Source of the DNA: Candidatus Eisenbacteria bacterium
GTDB taxonomy: Bacteria; Eisenbacteria; RBG-16-71-46
Length of the DNA stretch: 64,000 nucleotides
Assembly (NCBI GenBank): GCA_020847735.1
Contig: JADLBL010000015.1
Span: 62,001 to 126,000, forward strand
Direction: 5' to 3'
The first letter of the stretch is position 1. Each line of letters starts with the position of its first letter. Below the pieces are notes generated by a model. That model was not told the origin of the DNA. It made no database searches and worked only from the letters and a program-made list of their open reading frames with translations. A program made the translations under genes and the position numbers. Below, piece by piece: positions 1 to 64,000 of this stretch.

Positions 1-1005
1 GTCGAGTCGCGGCACGGTGCGCCGCTCGGGAACCTCGACCACGCGACGCAGCGACAGCGCCGAGGCGAGGAAGACGGGCGCCGCCAGCACGACGAACTCG
101 ACCGGCCGGAACGTGCGGCCGGCGAATCCGACGCCGACGAGCAACGGCCACGCGAGCGCCGCGCCCGCCGTCCAGCCCGCCAGGCGCCACAGTCGCGCGA
201 GCGCCTGGCCGCGACGCGCGGCGGATCCGCGCAGCTCGGCGGCGAGCGCCATCAGCCGGCCGCCGGCGGCGGCGAACCAGAGCAGGAACGCGACCTCGCC
301 CGGAACGACGTCGAACGCCACCAGCAGTCCCGCGAGCGCCGAATCGAAGACGGCGAGCCAGCGCAGCGACGCCGTCCAGGTGCGGCGCGCGTAGGCGCGC
401 AGCACCGCGAGGCCGGCCGCCAGCACCAGCGCGATTCCCGCCACCTCGCGCATGAGCGGCGCGTGCGACCAGGCCGCGTCCTGCCGCCACAGCACGAGGA
501 AGCCCGCGGCGGGCAGCATCGCGGGCAGCCACGAGCCCACCGCGGGCAGCGGGCCGGTAAGGTCCGGGTAGGCGCGCGAGGCGGGGCTCGCGGCCAGCAG
601 TTCGAGCCCCGCCCACAGCACCGCGAGCGCCTGCAGCGCACGCAGCGTGCGCAGCGGATCGCGCTCGTCGGGCGCGATCGCGCGCACGAGCCGGGGCACG
701 CCGCTCTCGCCGGCGGGAACGCGCGCGGGCGGCGGCGAGGCGGGCAGCGCCAGCGCGAGCGCGGCGGCGAGCCACAGCGCCATGGCCGGACGTCGCAGCC
801 ACGCCCAGCGCGCGAGCTGTTCGTGCCGGTCCGGCGCGGTGCGGGCCCACAGCCAGAACGCCAGCGCGACGGCCTCGACGCCGAGCGCCGCCGCGATCAG
901 GCCCGGCACCGCCAGCAGCGCGACCCCCGCCGCCGAGGCGAGCAGCCCGGCCAGCGTCGCGCGCCGGGTGACGTTCCGGTCGTCGAACAGGCTCGCGAAG
1001 ATCAC
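1..1005 (-). CDS. Integral membrane protein, unknown function (partial, C-terminus beyond window)
   Basis: An open frame of 335 codons runs to the left edge with no stop, so the C-terminus is missing. It starts at a GTG (1005-1003) nine bases after the stop of the preceding membrane-protein gene. The translation begins MIFASLFDDRN and contains many hydrophobic stretches rich in Ala, Leu and Val (LAGLLASAAGVALLAVPGLI, LWLAAALALALP, AGIALVLAAGLAVL), consistent with a polytopic inner-membrane protein. Codon third positions are strongly G/C, supporting this frame over the opposite-strand ORFs. I do not recognise the family. Its position behind a possible HyfE/NuoK-like subunit allows an ion-translocating complex component, but no diagnostic motif was seen. 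Confidence 0.6.
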   Translation of the reverse strand, partial: MIFASLFDDRNVTRRATLAGLLASAAGVALLAVPGLIAAALGVEAVALAFWLWARTAPDRHEQLARWAWLRRPAMALWLAAALALALPASPPPARVPAGESGVPRLVRAIAPDERDPLRTLRALQALAVLWAGLELLAASPASRAYPDLTGPLPAVGSWLPAMLPAAGFLVLWRQDAAWSHAPLMREVAGIALVLAAGLAVLRAYARRTWTASLRWLAVFDSALAGLLVAFDVVPGEVAFLLWFAAAGGRLMALAAELRGSAARRGQALARLWRLAGWTAGAALAWPLLVGVGFAGRTFRPVEFVVLAAPVFLASALSLRRVVEVPERRTVPRLD

Positions 1006-1014
1006 GGCACGCCC

Positions 1015-1671
1015 CTAATCGTGCAGCTCGTGCGCGTCGCCGACGTACGGCGAGCGGGCGAAGCGCTCGCGCGAGATCGCGATGCGGTGGGCGAGCGCCA
1101 TGGCCACCAGCGTCGCGGCCAGCGCGCCGCCGGCCGGAGCGCCCGCATGCAGCGCGTCCAGCGAGCGCGCGGCCGCGGCGAGCAGCTCGAGCCCGAGTCC
1201 GAGCGCCGCGAACGCCGCCAGTGCCCGGCGCAGGTGCCGGCGCAGCATCAGGTGCAGCAGGCCGAAGCTGACGAGCAGCGCGCCGAGCGAGGTGAGCCGT
1301 GCGTCGGCGGGCGCCAGCGCCTGACGCGAGGCGCCCGCGAGCAGCAGCAGCGCGATCGCGAGCCCGAGCACGAGCGCCAGCAGGCCCGACTCGATCGAGC
1401 CGCGCGTCGGAGCGCGCGATCCCGCGCCGGGCTCGTCGGCCGCCCCGGCGCGCCAGGCGACGAGCAGCCACAGCATCGGCCAGCCGACGCGCACCCACGC
1501 CGGCGCCGGGAGCTCCGCGAGCAGCGCGGCGGCGACCGCCACGGCGAGCGCCGCTCCGCGGGCGATCGTGCGTCCGGGCAGCAGCGCCGCGACGAGGACC
1601 GCGGCGGGAATTCCGAGCAGCCGCAGCAGGTCGAGCGTGCCGAGCGAAGTCCAGGCGGCCAGCAGGTGCAT
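1015..1671 (-). CDS. Seven-ish TM membrane protein, possibly HyfE/NuoK-like
   Basis: This is a 218-residue, almost entirely hydrophobic protein with about six to seven predicted membrane segments. It starts at ATG 1671, preceded by an AGGGGAAG-type ribosome site. Size, hydrophobic layout and the C-terminal pattern (Leu-rich helices, then RIAISRERF and a tail ending DAHELHD) loosely resemble hydrogenase-4 component E (HyfE) proteins, which end in a similar short acidic tail. That resemblance is weak and made by eye, so no symbol is given. It lies 61 bp downstream of the PTS EIIA gene and just upstream of another membrane protein, so the three genes probably form one transcript. Confidence 0.6.
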   Translation of the reverse strand: MHLLAAWTSLGTLDLLRLLGIPAAVLVAALLPGRTIARGAALAVAVAAALLAELPAPAWVRVGWPMLWLLVAWRAGAADEPGAGSRAPTRGSIESGLLALVLGLAIALLLLAGASRQALAPADARLTSLGALLVSFGLLHLMLRRHLRRALAAFAALGLGLELLAAAARSLDALHAGAPAGGALAATLVAMALAHRIAISRERFARSPYVGDAHELHD

Positions 1672-1732
1672 GAGGCTTCCCCTGCGCGGAGGGTCCGGCC
1701 CGCGGCGGGCGCGGACGGCGGACCGGATCGGC

Positions 1733-2203
1733 TTACTGCGGGATGTGCACGGACTCCGCCGCCTTGAGCGCGGCGAGGAACGCCTCGGGGCTTCCCGCCT
1801 CGCGCAGGGCCCGGCGCACCGACTCCTCCTTGAGCAGGCGCGAAATGTTCGCGAGCACCTTGACGTGCACCGCGCCGCCGCTCTCGGGGGCGACCAGCAG
1901 GATGAACAGCGTCGCCGGCTCGCCGTCCACCGACTCGAAGTCCACGCCGCCGGCCGAGACGCCGCACGCGGCGACGAGCCGGTCCACCAGCCGCGCCTTG
2001 CCGTGCGGGATGGCGATGCCGTTGCCGATCCCGGTGGACATCATCGCCTCGCGGCGCAGCACGCGGTCGAGAATCTCGCCGTGACTCGCCAGCCCGTGGG
2101 CGCTCTCGAGCAGCTCGACGAGCTCGACGATGGCGTCGCGCTTGTTGCCGGCCTTGAGCCGCACCGTGATGGCCTGGGTATTGAGGAGTTCGGAGAGCCG
2201 CAT
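1733..2203 (-). CDS. PTS EIIA component, fructose/nitrogen (PtsN) type
   Basis: A 156-residue single-domain PTS EIIA of the fructose/mannitol/Ntr fold. The phospho-acceptor motif GNGIAIPHGKA is intact, with the active His at about residue 67, and the family-typical stretch VRRALREAGSPEAFLAAL is near the C-terminus. An in-frame start further upstream would add 27 residues unlike the family, so ATG 2203 (MRLSELLN) is preferred. The length matches free-standing EIIA-Ntr proteins, which regulate transporters and nitrogen or potassium metabolism rather than importing sugar; no EIIB or EIIC is nearby. It heads an operon with two membrane proteins, which might be its regulatory target. A good promoter lies at 2249-2277. 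Confidence 0.85.
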   Translation of the reverse strand: MRLSELLNTQAITVRLKAGNKRDAIVELVELLESAHGLASHGEILDRVLRREAMMSTGIGNGIAIPHGKARLVDRLVAACGVSAGGVDFESVDGEPATLFILLVAPESGGAVHVKVLANISRLLKEESVRRALREAGSPEAFLAALKAAESVHIPQ

Positions 2204-2248
2204 CGGCTGCTTTCTCGAGTGGAGGCCGGAGCGTCGAATCGCCGACGC

Positions 2249-2277
2249 ACCGTAAGGACGCGCCGCCGCAGCGTCAA
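2249..2277 (-). promoter_or_regulatory. Sigma-70-like promoter for the EIIA operon
   Basis: On the minus strand TTGACG (2277-2272) and TACGGT (2254-2249) are separated by exactly 17 bases, about 46 bases before the EIIA start codon. The same -10 and near-identical -35 occur upstream of the TonB receptor gene. Prediction from sequence only. Confidence 0.5.
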
Positions 2278-2373
2278 GCGCCATCGCCCGAACGGAGACG
2301 TCCGGGTGGAATCACCCGATCGCTTCCGGCGCGTCCGCGCCGCGAGTTTCGCGGCGGGCGCGCGAGGCGCGTG

Positions 2374-2382
2374 TGCTAGACT
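2374..2382 (+). promoter_or_regulatory. Extended -10 promoter candidate for the diguanylate cyclase gene
   Basis: TGCTAGACT (2374-2382) has the TGn-TAnnnT layout of an extended -10 box, with no clear -35. It would give a leader of about 110 nt before the chosen start. The TGCTA core recurs upstream of clpB and of the M16-like gene. Confidence 0.3.
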
Positions 2383-2499
2383 CGGGCGCGTCCAGGTACC
2401 CCGCGCTGCAGCGTGCTCGACTTCTCTCCAGAGGCATCCCCCATGGCCGAGGGCGTGGACATCGCCGGCAGGGCAACCCGCAGGGAGGCAGGTGGGCCC

Positions 2500-3837
2500 A
2501 TGAAGCAGAAGAACATCGGTTTCCGGGACCTGCTCGAACGGCTCCTGCCGATTGACGAGCTTCCGCCCGTGGACCGCATGCGCGTCCAGCGCGCGCTCCG
2601 CTCGGGAGTCTCGAACGAGGTCGAGCGCGCGGCGATGCACGCCCTCGACCTGCTCGAGCAGCAGGGCGCGCTGCGCCGGCTGCCCGCCGAGGCGAAGGCC
2701 GGGCCGTCGCTGGTGCGCTACCAGCACCGCGACCGCTACGACATCATCACCCTGCAGATGCCCGGGCCACGGCAGCACGACGGCGTCACGATCCTGTCGC
2801 GCGGCGCGCTGCCCATGCAGGCGCCGGCCCGGCTCGACCAGGTTCGCCGCCTGATCCGCCTCGACGATCCGCTCATCTTCAGCGACCCGCGCACCGGGGC
2901 GACCCGCGCGGGACTGCACCGGCAGCTCGAGCAGGCCGGCCGCGAACTGCTCGGGTCGGCGCACGTGGCCTACTTCGGCAAGGACGAAACCGACGACCGG
3001 CAGGACGACCGCCCGCTCGATGCGGCGCTCGCCGCCGACGTGCTCGAGCACCACGGCATGCTGTTCTACTGCCCCGATGTCGAACGGAGCGCCGCGCTCT
3101 CGGCGGCCTCGCGCGGGCTCGGCGTGCGTTCGGCGGCGCTCGTCGCGGTCACCGATTCCGAAGGCCGCCCGATCGGGCACCTCGAGGTGCGCAACGCCGA
3201 GGCCGACCCCTACCTGCCGGCCGACCTCGCGATGATCGCGCTGCTCGCCGACTACTGCGGCGGGGTGCTCGAGCGCGCGACGCGGATCGAGAAGCTGGTG
3301 TTCGTGGACCCGCACACCGGCGTCTACAACCGTTCGTACTACGAACAGCAGATCCACAACGAGATCGCGCGCGCGACCCGCGAGCAGAGCTCGCTGGCGC
3401 TGCTCATCTGCGACATTGACGACTTCAAGTCGTTCAACACCTCGTTCGGCTTCGAGGCCGGCAACCAGGTGCTCATCCAGGTCGCGCAGACGCTGCGCGC
3501 CGGAGTGCGTCCGTTCGACACCGTGGCGCGCTGGGGCGGCGAGGAGTTCGCGGTGCTGCTCACCCCGCCGGTCGTGCAGGAGGACGTGGCGACGATCTCC
3601 GAGCGCCTGCGCTCGTCGGTCGAACGCACGCCCATGCGTCTCGAGGGTCTCGACGGACGCGCGCACCGCGTGCACGTCACGGTCAGCGTCGGCGTGGCGA
3701 TGTTCCCGGACCACGCGGGCACGCCGCAGGACCTGTGGCGCGCCGCCAACGCCGCGCTGCTGCTCGCCAAGCGCCCGCCCAAGAACCAGGTCGTATTCCA
3801 CCGCCCCAAGGGCGAGCCGAAGCTCAAGCTGCACTGA
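2500..3837 (+). CDS. Diguanylate cyclase (GAF-like sensor plus GGDEF)
   Basis: A 445-residue cytoplasmic protein. The C-terminal GGDEF domain (about 265-440) synthesises cyclic di-GMP from two GTP. Its active-site loop reads GGEEF (346-350) and an RxxD inhibitory site (RPFD, 337-340) sits at the canonical five-residue spacing, so product inhibition is likely retained. The metal-binding region CDIDDFKSFN is intact. Residues about 180-260 look like a GAF/PAS-type sensor (GHLEVRNAEADPYLPADL) and the N-terminal 150 residues are unassigned. ATG 2500 was chosen because a GGAGG motif lies 11 bases upstream; a GTG at 2413 is possible but has no such site. No phosphodiesterase (EAL or HD-GYP) is in the window. 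Confidence 0.88.
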   Translation: MKQKNIGFRDLLERLLPIDELPPVDRMRVQRALRSGVSNEVERAAMHALDLLEQQGALRRLPAEAKAGPSLVRYQHRDRYDIITLQMPGPRQHDGVTILSRGALPMQAPARLDQVRRLIRLDDPLIFSDPRTGATRAGLHRQLEQAGRELLGSAHVAYFGKDETDDRQDDRPLDAALAADVLEHHGMLFYCPDVERSAALSAASRGLGVRSAALVAVTDSEGRPIGHLEVRNAEADPYLPADLAMIALLADYCGGVLERATRIEKLVFVDPHTGVYNRSYYEQQIHNEIARATREQSSLALLICDIDDFKSFNTSFGFEAGNQVLIQVAQTLRAGVRPFDTVARWGGEEFAVLLTPPVVQEDVATISERLRSSVERTPMRLEGLDGRAHRVHVTVSVGVAMFPDHAGTPQDLWRAANAALLLAKRPPKNQVVFHRPKGEPKLKLH

Positions 3838-3864
3838 GCGCGCGGGCGGCGGCGCCGGGTTCCC

Positions 3865-5394
3865 TCAGCGTGGCGCCACCCGGCGGTGGATCTCGATCGC
3901 GGGCGCGAGCCACATCTCGCCGGCCAGCGCCGCGCCGAAGGGCCTCGGGAACCCGGCGGCGAGCTCGTAGCGTCCCGCCGGCGGCGCGGCGTGCAACGAG
4001 TCCCACCACGCCGCGCGCACCTCGCGGCGGCGCGTGAGGAAGACCGTGTCCGTGGAAGAGACGACCACGAAGTCGCCGGCCGGTCCGCGCGCGTGCGCGA
4101 GCAGGCCCGGTTCGTCCACGCGCAGGATCTTGAACCCGTGCGGCACGCGGACGTTGTTGTGCGCGTTGCCGCTGACCTCGACCGAAGCGCCGGCGCTCGC
4201 GTGCGCGCGCAGCCAGCGCTCAGCGGGCACGCGCGGGTCGGCGAGCATCAGCCACGAGACGAGCGGGCCGCCGAACAGGCCCAGGACGACGACCGCGGCC
4301 GCGACCGCGACGCGCCATTTCGGCGGCACGGTCAGGCCGCGGACCGCGATCGGCAGCGCCAGCACGAGGAGCGGCAGCAGGAAGCGCGGGTAGACGTAAC
4401 CGATGCGCCCGAGAAAGAGCACGAGCAGCGCGAGCACGACCCAGCCCCGCAGCGCGAGGCCGCGCAGCGAGACGCGACGGACCAGGGCGAGCGCGAGCCC
4501 CAGCAGCACCGGCAGGCCGAGCGCGAGCGGCGCGTATTGAGCGGCCCTCGCGGCGAGCGCCGCGAAGCCTGCCGGCGTCGCCGGGTACTTGCGCGGGTAG
4601 AGCGCCTCCCGCCAGAGGAACTCGTGATGCGCGCGCCAGCCGGAAACGTTGAACGGCAACTGCCACAGGAGCGCGTAGGTGGCCACCGCCGCGAGGCCGA
4701 CCGCGACCACCGCCGCCCGCCGGCGCGCCGCCGTGCCCGGCAGCCTCCACGCCTGCCAGGCGCAGGCGACACCGATCACCGCAGCCGCCGGTCCCGTCTG
4801 CTCCTTGCAGCAGAGCGAGGCCGCGGCCGCCGCGACGGCGGCGCACAGTCGCGACAGCCGTCCTCGCGCGGTCTCGGCGAGCAACAGCGCGAGGAACAGC
4901 CAGAAGAGCGCGTGCACGTCGGCGTTCGACGTGCGGCCGTAGTAGGCGAACTGCGCCGAGCCCAGCAGCAGCAGCGGCACGAGCCAGCGCGGCGCGTCCG
5001 GGTCGTGCTCGCGCGCGCGGCGGGCCTCGGCCCACGCGATCCCCAGCGCGCACGCCACGGTCGTCAGCCGGGCCGCCACGACCAGTAGGGTGATGGAAAA
5101 CCCGGGGTGCCGGAAACCGAACGGCCAGGTCGCGCTCGGGACGCCCAACTCGTGCGTGAGCTTCATCGCGACGAGCACCGGCAGATAGACGGCCGCCATC
5201 AGGTAGTAGGGCAGCGGGCCGTAAGTCGAATACCAGCCGTGCCCGAAGCGGGCGGCGAGCCCTTTCAGGACCGAGCCGGGGGCGAGGTGGTCGAGATCCC
5301 AGGGGAAGCGGGCATCGGCCCCCCACCAGATCGGCACGAGGAGCACGGCGACCAGGGCGGCCCACGCAAGCCACTCACCCCGCGAGCGACGCAC
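3865..5394 (-). CDS. Polytopic glycosyltransferase, ArnT/PMT (GT39)-like
   Basis: A membrane protein of about 509 residues with roughly ten hydrophobic segments, of the GT-C type that transfers sugars from polyprenyl-phosphate donors on the outer face of the inner membrane. The first loop after TM1 carries the acidic signature region (WGADARFPWDLDHLAPGSV) and a later YGRTSNADVHALFW stretch, as in dolichol/polyprenol mannosyltransferase-like families. A soluble tail follows the last membrane span. Three consecutive GTG codons occur at the N-terminus; GTG 5394 is chosen because a GGAGG lies five bases upstream. It is divergent from a small methyltransferase gene. Substrate unknown. Confidence 0.7.
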   Translation of the reverse strand: MRRSRGEWLAWAALVAVLLVPIWWGADARFPWDLDHLAPGSVLKGLAARFGHGWYSTYGPLPYYLMAAVYLPVLVAMKLTHELGVPSATWPFGFRHPGFSITLLVVAARLTTVACALGIAWAEARRAREHDPDAPRWLVPLLLLGSAQFAYYGRTSNADVHALFWLFLALLLAETARGRLSRLCAAVAAAAASLCCKEQTGPAAAVIGVACAWQAWRLPGTAARRRAAVVAVGLAAVATYALLWQLPFNVSGWRAHHEFLWREALYPRKYPATPAGFAALAARAAQYAPLALGLPVLLGLALALVRRVSLRGLALRGWVVLALLVLFLGRIGYVYPRFLLPLLVLALPIAVRGLTVPPKWRVAVAAAVVVLGLFGGPLVSWLMLADPRVPAERWLRAHASAGASVEVSGNAHNNVRVPHGFKILRVDEPGLLAHARGPAGDFVVVSSTDTVFLTRRREVRAAWWDSLHAAPPAGRYELAAGFPRPFGAALAGEMWLAPAIEIHRRVAPR

Positions 5395-5449
5395 CACCAC
5401 CTCCGTGTGGAAACTCGCGAAATTCCCGGGATTCGCCCGCACTTGGGTG

Positions 5450-5478
5450 TTGTTCGCCGACGAGGGCGTCCCTAACCT
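5450..5478 (+). promoter_or_regulatory. Promoter candidate for the methyltransferase gene
   Basis: TTGTTC (5450-5455) and TAACCT (5473-5478) are spaced by 17 bases, about 50 bases before ATG 5528. It lies in the divergent intergenic region with the glycosyltransferase gene. Confidence 0.4.
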
Positions 5479-5527
5479 GCTCACGAAACACGGCCTCCCC
5501 CGGGGCCCGCCTCTCACGAGGGTACGC

Positions 5528-6196
5528 ATGCCGCTGCCTGCCCCCACTCACATCCTCGCGAAGTTGCGCGATCAGGGACTCGGCGCCTCGTGTCGTTACG
5601 CGCTCCACCGCGCGCACGCCGAATACTGGGAGCGCCGCCTGGGCATCCGGACCGCCGGGGGACATTCGCTCGCGTCCGAAGGAATCGCCTCCGCGGACAG
5701 CCACGACTATTCGCCCGAGAGCTACCTCGATTTCCAGCGCGCGATGAAGTGGCTGCGCGCCGAGGAGCGTGCGGGCGCCTTCGTGGACTGCGGCTCCGGC
5801 AAGGGGCGGATCGTGCTGCGCGCGGCGCGCGAAGGCTTCTGCCGCGTCACCGGCGTCGAGCTTTCGCCGATTCTCAATCGGATCGCGGCGCTCAACCTGG
5901 CCGCCTCCCGGTCCCGATTGCGCTGTCGCGACGTCGAGCTCGTGACGATGGACGCGGCCCATTACCCGTTCCCACCCGATGTGCGCTGCGTCTTTCTCTA
6001 CAATCCGTTCGGAGGCGCGGTGCTGGGCGCCGTGCTCGCCAACCTGCGCGACTCGCTGGAGCGCGCTCCCCGATCGCTTGCGCTGATCGTCTCGACCCCG
6101 GATCGCGCTGAACGGGCCCTGGCGGGCGAACTCTGGATCACGAAGGTCGCCGAGTTCCACGGGCTGCGCCGCCACATCCTGTTCCACACGCCGTGA
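5528..6196 (+). CDS. SAM-dependent methyltransferase, small class I
   Basis: A 222-residue protein with the glycine-rich SAM-binding motif I at about residues 87-93 (DCGSGKG), followed by the acidic end of strand 2 (TGVELSP). The later VFLYNPFGG fits motif IV of a Rossmann-type methyltransferase. A GAGGG ribosome site lies 5-7 bases before ATG 5528; an earlier ATG at 5405 has none and its extra 41 residues look non-coding. The substrate cannot be read from sequence. It ends 23 bp from the converging beta-helix gene. Confidence 0.75.
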   Translation: MPLPAPTHILAKLRDQGLGASCRYALHRAHAEYWERRLGIRTAGGHSLASEGIASADSHDYSPESYLDFQRAMKWLRAEERAGAFVDCGSGKGRIVLRAAREGFCRVTGVELSPILNRIAALNLAASRSRLRCRDVELVTMDAAHYPFPPDVRCVFLYNPFGGAVLGAVLANLRDSLERAPRSLALIVSTPDRAERALAGELWITKVAEFHGLRRHILFHTP

Positions 6197-6219
6197 TTCC
6201 GCCGCGTGCGCGTGCGGCC

Positions 6220-8121
6220 CTACGGTGAGGCGCCCAGGTCGTTGATCGCGGCAGGCGGTGTCGCGTCGGGCGCGGTCGTCGTAGCGGTCGCGACGTTGCT
6301 GACCGCCGACCAGTTGGTGGATTCGTCGCGCGTCCGGATCGCGAACCAGTACTGCGTCGAGGGCTGCAGGCCGAGCGCCACGAACGTCTGCGGCTGGCCC
6401 GCGGAGAGCGGGTCGGGCACGGACGTGAACGGCGTCGCCGAAGCGAAGTTGCCCGCGTCGATCGGCGAAGTGGACCAGCGGATGTCGTAAGCGGCGGCGA
6501 TGCCGCTCGAGCCGTCGTCGCCCGGCGCGGTCCAGGAGAGCAGCACGCTGTTCTCCGCCGGCTGGCCGGCGGCCAGGTTCGCGATCGCGTTCGGCGGCGT
6601 GGTGTCCCCGATCAGCGAGGAGGCGGGAAAGGCGCCCGCGTAGCCATCCGGCCAGCGCGACGCGTACGCCGGCGAGCCGTTCGCCGGGCGCAGGTCCGGG
6701 GCGTTCCACGACGCCGCCATCAATTGCGGGTTCGACCACAGCGAGTTGCAGTCCTTGCCGTAGGTCGAACACCAGGCCGTGCCCGATCCGACCGCCGAGA
6801 AGACGCTGCCCGAGCGGCTGTAGACCGCGCGCGCCGGGTCGTTGCCCGTCGCGTAGTAGAGGTTGCTGTCCGCACGGTTCGACGCGGCGTCGGGTATGTA
6901 GACGTGGGCGTTGGTTGCGGCACCGCTGCCGTAGAAGAGGTTTCCGACCACGCTGCTGCGCGTCAGGTCCACCTGCTGCGTGTCCCACACGATCGGCCCG
7001 GTCGAGTTGTAGAAGGTGTTGTGGCGGACGACCATGCTGTCGCCCTTGGGCGTCCAGGCCTGCTTGAGCGTGAAAACGTTGCCCTCGATGCGGTCGCCGT
7101 AGCCGGGGTTCTGGTAGCCGCAGATGCCGTCCACTTTGAAGACGCAGTTCGTCCACGAGTTGTAGCGGACCGTCTGCGGGTAGCTGCCCGAAGTCGCGAA
7201 CTCGCACTTGACCGACATGGTGCTGGTCGGGTCCACCTCGAACGTGTCACGCACCCAGACGTTGAAGCGGGACGAGTCGCGCTGATTGAGGATGTAGACC
7301 TCGTACCCGGCCAGGTTCTTGAGCGTGTAACGACAGTCGATCCACTGGTTGTTGACGCAGCGGTAGAGGGTGTTCGAGTGGGTGTCGGACGCGCCCGCCA
7401 GCATCGTGATCCGGTAGCGGTTGCGGAGGAACCGGTTGTTCCTCATGTAGTACCCGGTCATCGCGTTTCCGCCGTTCAGGGTCGCCAGGTTGAACGTGCA
7501 GTCCTGAATCGTGCACCACTGCGTCACCGAGGCCTGCGGCGTGCGGTTGTCGCCCGGGTAGGCCGAGAAGTTGACCTTGTCCGTCGCGTCGCCGGTGCCG
7601 ATCGAGCTGTTCGCGAGCACGCTGTACCAGGCGCCGCTCATGGACAGCCCGCTGCGCCCGACGCAGTACAGGATGCTGTCACGGTCGGCCGAGTTGCCCG
7701 AGGTGTTCGCGAGCACGTTGATCTCGCCGTTCGACGTGATGCCCTTGATCGAGATGTAGTCCTGCCCGTAGAACTGGATCGCGTTCACCACCACGCCCGA
7801 CGGGTTCGAGATGTTGCCCATGTAGGTGATGCGGTTCGCGCTCGTGCCGTTGGCGACGGGCTGCAGCGTCTCGGAGTAGGTGCCGGGCGAGATGCGCACC
7901 ACGTCGCCCGCGACCATCGTGGAGCTCGCCTTGCCGATCGTCCGCCAGGGCGAGCCCGACGAAGTGCCGGGGTTCGAGTCGCTGCCGTTCGTCGCGACGT
8001 AATAGGTCGTGGCGGCGGCCGCCTGCGCGAGGAGCAGGCCGGCGCCCACGAGCAGCGCCACGGCCGGAAATGTCGCGCGCGCGCGCAGAGTGCGCGGGCC
8101 GGGGCACGTCAGGTGCGACAT
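6220..8121 (-). CDS. Secreted right-handed beta-helix protein with FN3 domain, C-terminally truncated
   Basis: A 633-residue exported protein with a signal peptide at about residues 1-38 (cleavage near AQAAAATTYY). The next ~470 residues open with the YYVATNGSDSNPGTSSGSPW pattern of pectate-lyase-like surface proteins and have the Asn/Ser-rich repeats of a parallel beta-helix. A fibronectin type III domain follows (about 515-612). The protein then restarts the FN3 linker (TPPAAINDLGASP, compare TPPNAIANLAAGQP) and stops at a TAG, so a second FN3 repeat is cut off after its first strand. ATG 8121 has a GAGAG ribosome site. Probably extracellular, polysaccharide-binding or degrading; no catalytic triad identified. 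Confidence 0.78.
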   Translation of the reverse strand: MSHLTCPGPRTLRARATFPAVALLVGAGLLLAQAAAATTYYVATNGSDSNPGTSSGSPWRTIGKASSTMVAGDVVRISPGTYSETLQPVANGTSANRITYMGNISNPSGVVVNAIQFYGQDYISIKGITSNGEINVLANTSGNSADRDSILYCVGRSGLSMSGAWYSVLANSSIGTGDATDKVNFSAYPGDNRTPQASVTQWCTIQDCTFNLATLNGGNAMTGYYMRNNRFLRNRYRITMLAGASDTHSNTLYRCVNNQWIDCRYTLKNLAGYEVYILNQRDSSRFNVWVRDTFEVDPTSTMSVKCEFATSGSYPQTVRYNSWTNCVFKVDGICGYQNPGYGDRIEGNVFTLKQAWTPKGDSMVVRHNTFYNSTGPIVWDTQQVDLTRSSVVGNLFYGSGAATNAHVYIPDAASNRADSNLYYATGNDPARAVYSRSGSVFSAVGSGTAWCSTYGKDCNSLWSNPQLMAASWNAPDLRPANGSPAYASRWPDGYAGAFPASSLIGDTTPPNAIANLAAGQPAENSVLLSWTAPGDDGSSGIAAAYDIRWSTSPIDAGNFASATPFTSVPDPLSAGQPQTFVALGLQPSTQYWFAIRTRDESTNWSAVSNVATATTTAPDATPPAAINDLGASP

Positions 8122-8354
8122 GGAGTCTCTCGCTTTCGTGGGGCTGCGGAACACTGGGTGTCGGGGTCGGACGAGTGCGGCGAAATGGCATGCACGCTCT
8201 GTGCCTCGCGCGGGCTCAACGGGAACGACTCAAGTATCGGCCCCGCCGTCACGTCGCATCACGTTTCCGGCCGGTCCGCGGCCGGCCCGGCCAGCGGCGG
8301 GCATTCTGCAACTTTCCCGCGCCCTTCGCCATGCGTTCCGCGCGTGACCGCCAT

Positions 8355-9773
8355 TCAGTCCGACTCCGTCGCCGTCAGCCTTCCCGGGGCGTAACCCGGG
8401 ACGCGGTTGATGATGTTGAGGATCTTCCCGTTCGGCATGCGCTCCAGCTCGGCCACTTTCTCGACCTTCACGCGAAGGCCCCCGCCGATTCGGGACGCGA
8501 ACAGGTCGGCGGCGTGCCGGGCATCGGCGTCGCCGAAGGCCGGCAGCGTCACCACCCGCACGGTGATCTCGCCCTCGCGCTCCTGCACGACCTGCGAGCG
8601 ACGAACGTTGCGCAGCAGGTCCACGAAGTGCGTCACGGTCGGGTAGCGCCGGCCGTCCGGCGTGAGGATGAACTCGCTCGTCCGGCCGCGGATGGCCTTG
8701 ATGACCGGCCCCGGGCGCCCGCACGGACAGCGCTCGCGCGGCGCGAGCAGCACGTGGTCGCCGACGCGGTAGCGGATCAGCGGCATCGTCCGCGTGAGGA
8801 ATCCGGTGCACACCATTTCCGCGAGCTGCAGTCCGCCCTCCTCGCCCGCGGGCAGGTACTCCGTGTAGGCGTAGTCGAGGTGTTCGTGCTTGTTGCCGTG
8901 CTCGCACTCGCCGATCAGCGAGGCGCACTCGGCCTGACCGTAGTCGTCGTGCACCTTCGCCTTCCAGGTGGTTTCGAGCAGCTTCCGCGTCGCGGCGCTC
9001 AGCTGGTCCGAGGTGCTGAACACGGCGCGCGGCGGCACGCGCGGCGAAATCCCCCGGTCGGCCATGAACTCCGCGATCACCGCCATGAAGTTGGCGTAGC
9101 CCTGATAGTACGCGAACGTCGTCGAGGCCAGGTCGCGGGCGTACGCTTCGACGCGGCCCGGCGCGAGATGGCGCATCGAGTAGAGCCGCTGGTTCGCCGC
9201 CCGGTTGTCGCGCCAGAAGGGCGGGGACTTCTGGCCCGCGGGCACGACCTCCTTGCCCTGGAACGCGGCGTAGCGTTCGCCGCGGCGGATGCCCGGGCGC
9301 ATGCGGTCCCAGAACGCGGCGTAGTGCGCCTGCAGTTCCTCGCGCGTGCGCCACAGCCGCAGCGGCTGCCCGGTCGTGCCGCCGGTCGTGAGCGTGACGA
9401 GCGAATCGCGGTCGGCGGCGCTCGAGACCATGCGCTCGCCCGCGTCGAAGACGTCGTCCTTGCTCGTGTCCGGGAAACGCGCGAGATCGGCGAGGTCGCG
9501 GAAGTCACCGGGGGCGACGCCCGCTTCGCGCCAGCGCCCGGCGTAGTGCGGCACCTTCGCGGCCGCGTGCGCGAGCAGCGAGGCGAGCTGCTCGCGCTGG
9601 TGTTCGCGCAGCCGCTCCTCGCTCCACGAGCGACGCTCCGCCCACCCGGCCGCGAAGCGCGCGAACGCCGGCCCGTAGCGCTCGCGCTCGAGGCGCCGGC
9701 CCCAGAGCGTGCACAGTTCGTTCTGCACCCACACGGGCGCGCGATCGTACAGCGCCTGCTTCAAGCCGCTCAT
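8355..9773 (-). CDS. Phenylacetate-CoA ligase-like adenylate-forming enzyme (CapK/PaaK family)
   Basis: A protein of about 472 residues in the AMP-forming CapK/PaaK family. The ATP/AMP-binding loop LTTGGTTGQPL lies near residues 129-140, the acidic-aromatic motif DDYGQAEC near 290, and the hinge and adenylate region YRVGDHVLL...CPCGRPGP in the C-terminal half; the end carries a KILNII motif. Family members activate carboxylates as acyl-adenylates or acyl-CoA, and CapK versions sit in surface polysaccharide loci. ATG 9773 or GTG 9782 may be the start; neither has a strong ribosome site and the gene begins 10-19 bp after the upstream gene, suggesting translational coupling. Its FemAB-like partner suggests a joint role in acylating or aminoacylating an envelope polymer (inference). 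Confidence 0.8.
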   Translation of the reverse strand: MSGLKQALYDRAPVWVQNELCTLWGRRLERERYGPAFARFAAGWAERRSWSEERLREHQREQLASLLAHAAAKVPHYAGRWREAGVAPGDFRDLADLARFPDTSKDDVFDAGERMVSSAADRDSLVTLTTGGTTGQPLRLWRTREELQAHYAAFWDRMRPGIRRGERYAAFQGKEVVPAGQKSPPFWRDNRAANQRLYSMRHLAPGRVEAYARDLASTTFAYYQGYANFMAVIAEFMADRGISPRVPPRAVFSTSDQLSAATRKLLETTWKAKVHDDYGQAECASLIGECEHGNKHEHLDYAYTEYLPAGEEGGLQLAEMVCTGFLTRTMPLIRYRVGDHVLLAPRERCPCGRPGPVIKAIRGRTSEFILTPDGRRYPTVTHFVDLLRNVRRSQVVQEREGEITVRVVTLPAFGDADARHAADLFASRIGGGLRVKVEKVAELERMPNGKILNIINRVPGYAPGRLTATESD

Positions 9774-9792
9774 GCCCGACACGGCCGGCCCG

Positions 9793-10800
9793 CTACGCCT
9801 TCGCGGACCTGGACCGGACCAGCGACGCGAGGCGCGCGCGCGCCGCCCTCGCGGCCGAGGCCGCGTGGTTGGGCAGCGCCCAGAGCGCGCCGCCCCCCAG
9901 CCAGCAATGCGACTCGAGCCGCTCGCCGCGCAGCTCCTGCTTGAAGGTCGTGACGCCGCCCCAGTTCATCGCCCGGTGGCCGGATTCGCGGCCCTGGCGC
10001 AGGGCTTCCCAGGCGAGCAGGGCGTTCGCGCCCGCCTTGAGCGCCTCGGGCGTGGAAGCGTTCGCGCGGTAGTCCATCATGCCGCCCGGGTAGTGGCCAA
10101 AGCCCGAGCCGGCGACGACCTTGCCCTCGCGCTCGGCCACCCACAGCGTCTGCCAGGGGTGCTCCCACTCGCGCCAGGCTTCGGTCGGACCGGGGGACTC
10201 GGCGAGGGGACCGGTGTGAAAGCCGTGCCGCTCGTCCACGACCAGGTGCAGCTCGGCGAAGACCCGCATCTGCTCGAGCGTGGTCGCGATCGCGACCGTA
10301 TAGCCCTCGCGGCGCGCCTTGTTGATCGCGCGTCGCTTGTTGCCGTCGAGGCTCTTGAGCAGCTCGTCCTCGGAGGGCCGCAGGTCCTTGACCAGCGTCG
10401 CGCCCGCGAACAGCGAAGGAGCGGCTCCGGCGGGCGCGAGCGGCAGGTGCAGCAGCAGGCGGCGCCCGCCCGCGAGCGCGTTGCCGCGCGCGTAGAGCCA
10501 GCGCGCATCCTCGGGCGACGGGGTGAACGGCGCGTCCTCGGGCGCTTCGAGCCCGACCTGCCAGCGCCACGGCCAGCCGGACTCGTAGCCCTTCGCGCCT
10601 TCGCGCAGCACGAGCGCCGCGCGGCGTGCGCCCTCCTCGACGAGCGCGAGCCGGGCATGTTTGCCGCGCGCGGCCTCCCAGCGCACGAGCGCCAGGTCCA
10701 TCGTGAAGTTCGCCAGCCGGCAGCGCGAGAGTCGTGCGGCCCAGGCGGCGTCGAATCCGTTCGGAACGTGCTCGCGCGTGTCCCAGGTCTGGACGGTCAT
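9793..10800 (-). CDS. FemAB/GNAT-like acyltransferase
   Basis: A 335-residue protein resembling the FemAB-like tandem GNAT superfamily (peptidoglycan interpeptide-bridge or lipid/polysaccharide aminoacyl transfer). Characteristic stretches are KSLDGNKRRAINKARREGY, where a basic helix follows the first GNAT half, WVAEREGKVVAGSGFGHY for the acetyl-CoA fold strands, and MNWGGVTTFKQELRGE near the end, the typical NxGGVTxFKxxFGg-type signature of this family. It overlaps nothing but is only 10-20 bp from the CapK-like gene, so the two are probably co-transcribed. Substrate not deducible. Confidence 0.75.
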   Translation of the reverse strand: MTVQTWDTREHVPNGFDAAWAARLSRCRLANFTMDLALVRWEAARGKHARLALVEEGARRAALVLREGAKGYESGWPWRWQVGLEAPEDAPFTPSPEDARWLYARGNALAGGRRLLLHLPLAPAGAAPSLFAGATLVKDLRPSEDELLKSLDGNKRRAINKARREGYTVAIATTLEQMRVFAELHLVVDERHGFHTGPLAESPGPTEAWREWEHPWQTLWVAEREGKVVAGSGFGHYPGGMMDYRANASTPEALKAGANALLAWEALRQGRESGHRAMNWGGVTTFKQELRGERLESHCWLGGGALWALPNHAASAARAARARLASLVRSRSAKA

Positions 10801-10869
10801 GGTCGCTCGGGTGAGGGTGGGCCCGCGGGCCGCGCGTCCGGCGGGATCGCGGCCAGCGGCGCGTCTGGA

Positions 10870-11055
10870 CTACTTCGGCATCGCCCGCTGAACGGCGCGC
10901 ACCTGCGCGTTCAGCTTCGGGTCGCGCATCAGGATGTCGAGTTCGGGATTGATCTTGAAGCGCGTCATCGGGTCTTCGGGATCCACCTCGATCAGGTTCT
11001 TGATCCGCACCGCCCGCGCGCGGACGTCCGCGGGCATCTTGAGCGTCGCGTCCAC
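10870..11055 (-). CDS. Small protein directly after clpB, start codon uncertain
   Basis: A 61-residue frame (from GTG 11055) with clear coding character: nearly every third codon position is G or C and the product is a sensible soluble helical peptide (KMPADVRARAVRIKNLIEVD...DPKLNAQVRAVQRAMPK). The same frame stays open and coding-like upstream to about 11103 ([20 protein letters not shown]), where it meets the clpB stop in another frame, and no ATG, GTG or TTG lies in that extra part. Either translation starts at GTG 11055 without a Shine-Dalgarno, or a CTG start, coupling or frameshift from clpB is used. No family recognised. Confidence 0.5.
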   Translation of the reverse strand: MDATLKMPADVRARAVRIKNLIEVDPEDPMTRFKINPELDILMRDPKLNAQVRAVQRAMPK

Positions 11056-11111
11056 GAGCGCGAAGACCGCCCGGCCCAGCTTGCTGCTGGCATCCAGTCC
11101 CCGCTTCTGGC

Positions 11112-13715
<2,604 letters not shown>

Positions 13716-13746
13716 CGTGTGCTCACCTCCGGCGTTTCGATTCGCG

Positions 13747-13755
13747 AAGGTAGCA
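13747..13755 (-). promoter_or_regulatory. Extended -10 promoter candidate for clpB
   Basis: On the minus strand TGCTACCTT (13755-13747) matches an extended -10. It lies about 30 bases before ATG 13715, leaving a short leader carrying the GGAGG ribosome site. No CIRCE or HAIR-type inverted repeat was seen. A perfect GC palindrome lies just upstream (about 13777-13792). Confidence 0.3.
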
Positions 13756-13822
13756 CAGCGATGCGCGGCCGCCGGCGGCCGCGGAGACACGTTTCAGGAA
13801 GTCGTCAGGTGTTCGCGCGCGC

Positions 13823-15691
13823 TCAGGCCGCGCGCTCGAGCCACGGCAGCAGCACCGGCAGCAGGCGCCGTGCGAGCTCGGGGTACTGCATCGCGTCGGT
13901 GATCGCGCCGCGCAGCAGGTCCCAGTCCAGCTCGCCCGCTTCGAGGCACCGGGCCACATCCGCGAGTCGCGCCGCCAGCGAGGGGCGCAGGCCGTCCGGC
14001 ACGGCGTAACGGCCGAGGTCGGCCGCGAGCGTCGCGACGGCCACGGCGTCCGGGTCGAGAAACTCGGTCGTGTCCGTACGCCGCTGAACCGGCTTGCCGA
14101 CGACCCCGAAGACCGGCGAGTTCTGCATGAAATCGAGCGTCGCGCGCTCGCGGTCCTGCTCGTTCACTTCGCCCCCTTCGTCGTGAGGTTCGCCGGCGGC
14201 GGCGGACGGCCTGCGCTCGCGGACCTCGGGCCCGCGGGGCGCCGGCGCGACCTCGGGCGCCGCGGCGGGCGTCCGGGCCGCGGCCGCCGCCGGTGCGGCA
14301 GCGCGCGCGGGCGATTCCGCGGCTGCGGGCGCTGACGCGCGCACGGGCCCGTCGGCGATCGCGGGCGAAGCGTCGCTTCCGGGCTCGTCGGCGACCGGGG
14401 ACTCGCCGGCGCTGCCGGGCCCGTCGGCGGCGGAGCGTTCAGCCGCGCTCGCGTGCGCATCGGCGAATGCAGGCAGGGGCTTCGCCACCGGCTCACGCCC
14501 CGCTTCGGGCGCCGGGGGCGGCGCCGGCGCGGTGACGGCCGGCGCAGGGGATGCTTCCAGAGCGGGCGATGCGGCGGGCGCGGGCGTTGCGGCCGACGCG
14601 GGCGTTGCGGCCGACGCGGGCGTTTCGGCCGGCACGGGCGACGCGGCCGGCGCGGGCGACGCGGCCGGCGCGTGCGTCTGGGCTGAAGGCCCGGGAGCCG
14701 GGGCGGCCGATGGCGCGGCGAACGCGCCCGGCGCATGCGCCTCGAATTTGTCGAGTCCGAGCAGGTCCTTGAGCTTCTCCTTCGAGGCCGGCTTCTTCGT
14801 CCTGCCGCGACCGTTTCGTCCCTTGCTGACGACGCGTGCGGCTTCGCGGCGCGGCGGCGGCGCGGCATCGGCGCCGGGCTGAACCGCCGCCGGCGGGGCA
14901 GCGAACCCGGGAGTCTCCCCGGCCGCCTCGGCGACGGCTTCCTGCGCCGGCGCGGAGGCCTCCGGCTGCGTGTCGCCGGCCTGCTCCTGCGGCCCGGCCG
15001 CGGGACGCAGGGGCGGGCGGGGAATCTCGAGCGTGGGGCGGTCCTCGCTCACCGCCGGTGCGGGCATGGCGCGCGGATCGTCCAGCGCTGGCGGAGCGTC
15101 GGCTGCCGGCGTCTCGCGCCGGGCCGCTTCCGTCCGGGTCGGCAGCTTCCAGCGCATTCGCAGGGACGGAGGGCCCGGCGACCGCGGGTCGCCCGGCGAA
15201 GCGCCCTGGTCATCGGGGGTCGCGTAGCCGGAGGTGAAGCCGAGCTCGCTCGTCTCCGGCGCGCCCGCCTCTTCCCCGACCGGCGGGTCGCCGGCGGACT
15301 CGCTCAGGTCCAGCATCGGGAAGCCGACCTCTTCCTCCATCGCACGCGACTCGAAATCGCGATCGCCTTCCGCCGGAACGGGCACACCCTCGCTGTCGAT
15401 CGCTTCGAGCAGCTTGTGCAGGTAGGCGCGCGATTCTCCGATGCCCTTGCCGAACCACTCGCGGCTCAGCTTCACGTCCGAGCGCGAATGCGGCGGCGTG
15501 AACACGACACGCCGGAAACGCTCGACCCGCTCGCGGTCGCCCGGCCAGATGCGCTGGATCGCGGTGACGGTGTTCTGGCGCCAGTTCTTGAAGCTCTGGT
15601 CGCGCACGTTCGCGGTGCGCAGCGTGGCCATCGCCTCGAGCTGCTCCTGCAGCAGCTGGCGGCAGCGCTGGACGTGGGTCGGCGCGCTCAC
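13823..15691 (-). CDS. Ala/Pro-rich linker protein with conserved-looking ends, unknown function
   Basis: A 622-residue protein in three parts. Residues 1-95 form a compact, charged, helical domain (LRTANVRDQSFKNWRQNTVTAI...) whose F-x-x-W-x-x-x-T pattern recalls an uncharacterised N-terminal domain found in many bacterial hypothetical proteins. Residues about 95-490 are low-complexity Ala/Pro/Glu sequence, including six copies of an 18-bp repeat, with a basic island GRNGRGRTKKPASKEKLKDLL in the middle. Residues about 500-622 form a second helical domain (DFMQNSPVFGVVGKP...RRLLPVLLPWLERAA). No signal peptide or membrane span. It may tether two binding surfaces (inference). It lies between a molybdoenzyme gene and clpB on the same strand. 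Confidence 0.7.
   Translation of the reverse strand: MSAPTHVQRCRQLLQEQLEAMATLRTANVRDQSFKNWRQNTVTAIQRIWPGDRERVERFRRVVFTPPHSRSDVKLSREWFGKGIGESRAYLHKLLEAIDSEGVPVPAEGDRDFESRAMEEEVGFPMLDLSESAGDPPVGEEAGAPETSELGFTSGYATPDDQGASPGDPRSPGPPSLRMRWKLPTRTEAARRETPAADAPPALDDPRAMPAPAVSEDRPTLEIPRPPLRPAAGPQEQAGDTQPEASAPAQEAVAEAAGETPGFAAPPAAVQPGADAAPPPRREAARVVSKGRNGRGRTKKPASKEKLKDLLGLDKFEAHAPGAFAAPSAAPAPGPSAQTHAPAASPAPAASPVPAETPASAATPASAATPAPAASPALEASPAPAVTAPAPPPAPEAGREPVAKPLPAFADAHASAAERSAADGPGSAGESPVADEPGSDASPAIADGPVRASAPAAAESPARAAAPAAAAARTPAAAPEVAPAPRGPEVRERRPSAAAGEPHDEGGEVNEQDRERATLDFMQNSPVFGVVGKPVQRRTDTTEFLDPDAVAVATLAADLGRYAVPDGLRPSLAARLADVARCLEAGELDWDLLRGAITDAMQYPELARRLLPVLLPWLERAA
14561..14668. repeat. Six tandem copies of an 18-bp coding repeat
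   Basis: Six consecutive 18-bp units differing at a few positions (consensus on the plus strand near cgcgggcgttgcggccga) lie in frame inside the Ala/Pro-rich gene and encode repeated PASAAT-like hexapeptides. Units 2 and 3 are identical, suggesting recent slippage, so copy number may vary between strains. Confidence 0.75.
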
Positions 15692-15709
15692 GCTCCGCCC
15701 CCGCGCGCG

Positions 15710-16318
15710 TCACCAGTCCGAGAAGCGCTCCTCGCGCCACGGGTCCGCTTCGTTGTGGTAGCCGTTGCGCTCCCAGAAACCGGGCTCGTCGCGGGCCACC
15801 AGCTCGATCCGGCGGATCCACTTCGCGCTCTTCCAGAAGTAGCGCCGGGGCACGACCAGACGCAGCGGCCAGCCGTGCTCGGGCGCGAGCGGTTGGCCAT
15901 CGTGGCGGTCGGCGAGCAGGACGTCATCCTGGAGAAGCTCCGAAAGCGGCAGGTTGGTCGTGAAGCCGGCTTCCGCGTGCAGGATCGCGAAGCGCGCCTC
16001 GAGCTTCGGGGCGGCCTGCGACGTCAGCTCGCGGAACGACACGCCTTCCCAAGTGTTGTCGTAGCGGCTCCACCGCGTCACGCAGTGGATGTCCGAGTGC
16101 ACCTGGACCCGCGGCAGGAGTTGGAACTCGTCCCACGTCCAGCGCCGTGGGCGCTCGACGAGGCCGTCCACCCTCAGATCCCAGCGGGCGAGGTCGATGA
16201 CGGGGACCGAGCCGTGGTGCAACACGGGCCACTTCTCCGTCACGATCTGACCCGGCGGGAGCCGGGGCTCCTGCCGTGGACTGCTGACGATATCGGCCGG
16301 ATGTCGTTCGGAGTTCAT
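15710..16318 (-). CDS. Sulfite oxidase-like molybdopterin oxidoreductase (YedY/YuiH type)
   Basis: A 202-residue protein of the sulfite-oxidase molybdopterin-binding fold, in the short form without a heme or dimerisation domain. The Mo-ligand Cys is at about residue 79 (SDIHCVTRWSRYDNTWEGV), followed by the family pattern ending LRLVVPRRYFWKSAKWI. No twin-arginine signal is present with the chosen start, ATG 16318, so the protein appears cytoplasmic like YuiH-type members; earlier in-frame starts add only low-quality sequence. Substrate unknown; related MsrP enzymes repair methionine sulfoxide. No cytochrome or heme-membrane partner is adjacent. Confidence 0.85.
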   Translation of the reverse strand: MNSERHPADIVSSPRQEPRLPPGQIVTEKWPVLHHGSVPVIDLARWDLRVDGLVERPRRWTWDEFQLLPRVQVHSDIHCVTRWSRYDNTWEGVSFRELTSQAAPKLEARFAILHAEAGFTTNLPLSELLQDDVLLADRHDGQPLAPEHGWPLRLVVPRRYFWKSAKWIRRIELVARDEPGFWERNGYHNEADPWREERFSDW

Positions 16319-16803
16319 GCCGGAGATTCCTGCGTTTCGGGAGGAAGGACTCGCGAGAGTAAGCCGGGCCTCGGGCCGCTCGTCAACCGGCCGTGACCGC
16401 GGCGGATCAGGGCCCACCGAACGCCGCACCCGCGGAGCGTTCGGGCCGCGGAGCCACTTCGTGCTCACCCTCGAGGTCCACCGTCGGCAGCTTCCCGCGG
16501 TTCGAAACAGCCGGGTCATCGTGGCGGGGGGTTGCCTGCCGGACTTCGACGTGGGCCGGTCTTGCGAACGCCCCGCTCATTCGTCAATCTCGCGCCCGGC
16601 CGCACGCCCGCGCAGGGGAGCTTTCCCTGAGGAGGGGTTGCGGACTTCTCCGGGGCGATCGCCCTCGTGGCGAAACGGTGTTCGCGTCCCTCCGGCCGCT
16701 CGTTCTCCATGCCGTTCGAGACGCCATCGCAACCTTCGTGACCCACCCAAGGCTGTGCACGCTCGGAACCGGGATCGCACAGCGCCACCCGACGAAAGAG
16801 GCC
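16319..16803. other. 485-bp divergent intergenic region
   Basis: No coding frame with convincing codon bias was found here. The open frame running in from upstream of the coiled-coil gene lacks a ribosome site and reads as non-coding. The only recognisable elements are the promoter at 16356-16386 for the molybdoenzyme gene and an AAAGAGG ribosome site at the right end. Confidence 0.5.
16356..16386 (-). promoter_or_regulatory. Promoter candidate for the YedY-like gene
   Basis: On the minus strand TTGACG (16386-16381) and TACTCT (16361-16356) are separated by 19 bases, slightly long. The start codon is about 38 bases further on. Confidence 0.35.
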
Positions 16804-17514
16804 ATGATGAACCGACCGCTCCTGGGGACCGTTTCGTTGCTGCTGACCCTGGCCAGCGTCCCGTGCAGCTCCGCCCTTGCCCAGACGCCGGCCGAATCAC
16901 CGACGACGAGCGCCCCGACCTCACCGGCGACCATGCTCCCGGGCGGCCAGCTGGCGGAGCTGCTTTCGATCTACGTTCCGCGCAGCGAATCGGACCTCGG
17001 CCGTTATCTCGAGGACGCGCGCGACCTTCAGCGGGCCTCCGCCAGCGAGATCGACGACACGCGCCGCCGCGCGGCCGAGGCCGACGGCAGGGCGAAGATC
17101 ATGAAGGAGGAGATGAAGACTTCCAAGGTGCGGCGCGACGTGGCCGGCAAGGCGAAGGACCAGGCCCAGCGCACCCAGTTGGACGCCGCCTTCAAACAGC
17201 AGACGAACGAGCAGGCGTACCTCCTGCGGCAGCGAGACGCCCTGCGTGCGGACGCCGTCCGACTCGAGGCGGAGCGCCAGGCCTGGGACCTGCGCGTGAA
17301 GGCCCTGGAGCTGGAACTCGACGCGGCGCGGAAGCACGCCGAGGTCGTCGCCCAGCCGAGCGACGCGAACAAGGTCGCGGAGTATCGCTCGCTCCTCCGC
17401 AATCTGCTCGAAGCCCAGAAGCAGGCGGCCAACCGCTGGATCGAAGCCTCCGCGGATCGCAAGCGCGTGGCCGAGCGCAAGCTGGCGCAGCTCCAATCCC
17501 TGTCGCGCCTGTAA
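16804..17514 (+). CDS. Exported coiled-coil protein, unknown function
   Basis: A 236-residue protein with a Sec signal peptide (MMNRPLLGTVSLLLTLASVP..., cleavage near ALAQT). The mature part is almost entirely charged heptad-like helix (RRRAAEADGRAKIMKEEMK, KAKDQAQRTQLDAAFKQQT, DAARKHAEVV), so a long periplasmic coiled coil is likely. ATG 16804 or 16807 follows an AAAGAGG site; the longer frame upstream has none. No family recognised. Neighbours give no clue: a divergent molybdoenzyme and a converging release-factor-like gene. Confidence 0.75.
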   Translation: MMNRPLLGTVSLLLTLASVPCSSALAQTPAESPTTSAPTSPATMLPGGQLAELLSIYVPRSESDLGRYLEDARDLQRASASEIDDTRRRAAEADGRAKIMKEEMKTSKVRRDVAGKAKDQAQRTQLDAAFKQQTNEQAYLLRQRDALRADAVRLEAERQAWDLRVKALELELDAARKHAEVVAQPSDANKVAEYRSLLRNLLEAQKQAANRWIEASADRKRVAERKLAQLQSLSRL

Positions 17515-17620
17515 GTCCCGGACGTGTCCGGCGGACAGGACCGAATCCGCCGCCCGGCGCCTGGACAGCAGGACCCGCGTTCGTCAGCGCCGCCGCGGCG
17601 AACCCGTGGCGGCCGGGGTG

Positions 17621-17965
17621 TCACTCGTCCGTCCCGGCCGGGCGGCGGAGCCGCTTGCGCTCTCCCAGCCGGCGCTTGCCCTCGAGCCGGTCCGCGCGGG
17701 CGGCCGCGGTCGGCCGTGTGGCCACGCGCGGCTTTGGCTTGCGGCTGCGGGCTTCGAGCGCCCGCCAGACGCGTTCGAGCGCTGCTTCGCGGTTGCGGGT
17801 CTGCGAGCGGCTCTCCGTCGCCACGCGCACGAGCCCCGTGGGCCGGTGCCGGACACGCACGCTCGACTCGGTCTTGTTCTTCTTCTGCCCGCCCGGACCC
17901 GAGGAGCGGTACGCCTCGACGTCGCACTGGGCGAGCAGCCTGAGCAGGTGTTCCGGGAGCGCCAT
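17621..17965 (-). CDS. ArfB/YaeJ-like peptidyl-tRNA hydrolase (RF-1 domain)
   Basis: A 114-residue release-factor catalytic domain with the invariant GGQ motif at about 25-27 (SSGPGGQKKNKTES) and a basic C-terminal tail (KRRLGERKRLRRP). Small GGQ proteins of this type (ArfB/YaeJ, ICT1) hydrolyse peptidyl-tRNA on stalled ribosomes, with the basic tail entering the empty mRNA channel. There is no stop-codon-recognition domain, which excludes RF1 and RF2. The tail is shorter than in E. coli ArfB (about 140 residues), so a PrfH-like or other paralogue cannot be ruled out. It sits 38 bp upstream of the end of the spermidine-synthase-like gene on the same strand. Confidence 0.85.
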   Translation of the reverse strand: MALPEHLLRLLAQCDVEAYRSSGPGGQKKNKTESSVRVRHRPTGLVRVATESRSQTRNREAALERVWRALEARSRKPKPRVATRPTAAARADRLEGKRRLGERKRLRRPAGTDE

Positions 17966-18003
17966 GCGCGGAATGTAGTCCGCGCGCCGCGGCCTGCCCA
18001 GTC

Positions 18004-21000
18004 CTACGGGCCGAGCTGCGCGCGCAGCGCCGCGAGCTGCGAGCCGCCGGGGACCGCGGCGATGCCGCGCTCGAGCGCCCGCCGCGCGCCGGCGCGATCG
18101 CCCGCGTCGAGTCGCGCCCTGGCCTCGAAGACGTAGGGCATCTCTTCGGCCGGCGCGAAGTGCTGCGCGGCGGCGAAGCGCGCCGCGGCTTCGAGGAGCC
18201 GGCCCCGGGCGACCTCGACGAGCCCGGCGCAGACGAGCGCGTCGGCCTTCTCCGCGCTCGTGCCGACCTCGAGCGCGCGCGCGACCGAGCGCAGCGCGGA
18301 GTCGGGCGCGTCCGAGAGCCGCTGCTGCTCGGCGAGCAGCACCCAGACGCGGCCGTTCCCCGGCGCCAGCGCCGCCGCGCGGTCGAGCAGCGCGCGCGAA
18401 TCCGCGGGGTTCCCGCGCAGGGAGGCCTCGCGCGCGGCGCGCAGCAGCGGCGGCACCTCACGCCCGCGCCGCTCGTCGGCCACCATCCGCTCGAGCCCCG
18501 CGGCCAGCGCGCCGAACCCCTCGGCGCGCGCGCCGGCGGCCACCGCTTCCGCCGTCTCGAGCCGCCCGGCATGCGCCAGCTCGCGGGCGCGCGCGGTGTA
18601 CCACGCCCCGGGTCCGCCCCAGTCCGCGAACAGCGCGGCCGCGTCGCGCCGCGTGCCGCGCGGCAGCGCCTGCGCGAGCGGCAGCGGACCGGACGACGCG
18701 AGGTGCGCGCGTTCGACCAGGTCCCTGGGCGCGCGGTACTCCACGTACGGGCGATCGTCGGTGTTCGCGGGCGCGCCCGCGGCGAGGGCGCGCAGCGAAT
18801 CGAGCGGCCCGATCCAGTAGCCGGCGACGCCTTCGGGGCCGAGCAGGCGCCCGCGCGCGAGCTCGTACCGCGCCGCCGGCGTCGAGAGCCGCGCCAGCGA
18901 CAGCGAGCGCGTCGAGTCGCAGGCCACGAGGATCAGGTCGGCGCCGCGCGCGCCGAGGAACGCCTGACCCTTCGGGAACGAGGCGAGGAACCCCGAGAGG
19001 ATCGAGCCGAAGGCGGTCGGCGAGATCTCGTAGAGCTGGATCCACTGGGTGAACACGCCGCCCGGCGCGAGGCGCGAGCGCACCAGCCGGTAGAAGTCGC
19101 GCGTGAACAGGTTGTTGACGCCGGCGAGCCAGGGATTCGAGGGCTCCGAGACGATCACGTCCCAGCGCTCGCGCGCGTGCTCGAGCACCGTGCGGCCGTC
19201 CTCGACGATCACGTGCACGCGCGGGTCGTCGAGCGGATCGCGGCCCCGCTCGTGGAAGAAGCGCGAGCCGTCGAGCACGGCGCGTTCGAGCTCGACGAGG
19301 TCGGTGCGGCCGGCGCCGGTCGCGAGCAGCGCCGCGAGCGTCACGCCCGAGCCCTGGCCGATCACCAGCGAGCGCGCCCCCGAGTCGGCGAGCGCGCCGG
19401 GCAGCAGCCCGCTCAGGGCCTGCGTCAGCATGTCGCTGCTGCTCGCGTCCACCTTGCCGCCGATGCGCAGCGCGGTGTTGTTCGAGAGCGTGTCGAGCGT
19501 GACCAGCACCGAGCCGTTGAGTCCCTCGCGGTACAGCAGCACCTTCTCGCGCCCGAGCGCGCGGCGGATGAGCGAGCCCTCGCCGCGGCCGGCGGCGGCT
19601 TCGAGGTAGGCACGCGCGTTGGGCCGGAACGCGCCGGCAGACATGAGCGAAGGGTCCCACGCGGGCGCGGCGAAGCACATCGCGACCGCCAGCGCGGCCG
19701 GCAGCGCCGAGAGCGCGCCGGCGCGCGCTCCCGCGCCACCCTCGCGCAGCGCCAGCGCCGCCGCGAGCACGGCGACCACGGCCGACAGCACGACGGCGGC
19801 GACGTGCGTGCCCTGCACGCCCAGGCCCGGCACCATCAGGTAACCTGCCACGAGCGAGCCCGCGATCGTGCCGGCGGTGTTCACGGCGTACGCTCGTCCG
19901 ACCGTGCCGGCGCTGCCTCCGCGCTGCAGGAAGCGCACCGCGACCGGGAAGACCGCGCCCATCGCCAGGCAGGGCACGAACACGACCGCCGCGACCAGCA
20001 CGAGCTGGGTGACGAACAGCCAGCCCCAGCTCGCGCCGGCCGCCACGGCGATCGCCAGGTAGCGGTCCGGCAGCTGCGGAAAGAGCCACAGCGCGAGCGC
20101 CGCCGACAGCGCCAGCAGGGCCTGCAGCGCCGCCAGCACCGCGAGCGATCGGACGCGCGCGATCCAGCGCCCGGCGAGCGCCGCGCCGATCGCCAGGCCC
20201 GCGAGATAGACGCCGAGCACGCCCGAGAACGAATAGACCGACGAGCCGAGGATGAGCCCGAAGAGCCGCACCCACGCCATCTGGAACGCGAGCGCCGCGA
20301 AGCCCGAGAGCGCGAGCCCGGCCGCCACCAGCGCGCGCGCGCCGGGGCCGATGAGAGCGGTCCCCTCCGGCGGCGCGTCCGCGGCGGGCTGCGGCCCGCG
20401 GGCGGCGGCCGGCGGCGCCGCGCGAAGCGCCACGAGCGCCGCGACGACGTTGAGCGCCACCGCCGCGAAGCTGGCCGCCAGCAGTCCGACGGCGGGCACG
20501 AGGACGAAACCCGCGAGCCACGAGCCGGCCACCGCGCCCGCGGTGTTGATCGCGTAGAGCCGCGCGAGCGCCGGCCCGACGAGCTCGTGCTCGAAATAGT
20601 CCACGAGCACCGGCAGCGTCGCGCCCATCAGCAGCGTCGGCGGCAGCAGCACCACGAACACGATCGCGAAGCGGGCGGCCGCGAACGCCGCCGTTCCCCC
20701 GCCCAGCGCGTGGTAGAGCCCGCCGAAGCCCGGCAGCAGGGCGCGCAGCAGCGGCACGGAGATCAGTCCGAACGCAGCGATGCCCAGCTCGAGATAGGCG
20801 TACCGGCGCGCCCCGCGCCCCGGAGCCGAGAGCCAGGGCCCGAGCCGCCAGGCGCCGAGCGCGAGACCGCACAGGAAGGCCGCCACCACCGTCGAGATCG
20901 CGTGCAGCGAATTGCCGAGCACGTGCGACAGCTCCTTCGACCACACCACCTCGTAGAGCAGCCCGGCGGCGCCCGAGAGCAGGAAGCAGACCGCCGCCCA

Positions 21001-21129
21001 CGCGGGCAGCGCCGCGCGGCGGGCGGATCCCGCCGGAGCGGCCTCGTGCGCCGGCGCGGCGGCGGCCTCGCGGCCCGAGGAGCGGCCGGGGCGGCGCTCC
21101 GCGGATCGGGGGGGCCTGCGTGAGGTCAC
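18004..21129 (-). CDS. Fused MFS-type membrane domain / spermidine synthase-like protein with TPR tail
   Basis: A protein of about 1041 residues in three parts: two blocks of six to seven membrane spans (LSGAAGLLYEVVWSKELSHVLG marks the first), a spermidine-synthase-like Rossmann domain in the second half (SLVIGQGSGVTLAALL, VSEPSNPWLAGVNNLFTRDFY), and about 150 Ala/Arg-rich TPR-like residues at the end. Such fused transporter/spermidine synthase proteins are widespread in high-GC bacteria but their substrate is unproven; the usual GGGxG nucleotide loop is GQGSG here. The GTG start 21129 overlaps the TSUP stop by four bases (GTGA), indicating translational coupling. Confidence 0.82.
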   Translation of the reverse strand: MTSRRPPRSAERRPGRSSGREAAAAPAHEAAPAGSARRAALPAWAAVCFLLSGAAGLLYEVVWSKELSHVLGNSLHAISTVVAAFLCGLALGAWRLGPWLSAPGRGARRYAYLELGIAAFGLISVPLLRALLPGFGGLYHALGGGTAAFAAARFAIVFVVLLPPTLLMGATLPVLVDYFEHELVGPALARLYAINTAGAVAGSWLAGFVLVPAVGLLAASFAAVALNVVAALVALRAAPPAAARGPQPAADAPPEGTALIGPGARALVAAGLALSGFAALAFQMAWVRLFGLILGSSVYSFSGVLGVYLAGLAIGAALAGRWIARVRSLAVLAALQALLALSAALALWLFPQLPDRYLAIAVAAGASWGWLFVTQLVLVAAVVFVPCLAMGAVFPVAVRFLQRGGSAGTVGRAYAVNTAGTIAGSLVAGYLMVPGLGVQGTHVAAVVLSAVVAVLAAALALREGGAGARAGALSALPAALAVAMCFAAPAWDPSLMSAGAFRPNARAYLEAAAGRGEGSLIRRALGREKVLLYREGLNGSVLVTLDTLSNNTALRIGGKVDASSSDMLTQALSGLLPGALADSGARSLVIGQGSGVTLAALLATGAGRTDLVELERAVLDGSRFFHERGRDPLDDPRVHVIVEDGRTVLEHARERWDVIVSEPSNPWLAGVNNLFTRDFYRLVRSRLAPGGVFTQWIQLYEISPTAFGSILSGFLASFPKGQAFLGARGADLILVACDSTRSLSLARLSTPAARYELARGRLLGPEGVAGYWIGPLDSLRALAAGAPANTDDRPYVEYRAPRDLVERAHLASSGPLPLAQALPRGTRRDAAALFADWGGPGAWYTARARELAHAGRLETAEAVAAGARAEGFGALAAGLERMVADERRGREVPPLLRAAREASLRGNPADSRALLDRAAALAPGNGRVWVLLAEQQRLSDAPDSALRSVARALEVGTSAEKADALVCAGLVEVARGRLLEAAARFAAAQHFAPAEEMPYVFEARARLDAGDRAGARRALERGIAAVPGGSQLAALRAQLGP

Positions 21130-21950
21130 GGCGTGCCCGTCTGCAGCGCGAGGAGCAGAATGCGCACGCCGACCAGGCCGAGCGCCAGCGCCAGCGAGCG
21201 CATGATCCACACGCCGCCGACACGCTTCGACAGCGCCGCCCCGATCTGCGCGCCGACGAGCACGCCGGCGCCGATCGCGGCCACGCGGCCCAGACCCGGC
21301 AGCAGCTCGCCGTTCGACAGGTGCACGATCGTCCCTGCCAGCGCCATCACCGCCAGCACGAAGTGCGACGTCGCCGTCGCGACGTGGACCGGGAATCCGA
21401 GCACCTGCGTCAGCACCGGCACGTGAATGATCCCGCCGCCGATCCCGAGCACGCTCGAGGCGAAGCCGACGAACACGCTGATGGCGATGCCGAGCCACGG
21501 CTCGTAGGACCAGCGGTGCACGGTGCCGTCGCGCTCGGTCAGCTGCCGCGCGAAGGACCCGGTCGCGTGGCCCTCGCCGCCGTCGCGCCGCAGCGGACGC
21601 CACAGCAGGTACAGCGAACCGAGCAGCAGCAGCACGCCGAACAGCAGGTCGAAGCTCCGGCGCGGAATGCGGGCCGTCGCCATCGCCCCGAGCACCGCGC
21701 CGGGAATCGTGGCGGCCGCGAACATCCAGCCCGAGCGGAAGTCCACGCGCCGCATGCGCGAGTAGGCGAACGACCCCGAGGCGGCGTTCAGGCACACCAC
21801 CGCCAGCGAGATGCCGGTGACGAGCGCCGGCGAATCCTTCGGGTAGAGCAGCAGCAGCACCGGCACGAGCACGAAACCGCCACCCGCGCCGATCAGGGTT
21901 CCGAACGCGCCGACCAGCACCCCGAGCAGGGCCAGTCCGGCCGGGTTCAC
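21126..21950 (-). CDS. TSUP/TauE-SafE family permease
   Basis: A 274-residue membrane protein with about eight spans. The two internal repeats carry the TSUP signatures GTLIGAGGGFVLVPVLLL and SSVLGIGGGIIHVPVL, as in sulfite, sulfonate or other anion exporters. Its GTG start overlaps the S9 peptidase stop (GTGA at 21947-21950), and its own stop overlaps the next start the same way. Possible substrates are sulfite or organosulfur anions by family; the neighbours do not decide. Confidence 0.87.
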   Translation of the reverse strand: MNPAGLALLGVLVGAFGTLIGAGGGFVLVPVLLLLYPKDSPALVTGISLAVVCLNAASGSFAYSRMRRVDFRSGWMFAAATIPGAVLGAMATARIPRRSFDLLFGVLLLLGSLYLLWRPLRRDGGEGHATGSFARQLTERDGTVHRWSYEPWLGIAISVFVGFASSVLGIGGGIIHVPVLTQVLGFPVHVATATSHFVLAVMALAGTIVHLSNGELLPGLGRVAAIGAGVLVGAQIGAALSKRVGGVWIMRSLALALGLVGVRILLLALQTGTP

Positions 21951-23956
21951 GCCCCCATCCAGCGGGCCAGCCAGGCGAGCACCTCTCGATACCAGAGCAG
22001 CGAGTTGCGCGGCTTGAGAATCCAGTGGTTCTCGTCGGGGAAGTACACGAGCCGCGCCGGCACGCCCTTCGCCTTGAGCACGCCGTAGATCAGCAGGCCC
22101 TGCCCGACCGGCACGCGGTAGTCGCGCTCGCCGTGGATCACCAGCATCGGCGTCTTCATGCCGCCGGCGAAGCGGATCGGCGACCAGCGGTCCTGCTTCT
22201 CGAGCCCGTCCCAGACCTCGCCGCCCGAGGCGCGGCCGCGGCCCTGCGTCACGTCGCTCGCGTACTGGCCGGTCAGGTCCGCGACGCCGGCGTGGTTGAC
22301 GATGCACCGGAAGCGGTCCGTGTGCCCGGCGATCCAGCTCATCATGTAGCCGCCGTACGAGCCGCCGGCCGCGGACATCCTCGACTCGTCCACCCAGCCG
22401 GTCGCGACCAGCGCATCGGTCGCCCGCATCACGTCCTCGAACGGGCGCAGCGCCCACTCGCCCTGGATGCGCTGCGCGAAGTCCTGCCCCCAGCTCGTCG
22501 AGCCCTGGAAGTTGACGAGCGCCGCCACGTAGCCCGGCGCGGCAAAGAGCTGCGCGTTCCAGCGCGCGTGGAACGCGTCGGCCGAGATGCCGTGCGGGCC
22601 GCCGTGGACGACGTGGACGAGCGGGTGGCGGCGGGCCGGATCGAAGCCGGGCGGCAGCACGACGAACATCTGCACCGTCTCGCCGCCGGCGCCGGCGAAG
22701 GTCAGCTCGCGGACCTCGCCGGTCGCGAAGCCGGCGGCGACATCGGCGGTGAAGCGGGTGAGCTTCGCGAGCCCGCGGCCGTCGAGTCCGACCGCGTGCA
22801 CCTCGGCCGGCTCGGCGAGCGACTGCAGGGTGAAGAACACGCGCCCGTCCGAGCCGACGCTGAAGCCGGCCGCGCTCCCCTGCGTGGTCAGCGCGCGCGG
22901 CGCGCCGCCGCCGCTCCAGGCCCAGAGCTTGAGCCGCGCCGCGTCCTCGGCGGCGATCACCAGCGTGCCGTCGGGCGCGAACTCCCAGTGCACCGGCAAG
23001 CGGTCCCAGCCCCCGAGCCACTCGGAGTGCCGGCCGGTGGCGCGCTCCCAGCGCCACAGCTTCGCGTGGTCGGCGTAGAACTCGGGATCGCTGGTGCGCC
23101 CGTAGACGACGTACGCGCCGTCCGGGGACCAGCGCGGCGCCAGCGACTCGGCCGGGTTCGTCTCGGTGATGCAGCGCAGGGGTCCGCCCGCCACCGGAAC
23201 GACGAACACCTGCGAGAGCAGCAGCGAGCGCTTCGGATCGAACACGATCCCGGCAAGGGCGATCTCGCGGCCGTCGGGCGAGAGGTCGTACTGCCCGGAC
23301 GGATCCATCCACTCGAACCACAGCGACGATTCGGGCGTCAGGTCCCGCGCCTCGCCGCTGGCGGCGTCCACGTGCCACAGGTGCACGACCTCGCCGGTCG
23401 TGAGCCAGGTGTCCCAGTAACGGTAGACGCGCTCCTCGGTGACGTGCGCGCGGACCGGGTCGGCGGCGCGGCGCTCGAGCTCGGCGGCGGTCGCCTCGGG
23501 GGTCGCGTGGTCCTTCAGCAGCATGCCGGCGCAGATCAGGCCCGAGCCGTCGGGCAGCCAGCGCGGGTCGAAGACGCCGAGCGGCAGCCGGGTCAGCCGG
23601 CGCGCCTCGCCACCCGCCATCGGCAGCAGCATGAGCTGCGCCTTGCCGCCGGCGTCCTTGCGCGTGAAGGCGAGCTGCGAGCCGTCGGGCGAAAGCCGCG
23701 GCTCCTGCGCGGAGGCCTCGGCGCCGGTCAGCGCGCGCGGCTCGCCCGAGCCGTCGGCGGCGACGAGCCACAGCCGCGTCGTGGGCGTGTTCTTCTCGAG
23801 ATCGTAGATGGTGACCGGTACGACCATCCACCGGCCGTCGGCCGAGACCTCGGGCGTGCCGACGCGCGGCAGCTTCCACAGGTCCTCGGCGGTCATCGGC
23901 CGCGCGCCCTCGCGCGCGGGATACAACGTCGTCAGCGGCTGCTCGAGCACGGACAT
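21947..23956 (-). CDS. S9 family prolyl oligopeptidase-like serine peptidase
   Basis: A 669-residue protein with an N-terminal seven-bladed propeller built of WD40/TolB-like repeats (about 30-400: LSPDGSQLAFTRKD, LSPDGREIALAG, WSPDGAYVVYGR) and a C-terminal alpha/beta-hydrolase domain. The nucleophile elbow is GGSYGGYM at about residue 533, the acid is in LVIHGERDYRVP near 609 and the His in PDENHWI near 640. This layout matches acylaminoacyl- and dipeptidyl-peptidases. No signal peptide is apparent with the chosen start (MSVLEQ, ATG 23956, GGAGAG site), suggesting a cytoplasmic peptidase. First gene of a three-gene coupled operon, divergent from aceE. Confidence 0.92.
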   Translation of the reverse strand: MSVLEQPLTTLYPAREGARPMTAEDLWKLPRVGTPEVSADGRWMVVPVTIYDLEKNTPTTRLWLVAADGSGEPRALTGAEASAQEPRLSPDGSQLAFTRKDAGGKAQLMLLPMAGGEARRLTRLPLGVFDPRWLPDGSGLICAGMLLKDHATPEATAAELERRAADPVRAHVTEERVYRYWDTWLTTGEVVHLWHVDAASGEARDLTPESSLWFEWMDPSGQYDLSPDGREIALAGIVFDPKRSLLLSQVFVVPVAGGPLRCITETNPAESLAPRWSPDGAYVVYGRTSDPEFYADHAKLWRWERATGRHSEWLGGWDRLPVHWEFAPDGTLVIAAEDAARLKLWAWSGGGAPRALTTQGSAAGFSVGSDGRVFFTLQSLAEPAEVHAVGLDGRGLAKLTRFTADVAAGFATGEVRELTFAGAGGETVQMFVVLPPGFDPARRHPLVHVVHGGPHGISADAFHARWNAQLFAAPGYVAALVNFQGSTSWGQDFAQRIQGEWALRPFEDVMRATDALVATGWVDESRMSAAGGSYGGYMMSWIAGHTDRFRCIVNHAGVADLTGQYASDVTQGRGRASGGEVWDGLEKQDRWSPIRFAGGMKTPMLVIHGERDYRVPVGQGLLIYGVLKAKGVPARLVYFPDENHWILKPRNSLLWYREVLAWLARWMGA

Positions 23957-23997
23957 GGCGGCTCTCCGGAAGCGGGGGTTCGAACGGCGAAGCGTGC

Positions 23998-24003
23998 AGT
24001 CTA
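23998..24003 (-). promoter_or_regulatory. -10 candidate for the S9 peptidase operon
   Basis: TAGACT on the minus strand (24003-23998), about 40 bases before ATG 23956. The -35 region is weak. The same hexamer occurs upstream of the diguanylate cyclase gene. Confidence 0.25.
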
Positions 24004-24078
24004 GCGTAGGACCGTGGAGTTTCATCAGTTTCAGCGGCCGGGTGCGGCCCGCGGCCGCGCCGGGCGCGGTGCGCCGGC

Positions 24079-24107
24079 TTGCCGCGTTCCGGGGCCGACC
24101 CTATCCT
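24079..24107 (+). promoter_or_regulatory. Promoter candidate for aceE
   Basis: TTGCCG (24079-24084) and TATCCT (24102-24107) are separated by 17 bases, about 145 bases before ATG 24252. The ECF sigma gene at 35.6 kb has the same -35 and spacing. Confidence 0.45.
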
Positions 24108-24251
24108 GCCAGCCGTACATCCAACTCGCCGGCGGGGGGCCTTCCGCCCGGCCGCGACGGCCGCGCATCCCGCGCGCCGACCCCCCGATCCGCGCCACAC
24201 ATCCCGGTATTGCGGCCGGCGCCCGATCCGCGCCGCGCCTCCGAGAGGCCC

Positions 24252-26993
24252 ATGAGCACACTGGAGCAGAGCGTGAACGTCAACGACCGCCGCGAAAGCG
24301 AGCGCTTCTTCCTCAACCTGCTGCACGGCTTCAAGCGGCAGGTTCCCGACAGCGACCCCAACGAGACGCAGGACTGGCTCGATTCGCTCGAGGATATCGT
24401 CCGGGTCCACGGCCGCGAGCGCGCGGACTTCCTGCTGCGCCGGCTGCTCAAGCGGGCTCGTCAGCTCAACGTCGGGCTGCCCGGACTAGTGCAGTCGCGC
24501 TACATCAACACCATCTCGACCGAGCAGGAGCCGCCCTTCCCCGGCGACGAGCAGCTCGAGAAGCGCATCCGCCGCGTCATCCGCTGGAACGCGGCGGCGA
24601 TGGTCGTGCACGCGAACAAGCTGTCGGCCGGCATCGGCGGGCACCTGTCCACCTACGCGTCGGCGGCCACGCTGTACGAGGTCGGCTTCAATCACTTCTT
24701 CCGCGGCAAGGACGACGGCGGATCCGGCGACCAGGTGTTCTTCCAGGGGCACGCCTCGCCCGGCATCTACGCGCGCGCGTTCCTCGAGGGCCGGCTGAGC
24801 GAGGCGCAGATCGAGAACTTCCGCCGCGAAGTGGGCGGCTCCGGCCTGCCCAGCTATCCGCATCCGCGCCTGCTTCCCGACTTCTGGGAGTTCCCCACGG
24901 TCAGCATGGGCCTCGGGCCGATGAACGCCATCTACCAGGCGCGCTTCAATCGCTACCTCGCGGCGCGCAAGCTCGCGGACACGTCGAACTCGCACGTCTG
25001 GGGCTTCCTCGGCGACGGCGAGATGGACGAGGCCGAGGCCACCGGCGCGCTGACGCTGGCCTCGCGCGAGAACCTCGACAACCTGACGTTCGTCATCAAC
25101 TGCAACCTGCAGCGGCTCGACGGTCCGGTGCGCGGCAACGGCAAGGTCATCCAGGAACTCGAGGCCGTCTTCACCGGCGCGGGCTGGAACGTCATCAAGG
25201 TGATCCTGGCGCGCGAGTGGGATCCGCTGCTGGCCATGGACGTGGACGGCGTGCTCCTCGACCGGCTCAACGAGACGGTGGACGGCGACTGGCAGAAGTA
25301 CCAGGTGGAGTCCGGAGCCTACGTGCGCCAGCACTTCTTCGGCACCGACCCGCGGCTGCTGGCGATGGTCGAGCACCTCTCGGACGACGACATCAAGCAC
25401 CTGCGCCGCGGCGGCCACGATTACCACAAGGTCTACGCGGCCTACGCCGCGGCGCTGGCGACCCGGGGCCGCCCGACCGTGATCCTCGCCAAGACGGTCA
25501 AGGGCTGGACGCTCGGCACCGGCGCCGAAGCCCGCAACATGACGCACCAGAAGAAGAAGCTCGACCTCGAGGAGCTCAAGCGTTTCCGCGACGTGCTCGA
25601 ACTGCCGATCCCCGACAAGAAAATCGCCGACGCGCCGCTGTACCACCCGGGTGCGGACAGCGAGGAGGTGCGCTACCTGCTCGAGCGCCGGCGCGCGCTC
25701 GGCGGTTGCATCCCGAAGCGCATCGTGCGCGCGAAGCCGCTGCCCGCTCCGCCCGCGAAGGCGTTCGGCGAGTTCGACGGCGGCACGCCCGAGGGCCAGG
25801 TCGTCTCGACGACCATGGTGCTCGGCAAGCTCATGCGCAACCTGCTCCGGGACCCGGACTACGGCCGCCGCATCGTGCCGATCATTCCCGACGAGGCGCG
25901 CACGTTCGGCATGGAGGTGCTGTTCCGCGAGATCGGCATCTACCAGCCGCTCGGCCAGAAGTACGACCCCGTGGACAGCAAGCTCGTGCTCTCGTACACC
26001 GAGAAGCCCGACGGGCAGCTGCTCGAGGAGGGCATCACCGAGGCCGGGTCGGTCGCGTCCTTCACGGCGGCGGGCACGAGCTACTCGACGCACGGCACGA
26101 CGACGATTCCGTTCTACGTCTTCTACTCGATGTTCGGCTTCCAGCGCACGATGGACTTCATCTGGGCGTTCGGCGACGCGCGCGGGCGCGGCTTCCTGTG
26201 CGGCGGGACCGCCGGCCGCACCACGCTGAACGGCGAAGGGCTGCAGCACGAGGACGGCCACAGCCACCTGCTCGCCTCGGCCGTGCCCAACTGCGTGGCC
26301 TACGACGCGGCGTTCGCCTACGAGCTGGCGACGATCGTGCGCGACGGACTGCGCCGCATGTACCAGTCGGGCGAGGACGTCTTCTACTACCTGTCGGTCT
26401 ACAACCAGGACTACGCGCAGCCGGCGAAGCCCGCCGACGTGGACGAGGGAATCCTCAAGGGCCTTTATCGGTTCCGGCGCTCCGATTCGTCCGCGAAGAC
26501 GAAGGCGCAACTCGTCGGCAGCGGCGTGCTCCTGCTTCAGGTGCTGCGGGCGCAGGAGATGCTGGCGGAGAAGTGGAACGTGGCGGCCGACGTGTGGAGC
26601 ATGACGAGCGCCCAGCAGCTGCGGAACGAGGCGCTGTCGGTCGAGCGCTGGAACCGCCTGCACCCGCTCGAGAAGCCGCGCGTGCCGTACGTGACGCAGG
26701 CGCTCGGCGGCGCCGAAGGCCCGGTGGTGGTCTCCAGCGACTGGATGAAGTCGGTGAACGACATGCCGGCACGCTGGGTGCCGAACCGCTTCGTGGCCCT
26801 GGGCACCGACGGCTTCGGCCGCAGCGACACCCGCGAGGCCCTGCGCCGGCACTTCGAGGTGGACGCCGAGCACGTCGTCGTCGCGACGCTGCACGCGCTC
26901 ATGCGGGAAGGCGCCGTGAAGCCGGAAACGGTCGCGCAGGCGATCCGCGAGTACGGCATCGACCCGGAGAAGCCCGAGCCGCGGGACGCCTGA
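24252..26993 (+). CDS. aceE: Pyruvate dehydrogenase E1, homodimeric type
   Basis: A 913-residue homodimeric pyruvate dehydrogenase E1 that decarboxylates pyruvate with thiamine diphosphate and reductively acetylates the lipoyl domain of E2. It reads end to end like E. coli AceE (887 residues): RYINTIS near 83, the histidine loop HLSTYASAATLYEVGFNHFF at 131-150, the ThDP/Mg motif GDGEMDEAEATGAL (from 254) closing at NCNLQRLDGPVRGN, and the second-half GGTAGRTTLNGEGLQHEDGHSH. ATG 24252 is preceded by GAGAGG. Transcribed alone and ended by a strong hairpin. Its likely E2 partner is encoded at 48.6-49.9 kb beside lipB and lipA; no E3 gene lies in the window. Confidence 0.97.
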   Translation: MSTLEQSVNVNDRRESERFFLNLLHGFKRQVPDSDPNETQDWLDSLEDIVRVHGRERADFLLRRLLKRARQLNVGLPGLVQSRYINTISTEQEPPFPGDEQLEKRIRRVIRWNAAAMVVHANKLSAGIGGHLSTYASAATLYEVGFNHFFRGKDDGGSGDQVFFQGHASPGIYARAFLEGRLSEAQIENFRREVGGSGLPSYPHPRLLPDFWEFPTVSMGLGPMNAIYQARFNRYLAARKLADTSNSHVWGFLGDGEMDEAEATGALTLASRENLDNLTFVINCNLQRLDGPVRGNGKVIQELEAVFTGAGWNVIKVILAREWDPLLAMDVDGVLLDRLNETVDGDWQKYQVESGAYVRQHFFGTDPRLLAMVEHLSDDDIKHLRRGGHDYHKVYAAYAAALATRGRPTVILAKTVKGWTLGTGAEARNMTHQKKKLDLEELKRFRDVLELPIPDKKIADAPLYHPGADSEEVRYLLERRRALGGCIPKRIVRAKPLPAPPAKAFGEFDGGTPEGQVVSTTMVLGKLMRNLLRDPDYGRRIVPIIPDEARTFGMEVLFREIGIYQPLGQKYDPVDSKLVLSYTEKPDGQLLEEGITEAGSVASFTAAGTSYSTHGTTTIPFYVFYSMFGFQRTMDFIWAFGDARGRGFLCGGTAGRTTLNGEGLQHEDGHSHLLASAVPNCVAYDAAFAYELATIVRDGLRRMYQSGEDVFYYLSVYNQDYAQPAKPADVDEGILKGLYRFRRSDSSAKTKAQLVGSGVLLLQVLRAQEMLAEKWNVAADVWSMTSAQQLRNEALSVERWNRLHPLEKPRVPYVTQALGGAEGPVVVSSDWMKSVNDMPARWVPNRFVALGTDGFGRSDTREALRRHFEVDAEHVVVATLHALMREGAVKPETVAQAIREYGIDPEKPEPRDA

Positions 26994-27014
26994 CCCGCGT
27001 CCCGGCCCCGGCGC

Positions 27015-27061
27015 GCGCCGCGCTCCGGTTCGCGCGACGGCGCGGGCACGGAGCGCGGCGC
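27015..27061. terminator. Long inverted repeat between convergent aceE and GNAT genes
   Basis: A perfect 13-bp inverted repeat (27015-27027 with 27049-27061) with a 21-nt loop lies between the two convergent stop codons. There is no T-tract, so it may act as a bidirectional, T-less terminator. Confidence 0.5.
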
Positions 27062-27095
27062 GGCGCCTTCCGGCCCGTGCGCTCCTCCGGCGGAC

Positions 27096-27686
27096 TCAAC
27101 CCCGCGCCAGCAGCGACTCGATGTGGGCTTTCGTCGCCGGCCACTCGTCGTCAATGACGCTGAACCAGACGGTGTCGCGGCGGCTGCCGTCCTCGTGGAA
27201 CATCCACTTGCGAAAGGTGCCTTCTTCGACGAAACGCAGCCGTCGCATCGCCGCCTTCGACTTCTCGTTGCCGAGGCTGGTCTTGAGCTCGACGCGCAGC
27301 AACCGCCAGGTTTCGAACGCGTGCGTCAGCATGAGCAGCTTGGCTTCGGTGTTGAGCGCCGTGCGCTGGAACTCCGTGCCCAGCCACGTCCAGCCGATCT
27401 CGGCCCGCCGGTATTCGGGCACGATGTTGCCGAAGCGCGTGCTGCCGGCGATGCGGCCGCTCGCACGGTGGACCGTGACGAAGGGCAACGCGACGCCCCG
27501 CGCCTGATCCTCGAGCGCGCGTTCGAAGTACCGCCGCAGCGCCGCGGGCCCGTCCACCTTCGCGACCGTGAGGCGCCACAGCGACGGCTCGAGCCCGATG
27601 GCCACGAGCCCCTCCCAGTGCCGGCCGAGGTCGAGCGGCTCGAGCCGCACGTGGCGGCCCTCGAGCACGACGGGTCGGAGGTCCAT
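27096..27686 (-). CDS. GNAT N-acetyltransferase, RimJ/RimL type
   Basis: A 196-residue GNAT of the RimJ/RimL (COG1670) type with the pattern GRHVRLEPLDLGRHWEGL at the start, IGWTWLGTEFQRTALNTEAKLLML for the acetyl-CoA pyrophosphate-binding helix region, and NEKSKAAMRRLRFVEEGTFRKW near the end, the usual N-x-x-S-x-x-x-x-x-x-x-L-G-F-x-x-E-G motif. The ordinary QxxG loop is degenerate. Such enzymes acetylate N-termini, antibiotics or metabolites; the substrate is unknown. It lies eight bases after the PPOX-fold gene, so the two are co-transcribed. Confidence 0.87.
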   Translation of the reverse strand: MDLRPVVLEGRHVRLEPLDLGRHWEGLVAIGLEPSLWRLTVAKVDGPAALRRYFERALEDQARGVALPFVTVHRASGRIAGSTRFGNIVPEYRRAEIGWTWLGTEFQRTALNTEAKLLMLTHAFETWRLLRVELKTSLGNEKSKAAMRRLRFVEEGTFRKWMFHEDGSRRDTVWFSVIDDEWPATKAHIESLLARG

Positions 27687-27693
27687 GGCGGCG

Positions 27694-28296
27694 TCAGCCC
27701 CGCGGCGGGCGCAGATCGCGCTCCGGCAGGGCGTCGGCGAACGCGGGGTTGTCCTTCCACCCCGGCCGCGGACACGTGTGCCCGTCGCGCGGCGCGAACG
27801 GCGAAGTCTCGATCCGTTGCATGAGGTGCACGTAACGCGGGCAGTTCGGGAACGCCTGGCGCACGGTCAGGCGCACGACGAGCTGGGCGCCCTCCCAGGT
27901 GGCCAGCAGCGGATCGTCGTCCACGACGCGCGTCGTGCCGTTCACCCGCAGCCGGCCCGGGCGCTCCCAGTCCACGAACAACAGTCCGGCCTCGGGATTG
28001 GCCAGCAGGTTTCCGAGCGAGCGAAACTGGCCGTTGCCGTCGTAATCCGGCCACGCCAGTTCCTGCGGCGACAGCACGCGGACGAACCCCGGCATTCCCC
28101 CCTTGTAGGAGCAGTCCGGGCGACCCACGGGGTCCACGGTGGCGAGGAAGAAGTGGTCGGAGCCTTCGATGAAGTCGCGGTCGTCGGCATCGAGGGTGGT
28201 CGAGTAGGTCACGGCGTCGAGCCGGTCGGCGATCCGCCGCGAGTCGAACCGGTCCTGCAGGCGGCGCTGGCCGTCGTGGTAGCGGGCGATGGACAT
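27694..28296 (-). CDS. Pyridoxamine 5'-phosphate oxidase-fold (PPOX) protein
   Basis: A 200-residue split-barrel flavin-binding protein. The core reads FFLATVDPVGRPDCSYKGGMPGFVRVL...NLLANPEAGLLFVDWERPGRLRVNG, the classic PPOX-family pattern. These proteins bind FMN, F420 or heme; this one lacks the C-terminal PNPOx residues of true PdxH, so a pyridoxal role is unlikely. A very strong GGAGGAG site precedes ATG 28296; the longer upstream frame is out of character. It follows metH by 74 bp on the same strand. Confidence 0.87.
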   Translation of the reverse strand: MSIARYHDGQRRLQDRFDSRRIADRLDAVTYSTTLDADDRDFIEGSDHFFLATVDPVGRPDCSYKGGMPGFVRVLSPQELAWPDYDGNGQFRSLGNLLANPEAGLLFVDWERPGRLRVNGTTRVVDDDPLLATWEGAQLVVRLTVRQAFPNCPRYVHLMQRIETSPFAPRDGHTCPRPGWKDNPAFADALPERDLRPPRG

Positions 28297-28370
28297 GGGC
28301 GCGCTCCTCCTCGTTCCGGTGGTTCTGCGGAGCGTCCGGCCGTTCGCTCCCGCGAGCCGCCGGCCGCCGG

Positions 28371-31300
28371 CTACTCCTTCACCAGGTAGTACAGCGCCTG
28401 CGGGTGGTGGACGATCACCGCGCTCGTGCTCGCCTCGGGCACCAGCTGGTACGCCTGCGTCAGCGAAACGCCGATCGCCTCCTCGGGCCCGAGAAGCTGG
28501 AACAGCTTCGCCTGATCGGCGAGATCGGGACAGGCGCTGTAGCCGAACGAGTAGCGCTTTCCGCGCTCGGGCTCGATGCCCAGCTCGCGGCGGATGCGGC
28601 CGTGATGCCACTCGGCGAGCCCTTCCGCCGCGCCGACGGCGAGGCCGTGCAGGAACAGAGCCTCGGCGTACTGGCCGCGGGCGTTGAGCGCGGCGCACAT
28701 CTCCTCGGCGTTGGCGCCGACGGTCACGAGCTGGAACGCGACCACGTCGAAGCGGCTCGAGTCCGCGGGCAGGAAGTAGTCGGCGAGGCACAACCCCTCA
28801 CGCTCGGTCTGCCGCGGAAACGTGAAGCGCACGACCTCCTCGATCTTGCCGCGCGGCGTGAGCGAGCCCGGCGAGAACGCGGACGGATCGAAGACCACCA
28901 GGTCCTGCCCCTCGGACTGGCAGGGGAAGAACCCGTACACGGCCGTCGGCCGCAGCCAGCCCTTCTCCTCCGCTTCGCGCTGCAGGCGCAGCCGTCGCGG
29001 CTCGAAGTCGTTCCGGATGAGCTCGTCGAAGCCCGCCCCCGAGCCCCGGGCGCCCCAGTGCAGGCGGTAGAGCGTCTTGAGGTCCATGCCCGCGTACATG
29101 TCCGCGAACGGCACCTCGCGCACCGGCGTGACGCGCCGCCCCCACGAGGGGGGCGCGGGCACCGCGTGGTCGCGCGAAACCGAGACCTTGAAGTCCCGCT
29201 GATGCGCCTTCGACTCGGCGACGCGCGTCTCCAGCTCGGCGCTCTTGGCCTTGAACTCGAACGCCTCGCGCCGGACCCGCTCGACCAGCTTCGGGCCCTC
29301 GACCGGGTCCACCAGCGCGTTCATCGTGTCGAGCCCCTCGAACGCGTCCTTGCAGTAGTAGACGCCGGGCGCGTAGAAGACCTCGCCGTCCACCAGCGCC
29401 GCGCGGCGGCCGAAGTTGCGGTTGATCGCGGCGCCGCCGATCAGCACCGGGAACTCGAGCGCCAGCCGGTGCAGCTCGCCCACGGCGATCGGCATCTGCT
29501 TGCTCGTCGAGACGAGCAGCGCCGACAGCCCGATCGCGGTCGCCTTCACCTCGCGGGCCTGCTCGAGGATGCGCTGCACCGGAACCTGCTTGCCGAGGTC
29601 GAACACCGTGTAGCCGTTGTTCGACAGGATCGTCTTGACCAGGTTCTTGCCGATGTCGTGCACGTCGCCGTACACGGTCGCGAGCACGACCCGGCCCTTG
29701 CTGACGTCGGCCTTCTTCTCGAGGTAGTGCTCGAGCTGGGCGACCGCCTTCTTCATCACCTCGGCGCTCTGCAGCACGAACGGCAGGATGAGCTCGCCGG
29801 CGCCGAACTTGTCGCCGACCTCCTTCATCGCCGGCAGCAGCACGGTGTTCAGCACCTCCACCGCCGCCTGGCGCTTGACCGCCTCGTCCACCAGCCCCTC
29901 GATGCCGGCCGGCTTGCGGTGCAGGATCTGGAAGTGCAGCCGCTGCTCGACGCTCATCGCCGCCTCGGCCGCGTCGTCCTCCTTCGCGCGCGCGTCGGGC
30001 GCGCGGCCCTCGAAGTGGGCGATGTACTTCGCCAGCGCCTGCGGGTCGCGGTCGAAGACGAGGTCGTCCGCGAGACGCCGGTCGTCCTCGGAGAGTTCCG
30101 CGTAGGGAACGACGTCGGCCGGGTTCACGATCGCCGCGTCCAGGCCCGCCTGCACGCAGTGGTACAGGAAGACGCTGTTGAGCACCGCGCGCGCCTCGCG
30201 GCCCAGTCCGAACGAAACGTTCGAGACGCCCAGCGAGGTGAGCACCCCCGGCAACTCGCGCTTGATGAGCCGGATTCCCTCGATGGTCTCGATGCCGCTG
30301 CGGCGGAACTCGTCGTCGCCGGTCGCCAGCGTGAACGTGAGCGCGTCGAAGATCAACAGCTCGGGGGGCAGACCGAACTCGCCCGTGACGATGTCGCGGA
30401 TGCGGCGGGCCACTTCGAGCTTGCGCTCCGCGGTCTTCGCCATCCCGGTCTCGTCGATCGTCAGCGCGATGACCGCCGCGCCGTAGGTCCGCACCAGCGG
30501 CATCACCGCGTCGATCCGGCCGCGGCCGTTCTCGAGGTTGATCGAGTTGACGATCGCCGCGCCGGGACACGCCTGAAGCGCGGCTTCGATCACCGGCGCC
30601 TCGGTCGAGTCGATGCAGAGCGGCGCCTCGACCGACAGCGACAGCTTCTTCACCAGCGCGCGCATCATCTCCTTCTCGTCGGTGCGTTCGGTGAGGGCGA
30701 GGCAGACGTCCAGCACGTGCGCGCCGCCCTCCACCTGCTGGCGGGCGACGGGGATCATGTCGTCCAGTCGGGACTCGAGCGCCAGCGCCTTGACCCTGCG
30801 CGAGCCCTGCGTGTTGAGCCGCTCGCCGATCAGCAGCGGCGCGGGCTCCTGCCGCAGGCTCGCCGCCGTCATGCCGCTCGACACGCTCCAGGGTCCGCGC
30901 GCGGGCCGCTGGCGCGGCGCGACGCGCCCGACGGCCGCGACCAGCGAGCGGATGTGCTCGGGGGTCGTGCCGCAGCAGCCGCCCACCGCGTTCACCCCCA
31001 GGTCGAGCACGAACTCGCGCAGCGTCTCGGCGAACGGTTCGGGCCGCATCGGATAGAGCGTGCGCCCGCCGTCGTTGATGGGCAGGCCCGCGTTCGGGAT
31101 GCAGTGCACCGGCGTCGAGGCGTTCTCGCACAGGTAACGGATCGAGTCGCGCATCAGGTCGGGCCCGGTCGAGCAGTTGAGCCCGATGACGTCCGCCCGC
31201 ATGGCTTCGAGAGTCGCGAGGGCGCCACGCACGTCGGTGCCCAGCAGCATGCGGCCCGTCGGATCGAGCGTGACCGAGCACTGGATCGGCACGACGCGGC

Positions 31301-31859
31301 CGGCCAGCGTCATGGCTTCGCGCGCGGCCAGCATCTGCGCCTTCATCTCGAGGATGTCCTGGCAGGTCTCGAGAATCAGCACGTCGGCTCCGCCTTCGAT
31401 CAGCCCGCGCGCCTGGTCACGGAACGACTCGACGAGATCGGCCAGCGTCAGCCGGCCGAGTTCGGGATCCTCCGAGGACGGCAGGTAGCCCGAAGGCCCC
31501 ATCGAACCCGCGACGAAGCGCGGTCGTCCGTCGGCGGCGTAGCGGTCCGCGACCCGGCGGGCGATCGTGGCGGCCGCGCGGTTCAGCTCGAGCGTGCGCG
31601 CGCCGAGTTCCCACTCGTCGAGCCGCGTGCGCGAGGCCTGGAACGAGTTGGTCTCGACGATGTCGGCCCCGGCGTCGAAGTACGCGGCGTGGATGCCCTC
31701 GACGACGTCGGGACGGGTCAGGCTCAGGTAATCAATGCAGCCTTCCCAGCGCTTGCCGCCGAAGTCGGCGGCGGAGAGGTCGCGGGCCTGCACCTGCGTG
31801 CCCATGCCGCCGTCGAAGAACAGGACGCGCTCGCGCAGGGTTTCGAGAAGCTTGCTCAT
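28371..31859 (-). CDS. metH: Cobalamin-dependent methionine synthase
   Basis: A 1162-residue full-length MetH that methylates homocysteine using methylcobalamin and 5-methyltetrahydrofolate. The N-terminal homocysteine domain (1-~310) ends with the zinc ligands in VGGCCGTTPEH. The pterin-binding domain follows (about 335-600; LLIGERLNTQGSRRVKALAL). The B12 cap and B12-binding domain (about 625-880) contains the lower-ligand DxHxxG motif in YGDVHDIGKNLV near residue 730. The reactivation domain with the AdoMet site reaches the C-terminus (GYSACPDLADQAKLFQLL). E. coli MetH has 1227 residues. It has a good promoter and a leader of about 80 nt, in which I saw no cobalamin or SAM riboswitch. Confidence 0.97.
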   Translation of the reverse strand: MSKLLETLRERVLFFDGGMGTQVQARDLSAADFGGKRWEGCIDYLSLTRPDVVEGIHAAYFDAGADIVETNSFQASRTRLDEWELGARTLELNRAAATIARRVADRYAADGRPRFVAGSMGPSGYLPSSEDPELGRLTLADLVESFRDQARGLIEGGADVLILETCQDILEMKAQMLAAREAMTLAGRVVPIQCSVTLDPTGRMLLGTDVRGALATLEAMRADVIGLNCSTGPDLMRDSIRYLCENASTPVHCIPNAGLPINDGGRTLYPMRPEPFAETLREFVLDLGVNAVGGCCGTTPEHIRSLVAAVGRVAPRQRPARGPWSVSSGMTAASLRQEPAPLLIGERLNTQGSRRVKALALESRLDDMIPVARQQVEGGAHVLDVCLALTERTDEKEMMRALVKKLSLSVEAPLCIDSTEAPVIEAALQACPGAAIVNSINLENGRGRIDAVMPLVRTYGAAVIALTIDETGMAKTAERKLEVARRIRDIVTGEFGLPPELLIFDALTFTLATGDDEFRRSGIETIEGIRLIKRELPGVLTSLGVSNVSFGLGREARAVLNSVFLYHCVQAGLDAAIVNPADVVPYAELSEDDRRLADDLVFDRDPQALAKYIAHFEGRAPDARAKEDDAAEAAMSVEQRLHFQILHRKPAGIEGLVDEAVKRQAAVEVLNTVLLPAMKEVGDKFGAGELILPFVLQSAEVMKKAVAQLEHYLEKKADVSKGRVVLATVYGDVHDIGKNLVKTILSNNGYTVFDLGKQVPVQRILEQAREVKATAIGLSALLVSTSKQMPIAVGELHRLALEFPVLIGGAAINRNFGRRAALVDGEVFYAPGVYYCKDAFEGLDTMNALVDPVEGPKLVERVRREAFEFKAKSAELETRVAESKAHQRDFKVSVSRDHAVPAPPSWGRRVTPVREVPFADMYAGMDLKTLYRLHWGARGSGAGFDELIRNDFEPRRLRLQREAEEKGWLRPTAVYGFFPCQSEGQDLVVFDPSAFSPGSLTPRGKIEEVVRFTFPRQTEREGLCLADYFLPADSSRFDVVAFQLVTVGANAEEMCAALNARGQYAEALFLHGLAVGAAEGLAEWHHGRIRRELGIEPERGKRYSFGYSACPDLADQAKLFQLLGPEEAIGVSLTQAYQLVPEASTSAVIVHHPQALYYLVKE

Positions 31860-31947
31860 GGCTGTCCGGGAACTCCTGGGGCGCATCGGGCCCCGCGCGG
31901 CGCCGCGCGGCCGTGGCGTCGGGTTCGTTGGGTGTGAGTGACCCGGA

Positions 31948-31977
31948 ATGCTATCGGACGGCTTCGGCCCGCCGCAA
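31948..31977 (-). promoter_or_regulatory. Promoter candidate for metH
   Basis: On the minus strand TTGCGG (31977-31972) and TAGCAT (31953-31948) are separated by 18 bases, about 90 bases before the metH start. It lies back to back with the SixA-like gene start. Confidence 0.45.
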
Positions 31978-32005
31978 ATGCGGGCGGACGGCCGTCCGTC
32001 TCGCG

Positions 32006-32011
32006 TATGAT
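32006..32011 (+). promoter_or_regulatory. -10 box adjoining the sixA-like start codon (leaderless candidate)
   Basis: TATGAT (32006-32011) is followed by seven bases and then ATG 32019, exactly where +1 would fall. No Shine-Dalgarno is present. The pattern suggests a leaderless transcript. Confidence 0.4.
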
Positions 32012-32018
32012 GCCGCGC

Positions 32019-32495
32019 ATGATCCCCACTCCGGGCACGACGCTCTGCCTGCTGCGGCACGGCCGCGCGCTGGGGCAGGGCCCCGACGCGGCTCTCGTCC
32101 ACGAGGGCGAGCAGTACGTGATCCGGCTCGGGCAGCGGCTCGCGCGCGAGGGCTTCGCGCCGCGCCGCGCGTACTGCAGCCCCTACCTACGGGCCCGCGA
32201 AACCGCCCGGCTCCTGCTCGCCGAGGTCGCGCCCGGGCTCGCGGCGACGCCGCTGAGCGCGCTCACCCCCGAGCGGGAGCCGGAGGAGACGCGTGCGGCG
32301 CTGGCGTCGCTCGACCTGCCGTCCGGCCGGGTGCTGGTGGTCGCCCACCTGCCCCTGCTCGGGCTGCTCGTGCAACACCTCGCCGACGAGGTCGTGACCT
32401 TCATGCCCGGCACCCTCGTGGAGATCGAAGTGGACCGGGACTGCGACCATGGGAGCGTCACGCGCATCCTGGACCCCGACGTGCCCGGCAGCTGA
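32019..32495 (+). CDS. SixA-like histidine phosphatase
   Basis: A 158-residue histidine-phosphatase-superfamily protein with the phospho-acceptor RHG at 13-15 (LCLLRHGRA), the second conserved arginine in SPYLRARETARLL, and the catalytic His in VVAHLPLLGLLV. Size and motifs match SixA, which removes phosphate from histidine phosphotransfer proteins; no two-component genes are adjacent, so the target is unknown. Several ATGs occur (31938, 32007, 32010, 32019). 32019 is preferred because it lies seven bases after a TATGAT -10 box and starts just before the first conserved strand. Confidence 0.83.
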   Translation: MIPTPGTTLCLLRHGRALGQGPDAALVHEGEQYVIRLGQRLAREGFAPRRAYCSPYLRARETARLLLAEVAPGLAATPLSALTPEREPEETRAALASLDLPSGRVLVVAHLPLLGLLVQHLADEVVTFMPGTLVEIEVDRDCDHGSVTRILDPDVPGS

Positions 32496-32541
32496 GCCGG
32501 CCGGGGGCCGCGTTCGCACCCTTCCTGGGAGGGAAGCCCGT

Positions 32542-33249
32542 ATGAACTCGTTGAAATCCAAGGTCGCGCTCGTCACCGGCGGCAATCGCGGCATCGGCCG
32601 CGGCATCGCCGAAGCGCTCGTGGGCGAGGGCCTGGTGGTCGCGATCACCGCCCGGAAGGAAGGCGACGCCACCTCCGCCGCGCGCGAGATCGGCGCCGCC
32701 CGCGGCTACGCGTGCGACGTTCGGCGCCCGGGGGACGTTCAGGCCCTGTTCGCGGCGCTCGACCGTGACCTGGGCGGCGTGGACGTGCTCGTCAACAACG
32801 CGGGTGTCGGACACTTCGCGCCGGTCGCCGAGATGAGCGTCGAGGACTGGCAGGCGGTGATCGAGACCAACCTGAACGGCCTCTTCTACTGCACGCGCGA
32901 GGCGCTGCCGCGCATGCAGGCGCGCGGCGGCGGCTACGTGTTCAACCTCTCCTCGCTCGCCGGCCGCCACGCGATGGTCGGCGGCGGGGCCTACTGCGCG
33001 AGCAAGCACGCGGTCAACGGCTTCAGCGAGGTGCTCTTCCAGGAAGTGCGCCACGCCGGCATTCGCGTGACCTGCCTCATGCCGGGCAGCGTCGCGACCG
33101 CGTTCGGCCGCGGCACGGCCGACAAGCAGGAATGGGCGCTTCAGCCGTCCGACGTCGGCGAAATGGTCGTGGACCTGCTGCGCACCTCGCCGCGCGCCCT
33201 GCACAGCCGGGTCGAGATGCGTCCGGCGAGGCCCCCGAAGAAGCCCTGA
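32542..33249 (+). CDS. Short-chain dehydrogenase/reductase
   Basis: A 235-residue classical SDR: nucleotide loop TGGNRGIG at 12-19, NNAG near 88, catalytic Ser in NLSSLAGR and the YxxxK pair in YCASKHA. The family oxidises or reduces alcohols and ketones (NAD(P)H); the substrate is unknown. A near-perfect GGGAGGGAAG ribosome site precedes ATG 32542. It begins 46 bp after the SixA-like gene, probably in one operon. Confidence 0.92.
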   Translation: MNSLKSKVALVTGGNRGIGRGIAEALVGEGLVVAITARKEGDATSAAREIGAARGYACDVRRPGDVQALFAALDRDLGGVDVLVNNAGVGHFAPVAEMSVEDWQAVIETNLNGLFYCTREALPRMQARGGGYVFNLSSLAGRHAMVGGGAYCASKHAVNGFSEVLFQEVRHAGIRVTCLMPGSVATAFGRGTADKQEWALQPSDVGEMVVDLLRTSPRALHSRVEMRPARPPKKP

Positions 33250-33318
33250 GCCGGCGGCGTCGTGGGCGCGGCCGTTCCGCGCTCGGCGCCCGAATCGCCC
33301 CGCCGGGCCGTGCTTCGC

Positions 33319-33348
33319 TTGGTGGCCCCCGTGGCCCTTCGCTAACTT
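33319..33348 (+). promoter_or_regulatory. Promoter candidate for the M3 peptidase gene
   Basis: TTGGTG (33319-33324) and TAACTT (33343-33348) with 18-bp spacing, about 90 bases before GTG 33439. Confidence 0.35.
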
Positions 33349-33438
33349 CACCGCTCGCCTCATGTCGGCCGTGCCGTGAGACCCTGGCCGACGCCGGCTT
33401 CGCGCAATGCCTCCCACTCCAAATACCACGGAGGATCC

Positions 33439-35478
33439 GTGATCCGTTTTCGCCCGCTCGCGCTCGCGGCGCTGCTGCTCGCGACGCCCCTGACCCCCTG
33501 CCTCGCGGCCCCGGCCACCGTGGCCATGCCGCCGGACGAGGCGCCGTTCTGGACCGGCAGGCCCGATTCGGCCGCCTTCGACGTCCGGCAGCGCCGGCGG
33601 CTGTCGCTCGCCAGGACCGCGATCGACAAGATGCTCGCCGTCCGCGGGCCGCGCACGATCGCGAACACGCTCGTCCCCTACGACGAAGCCCTGCGCCAGC
33701 TCGACATGGCCGGCTCGCAGGCGAGCCTCGCCGAGAACGTGCTGCCCGACCGGGCGACGCGCAACGCCGCCGAGAAACTGAGCCAGGACGTGGCCGCCTA
33801 CTTCACCGAGCTGTCGCTCAATCGCAAGGTCTACGACGCGCTCGCCGCGCTCGACCTCGCGGGGACGGACCCCGCCACGAAGTACTACGTCACCCGCACG
33901 CTGCGGGACTTCCGTCTCGCCGGCGTGAACAAGGACGACGCGACACGCGCGAGGATCAAGCAGGTCAGCGACGAGGTCGTCGCCGTGGGCCAGGAGTTCG
34001 GCCGCAACATCCGCGAGGACAAGTCCACCATCACCTGCACCCCGGACGAGCTGGCGGGACTTCCGGCCGACTACATCGCGCGCCACGCGCCCGGCCCCGA
34101 CGGCCGCATCACGCTGTCCATCGAGTACCCGGACGCCATCCCGCTGTTCGCGTACGCGAAGAGCGACGACGTGCGGCGGCGGATGTACATGGCGTACAAC
34201 AACCGGGCGTGGCCGAAGAACATGGCGGTGCTCGACAGCCTGCGCGCGAAGCGCCACGAGCTGGCGACGCTGCTGGGCTTCCCGAACTGGGCCGATTGCA
34301 TCACCGCCGACAAGATGGTCGGCTCGGCCGCGAACGCGCGCGGCTTCATCGATCGCGTCGTCGCCGCCTCGGCGGACCGGCAGGCGCGCGAGTACGAGCA
34401 ACTGCTCGCGGCCAAGCGCAAGGAAGTCCCGGACGCGACGGTCGTGAACTTCTGGGAGGTCAATTACTACAAGGAGCAGGTCCGCAAGGCCGACTACGAC
34501 TTCGACTCCCAGCAGATGCGGCCCTACCTGCCGTACGACCGCGTCAAGGACGGCATCCTCGCGACCGCGGCGAAGCTCTTCGACGTCGAGTTCCGGCGCG
34601 TGAAGGACGCCCCGGTGTGGAGCCCGGACGTCGAGTGCTACGAGTTGTGGGACGGGGGCAAGCTCGCGGGACGCTTCTACCTCGACATGCATCCGCGTGC
34701 GGACAAGTACAACCACGCCGCCCAGTTCGACATCCGCACCGGCATCGAGGGCCGGCAGATTCCCGAGGCCGCCCTCGTCTGCAACTTCCCGGGCGGCACG
34801 CCGGGCGACCCGGGCCTGTGCGAGATCAGCGACGCGACGACCTTCTTCCACGAGTTCGGCCACCTGCTGCACACCATGTTCGCCGGCCACGGCCGCTGGG
34901 TCGGCATCGGCGGCATCCGCACCGAGCAGGACTTCGTGGAAGCGCCCTCGCAGATGCTCGAGGAGTGGATGAAGAGCCCCGAGGTCCTGGCCTCGTTCGC
35001 GAAGAACTACCAGACGGACGAACCGGTTCCGGCCGATCTGGTCCGGCGCATGAACCGCGCGAACGCCTTCGCCAAGGGGATCGACGTGCGGCGGCAGATG
35101 GTCTACGCCGGCTCGTCGCTCGCCTGCTACGACCGCGACCCGAACGGGGTGGACACGGACGCGCTGTTCTCGGACCTGGTCAGGAAGTACCAGCCGTTCC
35201 CGTTCGTCGAGGGCACGCACTTCCAGTGCGCCTTCGGCCACCTGAACGGCTACTCGGCCGTCTACTACACGTACATGTGGTCGCTGGTCATCGCCAAGGA
35301 CATGTTCTCGAAGTTCGACCCGGCCCACATGCTGGCGCCCGGCGCGGCGAAGGAGTACCGCATGAAGGTGCTCGCGCCCGGCGGCTCGAAGCCCGCCGCC
35401 CAGCTGGTCGCCGACTTCCTCGGCCGGCCGTTCAACGAAAACGCCTGGAAGGAGTGGCTGAACCGCGTCGACCAGTAG
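33439..35478 (+). CDS. Exported M3 family zinc oligopeptidase
   Basis: A 679-residue metallopeptidase of the thimet oligopeptidase/Dcp (M3) family. The zinc motif HEFGH sits near residues 472-476 within TTFFHEFGHLLHTMF, with the downstream glutamate ligand in FVEAPSQMLEEW. An N-terminal signal peptide (VIRFRPLALAALLLATPLTPCLAAPA) suggests export to the periplasm. GTG 33439 follows ACGGAGGAT; an ATG at 33376 has no ribosome site. M3 enzymes cut peptides of up to about 20 residues, so a role in peptide scavenging is likely. It has its own promoter and a strong 3' hairpin. Confidence 0.92.
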   Translation: MIRFRPLALAALLLATPLTPCLAAPATVAMPPDEAPFWTGRPDSAAFDVRQRRRLSLARTAIDKMLAVRGPRTIANTLVPYDEALRQLDMAGSQASLAENVLPDRATRNAAEKLSQDVAAYFTELSLNRKVYDALAALDLAGTDPATKYYVTRTLRDFRLAGVNKDDATRARIKQVSDEVVAVGQEFGRNIREDKSTITCTPDELAGLPADYIARHAPGPDGRITLSIEYPDAIPLFAYAKSDDVRRRMYMAYNNRAWPKNMAVLDSLRAKRHELATLLGFPNWADCITADKMVGSAANARGFIDRVVAASADRQAREYEQLLAAKRKEVPDATVVNFWEVNYYKEQVRKADYDFDSQQMRPYLPYDRVKDGILATAAKLFDVEFRRVKDAPVWSPDVECYELWDGGKLAGRFYLDMHPRADKYNHAAQFDIRTGIEGRQIPEAALVCNFPGGTPGDPGLCEISDATTFFHEFGHLLHTMFAGHGRWVGIGGIRTEQDFVEAPSQMLEEWMKSPEVLASFAKNYQTDEPVPADLVRRMNRANAFAKGIDVRRQMVYAGSSLACYDRDPNGVDTDALFSDLVRKYQPFPFVEGTHFQCAFGHLNGYSAVYYTYMWSLVIAKDMFSKFDPAHMLAPGAAKEYRMKVLAPGGSKPAAQLVADFLGRPFNENAWKEWLNRVDQ

Positions 35479-35497
35479 GCGGTGCGATGGTCGCGGT

Positions 35498-35535
35498 GCG
35501 AACGCCGGCCCGGGGCGACCCGGGCCGGCGTTCGC
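35498..35535 (+). terminator. Perfect 17-bp hairpin with GCGA tetraloop after the M3 peptidase gene
   Basis: The left arm (35498-35514) and right arm (35519-35535) are perfectly complementary around a GNRA-type loop. It begins 20 bases after the stop codon. No U-tract follows, so termination may need Rho or be U-independent. Confidence 0.6.
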
Positions 35536-35571
35536 GTGACCGTCCCCGCCGGGGCCGGCACGGTCCGGGCT

Positions 35572-35600
35572 TTGCCGCCGCGTATGCCGGTTCCTACACT
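35572..35600 (+). promoter_or_regulatory. Promoter immediately before the ECF sigma gene
   Basis: TTGCCG (35572-35577) and TACACT (35595-35600) are spaced by 17 bases. The ATG begins eight bases after the -10, and no ribosome site exists, so the mRNA may be leaderless. Confidence 0.5.
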
Positions 35601-35608
35601 GTCCCGGC

Positions 35609-36196
35609 ATGACCGCCCCGGACCCCGAATCCACCGCCGCCCTCCTGCAGCGCATTCGCGCCGGGGACGAGGCGGCGCGCGAACGGCTGCTGCAGCGCTA
35701 TCTGCCGATCCTGCGCCGGTGGGCGCACGGCCGGTTGCCGGCGAAGGCCCGCGGCTTCGCCGACACCGACGACCTTGTGCAGATCACCTTGATCCGGGTG
35801 TTGAAGCAATTGGAGAGGTTCGATCCCCGGCACGAAGGGGCGTTCCTCGCCTACCTGAGGCGCATCCTGATCAACGCCATGCGCGACGAGATCGCGCGGG
35901 CCGCCACGCGCGGCCGCCAGGAGGAGCCGGGCGAGAGCCTCGTGGACCGGGGCGCCTCGCCGCTCGAGCACGCGCTCGAGCGCGACATGCTCGAGCGCTA
36001 CGACAGGGCGTTCGAAAGGCTGGGCGAAGAGCAACAGGAGGCGGTCTTCATGCGGATCGAAATGGGACTTTCGTACGACGAGATCGCGACCGCGATGGAC
36101 AAGAACTCGGCGAACACGGCGCGGATGATCGTGGCCCGCGGGCTCGCGCGGCTGGCGGAGAACATGGAGGAGCCCGGTGGCGGCGCCCGAAGCTGA
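35609..36196 (+). CDS. ECF-like RNA polymerase sigma factor
   Basis: A 195-residue two-domain sigma factor. Region 2 is around residues 25-100 (FADTDDLVQITLIRVLKQLERFDP) and region 4 around 125-185 (DRAFERLGEEQQEAVFMRIEMGLSYDEIATAMDKNSANTARM, a helix-turn-helix). No anti-sigma gene is adjacent; instead a Ser/Thr kinase gene overlaps its 3' end. The 2.2 region reads A-D-T-D-D, with a Thr at residue 53 inside the acidic patch that normally contacts core polymerase. This recalls ECF43-type factors, which need Thr phosphorylation by a linked kinase. Regulation by phosphorylation is therefore an inference. Confidence 0.88.
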   Translation: MTAPDPESTAALLQRIRAGDEAARERLLQRYLPILRRWAHGRLPAKARGFADTDDLVQITLIRVLKQLERFDPRHEGAFLAYLRRILINAMRDEIARAATRGRQEEPGESLVDRGASPLEHALERDMLERYDRAFERLGEEQQEAVFMRIEMGLSYDEIATAMDKNSANTARMIVARGLARLAENMEEPGGGARS

Positions 36197-37952
36197 CGAC
36201 GAAGGCCTCGTGGCCGTGGCCGGCGCCGTGGCCGACCGAACGCCCGTGCGCTGGGAGGACGAGTGCTCGCGCACACCCGAGCGCGCTCCCGAACTGGCGC
36301 GGCTGAAGGAGCTGGCCGCGCTCGAGGCGGCCATGACGCGCGTGCGCGATGGCGGTCCGCGCGAGGCGCTGTTCACGTGGGGCGCGCTGCAGGCGGTCGA
36401 GCGCCTCGGCGAGGGCTCCTTCGCCGAGGTCTGGCGGGCCTGGGATCCGGTGCTTCAGCGGGAAGTGGCGCTCAAGCTGCGCCGCGACGGCGCCGCCGGG
36501 CCGGCCGGCGGCCGGCGCTGGATCGAGGAGGCCCGGCGCCTGGCGCGCCTGCGTCACCCGCACGTCCTCGCCGTGCTCGGTGCCGACGAGCACGAAGGTC
36601 GCGCGGGCCTGTGGACGGAACTGATCGAGGGCGTGACGCTCGAGGACTGGATCGCGGCGCAGGGCCCGCTCGGCGCGCGCGAGGCGGTGGCGGTCGGGCT
36701 CGACCTGTGCAACGCGCTGGCCGCGGTTCACGCGGCCGGGCTCGTGCACGGCGATGTCAGCCTGCGCAACGTGATGCGCGAAGGCCGGGCCGGCGCGGCC
36801 GACCGCTCCGGCCGCATCGTGCTCATGGACTTCGGCAGCGCCCGCGAAGCGCGGGCCGGCAGCCTGGCGGCGTTCGGCACGCCCGCCTTCACGGCCCCCG
36901 AGGTGCTCGAGGGAGGGCCGGCCGACGTTCGTTCGGACGTCTATTCGCTCGGCGTCGTGCTCTACCGCCTGCTCACGGCCCGCTACCCGGTCGAGCCGGG
37001 CCCGCTCGACGCCATGCGCGCCCGCCTCGCGCGCGGCGAACGTACGGCGCTGCGCGACGCCCGCCCGGACCTGCCCGGTCCGCTCGTCTCGGCGGTCGAG
37101 CGCGCCTGCGATCCCGATCGGGCGTCGCGTTTCGCGAGCGCGGCCGAACTCGAGCAGGCGCTCGCCGGCTCGGTGCCACGCTCGCGCGAGGACGCGCCCG
37201 CCGGCCGGAGGGCGACGCGCCCGCTCGCGCTCGGCGTGACGCTCGCGGCGCTGGCCGTGGTGGCGCTGCTCGCCGGACGCGCGCTGCAGCGGCGGACCGC
37301 TCCGCCTGAGACCAGCGCACCGACCGCGACTTCGGACGTACCCGCGCGCATCGCGGCACCGCCGGCTGCGACGCCCGCGCCTTCCGCGCCGCAGCTCGAG
37401 GCATCGCTGGTGCGCGTCACGGCGGGCGCACACGAGGTGCTGCGCAGCGGCGATCTCGTCGCGCCCGGCGACGAACTGGCGCTCGAGTTGGACGCGCGCG
37501 AGCCGGTGCACGCCTACGTGCTGAGCGAGGACGAAACGGGCGCGGTCTTTGTCCTGTTCCCGCTGGCCGGCCGCGGAGCAGTCAACCCGCTCGCCCCTGG
37601 GCCCCGCAGGCTGCCGGGCAGCGAGGACGGCCACGAACTGTCCTGGCAGGTCACCAGCGCCGGCGGACGCGAGACCTTCCTGCTGCTCGCCTCGCGCACG
37701 CCCCTCGCGCCCGTCGCCGAGGCCACGGCGGGCCTGCCGCAGGCCCGCCCGGAGACGCCGGTCGCCTACCACCCTTTGCCGCCCGAGGCGCTGGCGCGAC
37801 TGCGCGGCGTGGGCGGAGTGGTCGCGGGGCCACCCTTGCGGACCGAGCGCCGAGCCAGCATGCTGGCCGCGCTCGCGCGCGACCTCGAGGACTCGGCCGC
37901 AGGCAGGCCCATCTGGCTGCGCCTCGTCGTGCTCGAGAATCCCGCTCCCTGA
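36177..37952 (+). CDS. Membrane Ser/Thr protein kinase with DUF4384-like sensor domain
   Basis: A 591-residue Hanks-type kinase. The glycine loop LGEGSFAEVW is at 78-87, ATP-Lys at 100 (VALKL), the catalytic loop HGDVSLRN at 191-198, DFG at 218-220 and the APE motif at 240-242. The usual HRD Arg is Gly and the Lys after the catalytic Asp is Ser, while the catalytic Asp and metal Asn are kept. One membrane span (about 349-369) leads to an extracytoplasmic domain of about 200 residues whose ELALELDAREPVHAYVLSEDETGAVFVLFP core resembles DUF4384. GTG 36177 overlaps the sigma gene by 20 bp, with GGAGGAG upstream. Confidence 0.92.
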   Translation: MAAPEADDEGLVAVAGAVADRTPVRWEDECSRTPERAPELARLKELAALEAAMTRVRDGGPREALFTWGALQAVERLGEGSFAEVWRAWDPVLQREVALKLRRDGAAGPAGGRRWIEEARRLARLRHPHVLAVLGADEHEGRAGLWTELIEGVTLEDWIAAQGPLGAREAVAVGLDLCNALAAVHAAGLVHGDVSLRNVMREGRAGAADRSGRIVLMDFGSAREARAGSLAAFGTPAFTAPEVLEGGPADVRSDVYSLGVVLYRLLTARYPVEPGPLDAMRARLARGERTALRDARPDLPGPLVSAVERACDPDRASRFASAAELEQALAGSVPRSREDAPAGRRATRPLALGVTLAALAVVALLAGRALQRRTAPPETSAPTATSDVPARIAAPPAATPAPSAPQLEASLVRVTAGAHEVLRSGDLVAPGDELALELDAREPVHAYVLSEDETGAVFVLFPLAGRGAVNPLAPGPRRLPGSEDGHELSWQVTSAGGRETFLLLASRTPLAPVAEATAGLPQARPETPVAYHPLPPEALARLRGVGGVVAGPPLRTERRASMLAALARDLEDSAAGRPIWLRLVVLENPAP

Positions 37953-37990
37953 GCGCCCGCCGGCGCGGGAGCCTCCGATCGCGAGGGCCC

Positions 37991-40900
37991 ATGCCGACGG
38001 GACGTGCCGCCTGGATCCTGCTGCTGCTCGCCGCCGCGCCGGGCGTCGCCGCGGCGGCCGCGCGCACGCCCGATTCGCTCGCGTTCGTGCGGGAGGGATT
38101 CGCCACGCGCGGCACCGACCCGGCGGTCGTGGCGCTCGCCGAGCGCGTGCTGACCCGTCGTGCGGCCGGGCGCGGGGCGCGGGCAGGCGACGTCGCCGAG
38201 GCCTGGGAATGGCTCGGCCGACTGCGGCTGCTGCGCGTCGAGTACACCGCCGCGGACACCGCGTTCCAGCGCGCGGTCGAACTGCGTCGCGGCGCCCGGC
38301 CCGCGGACGCGCGCGCGAGCGCCGACGCGCTCGGCTGGCTCGCCGAGGCGCAGCGCGTCACCAAGCAGCTCGCCCGCGCCGAAACCACCGCGGTCGCCTC
38401 GCTGGCGGCCTTCGCCCGCCTCTCGCCACCGGACACCGCGAGCGAGATTCGCGTGCGCGGGACCCTGGGCAACGTCCACGCCGAGCGCGGCCGTGGCCCG
38501 CTCGCGGTGGCCGAGCTCGAGCGCGTGGTGGAGCTGGCGTCGGGTCGCCACGCGCCCGACTCGCTGCAACTCGGGCAGGCGCTTCGCAATCTGGGTCGCG
38601 CCCGCTCGGTGGCGGGCGACCTGCGCGGCGCGCTCGCGGATTTCGATCATGCCGCCGAAGTTCAGGAAGCTTCGCGCGGGGCGGCCCGGGCGCAACTCGC
38701 CACGACGCTCATGCTCTCGGCGATGACCGCCTCGTCGCTCGGCGACGGCGTCGCCGCGCGGCGCGCGGCCGAGCGCGCGCTGGCGATTCGCGAACAGGTG
38801 TTCGGTCCGGACCACCCGGCGGTGGCCGTGACGCTGTCCACGCTGGGCGGCGCGCACCGGCTGCTCGGTGACGACGAGGGCGCGATCCCGCTCTACGAGC
38901 GAGCGGTGGACGTCATGCGCGCGGCGCCGAGGCCGAACCCCTTCGACTTCGCGCTGGCGCTCAACAACCTCGGCAACGCCTGCCTGGCGACGGGCGACGG
39001 CGAGCGCGCCCGGCGCTGCCTGCTCGAGGCGCGGCGGGTGCGCGAGCGCGCGTTCGGGCCGGGCTCGGGCAGCGGGACTTACAGCCGCACGCGCCTGGCG
39101 GAAGCGCTGCTGCTGCTGGGCCAGCCCGACTCCGCCGCCGCCGAGCTCGCGCCCGCGCTCGCCGGGCTTCGCGCCAACGCGGGGCCGCAGTCCGATCTCG
39201 ATCTGGGCGACGCGCTGGCGATTGGCGGGCGGATCGACTGGGCGCTCGGCCGTCGCGCCGAGGCGATCGCGGCGTTCGGCGACGCCGCGGCCCGGCGTGC
39301 GGCGGCCGCGGGCGTGGGCTCGCCCTACACGCTCGAGACGCTGGCCCTGCGGGCCGCCGCGCGCCTCGCGACCGGCGACCGCGAGGGCGCGCTGGCCGAC
39401 GCCCGGCGAATCGAGGAGGCGAGCCGCGACCTGCTCTCGCACAGCGCCCGTTCGCTCGCCGAGCACGAGGCTCTGGCGCTCGAGCGCCGGCGCGCGTCGG
39501 GCCTCGACGTCTGGCTGACGCTGGCGACGGATTCCCCGGGCCTCGACGCGCAGGGGCGGCGCGATCTGGCCGACGCGGTCGTGCGCGCGCGGCTGCTCGT
39601 GCTCGACCAGCTCGCCGAGGAGCGCAGGGCGCTGCGGGACGAGCGGCCGGCGCTCGCGCCGGCCGCCCGCGAGCTGAAGAGCGCGCGCGACGCGCTGGCG
39701 AGCGCGCTCGTCGAGGCCCTGCGCCAGGACCGCGCGCCGGACTCGGTGGCGACCCGCGCGCGGCGGCGGCGCGAGGCGGCCGAACTCGCGCTCGCCCGGC
39801 AGAGCGAGGTCTTCGCGGTCAGCCTGAGGCGCGCCGGCGCCGGGCTGGCGGAGGTCGCGGCACAGCTCGGGCCGGGCACGGCGCTGGTTTCATTCGTGCG
39901 GTACGTCCCGCCCGCCACGCTGGGCGAAGCGCGCGACTCCGCTCCCGCGCGCTACGCGGCCCTCGTCACGCACGCCGGCGGCGCGGCGCCCGAGGTGGTG
40001 GCGCTCGGCGATGCGGCCCGGATCGAAGCGGCGGTCGCACGCTGGCTCGAGGCGTGCGCCACGCCGCCACCCGCCGGCGATGCGCTCGCCCGCGCGGCCG
40101 AGCGACGCTGCGACGCCCTCGGCCGCACCGTCTACGACCGGGTGTGGTCGCCGCTCGCGCCCCGGCTGGCGAACGCACGGCGCGTGTTCGTCGTGCCCGA
40201 CGGCGTGCTGCACGCCGTCAACTTCCTCGCCCTGCCCTCGCCGCGTGGAGGCCGCCTCGTCGAGCGCGGAGCGGTGCTGCACCGGCTCACCGCGGAGCGC
40301 GATCTGCTGCCCTGGCCCGGAGAGCCCGCGGGCCGCGGACTGCTGGCGATGGGCGGTGCCGACTTCGATCGCTCCACCGGCACCATCCCGCTGCTCGCCT
40401 CGGCCACCGCGCGCTCCACGGCCGGGACGCCGCACCTTCGGTTCGCGCCGCTCCCGCAGACGGCGGCCGAGGTCGGCGAGGTGGCCGCGCTGTGGCGGGC
40501 CTCCGGGGTTGCCGACGCCGCCGACGTGCGCGTATGGACCGGAGCAGAGGCCACCGAGGCCGAGTTCGAGCGGGCCGCGCCCGGCAGGCGCGTGCTGCAC
40601 CTGGCCACGCACGGCTTCGCGCTCGGCGACACGGCCGCCGCGACGGCCGCACTCGCGGGGGTCCGCGGCGTCGGCGCGGTCACGGCCGGCGGCCCGGGCC
40701 CGGGACTTCTTCGCCGCGCGCCGCTGCTGCCCGGGCTCGCGCTCGCGGGCGCGAACGCGCCCTCGGCGGAGGGCGTCGAGGACGGATTCCTGACCGCGGA
40801 GGAGATCACCTCGCTCGACCTCTCCGGGGTCGAATGGGCCGTGCTCTCGGCGTGCGAAACCGGCCGCCCGGACCCGGCGGCGGCCGAGGCCGTGCAGGGA

Positions 40901-41143
40901 CTTCAGCGGGCCTTCCGCAGAGCCGGGGTTCGCACGGTGATCATGAGCCTGTGGGCGGTGGACGACGCGACCACGCGCGAATGGATGCGCGGACTGTACG
41001 AAGCGCGCCTGCTGCGCGGGCTCGACACGGCGGAAGCGACCACGGAGGCCTGCCGCGGGTGGCTGCGGGCGCGCCGGGCGCGGCGGCTGGACACGCACCC
41101 GTTCCGTTGGGCGGCGTTCGTCGCCGCCGGCGACTGGCGCTGA
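37991..41143 (+). CDS. Exported TPR-CHAT domain (caspase-like) protein
   Basis: A 1050-residue protein. An N-terminal signal peptide (about 1-25) is followed by roughly ten TPR-like helical repeats (about 60-520; AIREQVFGPDHPAVAVTLSTLGGAH, LALNNLGNACLATGDGERARR), a helical spacer, and a C-terminal CHAT domain of the caspase-like clan. The His of the dyad lies in LHLATHGFALGD (near 872) and the Cys in LSACETGRPDP (near 954), so it looks active. TPR-CHAT proteins are known elsewhere as nucleic-acid-system proteases (Csx29) and signalling partners; here it is predicted to be periplasmic or extracellular. It lies 38 bp after the kinase, in one operon. Confidence 0.9.
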   Translation: MPTGRAAWILLLLAAAPGVAAAAARTPDSLAFVREGFATRGTDPAVVALAERVLTRRAAGRGARAGDVAEAWEWLGRLRLLRVEYTAADTAFQRAVELRRGARPADARASADALGWLAEAQRVTKQLARAETTAVASLAAFARLSPPDTASEIRVRGTLGNVHAERGRGPLAVAELERVVELASGRHAPDSLQLGQALRNLGRARSVAGDLRGALADFDHAAEVQEASRGAARAQLATTLMLSAMTASSLGDGVAARRAAERALAIREQVFGPDHPAVAVTLSTLGGAHRLLGDDEGAIPLYERAVDVMRAAPRPNPFDFALALNNLGNACLATGDGERARRCLLEARRVRERAFGPGSGSGTYSRTRLAEALLLLGQPDSAAAELAPALAGLRANAGPQSDLDLGDALAIGGRIDWALGRRAEAIAAFGDAAARRAAAAGVGSPYTLETLALRAAARLATGDREGALADARRIEEASRDLLSHSARSLAEHEALALERRRASGLDVWLTLATDSPGLDAQGRRDLADAVVRARLLVLDQLAEERRALRDERPALAPAARELKSARDALASALVEALRQDRAPDSVATRARRRREAAELALARQSEVFAVSLRRAGAGLAEVAAQLGPGTALVSFVRYVPPATLGEARDSAPARYAALVTHAGGAAPEVVALGDAARIEAAVARWLEACATPPPAGDALARAAERRCDALGRTVYDRVWSPLAPRLANARRVFVVPDGVLHAVNFLALPSPRGGRLVERGAVLHRLTAERDLLPWPGEPAGRGLLAMGGADFDRSTGTIPLLASATARSTAGTPHLRFAPLPQTAAEVGEVAALWRASGVADAADVRVWTGAEATEAEFERAAPGRRVLHLATHGFALGDTAAATAALAGVRGVGAVTAGGPGPGLLRRAPLLPGLALAGANAPSAEGVEDGFLTAEEITSLDLSGVEWAVLSACETGRPDPAAAEAVQGLQRAFRRAGVRTVIMSLWAVDDATTREWMRGLYEARLLRGLDTAEATTEACRGWLRARRARRLDTHPFRWAAFVAAGDWR

Positions 41144-41263
41144 CATCCCGGCGCCGCGCGCGGAAGCGCGGCGTGGTGCGCGTGTGCGGTCGCGCCGGAC
41201 CGGCCGGTTGAGGGGATATCGGCCGAGCGGCCGATGACCCCGACCCGTCCCGGAGGCGAACCC

Positions 41264-41815
41264 ATGCGAAATCTTCCGCTGCGTTGCGCCCTGCTGTGCG
41301 TGGCGCTGGCCCCCGCCCTCGCCTTCGCGCAATCGGGCGGCACCTACAACCTCGACTGGCACTCGCTGACCGGCGGAGGTCTGACCTTCGCCGGCGGCGG
41401 CGGTTACACGCTCGGCGGCGCCGCCGGCCAGCACGACGCCGGCCCGCAGTCGGGTGGCGCGTACGCGCTCGCGGGCGGTTTCTGGGTGGGCGGCCCGGCG
41501 GGCAACGTGGGAGTGCCCGCCGGCGAAGCGCTGCCTCAGGTGTTCGCCGCCGGCCTCGCCGGCCCCAATCCCTCCTCCGGCGCCAGTGTCCTGCGCCTCG
41601 ATCTGCCCGAGGCGCGCCGCGTGCGCGTCGTGCTCCACGGCATTGATGGGCGGGCCGTGCGCGTGCTGCTCGACGGCGAGCGCGGTGCGGGTCGTCACAC
41701 CGTGCGCTGGGACGGAGCAGGCGAAGACGGCCGGCGCGCCGCTCCCGGCATCTATTTCGCGCGAATCGAGGCCGGAGCCTCGCGCGCTTCGGTACGACTC
41801 GTCCGCCTCCAGTAA
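41264..41815 (+). CDS. Small secreted protein with FlgD-like C-terminal domain
   Basis: A 183-residue exported protein: signal peptide, a short Gly-rich middle (GGGLTFAGGGGYTLGGAAGQ...YALAGGFWVG) and a C-terminal beta domain with the pattern LAGPNPSSGASVLRLDLPEARRV...DGRAVRVLLDGERGAGRHTVRWDG...APGIYFARIEAG, the FlgD-Ig/type 9 sorting-like fold. In Bacteroidetes such domains direct export through T9SS; here a comparable surface-attachment or sorting role is inferred. ATG 41264 follows a GGAGGCG site. Function of the mature part unknown. Confidence 0.82.
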   Translation: MRNLPLRCALLCVALAPALAFAQSGGTYNLDWHSLTGGGLTFAGGGGYTLGGAAGQHDAGPQSGGAYALAGGFWVGGPAGNVGVPAGEALPQVFAAGLAGPNPSSGASVLRLDLPEARRVRVVLHGIDGRAVRVLLDGERGAGRHTVRWDGAGEDGRRAAPGIYFARIEAGASRASVRLVRLQ

Positions 41816-41846
41816 CGACTTCCCTCTCCATTCCCCGGAGCCCGAC

Positions 41847-43319
41847 ATGACCCGCTTCCGCAACCGGCCGCACCTGCTCGCCTTCCTCGCCTTCACACTG
41901 CTCGCCGCGGGGATCACGTCACCCGCGCACGCCGCCCCGGTGACCACCGTGTTCACCTACCAGGGCCGGCTTCAGATGAACTCCACCGCGTACACCGGCA
42001 CGGCCGACCTCGTGTTCCGCCTCCACGACGACTTCGCCGCCGGGAACCAGGTGGGAGGCGACGTCGGCGTCAGCGGCGTCACCGTCACGGACGGCTACTT
42101 CACGGTCGAGCTGGATTTCGGTCCCGTCTACGACGGCACAGCGTTGTGGCTCGAGACCGAGGTGATGACGCCGGGAGACGGCGGCTTCACCCTGCTCGCC
42201 CCGCGGCAGTCCCTCACCGCGGCTCCGTTCGCGCTCTACGCGCTCGGCGCGCCCGGCGGCGGCGGTGGCAGCCAGTGGTCCGACGTCGCGAACGGCATCG
42301 AATACTCGGCCGGCAACGTGGGAATCGGCGTCGCCCCCGGCGTGGACCGCAAGCTGTGGATCGCGACCGGCACGTCCGACATGAACACGCTCTTCCTGAC
42401 CAGCAACAACACGAACTATGCGACCCTGGCCGTTCGCAACGACGCGGCGAACGGCTACGGCGTCTACGACGCCTGGAGCGACCGGCATTACATTGCCGGC
42501 CGCCTCGGGCTCGGCACGCTGAGCCCGGGCTACCCCCTCGACGTCTACGCCAGCCTCAAGCCAGGAGCGCGCATCGTGTCCACGGGCTCGACGCTCACGC
42601 CCGGCACGCACGCGGCGCTGTACGTGAGCGGACTCACCGGCGGCGGGCTGTTCGGCGGTGTCTCGGACGGCATCTACTCCGCCAGCACCGACGGCCGCGG
42701 CATCTCCGGCTGGAGTCAGTACCTCTACGGCGTGACCGGGGACTGCACCTCATCGGGTACCTACGGATTCCTGGGCACGCCCAACGAGGGTGTGTACGGC
42801 TACTCGCCGTCCGTCTCGAAACCAGCGGGGCGTTTCAACTGCGCGGTGGGCGGCGTGGCGATCGAGGCCAACGGCCTCGCGAAGGTGAAGACGCTGCAGA
42901 TTCTGGGCGGCGCCGACCTCGCCGAGCGCTTCGAGGTGGACGGCGCGCCCGAGCCGGGCACGGTGCTGGCCATTGACCCCGCGCGGCCCGGCCGGCTCGA
43001 GCCCGCCGCCGAGGCCTACTCGCACCGCGTCGCCGGCGTCGTCAGCGGCGCGAACGCGCTCGATGCCGGCATCGTCCTGAGCAAGGACGGCCACACCGAG
43101 GGCACCGCGGCCGTCGCGCTGACCGGCCGGGTGTGGGTGAAAGGCGACGCCACCGCCGCGCCGATCACGGCCGGCGACCTTCTCACCACGTCCTCGCTGG
43201 CGGGCCACGCGATGAAGGCCGCCGACCGCGAGCGCGCGCACGGCGCGGTGCTTGGCAAGGCGATGACCGCGCTCGGTTCGGGCACCGGCATGGTGCTCGT
43301 GCTGGTGAGCCTCCAGTGA
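41847..43319 (+). CDS. Secreted surface protein, tail-fibre-like repeats with possible autoproteolytic end
   Basis: A 490-residue exported protein. After the signal peptide, an N-terminal domain starts with FTYQGRLQMNSTAYTGTADLVFRLHD, a pattern common in surface proteins of the wider FCB/PVC groups. A middle section reads like tail-fibre or collagen-like shafts (DRHYIAGRLGLGTLSPGYPLDVYASL, GIYSASTDGRGISGWSQYLYGVTG). The C-terminus (GADLAERFEVDGAPEPGTVL...HRVAGVVSG) resembles the Peptidase_G2/IMC-type auto-cleaving domain of phage fibres, a low-confidence call. The next gene starts inside its stop codon (GTGA). Confidence 0.78.
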   Translation: MTRFRNRPHLLAFLAFTLLAAGITSPAHAAPVTTVFTYQGRLQMNSTAYTGTADLVFRLHDDFAAGNQVGGDVGVSGVTVTDGYFTVELDFGPVYDGTALWLETEVMTPGDGGFTLLAPRQSLTAAPFALYALGAPGGGGGSQWSDVANGIEYSAGNVGIGVAPGVDRKLWIATGTSDMNTLFLTSNNTNYATLAVRNDAANGYGVYDAWSDRHYIAGRLGLGTLSPGYPLDVYASLKPGARIVSTGSTLTPGTHAALYVSGLTGGGLFGGVSDGIYSASTDGRGISGWSQYLYGVTGDCTSSGTYGFLGTPNEGVYGYSPSVSKPAGRFNCAVGGVAIEANGLAKVKTLQILGGADLAERFEVDGAPEPGTVLAIDPARPGRLEPAAEAYSHRVAGVVSGANALDAGIVLSKDGHTEGTAAVALTGRVWVKGDATAAPITAGDLLTTSSLAGHAMKAADRERAHGAVLGKAMTALGSGTGMVLVLVSLQ

Positions 43320-44704
43320 GCGCGCGCTTCGAACCTTCCGCCGCGCGGGCGGTGGCGCTGGCCCTGGCGCTCGTCACCACGGTCGCGCTGTCTCGGGCGG
43401 AGGCCGCACCGCGCGGTCCGGGCTGGCGGACGACACCCGTCGCGCGTTCGTCCGCGGTCCTGGCCGGCGAGCCGGGAAAGCCCGTGCGCGAGGTGGATCT
43501 CGGCACGGTCGAGATGCCCGGGGCGCCGTGGCTGCGGCTCGTCTTCGGACCCTGCGCGCTCGGCGATTCGAGCCGCATCCTGCTGCGCTCGGGCTGGAAC
43601 GACGACTGGCAGACGCTCGACGCGCGCGCGCTCGCGGACTGGGGAAACACATCGGCGGTCTTCAACGGCGACCGCATCGAGGTGAAGCTGCTCGTGGCGC
43701 CCGGCGACCGGGACGTGCAGGCCAGCGTGCGCGGCGCGGTCGTGGGTATCGGCGAGCCGCTGCGGCCGCAGACGCAGTGCGGGGCGAACGACGACCGCGT
43801 CGCCTCGGGCGACAATCGCGTCGCGCGCGTCTTCAACAGCGGCTGCACCGCGTGGCGCGTCGGCAACGGCGCGTTCCTCACGGCCGGGCATTGCGCCGAC
43901 TTCGACCCGGACGCGGCCGGGCCGATGCTGCCCGACGGCTTGCTCGATCTGAGCGGAGTCGTCGAGTTCAACGTCCCGTGGTCCGGTCACGACGGCACGC
44001 TGGTGGCGGCCGCCCCGCAGGACCAGTACCCCATCAACCTCGCGAACGTTCAGTGGCGCTTCGACGGCGACGGCCAGGGTCTCGGCAAGGACTGGTGCGT
44101 GTTCGGCGTGAACCGCAACGCCAATACCGGATTGCTCCCGCACCAGGCCTACGGGCTGCCGTTCCGGATCACTCGCGAGCTGCCCGCCAACGGTTCGACG
44201 ATTCGCGTCACCGGCTTCGGCACCGACGCCGACTCCACGAACCAGACCAATCAGACCGCGGCCGGCCCGTTCAGCGGCGAGTCCGCGTCCGGTGCCGACA
44301 TCCGCCTCGACTACGCGGTGGACACCGAGGGCGGCAACTCCGGCAGCCCGGCGATCTGGGAGGGCTGGAACATCGCGATCGGGGTGCACACGAACGGCGG
44401 CTGCACGACGTCCGGCGGCGGCAATGTCGCGACGTCGTTCGAGGTGGACGCGCTCGAGAACGCGATCAACGCCTTCCCCGGTGCCGGCTCGACGCACGTG
44501 GACGCGGGTCATCCGTTTCCGGTCGTCGAGAGCGGCTCGCTGATGCGGCCGTGGAACACGTTCATGGAGGGCGTCGGCGCCGTCGTCACCGGCGCGACCG
44601 TCTCGGTGTTCACGGGCAACTACAGCGTTCCCGCGGGCTCCAGCATCGTTCGCGCGATGACCATCTCCGCGAGTGTCGGCCCGGTGACGGTGACCGCACC
44701 CTGA
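43316..44704 (+). CDS. Secreted trypsin-like serine protease
   Basis: A 462-residue chymotrypsin-fold protease with a signal peptide of about 31 residues and a ~130-residue propeptide-like N-region. The triad is visible: His in FLTAGHCAD (about 192), Asp in GKDWCVFGV (about 259) and Ser in TEGGNSGSPAI (about 342). A C-terminal beta-rich extension follows. Its GTG start overlaps the preceding stop. The gene closes a run of secreted proteins after the sigma-kinase-CHAT genes, raising the possibility that it matures or trims the neighbouring surface proteins (inference). Confidence 0.9.
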   Translation: MSARFEPSAARAVALALALVTTVALSRAEAAPRGPGWRTTPVARSSAVLAGEPGKPVREVDLGTVEMPGAPWLRLVFGPCALGDSSRILLRSGWNDDWQTLDARALADWGNTSAVFNGDRIEVKLLVAPGDRDVQASVRGAVVGIGEPLRPQTQCGANDDRVASGDNRVARVFNSGCTAWRVGNGAFLTAGHCADFDPDAAGPMLPDGLLDLSGVVEFNVPWSGHDGTLVAAAPQDQYPINLANVQWRFDGDGQGLGKDWCVFGVNRNANTGLLPHQAYGLPFRITRELPANGSTIRVTGFGTDADSTNQTNQTAAGPFSGESASGADIRLDYAVDTEGGNSGSPAIWEGWNIAIGVHTNGGCTTSGGGNVATSFEVDALENAINAFPGAGSTHVDAGHPFPVVESGSLMRPWNTFMEGVGAVVTGATVSVFTGNYSVPAGSSIVRAMTISASVGPVTVTAP

Positions 44705-44711
44705 AACGATC

Positions 44712-44741
44712 GGGCCGGCGCCCCGGGGGGAGCGCCGGCCC
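44712..44741. terminator. GC hairpin between convergent protease and lipA genes
   Basis: A perfect 10-bp inverted repeat (44712-44721 and 44732-44741) with a 10-nt GC loop lies between the two stop codons. No T-tract on either side. Confidence 0.5.
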
Positions 44742-44761
44742 TGGACGTTCACCCTGCGCGG

Positions 44762-45823
44762 CTAATCCGCCTTCGAGGTCTCCCCCGGCCTGACCGTGCC
44801 GGCGAGCAGGTCGGCATGGTAGCTCGAGCGCACCAGCGGACCGCTCGCGGCGCCCTCGAAGCCGAGGCCGTCCGCGACGCGCTTCCAGTGCGCGAACTTG
44901 TCCGGATGCACGTACTCGGCGACCGGCAGGTGCAGCCTGGACGGCCGCAGGTACTGGCCGATCGTCAGCAGGTCGCAGCCGTGCGCGCGCAGGTCCTCGA
45001 GCGTGCGCAGCACCTCGTCGTCGGTCTCGCCGAGGCCGAGCATGATGCCGCTCTTGGACTTGATGCCCGTGCCGCTCTCCTTGACGCGCCGGAGCAGTTC
45101 GAGCGAGCGGTCGTAGCGGGCGCTCGGACGCACGACCGGGTGCAGCCGCCGCACGGTCTCGACATTGTGGTTGATGACCTCGGGCCGCGCGTCCATGACG
45201 CGTTGCAGATCCTCGAGGCTGCCGCGGAAGTCGGGGATCAGCACCTCGACCACCGTCTTCGAACGCCGGCGAATCTCGCGGATGACCATGGCGAAGATCG
45301 TGCTGCCGCCGTCCTTCAGGTCGTCGCGCGCGACCGAGGTGATCACCGTGTGACGCAGGTTCATCGCCGCGACGCCCTCCCCGACGCGGCGGGGCTCGTC
45401 CCAATCCACCCAGCCGTTCGGCCGGCCCGGCGCCACCGCGCAGAATCCACAGCGCCGCGTGCACAGCTCGCCCAGGATCATGATGGTCGCCGTGCCGCGC
45501 GCCCAGCAGTGGCCGAGGTTCGGGCAGCGGGCCTCCTCGCAGACGGTCACGAGCCGCTGGCCGCGAAGCAGCGACTTCGTCTCGGCGTACTCGCCCTGGC
45601 CCGGCAGCTGGATCTTGAGCCACGGCGGCAACCGGCGGAACTCGCCGGGCTCGACCGCTCCGAGCGAGCCCGCGCCGGAGGCGCAGCCCTTCGTGCGCGG
45701 CTGAAGCGGCACGCGCTCGGGCACCGCCGGCCGCGGAGCGCCGTAGACGCCGATCGTGGCGGCCGGCTCGCCGATCGGGACGAGCGGCTGATCGTCGGGC
45801 GGGGTCGTGTCGAAATCGCTCAT
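44762..45823 (-). CDS. lipA: Lipoyl synthase
   Basis: A 353-residue radical-SAM lipoyl synthase that inserts two sulfur atoms into protein-bound octanoate. The radical-SAM cluster motif CTRRCGFC is at 121-128, the auxiliary sulfur-donor cluster ligands are in CEEARCPNLGHC at 95-106, and the end carries the conserved SSYHAD. The N-terminal extension of about 60 residues is longer than in E. coli LipA (321). The ATG overlaps the nadA stop by four bases (ATGA), so the two are coupled. Last gene of the E2-lipB operon. Confidence 0.96.
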   Translation of the reverse strand: MSDFDTTPPDDQPLVPIGEPAATIGVYGAPRPAVPERVPLQPRTKGCASGAGSLGAVEPGEFRRLPPWLKIQLPGQGEYAETKSLLRGQRLVTVCEEARCPNLGHCWARGTATIMILGELCTRRCGFCAVAPGRPNGWVDWDEPRRVGEGVAAMNLRHTVITSVARDDLKDGGSTIFAMVIREIRRRSKTVVEVLIPDFRGSLEDLQRVMDARPEVINHNVETVRRLHPVVRPSARYDRSLELLRRVKESGTGIKSKSGIMLGLGETDDEVLRTLEDLRAHGCDLLTIGQYLRPSRLHLPVAEYVHPDKFAHWKRVADGLGFEGAASGPLVRSSYHADLLAGTVRPGETSKAD

Positions 45824-46989
45824 CGTCCGGTCCCCGGGGCCGCGGCGCCGATCGCGACCGCGCCGGTGCCCTTCAGCGCCAGCATGCGGTCGAGGGCGGT
45901 GCGCGCGTCGCGGCGCACGTCCTCGGGAACGCGAATCGGGTTCACCACCTTGCCGTCCACCAGGTTCTCCAGCGTCCACAGCAGGTGCGCGGGGTCAATG
46001 CGGTTCATGGTGGCGCACGGACAGACGTTCTTCTGCAGCGAGTGAATCGTCTGCTCCGGATGCTCGAGCGCCAGCCGGTGTACGAGGTTGATCTCGGTGC
46101 CGATCGCCCAGTGCGCGCCGGGCGCCGCGGCGCGGACCTGCTCGACGATGTACGAGGTCGAGCCGACGAGGTCCGCCGCGCGCACGACGTCGAACGGGCA
46201 CTCCGGGTGCACCAGGACCCGGACCGCCGGGTCCGCGGCGCGCACTTCGTCCACCATCGCCTTCGCGAACTTGGTGTGCACCGAGCAGAAACCCTTCCAC
46301 AGCACGATGCGCGTCTCCGGCCGTAACGCGGCGGCGTTGCCGGCCCGCGGGTCGGTGGCGCGCCAGTCCCACTCGGCCATGTGCTCGAGCGGCACGCCCA
46401 TCGAGTAGGCGGAGTTCCGGCCGAGGTGCTGGTCGGGGAAGAACAGCACCTTGGGCTTCCTCGCCCACGCCCACTCGAGCACCTTCGAGGCGTTGCTCGA
46501 CGTGCAGACGACGCCTCCGTGGGCGCCGCAGAACGCCTTGATCGCGGCGGTCGAGTTCATGTACGTGACGGGCGTGAAGACGTCGCCGTGCGCGGCGAGC
46601 AGCGCGTCCCACGCCTCCTCGACGTGTTCGAGCGACGCCATGTCGGCCATCGAGCAACCGGCCTTGAGGTCCGGCAGGATCACCGTCTGCCGCGGGCCGC
46701 GCAGCACGTCGGCGGCCTCGGCCATGAAGTGCACGCCGCAGAAGACGATGTACTCGGCCGCATCCTGCGCGGTGGCGATCTGTGCGAGCCGGAACGAGTC
46801 GCCGCGGAAATCGGCGAACTCGATGACGGCCTCACGCTGGTAGTGATGCCCGAGGATCACGACCTTTTCCGCCAGCTTCGCGCGCGCGGCGAGCGTCCGC
46901 CGCCGGATCTCCTCCGCGTCGAGCGCGACGTAGTCCGAGAACGGCCGCGCGCCCGCGGGCAGCGCCGCGGGTCCGAGCATGGTCGTCAT
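45820..46989 (-). CDS. nadA: Quinolinate synthase A
   Basis: A 389-residue quinolinate synthase, which condenses iminoaspartate with dihydroxyacetone phosphate in NAD synthesis. Cluster cysteines appear at about 112 (KAGCSMAD), 264 (VHPECPFD) and 323 or 325 (KNVCPCATMNRI), as expected for the [4Fe-4S] site, and the N-terminal GHHYQRE motif is present. ATG 46989 overlaps the stop of the DUF2203 gene. No nadB or nadC is adjacent; its place between an Fe-S carrier and lipA fits a shared need for Fe-S assembly. Confidence 0.95.
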   Translation of the reverse strand: MTTMLGPAALPAGARPFSDYVALDAEEIRRRTLAARAKLAEKVVILGHHYQREAVIEFADFRGDSFRLAQIATAQDAAEYIVFCGVHFMAEAADVLRGPRQTVILPDLKAGCSMADMASLEHVEEAWDALLAAHGDVFTPVTYMNSTAAIKAFCGAHGGVVCTSSNASKVLEWAWARKPKVLFFPDQHLGRNSAYSMGVPLEHMAEWDWRATDPRAGNAAALRPETRIVLWKGFCSVHTKFAKAMVDEVRAADPAVRVLVHPECPFDVVRAADLVGSTSYIVEQVRAAAPGAHWAIGTEINLVHRLALEHPEQTIHSLQKNVCPCATMNRIDPAHLLWTLENLVDGKVVNPIRVPEDVRRDARTALDRMLALKGTGAVAIGAAAPGTGR

Positions 46990-47405
46990 TCGAGGCCCGC
47001 GTTCTTGAGCGGCCGCCGGCCGGAGAAGCCTTCCTCGAGCGAGTGCCAGTGGCCGACTTCCGTCTCGCCGAGCCGCCAGCACAGGAACACCAGCCGGTCG
47101 CCGGCGAGCGCGTAGAAGTCGCACAGGCCCTGATCCAGGTCCTTCACCAGCACACCGGTCTCGTGCAGGGACGCCACGGCGCGCGACAGCGAGTCGCCGA
47201 GCCGGCGGCGGCGCTCGGAAACCTCGCGCAGTTCGACCGCGTCGGCATTTCCGGGCGCGGCGCCGCTGGTCGCGACCTGCAGCACGTCGAGGCGCGTGCC
47301 GAGACGGTCGAAGTCCCGCTTGCGGCCGCGCAGCCGCTCGAGTTCCGGCCGCAGCCGGACGAGCGCCTGGTTGGCTTCCTCGACGGTGAAGAGCGTGATG
47401 CGCAC
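46986..47405 (-). CDS. DUF2203 family protein
   Basis: A 139-residue helical protein with the DUF2203 pattern: an N-terminal FTVEEANQALVRLRPELERL helix pair and a C-terminal VFLCWRLGETEVGHWHSLEEGFSGRRP. The biochemical function is unknown. GTG 47405 is the best start (RITLFTVEEAN); an upstream longer frame adds Arg-rich sequence. It overlaps nadA by four bases and follows the ErpA-like gene by 20 bp, suggesting an Fe-S or cofactor-linked role, which is only inferred from context. Confidence 0.82.
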   Translation of the reverse strand: MRITLFTVEEANQALVRLRPELERLRGRKRDFDRLGTRLDVLQVATSGAAPGNADAVELREVSERRRRLGDSLSRAVASLHETGVLVKDLDQGLCDFYALAGDRLVFLCWRLGETEVGHWHSLEEGFSGRRPLKNAGLE

Positions 47406-47425
47406 GGGGGGTCCCGGGGCGGCCG

Positions 47426-47767
47426 TCAGCTGCCGCAGCCTCCCTCGCCCGTCTCGAACGACTTGCCGCACCCGCACGAGCGGACCACGTTCGGGTTGTG
47501 GATCGTGAAGCCGGTCGCCTGCAGCGACTCGACGTAGTCCACCTTCACGCCGTTGAGGATGCCGGCGCTGTCCGGGTCCACGAACACCTTGACGCCCTGG
47601 AACTCCCCGACCCAGTCGCCTTCCTGCGTCGCCTCGGCGAACGCCATGCCGTACTGGTAGCCGGAGCAGCCGCCGGGGACCGCGCTCAGGCGCAGGCCGA
47701 GCACGCCGTCCTGCTGGGCGAGAAGTTCGTTGAGCTTGGCGGCAGCGGCGTCGGTCATCGTCACCAT
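47426..47767 (-). CDS. A-type Fe-S carrier (ErpA/IscA/SufA family)
   Basis: A 113-residue A-type carrier that delivers Fe-S clusters to target enzymes. The three invariant cysteines are at about 34 (GGCSGYQY) and 98/100 (SCGCGKSF). A GGAGGAAT site precedes ATG 47767. Position between lipB and nadA/lipA, both of whose products are or need [4Fe-4S] enzymes, makes it the likely local cluster donor. ErpA, IscA and SufA cannot be separated by sequence alone. Confidence 0.93.
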   Translation of the reverse strand: MVTMTDAAAAKLNELLAQQDGVLGLRLSAVPGGCSGYQYGMAFAEATQEGDWVGEFQGVKVFVDPDSAGILNGVKVDYVESLQATGFTIHNPNVVRSCGCGKSFETGEGGCGS

Positions 47768-47789
47768 TTGGGGATTCCTCCGTTGCGGG

Positions 47790-48578
47790 TCAGGTCCTTG
47801 AGGCCGTTCCGGTCGCGGTTTCGGCCGCGGGACGATCCCGCTTGATCCAGCTTCGCGCCTCCTCCGCAGGGGCGGAGACGACGCGTTCGTAGGCGAGAAG
47901 TATCGAAAGCTCCTGCGTCACGTCCTCCCGCACGACTTCGAGCGGGGGAGCGCCGCTCCCGAGCTCGGCCGCCATGCTGGTCATCCGGACACCTTTGAGG
48001 CCGCACGGATGGATGAGGGAAAAGTCCGAGAGATCCGGACGCACGTTGAGCGCGAAGCCATGATAGCCCACCCAGCGCCGGACCGCGACGCCGATGGACG
48101 CGATCTTGCGCTCGCCCACCCACACGCCCGTGCGTCCCGCGGACCTTTCGCTGACGATCCCGTGACGCGCCAGCGCCCGGATGAGGGCTCCCTCCAGCAC
48201 CCGCAGCCAGCGGTGCAGGTCGCGGTCCACCCGGTCGAGCGAGACGATCGGATAGCCGACGAGCTGCCCCGGACCGTGCCAGGTCACGTCGCCCCCGCGC
48301 GGCACCTCGAACACCTCGATGCCGCGCGACGCGAGCGTCGCCGCGTCGGCGCGCACTCCGTCCGCGCTCGCGTTGCGGCCCACCGTCAGCACCGGCGGAT
48401 GATCCGGGTACAGCAGCCAGTCCCCCGTCTTCCCCGACGCACACGCGGCCACCAGCGCGTCCTGAAGCGCGATTCCTTCGCGATAGGGCGTCGCGCCGAG
48501 CGCGCAGACGGTCAGGGTGCCGGGGCTGGTCAGATCAGGCGTGCTCCCCGCTTCGGCGCCGAAGCGGGGAACCTCCAC
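47790..48578 (-). CDS. lipB: Lipoyl(octanoyl) transferase
   Basis: A LipB of about 250-262 residues that moves octanoate from acyl carrier protein to lipoyl domains. The conserved RGGDVTWHGPGQ, catalytic Lys in RKIASIGVAV (about 157) and catalytic Cys in IHPCGLKGVRMTS (about 193) are present. Only one start lies upstream of the conserved core, GTG 48578, two bases from the E2 stop and inside a small palindrome-bearing duplication (48534-48587), with no clear ribosome site. The true N-terminus may therefore be rewritten by that element. C-terminal extension of about 20 residues. Confidence 0.93.
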   Translation of the reverse strand: MEVPRFGAEAGSTPDLTSPGTLTVCALGATPYREGIALQDALVAACASGKTGDWLLYPDHPPVLTVGRNASADGVRADAATLASRGIEVFEVPRGGDVTWHGPGQLVGYPIVSLDRVDRDLHRWLRVLEGALIRALARHGIVSERSAGRTGVWVGERKIASIGVAVRRWVGYHGFALNVRPDLSDFSLIHPCGLKGVRMTSMAAELGSGAPPLEVVREDVTQELSILLAYERVVSAPAEEARSWIKRDRPAAETATGTASRT

Positions 48579-48587
48579 ATCAGGCGT
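48534..48587. repeat. 24-bp perfect palindrome flanked by 9-bp direct repeats at the E2/lipB junction
   Basis: Two copies of ATCAGGCGT lie at 48534-48542 and 48579-48587, 36 bases apart. Between them a perfect palindrome covers 48546-48569 (half-site CCCCGCTTCGGC). The arrangement looks like a small palindromic insertion with a target-site duplication; the duplicated bases contain the E2 stop codon. As RNA it would form a 10-bp or longer hairpin in front of lipB. Confidence 0.6.
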
Positions 48588-49938
48588 AGAACCAGAGCAG
48601 CTCGGGCTTCTCGAGGAGCTCGCAGACGCGGCGCAGGAACTTGACGGCCAGCTCGCCGTCCACCACCCGGTGATCGAAGCCGATGACCGTGTTCATCATC
48701 GGCGCGACCACGATCTGACCGCCACGGACCACCGGGCGCTCGACGATCTTGTGCACGCCGAGGATCGCCACGTCCGGCACGTTGATGACCGGCGCCGAGT
48801 TGATCGCGCCGAAGACCCCCGCGTTCGTGATCGAGAACGTGCCGCCCTGGATCTCGTCCATCGTCAGCCGGTCCGCGCGCGCGCGCGCCGCGAGGTCGTT
48901 CATTTCGGCCGCGAGCTGCACCAGGTTCTTGCGGTCGCAGTCCTTGAGGTTGGGAACGATCAGCCCCTTGTCGTCGCGGCCCACGGCGACGCCGATGTTG
49001 TAGTACTTCTTGACGATCATCGCGTCGCCCGCCGGGCTCACCGCGCCGTTGACCCACGGGAACTCGCGAAGCGCGAGCACCGACGCCTTGATGAAGAACG
49101 GCATGTAGGTGAGCTTGACGCCCTGCGCCTCGAGCTTCGGAGCCCATTCCTTGCGGAGCGCGACGATGGCGGACATGTCCACCTCGTCGAAACAATGCGT
49201 GTGGGCCGCCGTGTGCTTGGCCTTGACCATGTTCTCGGCGATGACCTTGCGCACGCGCGTGAACGGCACGATCTCCTCGCGCGGGCCGTCGCCGGCGGGC
49301 GCGGCCGCGGCGCGCAGGAACGCCGGCAGCGCGGCCGGGGCGGGAGCCGCCGCGGTTCGGCCCGCGGGAGCCGCGGCAGCGGCGGGCGTCGCGGCCGGGC
49401 GGTTCTTGAGCCAGTCGAGCAGGTCGTCGCGCGTCACGCGGCCGGCCGTGCCGGAGCCGCGAATCGTGCGCACTTCGGCGGCCGTGACGTTGTTCTCCCT
49501 CATCAGCCGGCGGACAGCCGGCGAGAGCGTGCGTTCGTCGTCGTGACCGAGGCTGCCCCCCGAGGCGTGACCGTTGCCGGCGTCGCTCGCGACGGCGGCG
49601 GGGGCCTGGCGCGCGGGCGCGGAGGCCGGCGGGGCGGGCGCCGCGGCGCGGGCAGGGGCCGCGGTCGCCGGCGCGGCGGCCGGCGCGGCGGCGCCTTCGG
49701 CCGCGCCCGAGATCGAGCCGATCTCGGTTCCGACCAGCACGGTCGTGCCCTCGGCCACGACGATCGCCGCGAGCGTGCCTTCCGCGGGCGAAGGGATCTC
49801 GACGTTGATCTTGTCCGTCTGGATCTCCACGATCGGCTCTTCCTTGCGCACCTTGTCGCCCACGGCCTTCAGCCACTTGGCGACGGTCCCCTCGGCGACG
49901 CTCTCGCCGAGCTGCGGAACCACGATCGAGATGGCCAT
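48580..49938 (-). CDS. 2-oxoacid dehydrogenase E2 (dihydrolipoyl acyltransferase)
   Basis: A 452-residue E2 with one N-terminal lipoyl domain (modified Lys at 43, IQTDKINVEIPS), an Ala/Pro-rich linker (about 85-130), a peripheral-subunit-binding domain (LSPAVRRLMRENNVTAAEVRTIRGSGTAGRVTRDDLLDWL) and a catalytic domain ending with the DHRVVDG active-site motif (His about 423). Family members serve pyruvate, 2-oxoglutarate or branched-chain complexes; a pyruvate role with the aceE product is plausible but unproved. GGAGGAACG precedes ATG 49938. First gene of the lipB-lipA operon. Confidence 0.93.
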   Translation of the reverse strand: MAISIVVPQLGESVAEGTVAKWLKAVGDKVRKEEPIVEIQTDKINVEIPSPAEGTLAAIVVAEGTTVLVGTEIGSISGAAEGAAAPAAAPATAAPARAAAPAPPASAPARQAPAAVASDAGNGHASGGSLGHDDERTLSPAVRRLMRENNVTAAEVRTIRGSGTAGRVTRDDLLDWLKNRPAATPAAAAAPAGRTAAAPAPAALPAFLRAAAAPAGDGPREEIVPFTRVRKVIAENMVKAKHTAAHTHCFDEVDMSAIVALRKEWAPKLEAQGVKLTYMPFFIKASVLALREFPWVNGAVSPAGDAMIVKKYYNIGVAVGRDDKGLIVPNLKDCDRKNLVQLAAEMNDLAARARADRLTMDEIQGGTFSITNAGVFGAINSAPVINVPDVAILGVHKIVERPVVRGGQIVVAPMMNTVIGFDHRVVDGELAVKFLRRVCELLEKPELLWFYA

Positions 49939-50033
49939 GTCGTTCCTCCGTTGGTGCCCCCGCGCCCCGCGCGGCCGGCCGTGTCGGCAATTCGATTCGT
50001 CGTCCGGGCCCGGCGGTTCACCGCCGCCCGGGG

Positions 50034-50534
50034 TCAGCTCTTCGCGTGCGCCTTGCGGCGTTCGAGCCGCTGCCGCCGGCGCTCGAGCGCCTGCGCGTGC
50101 TCGGACCGCTCTCCGTCCGTTTCCAGCAGCAATCGTGGCACCGGCGTCGGGCGCCGGGTCACCGGATCGAGCGCGACGAACGTCACGAAGGCCGTTCCCG
50201 TGCGCCGCCGCTCCCCCGTCAGCACGTCCTCCGAGTCCACGTCCACCCGGATCTCCATGCTGCTGCGATCCGCGAGCGTCAACCGCGCCCGGAGGATCGC
50301 GATCTGGCCCACCATGACCGGGGCGAGGAACGCCATTTCGTCGAACGCCGCGGTCACCACCGGGCGGCGGCTGTGCCGGTTCGCGACCACCGCCGCCGCG
50401 AGATCCACCCAGTGCATCACCGTCCCGCCCAACAACGTTCCGTGGACGTTCGCGTGGTGCGGCAGAACCATCTGGGTCATCTCGGTGGCCGACTCGGCCA
50501 CCGTCCGGCCCTCGCGCGTCGTCTCGGGACTCAC
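50034..50534 (-). CDS. Acyl-CoA thioesterase, hotdog fold (YciA-like)
   Basis: A 166-residue hotdog thioesterase with the family signature NVHGTLLGGTVMHWVDLAAAV and the second conserved segment VDVDSEDVLTGERRRTGTAFVTFVAL. YciA/ACOT members hydrolyse acyl-CoA, often for CoA recycling. GTG 50534 is the best start, with a GGGGAAG upstream. It precedes the E2 gene by 95 bp on the same strand, so co-transcription is possible. Confidence 0.88.
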   Translation of the reverse strand: MSPETTREGRTVAESATEMTQMVLPHHANVHGTLLGGTVMHWVDLAAAVVANRHSRRPVVTAAFDEMAFLAPVMVGQIAILRARLTLADRSSMEIRVDVDSEDVLTGERRRTGTAFVTFVALDPVTRRPTPVPRLLLETDGERSEHAQALERRRQRLERRKAHAKS

Positions 50535-50640
50535 TTCGGCTTGCTTCCCCGGGTGTGCGTTCGGCCCGCCCTTCGTGGGGGCGGCCGTGAAATCAGGAAG
50601 GCGGCAGTATAGGCGCGTGGCGGAGCACCCGCAAAGAAAC

Positions 50641-50668
50641 GGCCGGGAGCCCGTTGGGGCTCCCGGCC
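50641..50668 (-). terminator. Intrinsic terminator of the FlgD-tailed secreted protein gene
   Basis: A perfect 12-bp stem (50641-50652 with 50657-50668) and 4-nt loop lie 19 bases after the TAA stop, followed on the minus strand by a T-rich GTTTCTTT stretch. This is the clearest intrinsic terminator in the window. Confidence 0.85.
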
Positions 50669-50687
50669 GCGTCCATCGCTGCCGCGC

Positions 50688-52724
50688 TTACTGGCCGAGC
50701 CGGACGTTGCGGACCGAGTAGGTCTTGCCGTCCACCGTCAGGCGGTAGAAGTAGACGCCCGCTCCGACCTTGCCGGCCGACGTGCGTCCGTCCCACTCGC
50801 GCGAGTACTCGCCGGCGGGCATGCGGCCCCGGGCGAGCTGCGCGACCTGGCGGCCGGCCACGTCGAACACGCCGAGTTCGACGTTGGCTTCGGTCGGGAG
50901 GCTGAACGACAGCCGCGACGTCACGCCCGGGTTCGGGTAGGCCGCGAAGCGGACCTTGCCCGAGGCCGGCGGCACGCTGACGTTCATGCCGTGGTCCACG
51001 ATGTCGCCATAGTCGCGCGGGCAGATGCGGAAGCTGTTGTTCGAGTAGTGCAGCACGCCGGTCACCGTGCAGGTCATGCCGAGGGGCTTGACCGAGAACG
51101 GGCTGAGCACGCCGTTCAGGTTCGACACGAAGATGGTGTCCGTGCCGGCCTGGTTCATGATGTGGAAGCCGTTCGTCGGCGGCGTCACGAGGCCCTCGGC
51201 GAGGATGACCTTGCCATACGCGACCTTGACCAGCATGCCCTCGTAGTCCTCGGCGTCCTCCACCGACTCGTTCGGGTCGCAGCCGTCGTGGTCAATGATC
51301 GAGAGGTCCGGCGTGGCCGCCGCGGGTGCCGTCGCGACTCCGAGGTCGGTGCTCGAGACGATGGCGCCGACTTCCGTCTCGCCGAAGAACTCCTGCACCT
51401 GTCCGGTCACGAACATCTTGTGGCCCAGAACCGGCAACGTCGGCGGCGCGAAGATCGAGACGCCCGAGCGCAGTCCGCCGCCCTCGTCGGCGAGGTAGTG
51501 CAGCGGCGTGTAGATGCCCTGCACGACGCCCGTCATGGACATGCGCGGCCCGATGTTGCCCTGGCTCGTCTGGCCGCCGCCGCCGGCGAAGCGCGAGCGG
51601 TCGAGGCAGGGAATGCCGGCCAGAGAATCGGGATTCGGGGCCTGGACCTCGGCGCAGCTGAGCACGCCGTTGATGAACGTACGCGACTGCGGCGCCGTCA
51701 TGGCCAGCCCGCTCGACACGCTGACGATGCCGCTGACCGTCACGGTTTCCGAGGCGCCGTGCGGCAGGCCGTTCGTGATGTCCAGCAGGACCGCCGAGGA
51801 GCCGTCCATGGTCGCCGCGTCCACCGATCCGAACGACGCCAGCGAGTAGTTGTTGATGTCCGTGGCCGTCGCCGACGTGACCGCGCGATCGAAGGTCAGG
51901 CGGACCTGTGTGTCCGCGACCGGGTAACCGTCCGTCACGTTGGGCGGCGTGGCCAGATCGATGTCGTTGCCGTCGCGAATCTGAATGCGATAGCCGCGGG
52001 TGCGCTCCTCGTAGATGCCGCGCACCAGGGTCACGGTCGTGCCGACGGCGGGCGCCTCGTAGGTGGTCAGCGTGTTGCCGTCGATGTTCACCGAGTCGCT
52101 CGGCGCCGAGGGATCCACGAGGAGGAACGATCTCGTGCCGACGCCGGAATTGCGGGCGACGACCAGCGGCCCGTTGATCTGGACCAGCATGCCCTCGTAC
52201 TGCTCCTGCAGCACGTTGCCCTTCGGGGTTTCCCTGAGCTGCGTGGTCGTGCCGCCGTGAATGGCGGGCAGCGGGTTGCCGCTCGAGAGCTTGCGAACGA
52301 TGATGTCGTTCGTACCCTGGACGCCGTCGAAGCCCTCGATCTCGGTTCCGCCGCCGAACTCCTGGATCCGGCCGTAGACGATGACCGAGTCGCCGAGCGC
52401 GAGGCTGAAGGGCGCGGCGTTGTAGTTGAACGAGCCGGTGAAGACATCCACGCCGGTCCACGGCACGGTGCCGTCGGAGGTCTGGATGTAGAAGCCGTAG
52501 CCGGTGGCCTTGGCGTCGAAACCGGTGATGATGCCGCCGACGCCCATCACGGTGTCGAGCAGCGCGGGAGCGCCGGCGCCCGGATTGGCCATGCCGAACT
52601 GCACCTGGTACAGGTTCAGCGTATCCGGGTAGGTGGCGTTCGGCCACTGGGCCGCGCTCGCCAGGCCGGCGGTGGCGCACACGAGCACCGCGGTGCTCAG
52701 GACTCGGGTCAGAAACTTGTGCAT
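50688..52724 (-). CDS. Secreted OB-fold-repeat protein with FlgD-like sorting domain
   Basis: A 678-residue exported protein. After the signal peptide, four or so modules with the pattern GIITGFDAKATGYGFYIQTSDG...GDSVIVYGRIQEFGGGTEIEGFDG resemble the OB-fold units of secreted nucleases and DUF5689-like proteins. A bacterial Ig-like module (LTFDRAVTSATATDINNYSLASF) sits in the middle. The end is a textbook FlgD-like sorting domain: YPNPGVTSRLSFSLPTEANVELGVFDVAGRQVAQL...GVYFYRLTVDG. No nuclease active site was seen. It has its own promoter and terminator. Confidence 0.88.
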   Translation of the reverse strand: MHKFLTRVLSTAVLVCATAGLASAAQWPNATYPDTLNLYQVQFGMANPGAGAPALLDTVMGVGGIITGFDAKATGYGFYIQTSDGTVPWTGVDVFTGSFNYNAAPFSLALGDSVIVYGRIQEFGGGTEIEGFDGVQGTNDIIVRKLSSGNPLPAIHGGTTTQLRETPKGNVLQEQYEGMLVQINGPLVVARNSGVGTRSFLLVDPSAPSDSVNIDGNTLTTYEAPAVGTTVTLVRGIYEERTRGYRIQIRDGNDIDLATPPNVTDGYPVADTQVRLTFDRAVTSATATDINNYSLASFGSVDAATMDGSSAVLLDITNGLPHGASETVTVSGIVSVSSGLAMTAPQSRTFINGVLSCAEVQAPNPDSLAGIPCLDRSRFAGGGGQTSQGNIGPRMSMTGVVQGIYTPLHYLADEGGGLRSGVSIFAPPTLPVLGHKMFVTGQVQEFFGETEVGAIVSSTDLGVATAPAAATPDLSIIDHDGCDPNESVEDAEDYEGMLVKVAYGKVILAEGLVTPPTNGFHIMNQAGTDTIFVSNLNGVLSPFSVKPLGMTCTVTGVLHYSNNSFRICPRDYGDIVDHGMNVSVPPASGKVRFAAYPNPGVTSRLSFSLPTEANVELGVFDVAGRQVAQLARGRMPAGEYSREWDGRTSAGKVGAGVYFYRLTVDGKTYSVRNVRLGQ

Positions 52725-53037
52725 TTCGATACCCCTGTTTGCTGGTTGGACTGGATGAAGGGTCTGAACGGGGCGTTGTCGGGCTGCCCTGCCTTGGCCT
52801 CCTTGGCGCCGAGTCGCGAGACCGTTCGTGCCGGTCATGGAGCGGTCACTGCCGCCCTCTCGTGAAAGGATTTCCGCGACAGAGTGTATCAGCGCCGGGG
52901 ACCCGAAACGGAAGGAATTTCACGGCGAAGTCCGTGCAATAGGGGACCTTCCCCGCCGGGATTTGGTGGTGCCAAACACGAGGCCCCGGAAGGCTACGCC
53001 CCCCGGGCCGACGCGCCCCGGCAGCGCCCGGAGCCCC
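52725..53037. other. 313-bp intergenic region
   Basis: Contains no convincing coding frame. It carries the promoter of the FlgD-tailed gene (52883-52891) and GC-rich inverted repeats near 52957-52975 that may help end transcription of the five-gene envelope cassette. Confidence 0.5.
52883..52891 (-). promoter_or_regulatory. Extended -10 promoter for the FlgD-tailed gene
   Basis: TGATACACT on the minus strand (52891-52883), about 160 bases before ATG 52724. The TACACT hexamer is the same as in the ECF sigma gene promoter. The -35 is weak. Confidence 0.4.
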
Positions 53038-54537
53038 TCAGGGCCCGGTGAGCCCGAGCTGCTGGAAGATCTTCGCGAGGATCCGCGGCGCGCCGTTGTA
53101 GCCCGCGATGGGCGCGGAAGGAATGATGGGGACGGTCACGACCACGGCGCGTCCACCACTCGGCTGCGGCACCGACATGGCGACCGGCACGGCCGTCGGC
53201 GGCGCCGGGGTCAGGCTGGACGGCCTCGCCCACAGAATGCCCTCGGAGGAGTTGTTCTGGACGAAGCAGCGGATCCCGCTCGCCTCCGTCTGGCGGGGCG
53301 TGAGCTGCTGCTGGCGGATGCTGTCGCGGACGCTCCCCAGGTACGTGCTGTCGGTGAACACGGAGCCATTGGGGTTGCCCCAGCCGATGGTCGAGTCCTG
53401 GCCGAAGGCGATGGTGGTGGTGAACGCCTGATACAGGCCGCGACAGTTCAGGTAGCGCGTGACGAATTCGTCGGGGAGCTGACCGTTGGCGTTGTGTCCG
53501 GCGAACAGGTACAGCCCGTCGAGGTAGAACCGGCCGCCGGCCTCCAGGTACGCGCCGATGCCGTCGAGCCCGTAGGTGCGCAGGACGCCGGAGATGGAGG
53601 TTTCGTTGGCGCGGTACCAGACCACGGCGTCGAACAGTCTCATCGTCTGCTCGAGGTCGGCGGCCGACGCGAACGGCTGCGTGAACTGCAGCCGCAGGAT
53701 CGAGTAGGAACCCGCGGGCAGGTTGCGCGCGGCGGTGTTGGAGTAAAGCGTGTCGATGCGGAAGTTGAGCTGGTTGCCCTGGCCCGAGGCGGTCAGCGGC
53801 ACGTCGTCCACGATCAGCAACCGCGCCCGCTGGGTCGAGTCCGGCGCCGCCTGGCGCACGTACCACGTGCAGCTATCCACGTTGCCCGCCATGCCGCCGT
53901 CGTCAATCGCCTGCACGTATAGCCGGCGATAACGGGAAGCGTACGGCCCGCTCGTGAATCGGGATGAGGGCATGGTGAACGAGCGCCCGGTCGTGGTCAG
54001 CGGACTGGCCGCCTGGCCGTCGAGCCAGACGCGGAACACCATCCGCGCGGGATCGCCGTCCACGTCGCCGGCGTTCCAGGTAACCGTGACGGAGGCGTAC
54101 GTCGTGTCCTGCGGCTGCGGGCGCTGCTGCAGCGTCACCACCGGGGGCTGGTTCGAGAAGTGAAAGTCCTCGACCGCCGGCGTCGGGTCCACCTGATTCA
54201 GGTTGTCGAGCGCCCGTACCTCGAAGCGCGGCGCCGTGTAGCCGGTCGGCGTGAAGACCGTGAACAACGAGTCGGTCCGGGAGGTGAAGACCCACGCCGA
54301 CTCCGCCGGATCGGCCGGGTTCAGCAGTCGAATCTGGTAGCCGGAGATCGTGCCGTCCACGTCGGTGCCGAACCAGTAGAGGTGCACCACGTGATTGACC
54401 GTGTCCACGGGGCCCTGCACGTAGAGAGTCGTTTCGGGCGCCTGGTTCGGCCGGATCGTGCCCTTCAGCCCGCACCCGGCGGCGAGGCCGAAGGTCGCCA
54501 GCACGGCGAGCGGCAGGAGCCTGCGAAGCGCGCGCAC
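53038..54537 (-). CDS. Lipoprotein with FN3/Ig-like domains, unknown function
   Basis: A 499-residue protein with a lipobox (FGLAAGC, Cys about 22), then FN3-like modules (YWFGTDVDGTISGYQIRLLNPADPAESAWVFTSRTDS) and a mixed domain with ARLLIVDDVP...VVWYRANETSISGVLRTYGLDGIGAYLEAGGRFYLDGLYLF, resembling a flavodoxin/glutamine-amidotransferase-type fold used by many exported proteins of unknown role. The GTG start shares its G with the preceding TAG stop. Last gene of the overlapping TonB cassette. Confidence 0.78.
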   Translation of the reverse strand: MRALRRLLPLAVLATFGLAAGCGLKGTIRPNQAPETTLYVQGPVDTVNHVVHLYWFGTDVDGTISGYQIRLLNPADPAESAWVFTSRTDSLFTVFTPTGYTAPRFEVRALDNLNQVDPTPAVEDFHFSNQPPVVTLQQRPQPQDTTYASVTVTWNAGDVDGDPARMVFRVWLDGQAASPLTTTGRSFTMPSSRFTSGPYASRYRRLYVQAIDDGGMAGNVDSCTWYVRQAAPDSTQRARLLIVDDVPLTASGQGNQLNFRIDTLYSNTAARNLPAGSYSILRLQFTQPFASAADLEQTMRLFDAVVWYRANETSISGVLRTYGLDGIGAYLEAGGRFYLDGLYLFAGHNANGQLPDEFVTRYLNCRGLYQAFTTTIAFGQDSTIGWGNPNGSVFTDSTYLGSVRDSIRQQQLTPRQTEASGIRCFVQNNSSEGILWARPSSLTPAPPTAVPVAMSVPQPSGGRAVVVTVPIIPSAPIAGYNGAPRILAKIFQQLGLTGP

Positions 54538-56573
54538 TAGTGCAGTCCCTCCCGGTCGCTCTTGACGATCAGGAACTTGCCGAGCGTGCGCTTGCCGGAT
54601 TGCCGGTCCTCGACCGAATAGACGTACAGGCCCGTCGCCGCCGCCTGGCCGGCTCGCGTGATCATGTCCCAGCCCCACGTCGCCCCCGACAGGTGCGTCT
54701 TCAGGTCGGTCGTGGGGTTGTAGATGCCGCGCGCGTTCGTGCCGGAGTAGGTGGCCCCGTCGAAGTCGGTCTCGTAGATCAGGTCGCCGTGCAGCGTGTA
54801 GATCCGGATCGTCGCCTTGGGCGGCAGGTTCGCGAACCACAGGAAGTGGTCGCGCACGTTCTGCTGCGAATCCCAGCGCGCCTCGACCCGGTACGGGTTC
54901 GGGAACACGGTGATGCCTGCCCCCGCCGCCTCGCCCGGCGCCGGCGCGGGAATGACCGTGGTTTCGTTCTGCGCGAGGCCGCTCTCCAGCGACTCGATCT
55001 CGGACGTGCCGACGTCGTACGACGTCACCGCCACCCAGTAGTGAAAGCCGTCGCGCAGGCTGGAGACGGTCAGCTTGTAGCGGTAGGTCACGCCGTCCAC
55101 CACCTCGGGTGTCGCGAGCCGGATGGCCCCGAAGCCGGTGTTGAAACCGGTGGTGTCGTTCGGCGACGTGTCGAGGTCGAACTGCCGGTAGAGCCTCAGG
55201 TCGAGCCGGTCCTCGCCCACGTACACCCGGTAGCCCTCGAAGTCGCGGGGGTTCGGGCTCGTCGGATCCTCGAACGACTCCGGCGCGTCCGTCCAGTAGA
55301 GGTCCACGGCGCCGGCCCGCGGCACCACCCGCATCGTCGGCGAGGGCGGCGGCACCGGCACCTTGTAGTCGAGGTCGTAGGCGTGCTGGGCGACGCGGGC
55401 GCGCAGGGCCAGCTGCTGCTGTTCGACCGGAATCGAGGGATCGTTGGCGCCCATGTAGGCGAAGTCCACCTGGATGCTGTCGCCGGGATTGAGCGTCTCG
55501 AACGGTCCGACGGCCAGCAGGGTCGTGGGGTCGCCCGTGAGCGGCGCGAGCGAATCGGGCAGCGGCACCAGCGGCTGGATCGTGCCGGCGCTCATCAGCG
55601 CGTAACGCTCCGTGTCCTCGTCACGCAGGTTGCTGCCCGGCGAGAAGCTCCAGACCTGGGTCGTGATCTTCGTGACGCTCGTGTCGCCGAGCGAACCGGG
55701 CCGCACGCCGAGCAGCTTCACGGCGACCATCGCCGGCGCGAACTGGCGCTTGCAGTCCACCGGGTTCTTGCAGAAGGACTCCGTGAACATGCTCGTCGAG
55801 TCCACCCAGCCGATCACCTTGCTGCGCCACCAGGCGCCCATGTTGGCGCTGGCGCAGCCGCCGGAGGGTGGCCAGCAGCTGTAGAGGTTCTTGTTGCCCG
55901 TCGCGAGTTCGTTGTAGAGGCCGACCCAGACGTTGCGCAGCGGCGCGCCGTCGTTGCGGATGACGTAGTGGAAGAACGCCATATTGGCGTAGTTGGAGAA
56001 CGACCAGCTGTAGTTCTCCTGCTTGACCCGCACGTGCAGCGGCCGGTGCGGTTCACGCCCGCGCGGGGGCTTGGTGACGCCGTCCCAGAAGGTCGAGGAA
56101 AGGTCGAACTCGCTGATCGCGGCCGGGTTGTAGTAGCGGCTCTGCGGCAGCGTGGAACGCGCGAGCACGCTTTCGCCGAGCGGCGAGTACTCGGTCGCCT
56201 CCGCCGCGGCGTCGCCCGCCGTGCCGTCGATCGAACCCGTGGTCACGCCGGTGAACGCGCCGTTGTCGTCCACCGCGATCGCCCCGATCCACAGGCCGCC
56301 GCGAACGAGGTGTTCCTGGCCGGAGCCGAGCGGATATTCGAACGACGGGGCGCGCGAGGTGAAATTGTTGCCGATGAACCCGTAGTTCGTGATCGTCATG
56401 CCGACCAGGTTCTGGTCCAGCAGCCGCACGGCGTAGATGTTGGCCGTCGTGTCGGTCGCCGCCGAGCCGGCGGGCGGCGCGGGGGCGCGGGACTCGTGCG
56501 GGTCGCCGGCGGCGAACGCGGTCATGGCCGCGAGCGCGAGCGCGAGCGATACGGATGCGGAGAGCGTCTTCAC
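54537..56573 (-). CDS. Secreted protein with sorting-like C-terminal domain
   Basis: A 678-residue exported protein. After the signal peptide comes a region containing NYSWSFSNYANMAFFHYVIRNDGA, then an FN3-like stretch (GAVDLYWTDAPESFEDPTSPNPRDFEGYRVYVG). The C-terminal part is FPNPYRVEARWDSQQ...PPKATIRIYTLHGDLIYETDFDG, a pattern seen in secreted proteins of Ignavibacteria, Eisenbacteria and relatives. Start GTG 56573 lies within the previous stop (GTGA). Function unknown. Confidence 0.8.
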   Translation of the reverse strand: MKTLSASVSLALALAAMTAFAAGDPHESRAPAPPAGSAATDTTANIYAVRLLDQNLVGMTITNYGFIGNNFTSRAPSFEYPLGSGQEHLVRGGLWIGAIAVDDNGAFTGVTTGSIDGTAGDAAAEATEYSPLGESVLARSTLPQSRYYNPAAISEFDLSSTFWDGVTKPPRGREPHRPLHVRVKQENYSWSFSNYANMAFFHYVIRNDGAPLRNVWVGLYNELATGNKNLYSCWPPSGGCASANMGAWWRSKVIGWVDSTSMFTESFCKNPVDCKRQFAPAMVAVKLLGVRPGSLGDTSVTKITTQVWSFSPGSNLRDEDTERYALMSAGTIQPLVPLPDSLAPLTGDPTTLLAVGPFETLNPGDSIQVDFAYMGANDPSIPVEQQQLALRARVAQHAYDLDYKVPVPPPSPTMRVVPRAGAVDLYWTDAPESFEDPTSPNPRDFEGYRVYVGEDRLDLRLYRQFDLDTSPNDTTGFNTGFGAIRLATPEVVDGVTYRYKLTVSSLRDGFHYWVAVTSYDVGTSEIESLESGLAQNETTVIPAPAPGEAAGAGITVFPNPYRVEARWDSQQNVRDHFLWFANLPPKATIRIYTLHGDLIYETDFDGATYSGTNARGIYNPTTDLKTHLSGATWGWDMITRAGQAAATGLYVYSVEDRQSGKRTLGKFLIVKSDREGLH

Positions 56574-57799
56574 TTGCGCCTCTTGAACTTCACGAGCTTG
56601 CCGCGGCCGTGATCGGCCACGAACACGAGCGAATCGTCGGCGGCGATGGAAACGGGATCCAGCAGCGGTTCGTTCTGGGCGTTGTTCTCGACGTCCACGC
56701 GCTGGACGTACTCGCCGGTCTGGGCGTCGTAGCGGAGCACCCGGCGGTTGCCGCGATCCAGAACGTAGAAGTAGCCCTCGAGGTCGGCGAACACGTCGTC
56801 CGGCAGCAGGAAATTGGCGCCCGTCGTCGAACCGTCCACCTTGATCAGGCCCAGATCCGTGGTCGCCACCGACACCGACTTGATGGCGCCGTTGCCGCGA
56901 TCGGTGACGAACAGCGACTGCCCCGCCCAGCGCGAGTAGTAAAGGCTCGAGGGGTCGAACACCGACGCCGTGCCGGTGCCGTCGAGCACGACCCAGGTCG
57001 TGTCGCGATGCCAGTTGGCGCCCGGCATGTTGACGTCGCGGTTCAGGCCGTCCGGCACGAGCCCCGCGTAGCGCGGACCGCGCGCGTAGCGATAGACCCG
57101 CGAGGCGAACTTCTTGGTGCGGTCGCGCACGTCGAGGACGTTGGTGTCGAGCACCGCGACCGTGCCGGAGACGTAGACGAACCCGTCCTCACCGGCCGCC
57201 ATGCCGGTGACGTTGGCGAACGTCGTGTCGGTGAAGGTCGAGAGCGTGTCCCCGCCCGCGAGCGAGAACTCGCGCACGCGCCAGATCGCCGAGTAATCGA
57301 AGACCTGGGCGCGGAAGGGGTGCCCCGTGGCGGAGGTCGTGTCCGCGTCGGGTTCGCAGGTGCCGCGGCGCACGTCGTAGCGCGCCTTGCACGAGTCGCC
57401 CGCATCCAGCACGAACAGCCGGTTCTGCGCCGCGGCGACCGCGATCGGGTTGTAGAGCCCGGAGAGCGGCAGGAAGTAGGGCGGGCCGATCACCGTCGGC
57501 TTCGCCATCGCGTACAGGCGCACCTCGCCGTGCGGGGTGACCGGGGCCGTCGGCGGCAGCGTCGCGACCTGACCGTCGTTGAACAGCACGAACAGCTGCG
57601 TGCCGGAACCCTGCGTGAGCAGGACGTCCCGGATGCCGTCGAAGCCGGTCCAGGTCGCGATCATCGCGTAGCTGGAGTCGGTCGGAACGCCGATCGTGCG
57701 CGGACGTTCGGTCGGCAGCGGGAAGGTCGTGCCGCAGCCCGAAAGCCCGGCGAGCGCGGCCAGCGCGAGCAGCGGAAGCAGCGGAAGCAGCCGGCGCAT
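56570..57799 (-). CDS. Lipoprotein with NHL/beta-propeller-like repeats
   Basis: A 409-residue lipoprotein (lipobox LSGC, Cys about 22). The repeats NRLFVLDAGDSC, GFVYVSGTVAVLD, QSLFVTDRGNGAIKSV, GYFYVLDRGNRRVLRYDAQTGEYVQRV and SLVFVADHGRGKLVKF are spaced like the blades of an NHL propeller. Such lipoproteins often bind polymers or other envelope proteins. It starts at ATG 57799 inside the PorV-like stop (TGATG). Confidence 0.85.
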   Translation of the reverse strand: MRRLLPLLPLLALAALAGLSGCGTTFPLPTERPRTIGVPTDSSYAMIATWTGFDGIRDVLLTQGSGTQLFVLFNDGQVATLPPTAPVTPHGEVRLYAMAKPTVIGPPYFLPLSGLYNPIAVAAAQNRLFVLDAGDSCKARYDVRRGTCEPDADTTSATGHPFRAQVFDYSAIWRVREFSLAGGDTLSTFTDTTFANVTGMAAGEDGFVYVSGTVAVLDTNVLDVRDRTKKFASRVYRYARGPRYAGLVPDGLNRDVNMPGANWHRDTTWVVLDGTGTASVFDPSSLYYSRWAGQSLFVTDRGNGAIKSVSVATTDLGLIKVDGSTTGANFLLPDDVFADLEGYFYVLDRGNRRVLRYDAQTGEYVQRVDVENNAQNEPLLDPVSIAADDSLVFVADHGRGKLVKFKRRK

Positions 57800-58797
57800 C
57801 AGAACCGCACTCCCAGCGTCATGCGGTGGACGCTGCCCAGAGGTCCGCCGTCGGTCCACGCGTAGTCGATGTTGAGCCGCGAATCGTTGACGTCGGCGAC
57901 GAAGCCCGCGCCCGCGGAAAACTTGAGCGCGTCGGCCCGGAAGTTGTAACCCGAACGCAGCGCGAAGCGGCGCAGGTAGGTCCATTCCGCGCCGGCCTTG
58001 AGGTTCTGCTCGTTGTCGGCGGGCTGGTTCACCTCCAGGGCCGTCGTCAGGCGCTGCGTGTTGTTCTCGAGCGGCTCGAACGCGAGCCCGTAGCGGAACA
58101 CCATCGGCGGGTCGAAGCCGTCGTACTGCCGGACCTCGCCGGTGAGCGGCGACACCCAGTCGCCCGCGGGCCGCAGCTGCGGACCGAAGCTGGTGAGCGA
58201 AGTCGCGATGCGCACGCTGCCGAGTCCGAGGTAGTAGATCGAGCCGATGTCGAGCAGCACCGCGCTGGTCGTGGGGCCCCCGACCTGCGAGCCGAGGTCC
58301 TCGTGCACGTACTTGAGGCCGGCGCCGACGAGCAGCTTGTCGGTCCAGCGACGCGCGTAGGTGGCGCCCGCCACGACGTCGGAATACGAGAACGAGCGCC
58401 CGGTGCCGAACGGCATCAGCTCGGTCGTCTCGTCCATGCGCGTCGCGAGCACGCCGAACTGCAGTCCGACGGAGCCGCCGAGCCGCTTGACCGGCACGAT
58501 CAGGGCGATGTGGCCGTAGTCCACGTCGGCCGGCCACTGCACGTACGAGAGGCCCACCTCGCGGCGCTGCAGCGACGCGAGCCCGGCCGGGTTCCAGTAG
58601 ATCGCGCTCGGATCGTTGGCGACGGCGACGAACGATTCGCCCATGGCCACCGCGCGCGCGCCGACGCCGATCCGTAGGAACGTGCCCGACGAGGTGCCGG
58701 CGCGCTGCCCGCCGAGCGAGCCCTGCGCGCGCGCCCCGCCCGCGAGCAGCGCGGTGAGCGCGAGGGCGGCCAGCGGGGCGCGGCTAGAAGTCCACAT
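57799..58797 (-). CDS. PorV/PorQ-family outer-membrane beta-barrel protein
   Basis: A 332-residue exported barrel protein with the family signature FLRIGVGARAVAMGESFVAVANDPSAIYWNPAGLA near the N-terminus and alternating beta strands ending in Phe (LGVRF). PorV proteins work with the type 9 secretion system, recognising C-terminal sorting domains and handing cargo to the attachment complex. The window also encodes several cargo-like proteins, but no PorU, PorT or gliding genes. Overlaps the receptor gene by 14 bp. Confidence 0.9.
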   Translation of the reverse strand: MWTSSRAPLAALALTALLAGGARAQGSLGGQRAGTSSGTFLRIGVGARAVAMGESFVAVANDPSAIYWNPAGLASLQRREVGLSYVQWPADVDYGHIALIVPVKRLGGSVGLQFGVLATRMDETTELMPFGTGRSFSYSDVVAGATYARRWTDKLLVGAGLKYVHEDLGSQVGGPTTSAVLLDIGSIYYLGLGSVRIATSLTSFGPQLRPAGDWVSPLTGEVRQYDGFDPPMVFRYGLAFEPLENNTQRLTTALEVNQPADNEQNLKAGAEWTYLRRFALRSGYNFRADALKFSAGAGFVADVNDSRLNIDYAWTDGGPLGSVHRMTLGVRF

Positions 58798-61576
58798 CGA
58801 GCGATAGCCTCCACTGCGCGCCCGGACCGTAGTTGGACGGGTCGTCCACCTGGGAGATCCGCGTGTAGTCGTTCAGGTTCGAGACGTGGCGGGGATCGAA
58901 CTCGCCCTCGCCCCAGACGAAGCCCTTGCCGGAGATCTGGTCCACGCGGTAGATGAGGCGGTTGTTGAACACGTTCGTGCCCTGCAGCGAAACGTCCATG
59001 CGCCGGCCGAACAGGCCGAACCAGCGGTTCAGCTTGAGGTCGGTCGTGATCTGCATGGGCGCGTTCAGGGAGTTGGGCTCGCCGATGGTGATGAGGCCGG
59101 TCGGATCGAGCGGCGTGTAGGCGCGGCCCGACTGCCCCTGCATGAAGACGTTGAGCCCGCACTGCTTCAGCCAGCGCCAGCCCGCCGGAGCCTCGCGGTC
59201 GAAGCGCAGGTCGAAGCTCGCGGTCACCTTGTGCGGCCGGTTCCAGCGCACGAACACCTCGGAGAGGCGCGTTTCGCTGCTGCCGCCCAGTTCCTGCAGC
59301 GCGCGGTCCTCGTTCGGATCGCTGCTCTTGCCCTTCGTCTGCTGGAACGAGTAGCTGAGCTTGCCCGCCCAGTGGTTCGAGCGGCGCTTCTCCACCTCGA
59401 TCTCGAAGCCCTTGGAGCGGGCGAAGTGGCCGTTCAGGTAGATGAAATACGAGGCCAGATTCGTGCCGCTGATCGGGTCCACGCGCGTGGCGCTCGGATA
59501 GTCGTAGATGTCGCGGACGAAGAACGTGACGTTCGCGGCGGCCCGCGGCGAGAACTGGTGCTTGGCGCCGACTTCGTAGTTGACCGAGATCTGCGGGTTC
59601 AGGTTCGGATTGCCCTGCAGCGGGAAGGACTCGGACGAGATCGAGCGCAGCTTCGAGTACACGTAGCGGTACGACGGGTTCTGCGTGAACTCGCCGTAGT
59701 TGAAGAAGAAGCTGCTGTTCTCGGTGATCGGGTGGGCGACGATCACGCGCGGCGAGAGGTGCAGCTTGTACCGGCGGCCGAAGAACGAGTTCGTCTCCTC
59801 GTAGAAATGCGTGCGGGTCGCCGCGGCGATGTTGTGGCGGGTGGTGTCGGCGAGCGCGTCCTCGGCCTCGCGGCCCACGAACCAGTAGTCGCCGCGCAGG
59901 CCGATGTTGGCGGTGAAGCCCTCGTATTCGAGCCGGTCGCGCACGTAGAAGTCGCCCGTCCACGGGTGCGCGAGCCAGATGTCGTGCGACTGGCCGAGCC
60001 CGTCCTGGTCGAACACCCACGGATTCTCGATGGTCAGGTACTGCACCGACTGGAACTGGTGCTCGAGCCCGAACTCGACCTCGTGCCGGTGCGCGAAGCG
60101 CTGCGTCAGGCTCCAGTCGATGCCGTAGCTGACGGTCCGCCGGTCCTGCCAGGTGTCGGCGTCGCCGCTGTCCACGAAGTAGTCGTCGCGGCGCGGATCG
60201 CCGAGCGGGAAGTTCGAGCGGTCGTCGGGCTCGTCGTACTCCCACCACATCTTGCCGAGCACGTCCTGGCGCTGCGCGAAGAAGTAGCGCGACACCTGCA
60301 GCTCGGTGTAGCCGGTGGTGGACAGCGTGCGCCGCCACTGCAGCGAAGTCTGGAAGTTGTCCTCGAAGATCGTGTTCGCGTGCGAGATCCGGTGGTCCCA
60401 CGCCCACGGGTAGGCCGGGTCGTTTTGGTCGCCCGTCGCAGTGATGAACGAGCGGCTGAAGCCCTGGTCGATCGCGATGCGCTTGCTGAAGTTGAAGCTC
60501 AGCTTGTCGCTGGCGTTCGGCTTGTACGCCCAGCCGTAGCGCAACGACCAGCGGTTGTCGGCCGAGGGCGACCACATGTCGCCGTACGTGAACCGGTGGC
60601 CGAGGAAGGAGTCCTCGTAGCTCGAGTGGATCCGCGGCAGGGCCGGCGGCAGCAGCGTGCGGTCGAGCAGGGAAGCGTTCTGGTCGTGCAGGTAGCGGAA
60701 GCGCGTCTCGAACAGGCTCCCGGAAAGATCGAGGATGCTGGTGGCCGCGCCGGCGGGACGAAGGCCGACGAGCCTGAAGAACGGCAGGACCAGCGGGTCG
60801 GGGCCGCCCACGACCGACTGCCAGGACCGCCCGCCGTAGCTTCCGGCCGAGGTGGTGATGCCGCCCTCGAAGCGGTCCGTGCCCTCCTTGAGCTTGATCT
60901 CGACCACCCCCGAAAGGGCGTTGCCGTAACGCACGTCGTAGGCGCCGGTGGCGACGTTGACCTCGGCGACCGAGCGGGCGTTGAGCTGGCCGGCCGTGGA
61001 TTGCCCGGTGATCAGGTCCTTGTTCGCCACGCCATTGACGATGAACACGGTCTCGTCGGCGCGGCCGCCGCGCACGTGGATCTGTTCGGCGTCGGTGCTG
61101 ATGCCGGCCTGTTGCTGGAGAACGTCGCCGACCGTCGTCACCGGCAGATTGCGGATCTCGTTCGCGCCCACGCTGCGGACCGTGGCGCCCTGCTTGACCT
61201 CGACCAGCCTGCGCTCGGCCGTCACCTCCACGGCCTTCTCCTCCCGGACAACGATGTCCTCGAGGGAGAAGTTGACGGTGACCGACTTGCCCGCGACGAC
61301 CACGACGCCGGCCTGGCTCCCCGGGCGGTAGCCGAGGTACTGCACTTTGACTTCGTAGGTTCCGGCCGGCACGCCCGAGATCTGGAACTGGCCTTCGGAG
61401 TCGGTCAGGCCACCGCGCTTGGCCTCGGGAATCGTCACGCTCGCGAACGGGATCGCGTGCCCGGTCTTCTTGTCCACGACGCGTCCCGCCACGGAGCCGG
61501 CTTCGGCCGCGAAGGCAGCGGAAACAAACAGAAGATGGACGAGGGCCGTGAGGACGAAGGGTCGAACGAGTCGCAT
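58784..61576 (-). CDS. TonB-dependent outer-membrane receptor with N-terminal CarboxypepD_reg-like domain
   Basis: A 930-residue receptor. After the signal peptide there is a carboxypeptidase-regulatory-like domain (about 28-105; GSVAGRVVDKKTGHAIPFASVTI), then the plug (NLPVTTVGDVLQQQAGISTDAEQIHVRGGRADETVFIVNG) and a large barrel of many short strands with a final SLDVDF. This SusC-like layout is typical of FCB receptors for oligosaccharides, peptides or metal chelates. A promoter TTGACC-17-TACGGT precedes it. First gene of the cassette. Confidence 0.94.
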   Translation of the reverse strand: MRLVRPFVLTALVHLLFVSAAFAAEAGSVAGRVVDKKTGHAIPFASVTIPEAKRGGLTDSEGQFQISGVPAGTYEVKVQYLGYRPGSQAGVVVVAGKSVTVNFSLEDIVVREEKAVEVTAERRLVEVKQGATVRSVGANEIRNLPVTTVGDVLQQQAGISTDAEQIHVRGGRADETVFIVNGVANKDLITGQSTAGQLNARSVAEVNVATGAYDVRYGNALSGVVEIKLKEGTDRFEGGITTSAGSYGGRSWQSVVGGPDPLVLPFFRLVGLRPAGAATSILDLSGSLFETRFRYLHDQNASLLDRTLLPPALPRIHSSYEDSFLGHRFTYGDMWSPSADNRWSLRYGWAYKPNASDKLSFNFSKRIAIDQGFSRSFITATGDQNDPAYPWAWDHRISHANTIFEDNFQTSLQWRRTLSTTGYTELQVSRYFFAQRQDVLGKMWWEYDEPDDRSNFPLGDPRRDDYFVDSGDADTWQDRRTVSYGIDWSLTQRFAHRHEVEFGLEHQFQSVQYLTIENPWVFDQDGLGQSHDIWLAHPWTGDFYVRDRLEYEGFTANIGLRGDYWFVGREAEDALADTTRHNIAAATRTHFYEETNSFFGRRYKLHLSPRVIVAHPITENSSFFFNYGEFTQNPSYRYVYSKLRSISSESFPLQGNPNLNPQISVNYEVGAKHQFSPRAAANVTFFVRDIYDYPSATRVDPISGTNLASYFIYLNGHFARSKGFEIEVEKRRSNHWAGKLSYSFQQTKGKSSDPNEDRALQELGGSSETRLSEVFVRWNRPHKVTASFDLRFDREAPAGWRWLKQCGLNVFMQGQSGRAYTPLDPTGLITIGEPNSLNAPMQITTDLKLNRWFGLFGRRMDVSLQGTNVFNNRLIYRVDQISGKGFVWGEGEFDPRHVSNLNDYTRISQVDDPSNYGPGAQWRLSLDVDF

Positions 61577-61605
61577 GTTCCCTGAGCGTGAAGGTTGGAC
61601 GGCGG

Positions 61606-61634
61606 ACCGTAAGGCGAGCCATCCGGAGGGTCAA
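61606..61634 (-). promoter_or_regulatory. Promoter of the TonB cassette
   Basis: On the minus strand TTGACC (61634-61629) and TACGGT (61611-61606) are separated by 17 bases, with the start codon 29 bases further on. It is nearly identical to the EIIA promoter. Confidence 0.5.
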
Positions 61635-61791
61635 GAACTTCCGTTGCTCCATGTCGCGGCTTTGCAGCCGGTTCGCGGACCGTCCGGGTCCCGCTGGGGC
61701 CGTCGGGAAGCGGCGCCCCGCGGGAGAACGCACCCGGCCCGGAAGCGCGGCGGACCAGCGGGGGCACCTACACCTAACCGTCGCGGACCTG

Positions 61792-62865
61792 CTAGTAGCT
61801 GCCTCGCAGGTCGTACTCGTGCGGGAACGCGTCCATGAAGACGCGGTCGATCTCGAGGTTGACCTCGCGCAGCATGCGGGCCTTCTGCGGGTAGGGAAGG
61901 AAGGCGCTCTTGAAGCCGTTGATGACGATCCGCTTGACCTCGTAGGGGCTCAGGCGGAACGCCCGGGCCGCAAGGTGGATCTCCTGCGACGAGGTCGTCG
62001 CCGACATCAGGCGATTGTCGGTGTTGAGGGTGACCCGAAGCCCCATGCGGAAGTACTGCCCGAACGGGTGGACCTTGAGCGAGCGCGCGACGCGCGTCTG
62101 CACGTTCGAGGACAGGCACATCTCGAGCGGCACGCGGTGATCGCGCACGTAGCGCAGCAGGTCGGGATCCTCGGCCAGGCGCGTGCCGTGGCCGATGCGG
62201 TGCGCGCCGCAGTAGTGGAGCGCCTGCGCGATGCTTTCCGGCCCGAAGGCCTCGCCGCCGTGCACCGTCGAGTTGATGTTGTGCTTGGCGATGAGCTGGA
62301 ACGCCTCCCGGTGGGCCTTGGCCGGGTAGTCCTTCTCCTGCCCCGCCAGGTCGAACGCCAGCACGCCGCGGCCCTTGTAGGCCACCGCCAGCTCGGCGAG
62401 CGACAGCGAGACCTCGGGCGACATCGAGCGGATCCCGCAGATGATGACGCCCGTGGAAATGTTCAGCCGGGCGCCCGCGTCGCGAAGCCCGGCGATCACC
62501 GGGTCCACGATGTCCTCGAACGCCAGGCGCCGCTTGCGGTGCAGGATCGGCGAGTAGCGCACCTCGAGGTGGCGGACACCCTCGGCCGCGCAGTCCTCGA
62601 CCAGCTCGTGGGCGATGCGGTAGAGGGCGTCCTTCTCCTGCATCACCGACAGCGTGATGTCGAAGATCTTGAGGTAGTCCGCCAGGTTCCGCGTGCGCTT
62701 GCCGGCCTGCAGCAGGCGCGTCAGGCGGGCCAGGCTCGTCGTCGGCAGACGCACCTTCTGCTCGGCGGCCAGTTCGAGGACGGTGCGGGGCCGCACGCTG
62801 CCGTCGAGATGGCAGTGCAGCTCGGCCTTCGGGATGCGGCGAATGACGTCGAGTGTGAGCTTCAT
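61792..62865 (-). CDS. add: Adenosine deaminase
   Basis: A 357-residue adenosine deaminase of the amidohydrolase superfamily, converting (deoxy)adenosine to inosine. Zinc ligands in LHCHLDGS (17-19), STVHGGEAFG (usual HAGE) and the HRIGHGTRL and TLNTDNRL motifs near the C-terminus are intact. It follows rpiB by 34 bp, suggesting a nucleoside/pentose salvage unit. Length matches bacterial Add. Confidence 0.95.
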   Translation of the reverse strand: MKLTLDVIRRIPKAELHCHLDGSVRPRTVLELAAEQKVRLPTTSLARLTRLLQAGKRTRNLADYLKIFDITLSVMQEKDALYRIAHELVEDCAAEGVRHLEVRYSPILHRKRRLAFEDIVDPVIAGLRDAGARLNISTGVIICGIRSMSPEVSLSLAELAVAYKGRGVLAFDLAGQEKDYPAKAHREAFQLIAKHNINSTVHGGEAFGPESIAQALHYCGAHRIGHGTRLAEDPDLLRYVRDHRVPLEMCLSSNVQTRVARSLKVHPFGQYFRMGLRVTLNTDNRLMSATTSSQEIHLAARAFRLSPYEVKRIVINGFKSAFLPYPQKARMLREVNLEIDRVFMDAFPHEYDLRGSY

Positions 62866-62899
62866 CGGTCGTGCGTTCCCTCGCGCGCCGCGGGCCGCC

Positions 62900-63466
62900 T
62901 CAGCGGCCGCCCTCGAGCGCCATGATCTTCCGGACGCGCCGCTCGTGGCGGCCGCCCGCGAAATCGGTGGTCAGGAAGAGCCGGACGAGACGGACGGCCG
63001 CGCCGCGGTGGACGACGTTCGCTCCCAAAGCCAGCATGTTCGCGTCGTTGTGTTCGCGGCTGTTGAGCACCGTCCGGTCGTCGTGACAGAGCGCGCAGCG
63101 CACGCCGGCGATCTTGTTGGCGGCCATCGTCGAGCCGATGCCGGCGGCGTCCACCACGATTCCGCGCGCCGCGCGACCGGAAGCGACCTCGCGCGCGACG
63201 GCGGCGGCGAAGTCGGGATAGTCCACCGCGTCGGTCGAGTGCGTGCCGCAGTCGAAGGGCTCCCAGCCCAGCTCCTCGGCGATCGCCCGCTTGAGCACTT
63301 CCTTGAGAGCGTAGCCGCCGTGATCCGAGCCGATCGCGACACGTCGCGGCGAGACGACCTTCGGGGCCGCCGCGGGCGCCGGCGCCGCTCCGGGCTCCGG
63401 CCCGAGCGCGCGCTCGATCGCTTCCTTCACGAGCCGGCGGACGGTGGATTCGTCGGGGGTGCTCAT
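62900..63466 (-). CDS. RpiB/LacA/LacB-family isomerase with altered active site
   Basis: A 188-residue protein: an N-terminal amphipathic helix and linker (STVRRLVKEAIERALG, then Ala/Pro-rich, about 1-40) followed by the RpiB fold (VAIGSDHGGYALKE, CGTHSTDAVDYPDF, NSREHNDANMLALGAN). In E. coli RpiB the catalytic Cys lies in the ICGTGxGxxxAANK loop; here the same loop reads VVDAAGIGSTMAANK, with Asp at about 106 in the Cys position. This subfamily is known from planctomycete-type loci, some with bacterial microcompartments. It is probably a sugar-phosphate isomerase, but the usual ribose-5-phosphate role is not certain. ATG 63466 lies nine bases after a TATTCT box. Confidence 0.82.
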   Translation of the reverse strand: MSTPDESTVRRLVKEAIERALGPEPGAAPAPAAAPKVVSPRRVAIGSDHGGYALKEVLKRAIAEELGWEPFDCGTHSTDAVDYPDFAAAVAREVASGRAARGIVVDAAGIGSTMAANKIAGVRCALCHDDRTVLNSREHNDANMLALGANVVHRGAAVRLVRLFLTTDFAGGRHERRVRKIMALEGGR

Positions 63467-63475
63467 GGGCCGTGC

Positions 63476-63481
63476 AGAATA
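63476..63481 (-). promoter_or_regulatory. -10 box next to the rpiB-like start (leaderless candidate)
   Basis: TATTCT (63481-63476, minus) is nine bases from ATG 63466, with no Shine-Dalgarno between. The -35 is weak. Confidence 0.35.
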
Positions 63482-63558
63482 GTCGCGCGGGGCCGGCGGC
63501 GCCACCGTCGCGAGCGGGTGCTTTCACAACGGCTGTACGCCGGCGGGCCACAGGGTCG

Positions 63559-63567
63559 TGCTAAGCT
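63559..63567 (+). promoter_or_regulatory. Extended -10 candidate for the M16-like gene
   Basis: TGCTAAGCT (63559-63567) lies about 65 bases before GTG 63632, with an 18-bp palindrome in between. Confidence 0.3.
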
Positions 63568-63587
63568 TGCCCGCCGAGTTCGCGCCC

Positions 63588-63605
63588 GTGCCGCGTACGC
63601 GGCAC
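63588..63605. repeat. Perfect 18-bp palindrome upstream of the M16-like gene
   Basis: The sequence from 63588 to 63605 (half-site GTGCCGCGT) is identical to its reverse complement. Located about 20 bases downstream of a -10 box, it could be an operator for a dimeric repressor or a leader hairpin. Confidence 0.45.
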
Positions 63606-63631
63606 CCCGGTCCACCCGCAGCGGAGCCCAC

Positions 63632-64000
63632 GTGATTCGCCGCCTCCTGATTTGCGCCTGCCTGCTCGCAGGCTTCACCGTCGCCGCGGCCCGGCCCGCG
63701 ACGGCGGTCCTGCTCGCCGACAGCACGTTCGTGGAGGGATGGCGCCTCGCCAACGGGCTCGAGGTGCGTGTCCGACACGTTCCCGGCGCGAGCGGAATGA
63801 TCGTCGTGGCCGGCTACCGCTCCGGTCTGCTCGACGATCCGAAGGATCGCGAGGGCCTTGCCGAGCTGCTCGCCAACCTGGAGTTCTTCGCCGCCGCCGG
63901 CGACATCCCCGCGCGCACGCGCGAGGAGATGGCGAGCCTGCGTCCGCTGGGCTGGAAGGCGGGCACGTCGTCGCGCGTCACCTCGTTCACCGAGGTCGCG
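63632..64000 (+). CDS. Exported M16-like protein lacking the zinc motif (partial)
   Basis: The first 123 residues of a gene that runs off the right edge. A signal peptide (about 1-25) is followed by GWRLANGLEVRVRHVPGASGMIVVAGYRSGLLDDPKDREGLAELLANLEF, which aligns with the start of M16 (insulinase/processing peptidase) domains. The zinc-binding HxxEH helix reads ELLAN at 78-82, so all three ligand positions are changed. It may be a non-catalytic partner subunit, as in heterodimeric M16 proteases. GTG 63632 has GCGGAG upstream. Confidence 0.7.
   Translation, partial: MIRRLLICACLLAGFTVAAARPATAVLLADSTFVEGWRLANGLEVRVRHVPGASGMIVVAGYRSGLLDDPKDREGLAELLANLEFFAAAGDIPARTREEMASLRPLGWKAGTSSRVTSFTEVA

Follow-up and report, generated by a model that had tools for sequence, protein, structure and literature searches.

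Two ECF sigma factors, EcfP of Vibrio parahaemolyticus and EcfK of X. citri, are encoded beside a transmembrane Ser/Thr kinase (PknT and PknS, respectively) and without an anti-sigma factor (PMC13147305, PMC8999054). In ECF43 factors, the acidic DAED residues are missing or mostly so, and the phosphorylated Thr occupies the third motif position, as in STTA and QATE (PMC8999054, PMC13147305). Groups ECF59, ECF61, ECF62, ECF217, and ECF283 are also associated with kinases and have a DAED-like motif, some with a Ser or Thr in or near it, and ECF54 has a CHAT protein in its neighborhood (PMC8999054). A kinase and a CHAT protein together are not described for any one ECF group in the accessible literature on these groups. 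Anti-sigma factor DdvA, which regulates the ECF factor DdvS in Myxococcus xanthus (PMC4374960), is a transmembrane TPR-CHAT protein. In Craspase (CASP, type III-E CRISPR), the TPR-CHAT protein Csx29 cuts Csx30, the inhibitor of the ECF-like CASP-sigma (PMC10028731).

A sigma factor, kinase, and TPR-CHAT locus

The window (the whole 64,000-nucleotide stretch of DNA that was analyzed) comes from a 3.66 Mb Candidatus Eisenbacteria genome with six CHAT genes. Gene calls and Pfam searches identified an ECF-type sigma factor, a membrane Ser/Thr kinase, and a TPR-CHAT protein, with all three genes present, adjacent, and coupled on the plus strand at 35609–41143. The kinase gene, which starts with GTG, shares its first 20 nt with the end of the sigma gene, stop codon included, and is separated from the TPR-CHAT gene by 38 nt. 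No anti-sigma gene lies between the three genes, and a scan for consensus promoters and terminators found no match. The nearest named relatives are Candidatus Eisenbacteria. The features of the locus are as follows.

35609–36196, plus strand: ECF-type sigma factor P0001, 195 aa, from a 122-member family (Sigma70_r2, 1e-14; Sigma70_r4_2, 2e-7)
35762–35773, plus strand: region 2.2 motif D52-T53-D54-D55 of the sigma factor (T53 codon, 35765–35767)
36177–37952, plus strand: membrane Ser/Thr kinase with a DUF4384 tail, P0002, 591 aa (Pkinase, 3e-31; DUF4384, 4e-8)
36192–36350, plus strand: kinase N-terminal helical domain, residues 6–58, candidate sigma-docking domain (AF2 helices, HMM matches)
36393–37202, plus strand: kinase catalytic domain (VALK, HGD, and DFG intact)
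37227–37289, plus strand: predicted single transmembrane helix of the kinase, residues 351–371 (hydrophobic helix in the model)
37461–37703, plus strand: beta-rich DUF4384 domain of the kinase, predicted to lie outside the membrane (Pfam and model)
37991–41143, plus strand: predicted exported TPR-CHAT protein P0003, 1050 aa (CHAT, 3e-54; several TPR families)
37991–38062, plus strand: Sec-type signal peptide of the TPR-CHAT protein, called by eye (MPTGRAAWILLLLAAAPGVAAAAA)
40115–41134, plus strand: CHAT domain, with H874 at 40610–40612 and C955 at 40853–40855 (Pfam and alignment of relatives)
41183–41210, plus strand: intergenic element TGTGCGRT-N13-CCGGTTG, conserved at two orthologous loci
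41264–41815, plus strand: secreted protein with a FlgD_ig/T9SS-like tail, 183 aa, a recurrent neighbor of the sigma family
41847–43319, plus strand: secreted protein, 490 aa, with no Pfam family and with homologs near sigma loci of the family

A sequence-only reading had described the three coupled genes, a sigma factor without an anti-sigma factor, a kinase with a membrane span and an outer DUF4384-like domain, an exported TPR protein with an intact CHAT dyad, and a Thr in the acidic region 2.2 patch; each of these descriptions was borne out by the features above. P0002 has the hallmarks of a Hanks-type transmembrane kinase, namely the catalytic Lys, HxD, DFG, one predicted transmembrane helix, and an outer domain. 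Its DUF4384 match exceeds the curated Pfam cut-off, and its model (pLDDT 82) has a helix at 351–371 that precedes a beta-rich DUF4384 region at ~407–506. A fold search with this model returned kinase domains among the matches listed and nothing on DUF4384. The CHAT assignment of P0003 (PF12770) scores 185 bits against a cut-off of 24 and includes the His/Cys dyad; the model of this protein has a pLDDT of 85 and a pTM of 0.82.

Recurrence of the sigma-kinase pair and the position of T53

The sigma family was searched for in 99 related genomes, which yielded ~60 further members (E < 1e-30), all from the same class. A scan of named genomes extended the family to Krumholzibacteriota, Acidobacteriota (Thermoanaerobaculia), Latescibacterota, Gemmatimonadota, and Gammaproteobacteria, with phyla named according to the record titles and most records being metagenome bins. 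Cultured carriers occur in the Gammaproteobacteria and include Marinicella, Wenzhouxiangella, and Pseudofulvimonas. Profiles made from proteins of the window served to annotate the neighborhoods, and the labels rest on profiles derived from this data set. A Ser/Thr kinase gene lies directly downstream on the same strand in 104 of 122 non-redundant sigma relatives, and the other 18 have no adjacent kinase, several of them being at contig ends. Against TIGR02984 (Planctomycetaceae ECF subfamily 1), the sigma factor scores 94.3 bits, below the curated cut-off of 183.75.

T53 is invariant in the family (122/122). Position 52 is acidic in 119 of 122 relatives and position 55 in all of them, whereas position 54 is D in 58 and otherwise varies. 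T9 is also widely kept (T in 118/122). Among the sigma factors of the source genome that could be aligned, only the two kinase-linked family members have a T at position 53. The expectation that T53 would be conserved together with the neighboring kinase is upheld as to conservation only; T53 is equally invariant in the 18 sigma factors without an adjacent kinase, and its conservation therefore does not single out the kinase. From the alignment, T53 is a good candidate phosphosite, and its conservation may be structural.

The locus resembles ECF43 systems in that an ECF sigma gene adjoins a gene for a Hanks-type transmembrane kinase with no anti-sigma gene. The sequence-only reading drew on this likeness, and an EcfP/ECF43-type switch would take it further: a sigma factor without an acidic patch would regain charge for RNA polymerase binding when T53 is phosphorylated. 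The adjoining kinase, the missing anti-sigma gene, and a Thr within the region 2.2 motif all suit such a switch. However, the analogy breaks down on two defining features. The motif is DTDD and keeps its acidic residues, and the Thr is at the second motif position, one before the EcfP/EcfK phosphosite. A charge switch of this type is thus very improbable here. A CHAT protein is also not described in the EcfP-PknT or EcfK-PknS systems.

DUF4384 kinases and exported TPR-CHAT proteins

The kinases of this sigma family have a common kinase domain followed by variable tails, including DUF4384, TPR, FG-GAP, PD40, and AAA-TPR. A TPR-CHAT gene is near the DUF4384 kinase in 27 of 36 complete loci and was found in none of 42 loci with other tails, including those with TPR, FG-GAP, or PD40 kinases (Fisher P = 1.4e-13, computed before any correction for relatedness; the value overstates the pairing because the rows are related). 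Nine of the 36 DUF4384 kinases have no CHAT gene nearby. Some labels were set by hand: DUF4384 was assigned to a split kinase (L156) and a cut kinase (L138), L060 was credited with the upstream CHAT gene seen in its longer copy L130, and L044 and L074 were included on the strength of long matches to the N-terminal part of CHAT proteins, cut off by the end of the contig. On the sigma tree, the DUF4384 label requires 13 changes and the CHAT label 15. Well-supported branches provide four independent DUF4384-versus-CHAT contrasts, of which about three agree, none disagree, and the rest are uninformative, which is not significant. Where the CHAT gene is missing, the kinase linked to this sigma family often has TPRs of its own, and no single-chain fusion of a kinase and a CHAT domain was seen.

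The position of the CHAT gene was recorded in 24 triads. It is downstream on the same strand in 13, upstream on the same strand in five, convergent downstream in five, and upstream on the opposite strand in one. With four gene orders represented, the linkage of sigma factor, kinase, and CHAT protein has been kept through rearrangement. The CHATs of the triads are spread over at least three distinct regions of the CHAT tree. Chance adjacency of three abundant families in a high-GC genome was considered, as CHAT proteins, kinases, and ECF sigma factors are each numerous in these genomes. It was ruled out by synteny in several phyla, by the different gene orders, and by the P value for the DUF4384-CHAT pairing given above, and its probability is negligible. 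The three genes are a recurring module, not a one-off. The co-occurrence in relatives that the sequence-only reading had called for is present, and the module is more general than that reading supposed.

CHAT proteins are familiar chiefly as cytoplasmic proteases in death or defense, and a thiol protease is not usual in an oxidizing compartment. All 14 triad CHATs inspected, by eye and by hydrophobicity, have an N-terminal segment resembling a signal peptide, in agreement with the export proposed earlier for the window protein. The view that an exported CHAT protein is unusual did not survive comparison: 28 of 39 complete CHATs of the class look exported in a crude hydrophobicity test, two more do so by eye, and DdvA carries its TPR-CHAT part in a transmembrane protein. 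The CHAT protein might act as a non-cutting, ligand-binding partner of DUF4384 with its dyad unused, and the lack of a known substrate and the scarcity of exported thiol proteases are consistent with this. Against it, H874 is present in 23 of 23 aligned triad CHATs and C955 in all 22 that reach that position, C955 is the sole conserved Cys among them, and the dyad His and Cys are invariant across 41 CHATs. We regard a non-cutting role as unlikely, if credible.

Genes for two secreted proteins (41264–43319) follow the module and are candidate targets of the sigma factor. Homologs of the 490-aa protein occur near sigma loci of the family (~10 when redundancy is removed), and the type of kinase differs among these loci. 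The element at 41183–41210 has its only exact copy within the genome here and is a possible promoter of the next gene. The CHAT protein could likewise be an effector whose production is controlled by the sigma factor and kinase, with no part in sensing. Its gene comes third here, as it does in most same-strand triads, and the secreted-protein genes come next. Yet in 11 of 24 triads the gene is upstream or on the opposite strand, it was found only with DUF4384 kinases within the sigma family, and the same domains belong to the regulator itself in DdvA. An effector role is, on balance, rather improbable.

Five of the six CHAT genes of the source genome lie beside an ECF gene. The four ECF-linked CHAT genes other than that of the window adjoin a gene for an anti-sigma-like membrane protein that is short and has a single span, and only one of these four proteins has a Pfam zinc-finger match. 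At 40 further CHAT loci in the class, an ECF gene is within 3.5 kb in 28, against a chance expectation of ~2 of 40 (estimated from ~20 sigma genes per genome). Exported CHATs are found with a membrane anti-sigma-like protein, and a non-exported CHAT with a soluble one; this match of compartments is a lead and not proof, because only two changes of signal-peptide state occur on the CHAT tree.

These sister loci bear on a further reading, in which the kinase would itself serve as an anti-sigma factor: its N-terminal helical domain would hold the sigma factor at the membrane and free it on activation, and sigma phosphorylation would not be the point. With its acidic RNA polymerase-binding motif intact, the sigma factor may be active unless restrained. 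HMM matches place the N-terminal domain in 93 of 104 adjacent kinases, whose tails differ widely, and the sister loci have the short anti-sigma-like membrane protein in the same place. On the other side, no sequence similarity of the N-terminal domain to known anti-sigma domains has been shown, and the kinase catalytic residues are intact in nearly all relatives; catalysis therefore matters. We consider an anti-sigma-like kinase improbable, though a slightly stronger contender than the two alternative roles of the CHAT protein.

Proposed signaling module and relation to known systems

We tentatively favor, at a little short of an even chance, an envelope-signaling module in which the membrane kinase controls the sigma factor and the exported TPR-CHAT protein acts on DUF4384. 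The kinase would dock the sigma factor via its conserved N-terminal helical domain and phosphorylate it, most likely at T53 on the RNA polymerase-binding face of region 2.2. Outside the inner membrane, the TPR superhelix of the TPR-CHAT protein would bind a cue, and the protein would then act on DUF4384, either by binding or by a caspase-like cut, and so set kinase activity, which might be raised or lowered. The switched sigma factor would drive transcription, probably of the neighboring secreted proteins. A more specific version, a transmembrane caspase-kinase-sigma relay, is somewhat unlikely. Here the extracytoplasmic TPR-CHAT protein would cut or gate DUF4384, the kinase would phosphorylate the invariant Thr of a sigma factor with an intact acidic patch, and, in the wider class, TPR-CHATs would be located on whichever side of the membrane the ECF regulator requires.

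The travel of these parts together across several phyla points to a protease-like protein that acts outside the cytoplasm and helps control gene expression inside. Cultured Marinicella, Wenzhouxiangella, and Pseudofulvimonas carry the sigma-kinase pair, and the sigma-kinase half is therefore directly testable. Should exported TPR-CHATs prove to be dedicated to partnering ECF regulators, many genes that lack an explanation would gain a function, Craspase and DdvA could be placed in one frame, and there would be a testable route by which Ser/Thr kinases read outside signals.

The locus is like ECF59, ECF61, ECF62, ECF217, ECF283, and ECF54 in having conserved kinase or CHAT genes beside ECF genes. 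Structural relatives of the CHAT protein were identified by profile and fold. A CHAT-only profile built from the triads alone found no PDB relative; the broad CHAT profile has its best PDB match in DdvA (8rot, 8rw5; 1.7e-14), and DdvA is also the top match by fold, ahead of separase and Csx29. As in Craspase, a TPR-CHAT protein would be tied to the control of an ECF-type sigma factor, and Csx29 is both a fold and a profile relative. Craspase differs in being cytoplasmic, RNA-activated, and without a kinase or membrane component, whereas the protein here is predicted to be exported, and Cas7-11 and Csx30 partners are absent among the neighboring proteins examined. The DdvS-DdvA pair has the same overall plan, an ECF sigma factor paired with a membrane regulator linked to TPR-CHAT, and the TPR-CHAT part of DdvA would lie outside the membrane, judging by a hydrophobic segment that precedes it in the printed alignment. 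In DdvA, the anti-sigma domain, transmembrane segment, and TPR-CHAT are in one chain, whereas here a kinase with DUF4384 is accompanied by a separate gene for an exported TPR-CHAT protein. The simplest reading makes the exported TPR-CHAT protein the outer partner of a membrane regulator, here a kinase, because it is fused to the regulator in DdvA, lies beside anti-sigma-like proteins in the sister loci, and lies beside the kinase in this locus.

Sequences flanking the module

35570-35610: GTTCCTACACT, immediately 5' of the sigma ATG
41183-41210: intergenic element TGTGCGRT-N13-CCGGTTG, between the CHAT gene and the next gene

Two orthologous loci, L042 and L043, were compared with the window. 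GTTCCTACACT is also present in L042, is missing from L043, and resembles the -10 element of a leaderless promoter. The element 3' of the CHAT gene is conserved in both loci. Its exact form occurs once in the window's own genome, and it is a possible target promoter.

Sigma factors and their kinases

35609-36196: sigma factor
36192-36350: helical domain at the N terminus of the kinase, containing a conserved W

Threonine 9 of the sigma factor, within an ESTxxLL start, is conserved in 118 of 122 relatives and is a second candidate phosphosite. The helical N-terminal domain, with its conserved W, is common to most kinases adjoining this sigma family. Another sigma-kinase pair of the same family is encoded in the genome (L056, C20); its kinase carries FG-GAP repeats, and no CHAT gene was found beside the pair.

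Secreted proteins and exported CHAT proteins

41264-43319: secreted protein pair, one with a FlgD_ig tail, the second of 490 aa without a Pfam family
43352-44704: trypsin-like protein, apparently secreted, immediately 3' of the pair

Homologs of the 490-aa protein occur near other sigma-kinase loci whose kinase tails differ. A related pair was found at L010:13672-15323. Among 40 further CHAT loci from the same class (L205-L244), CHAT proteins with a signal peptide tend to accompany a membrane-spanning regulator and those without one a soluble regulator, with just two changes on the tree. Within the window's genome, exported TPR-CHAT genes adjoin other ECF genes at four loci (L008, L009, L010, and L011), each accompanied by short single-pass anti-sigma-like proteins.
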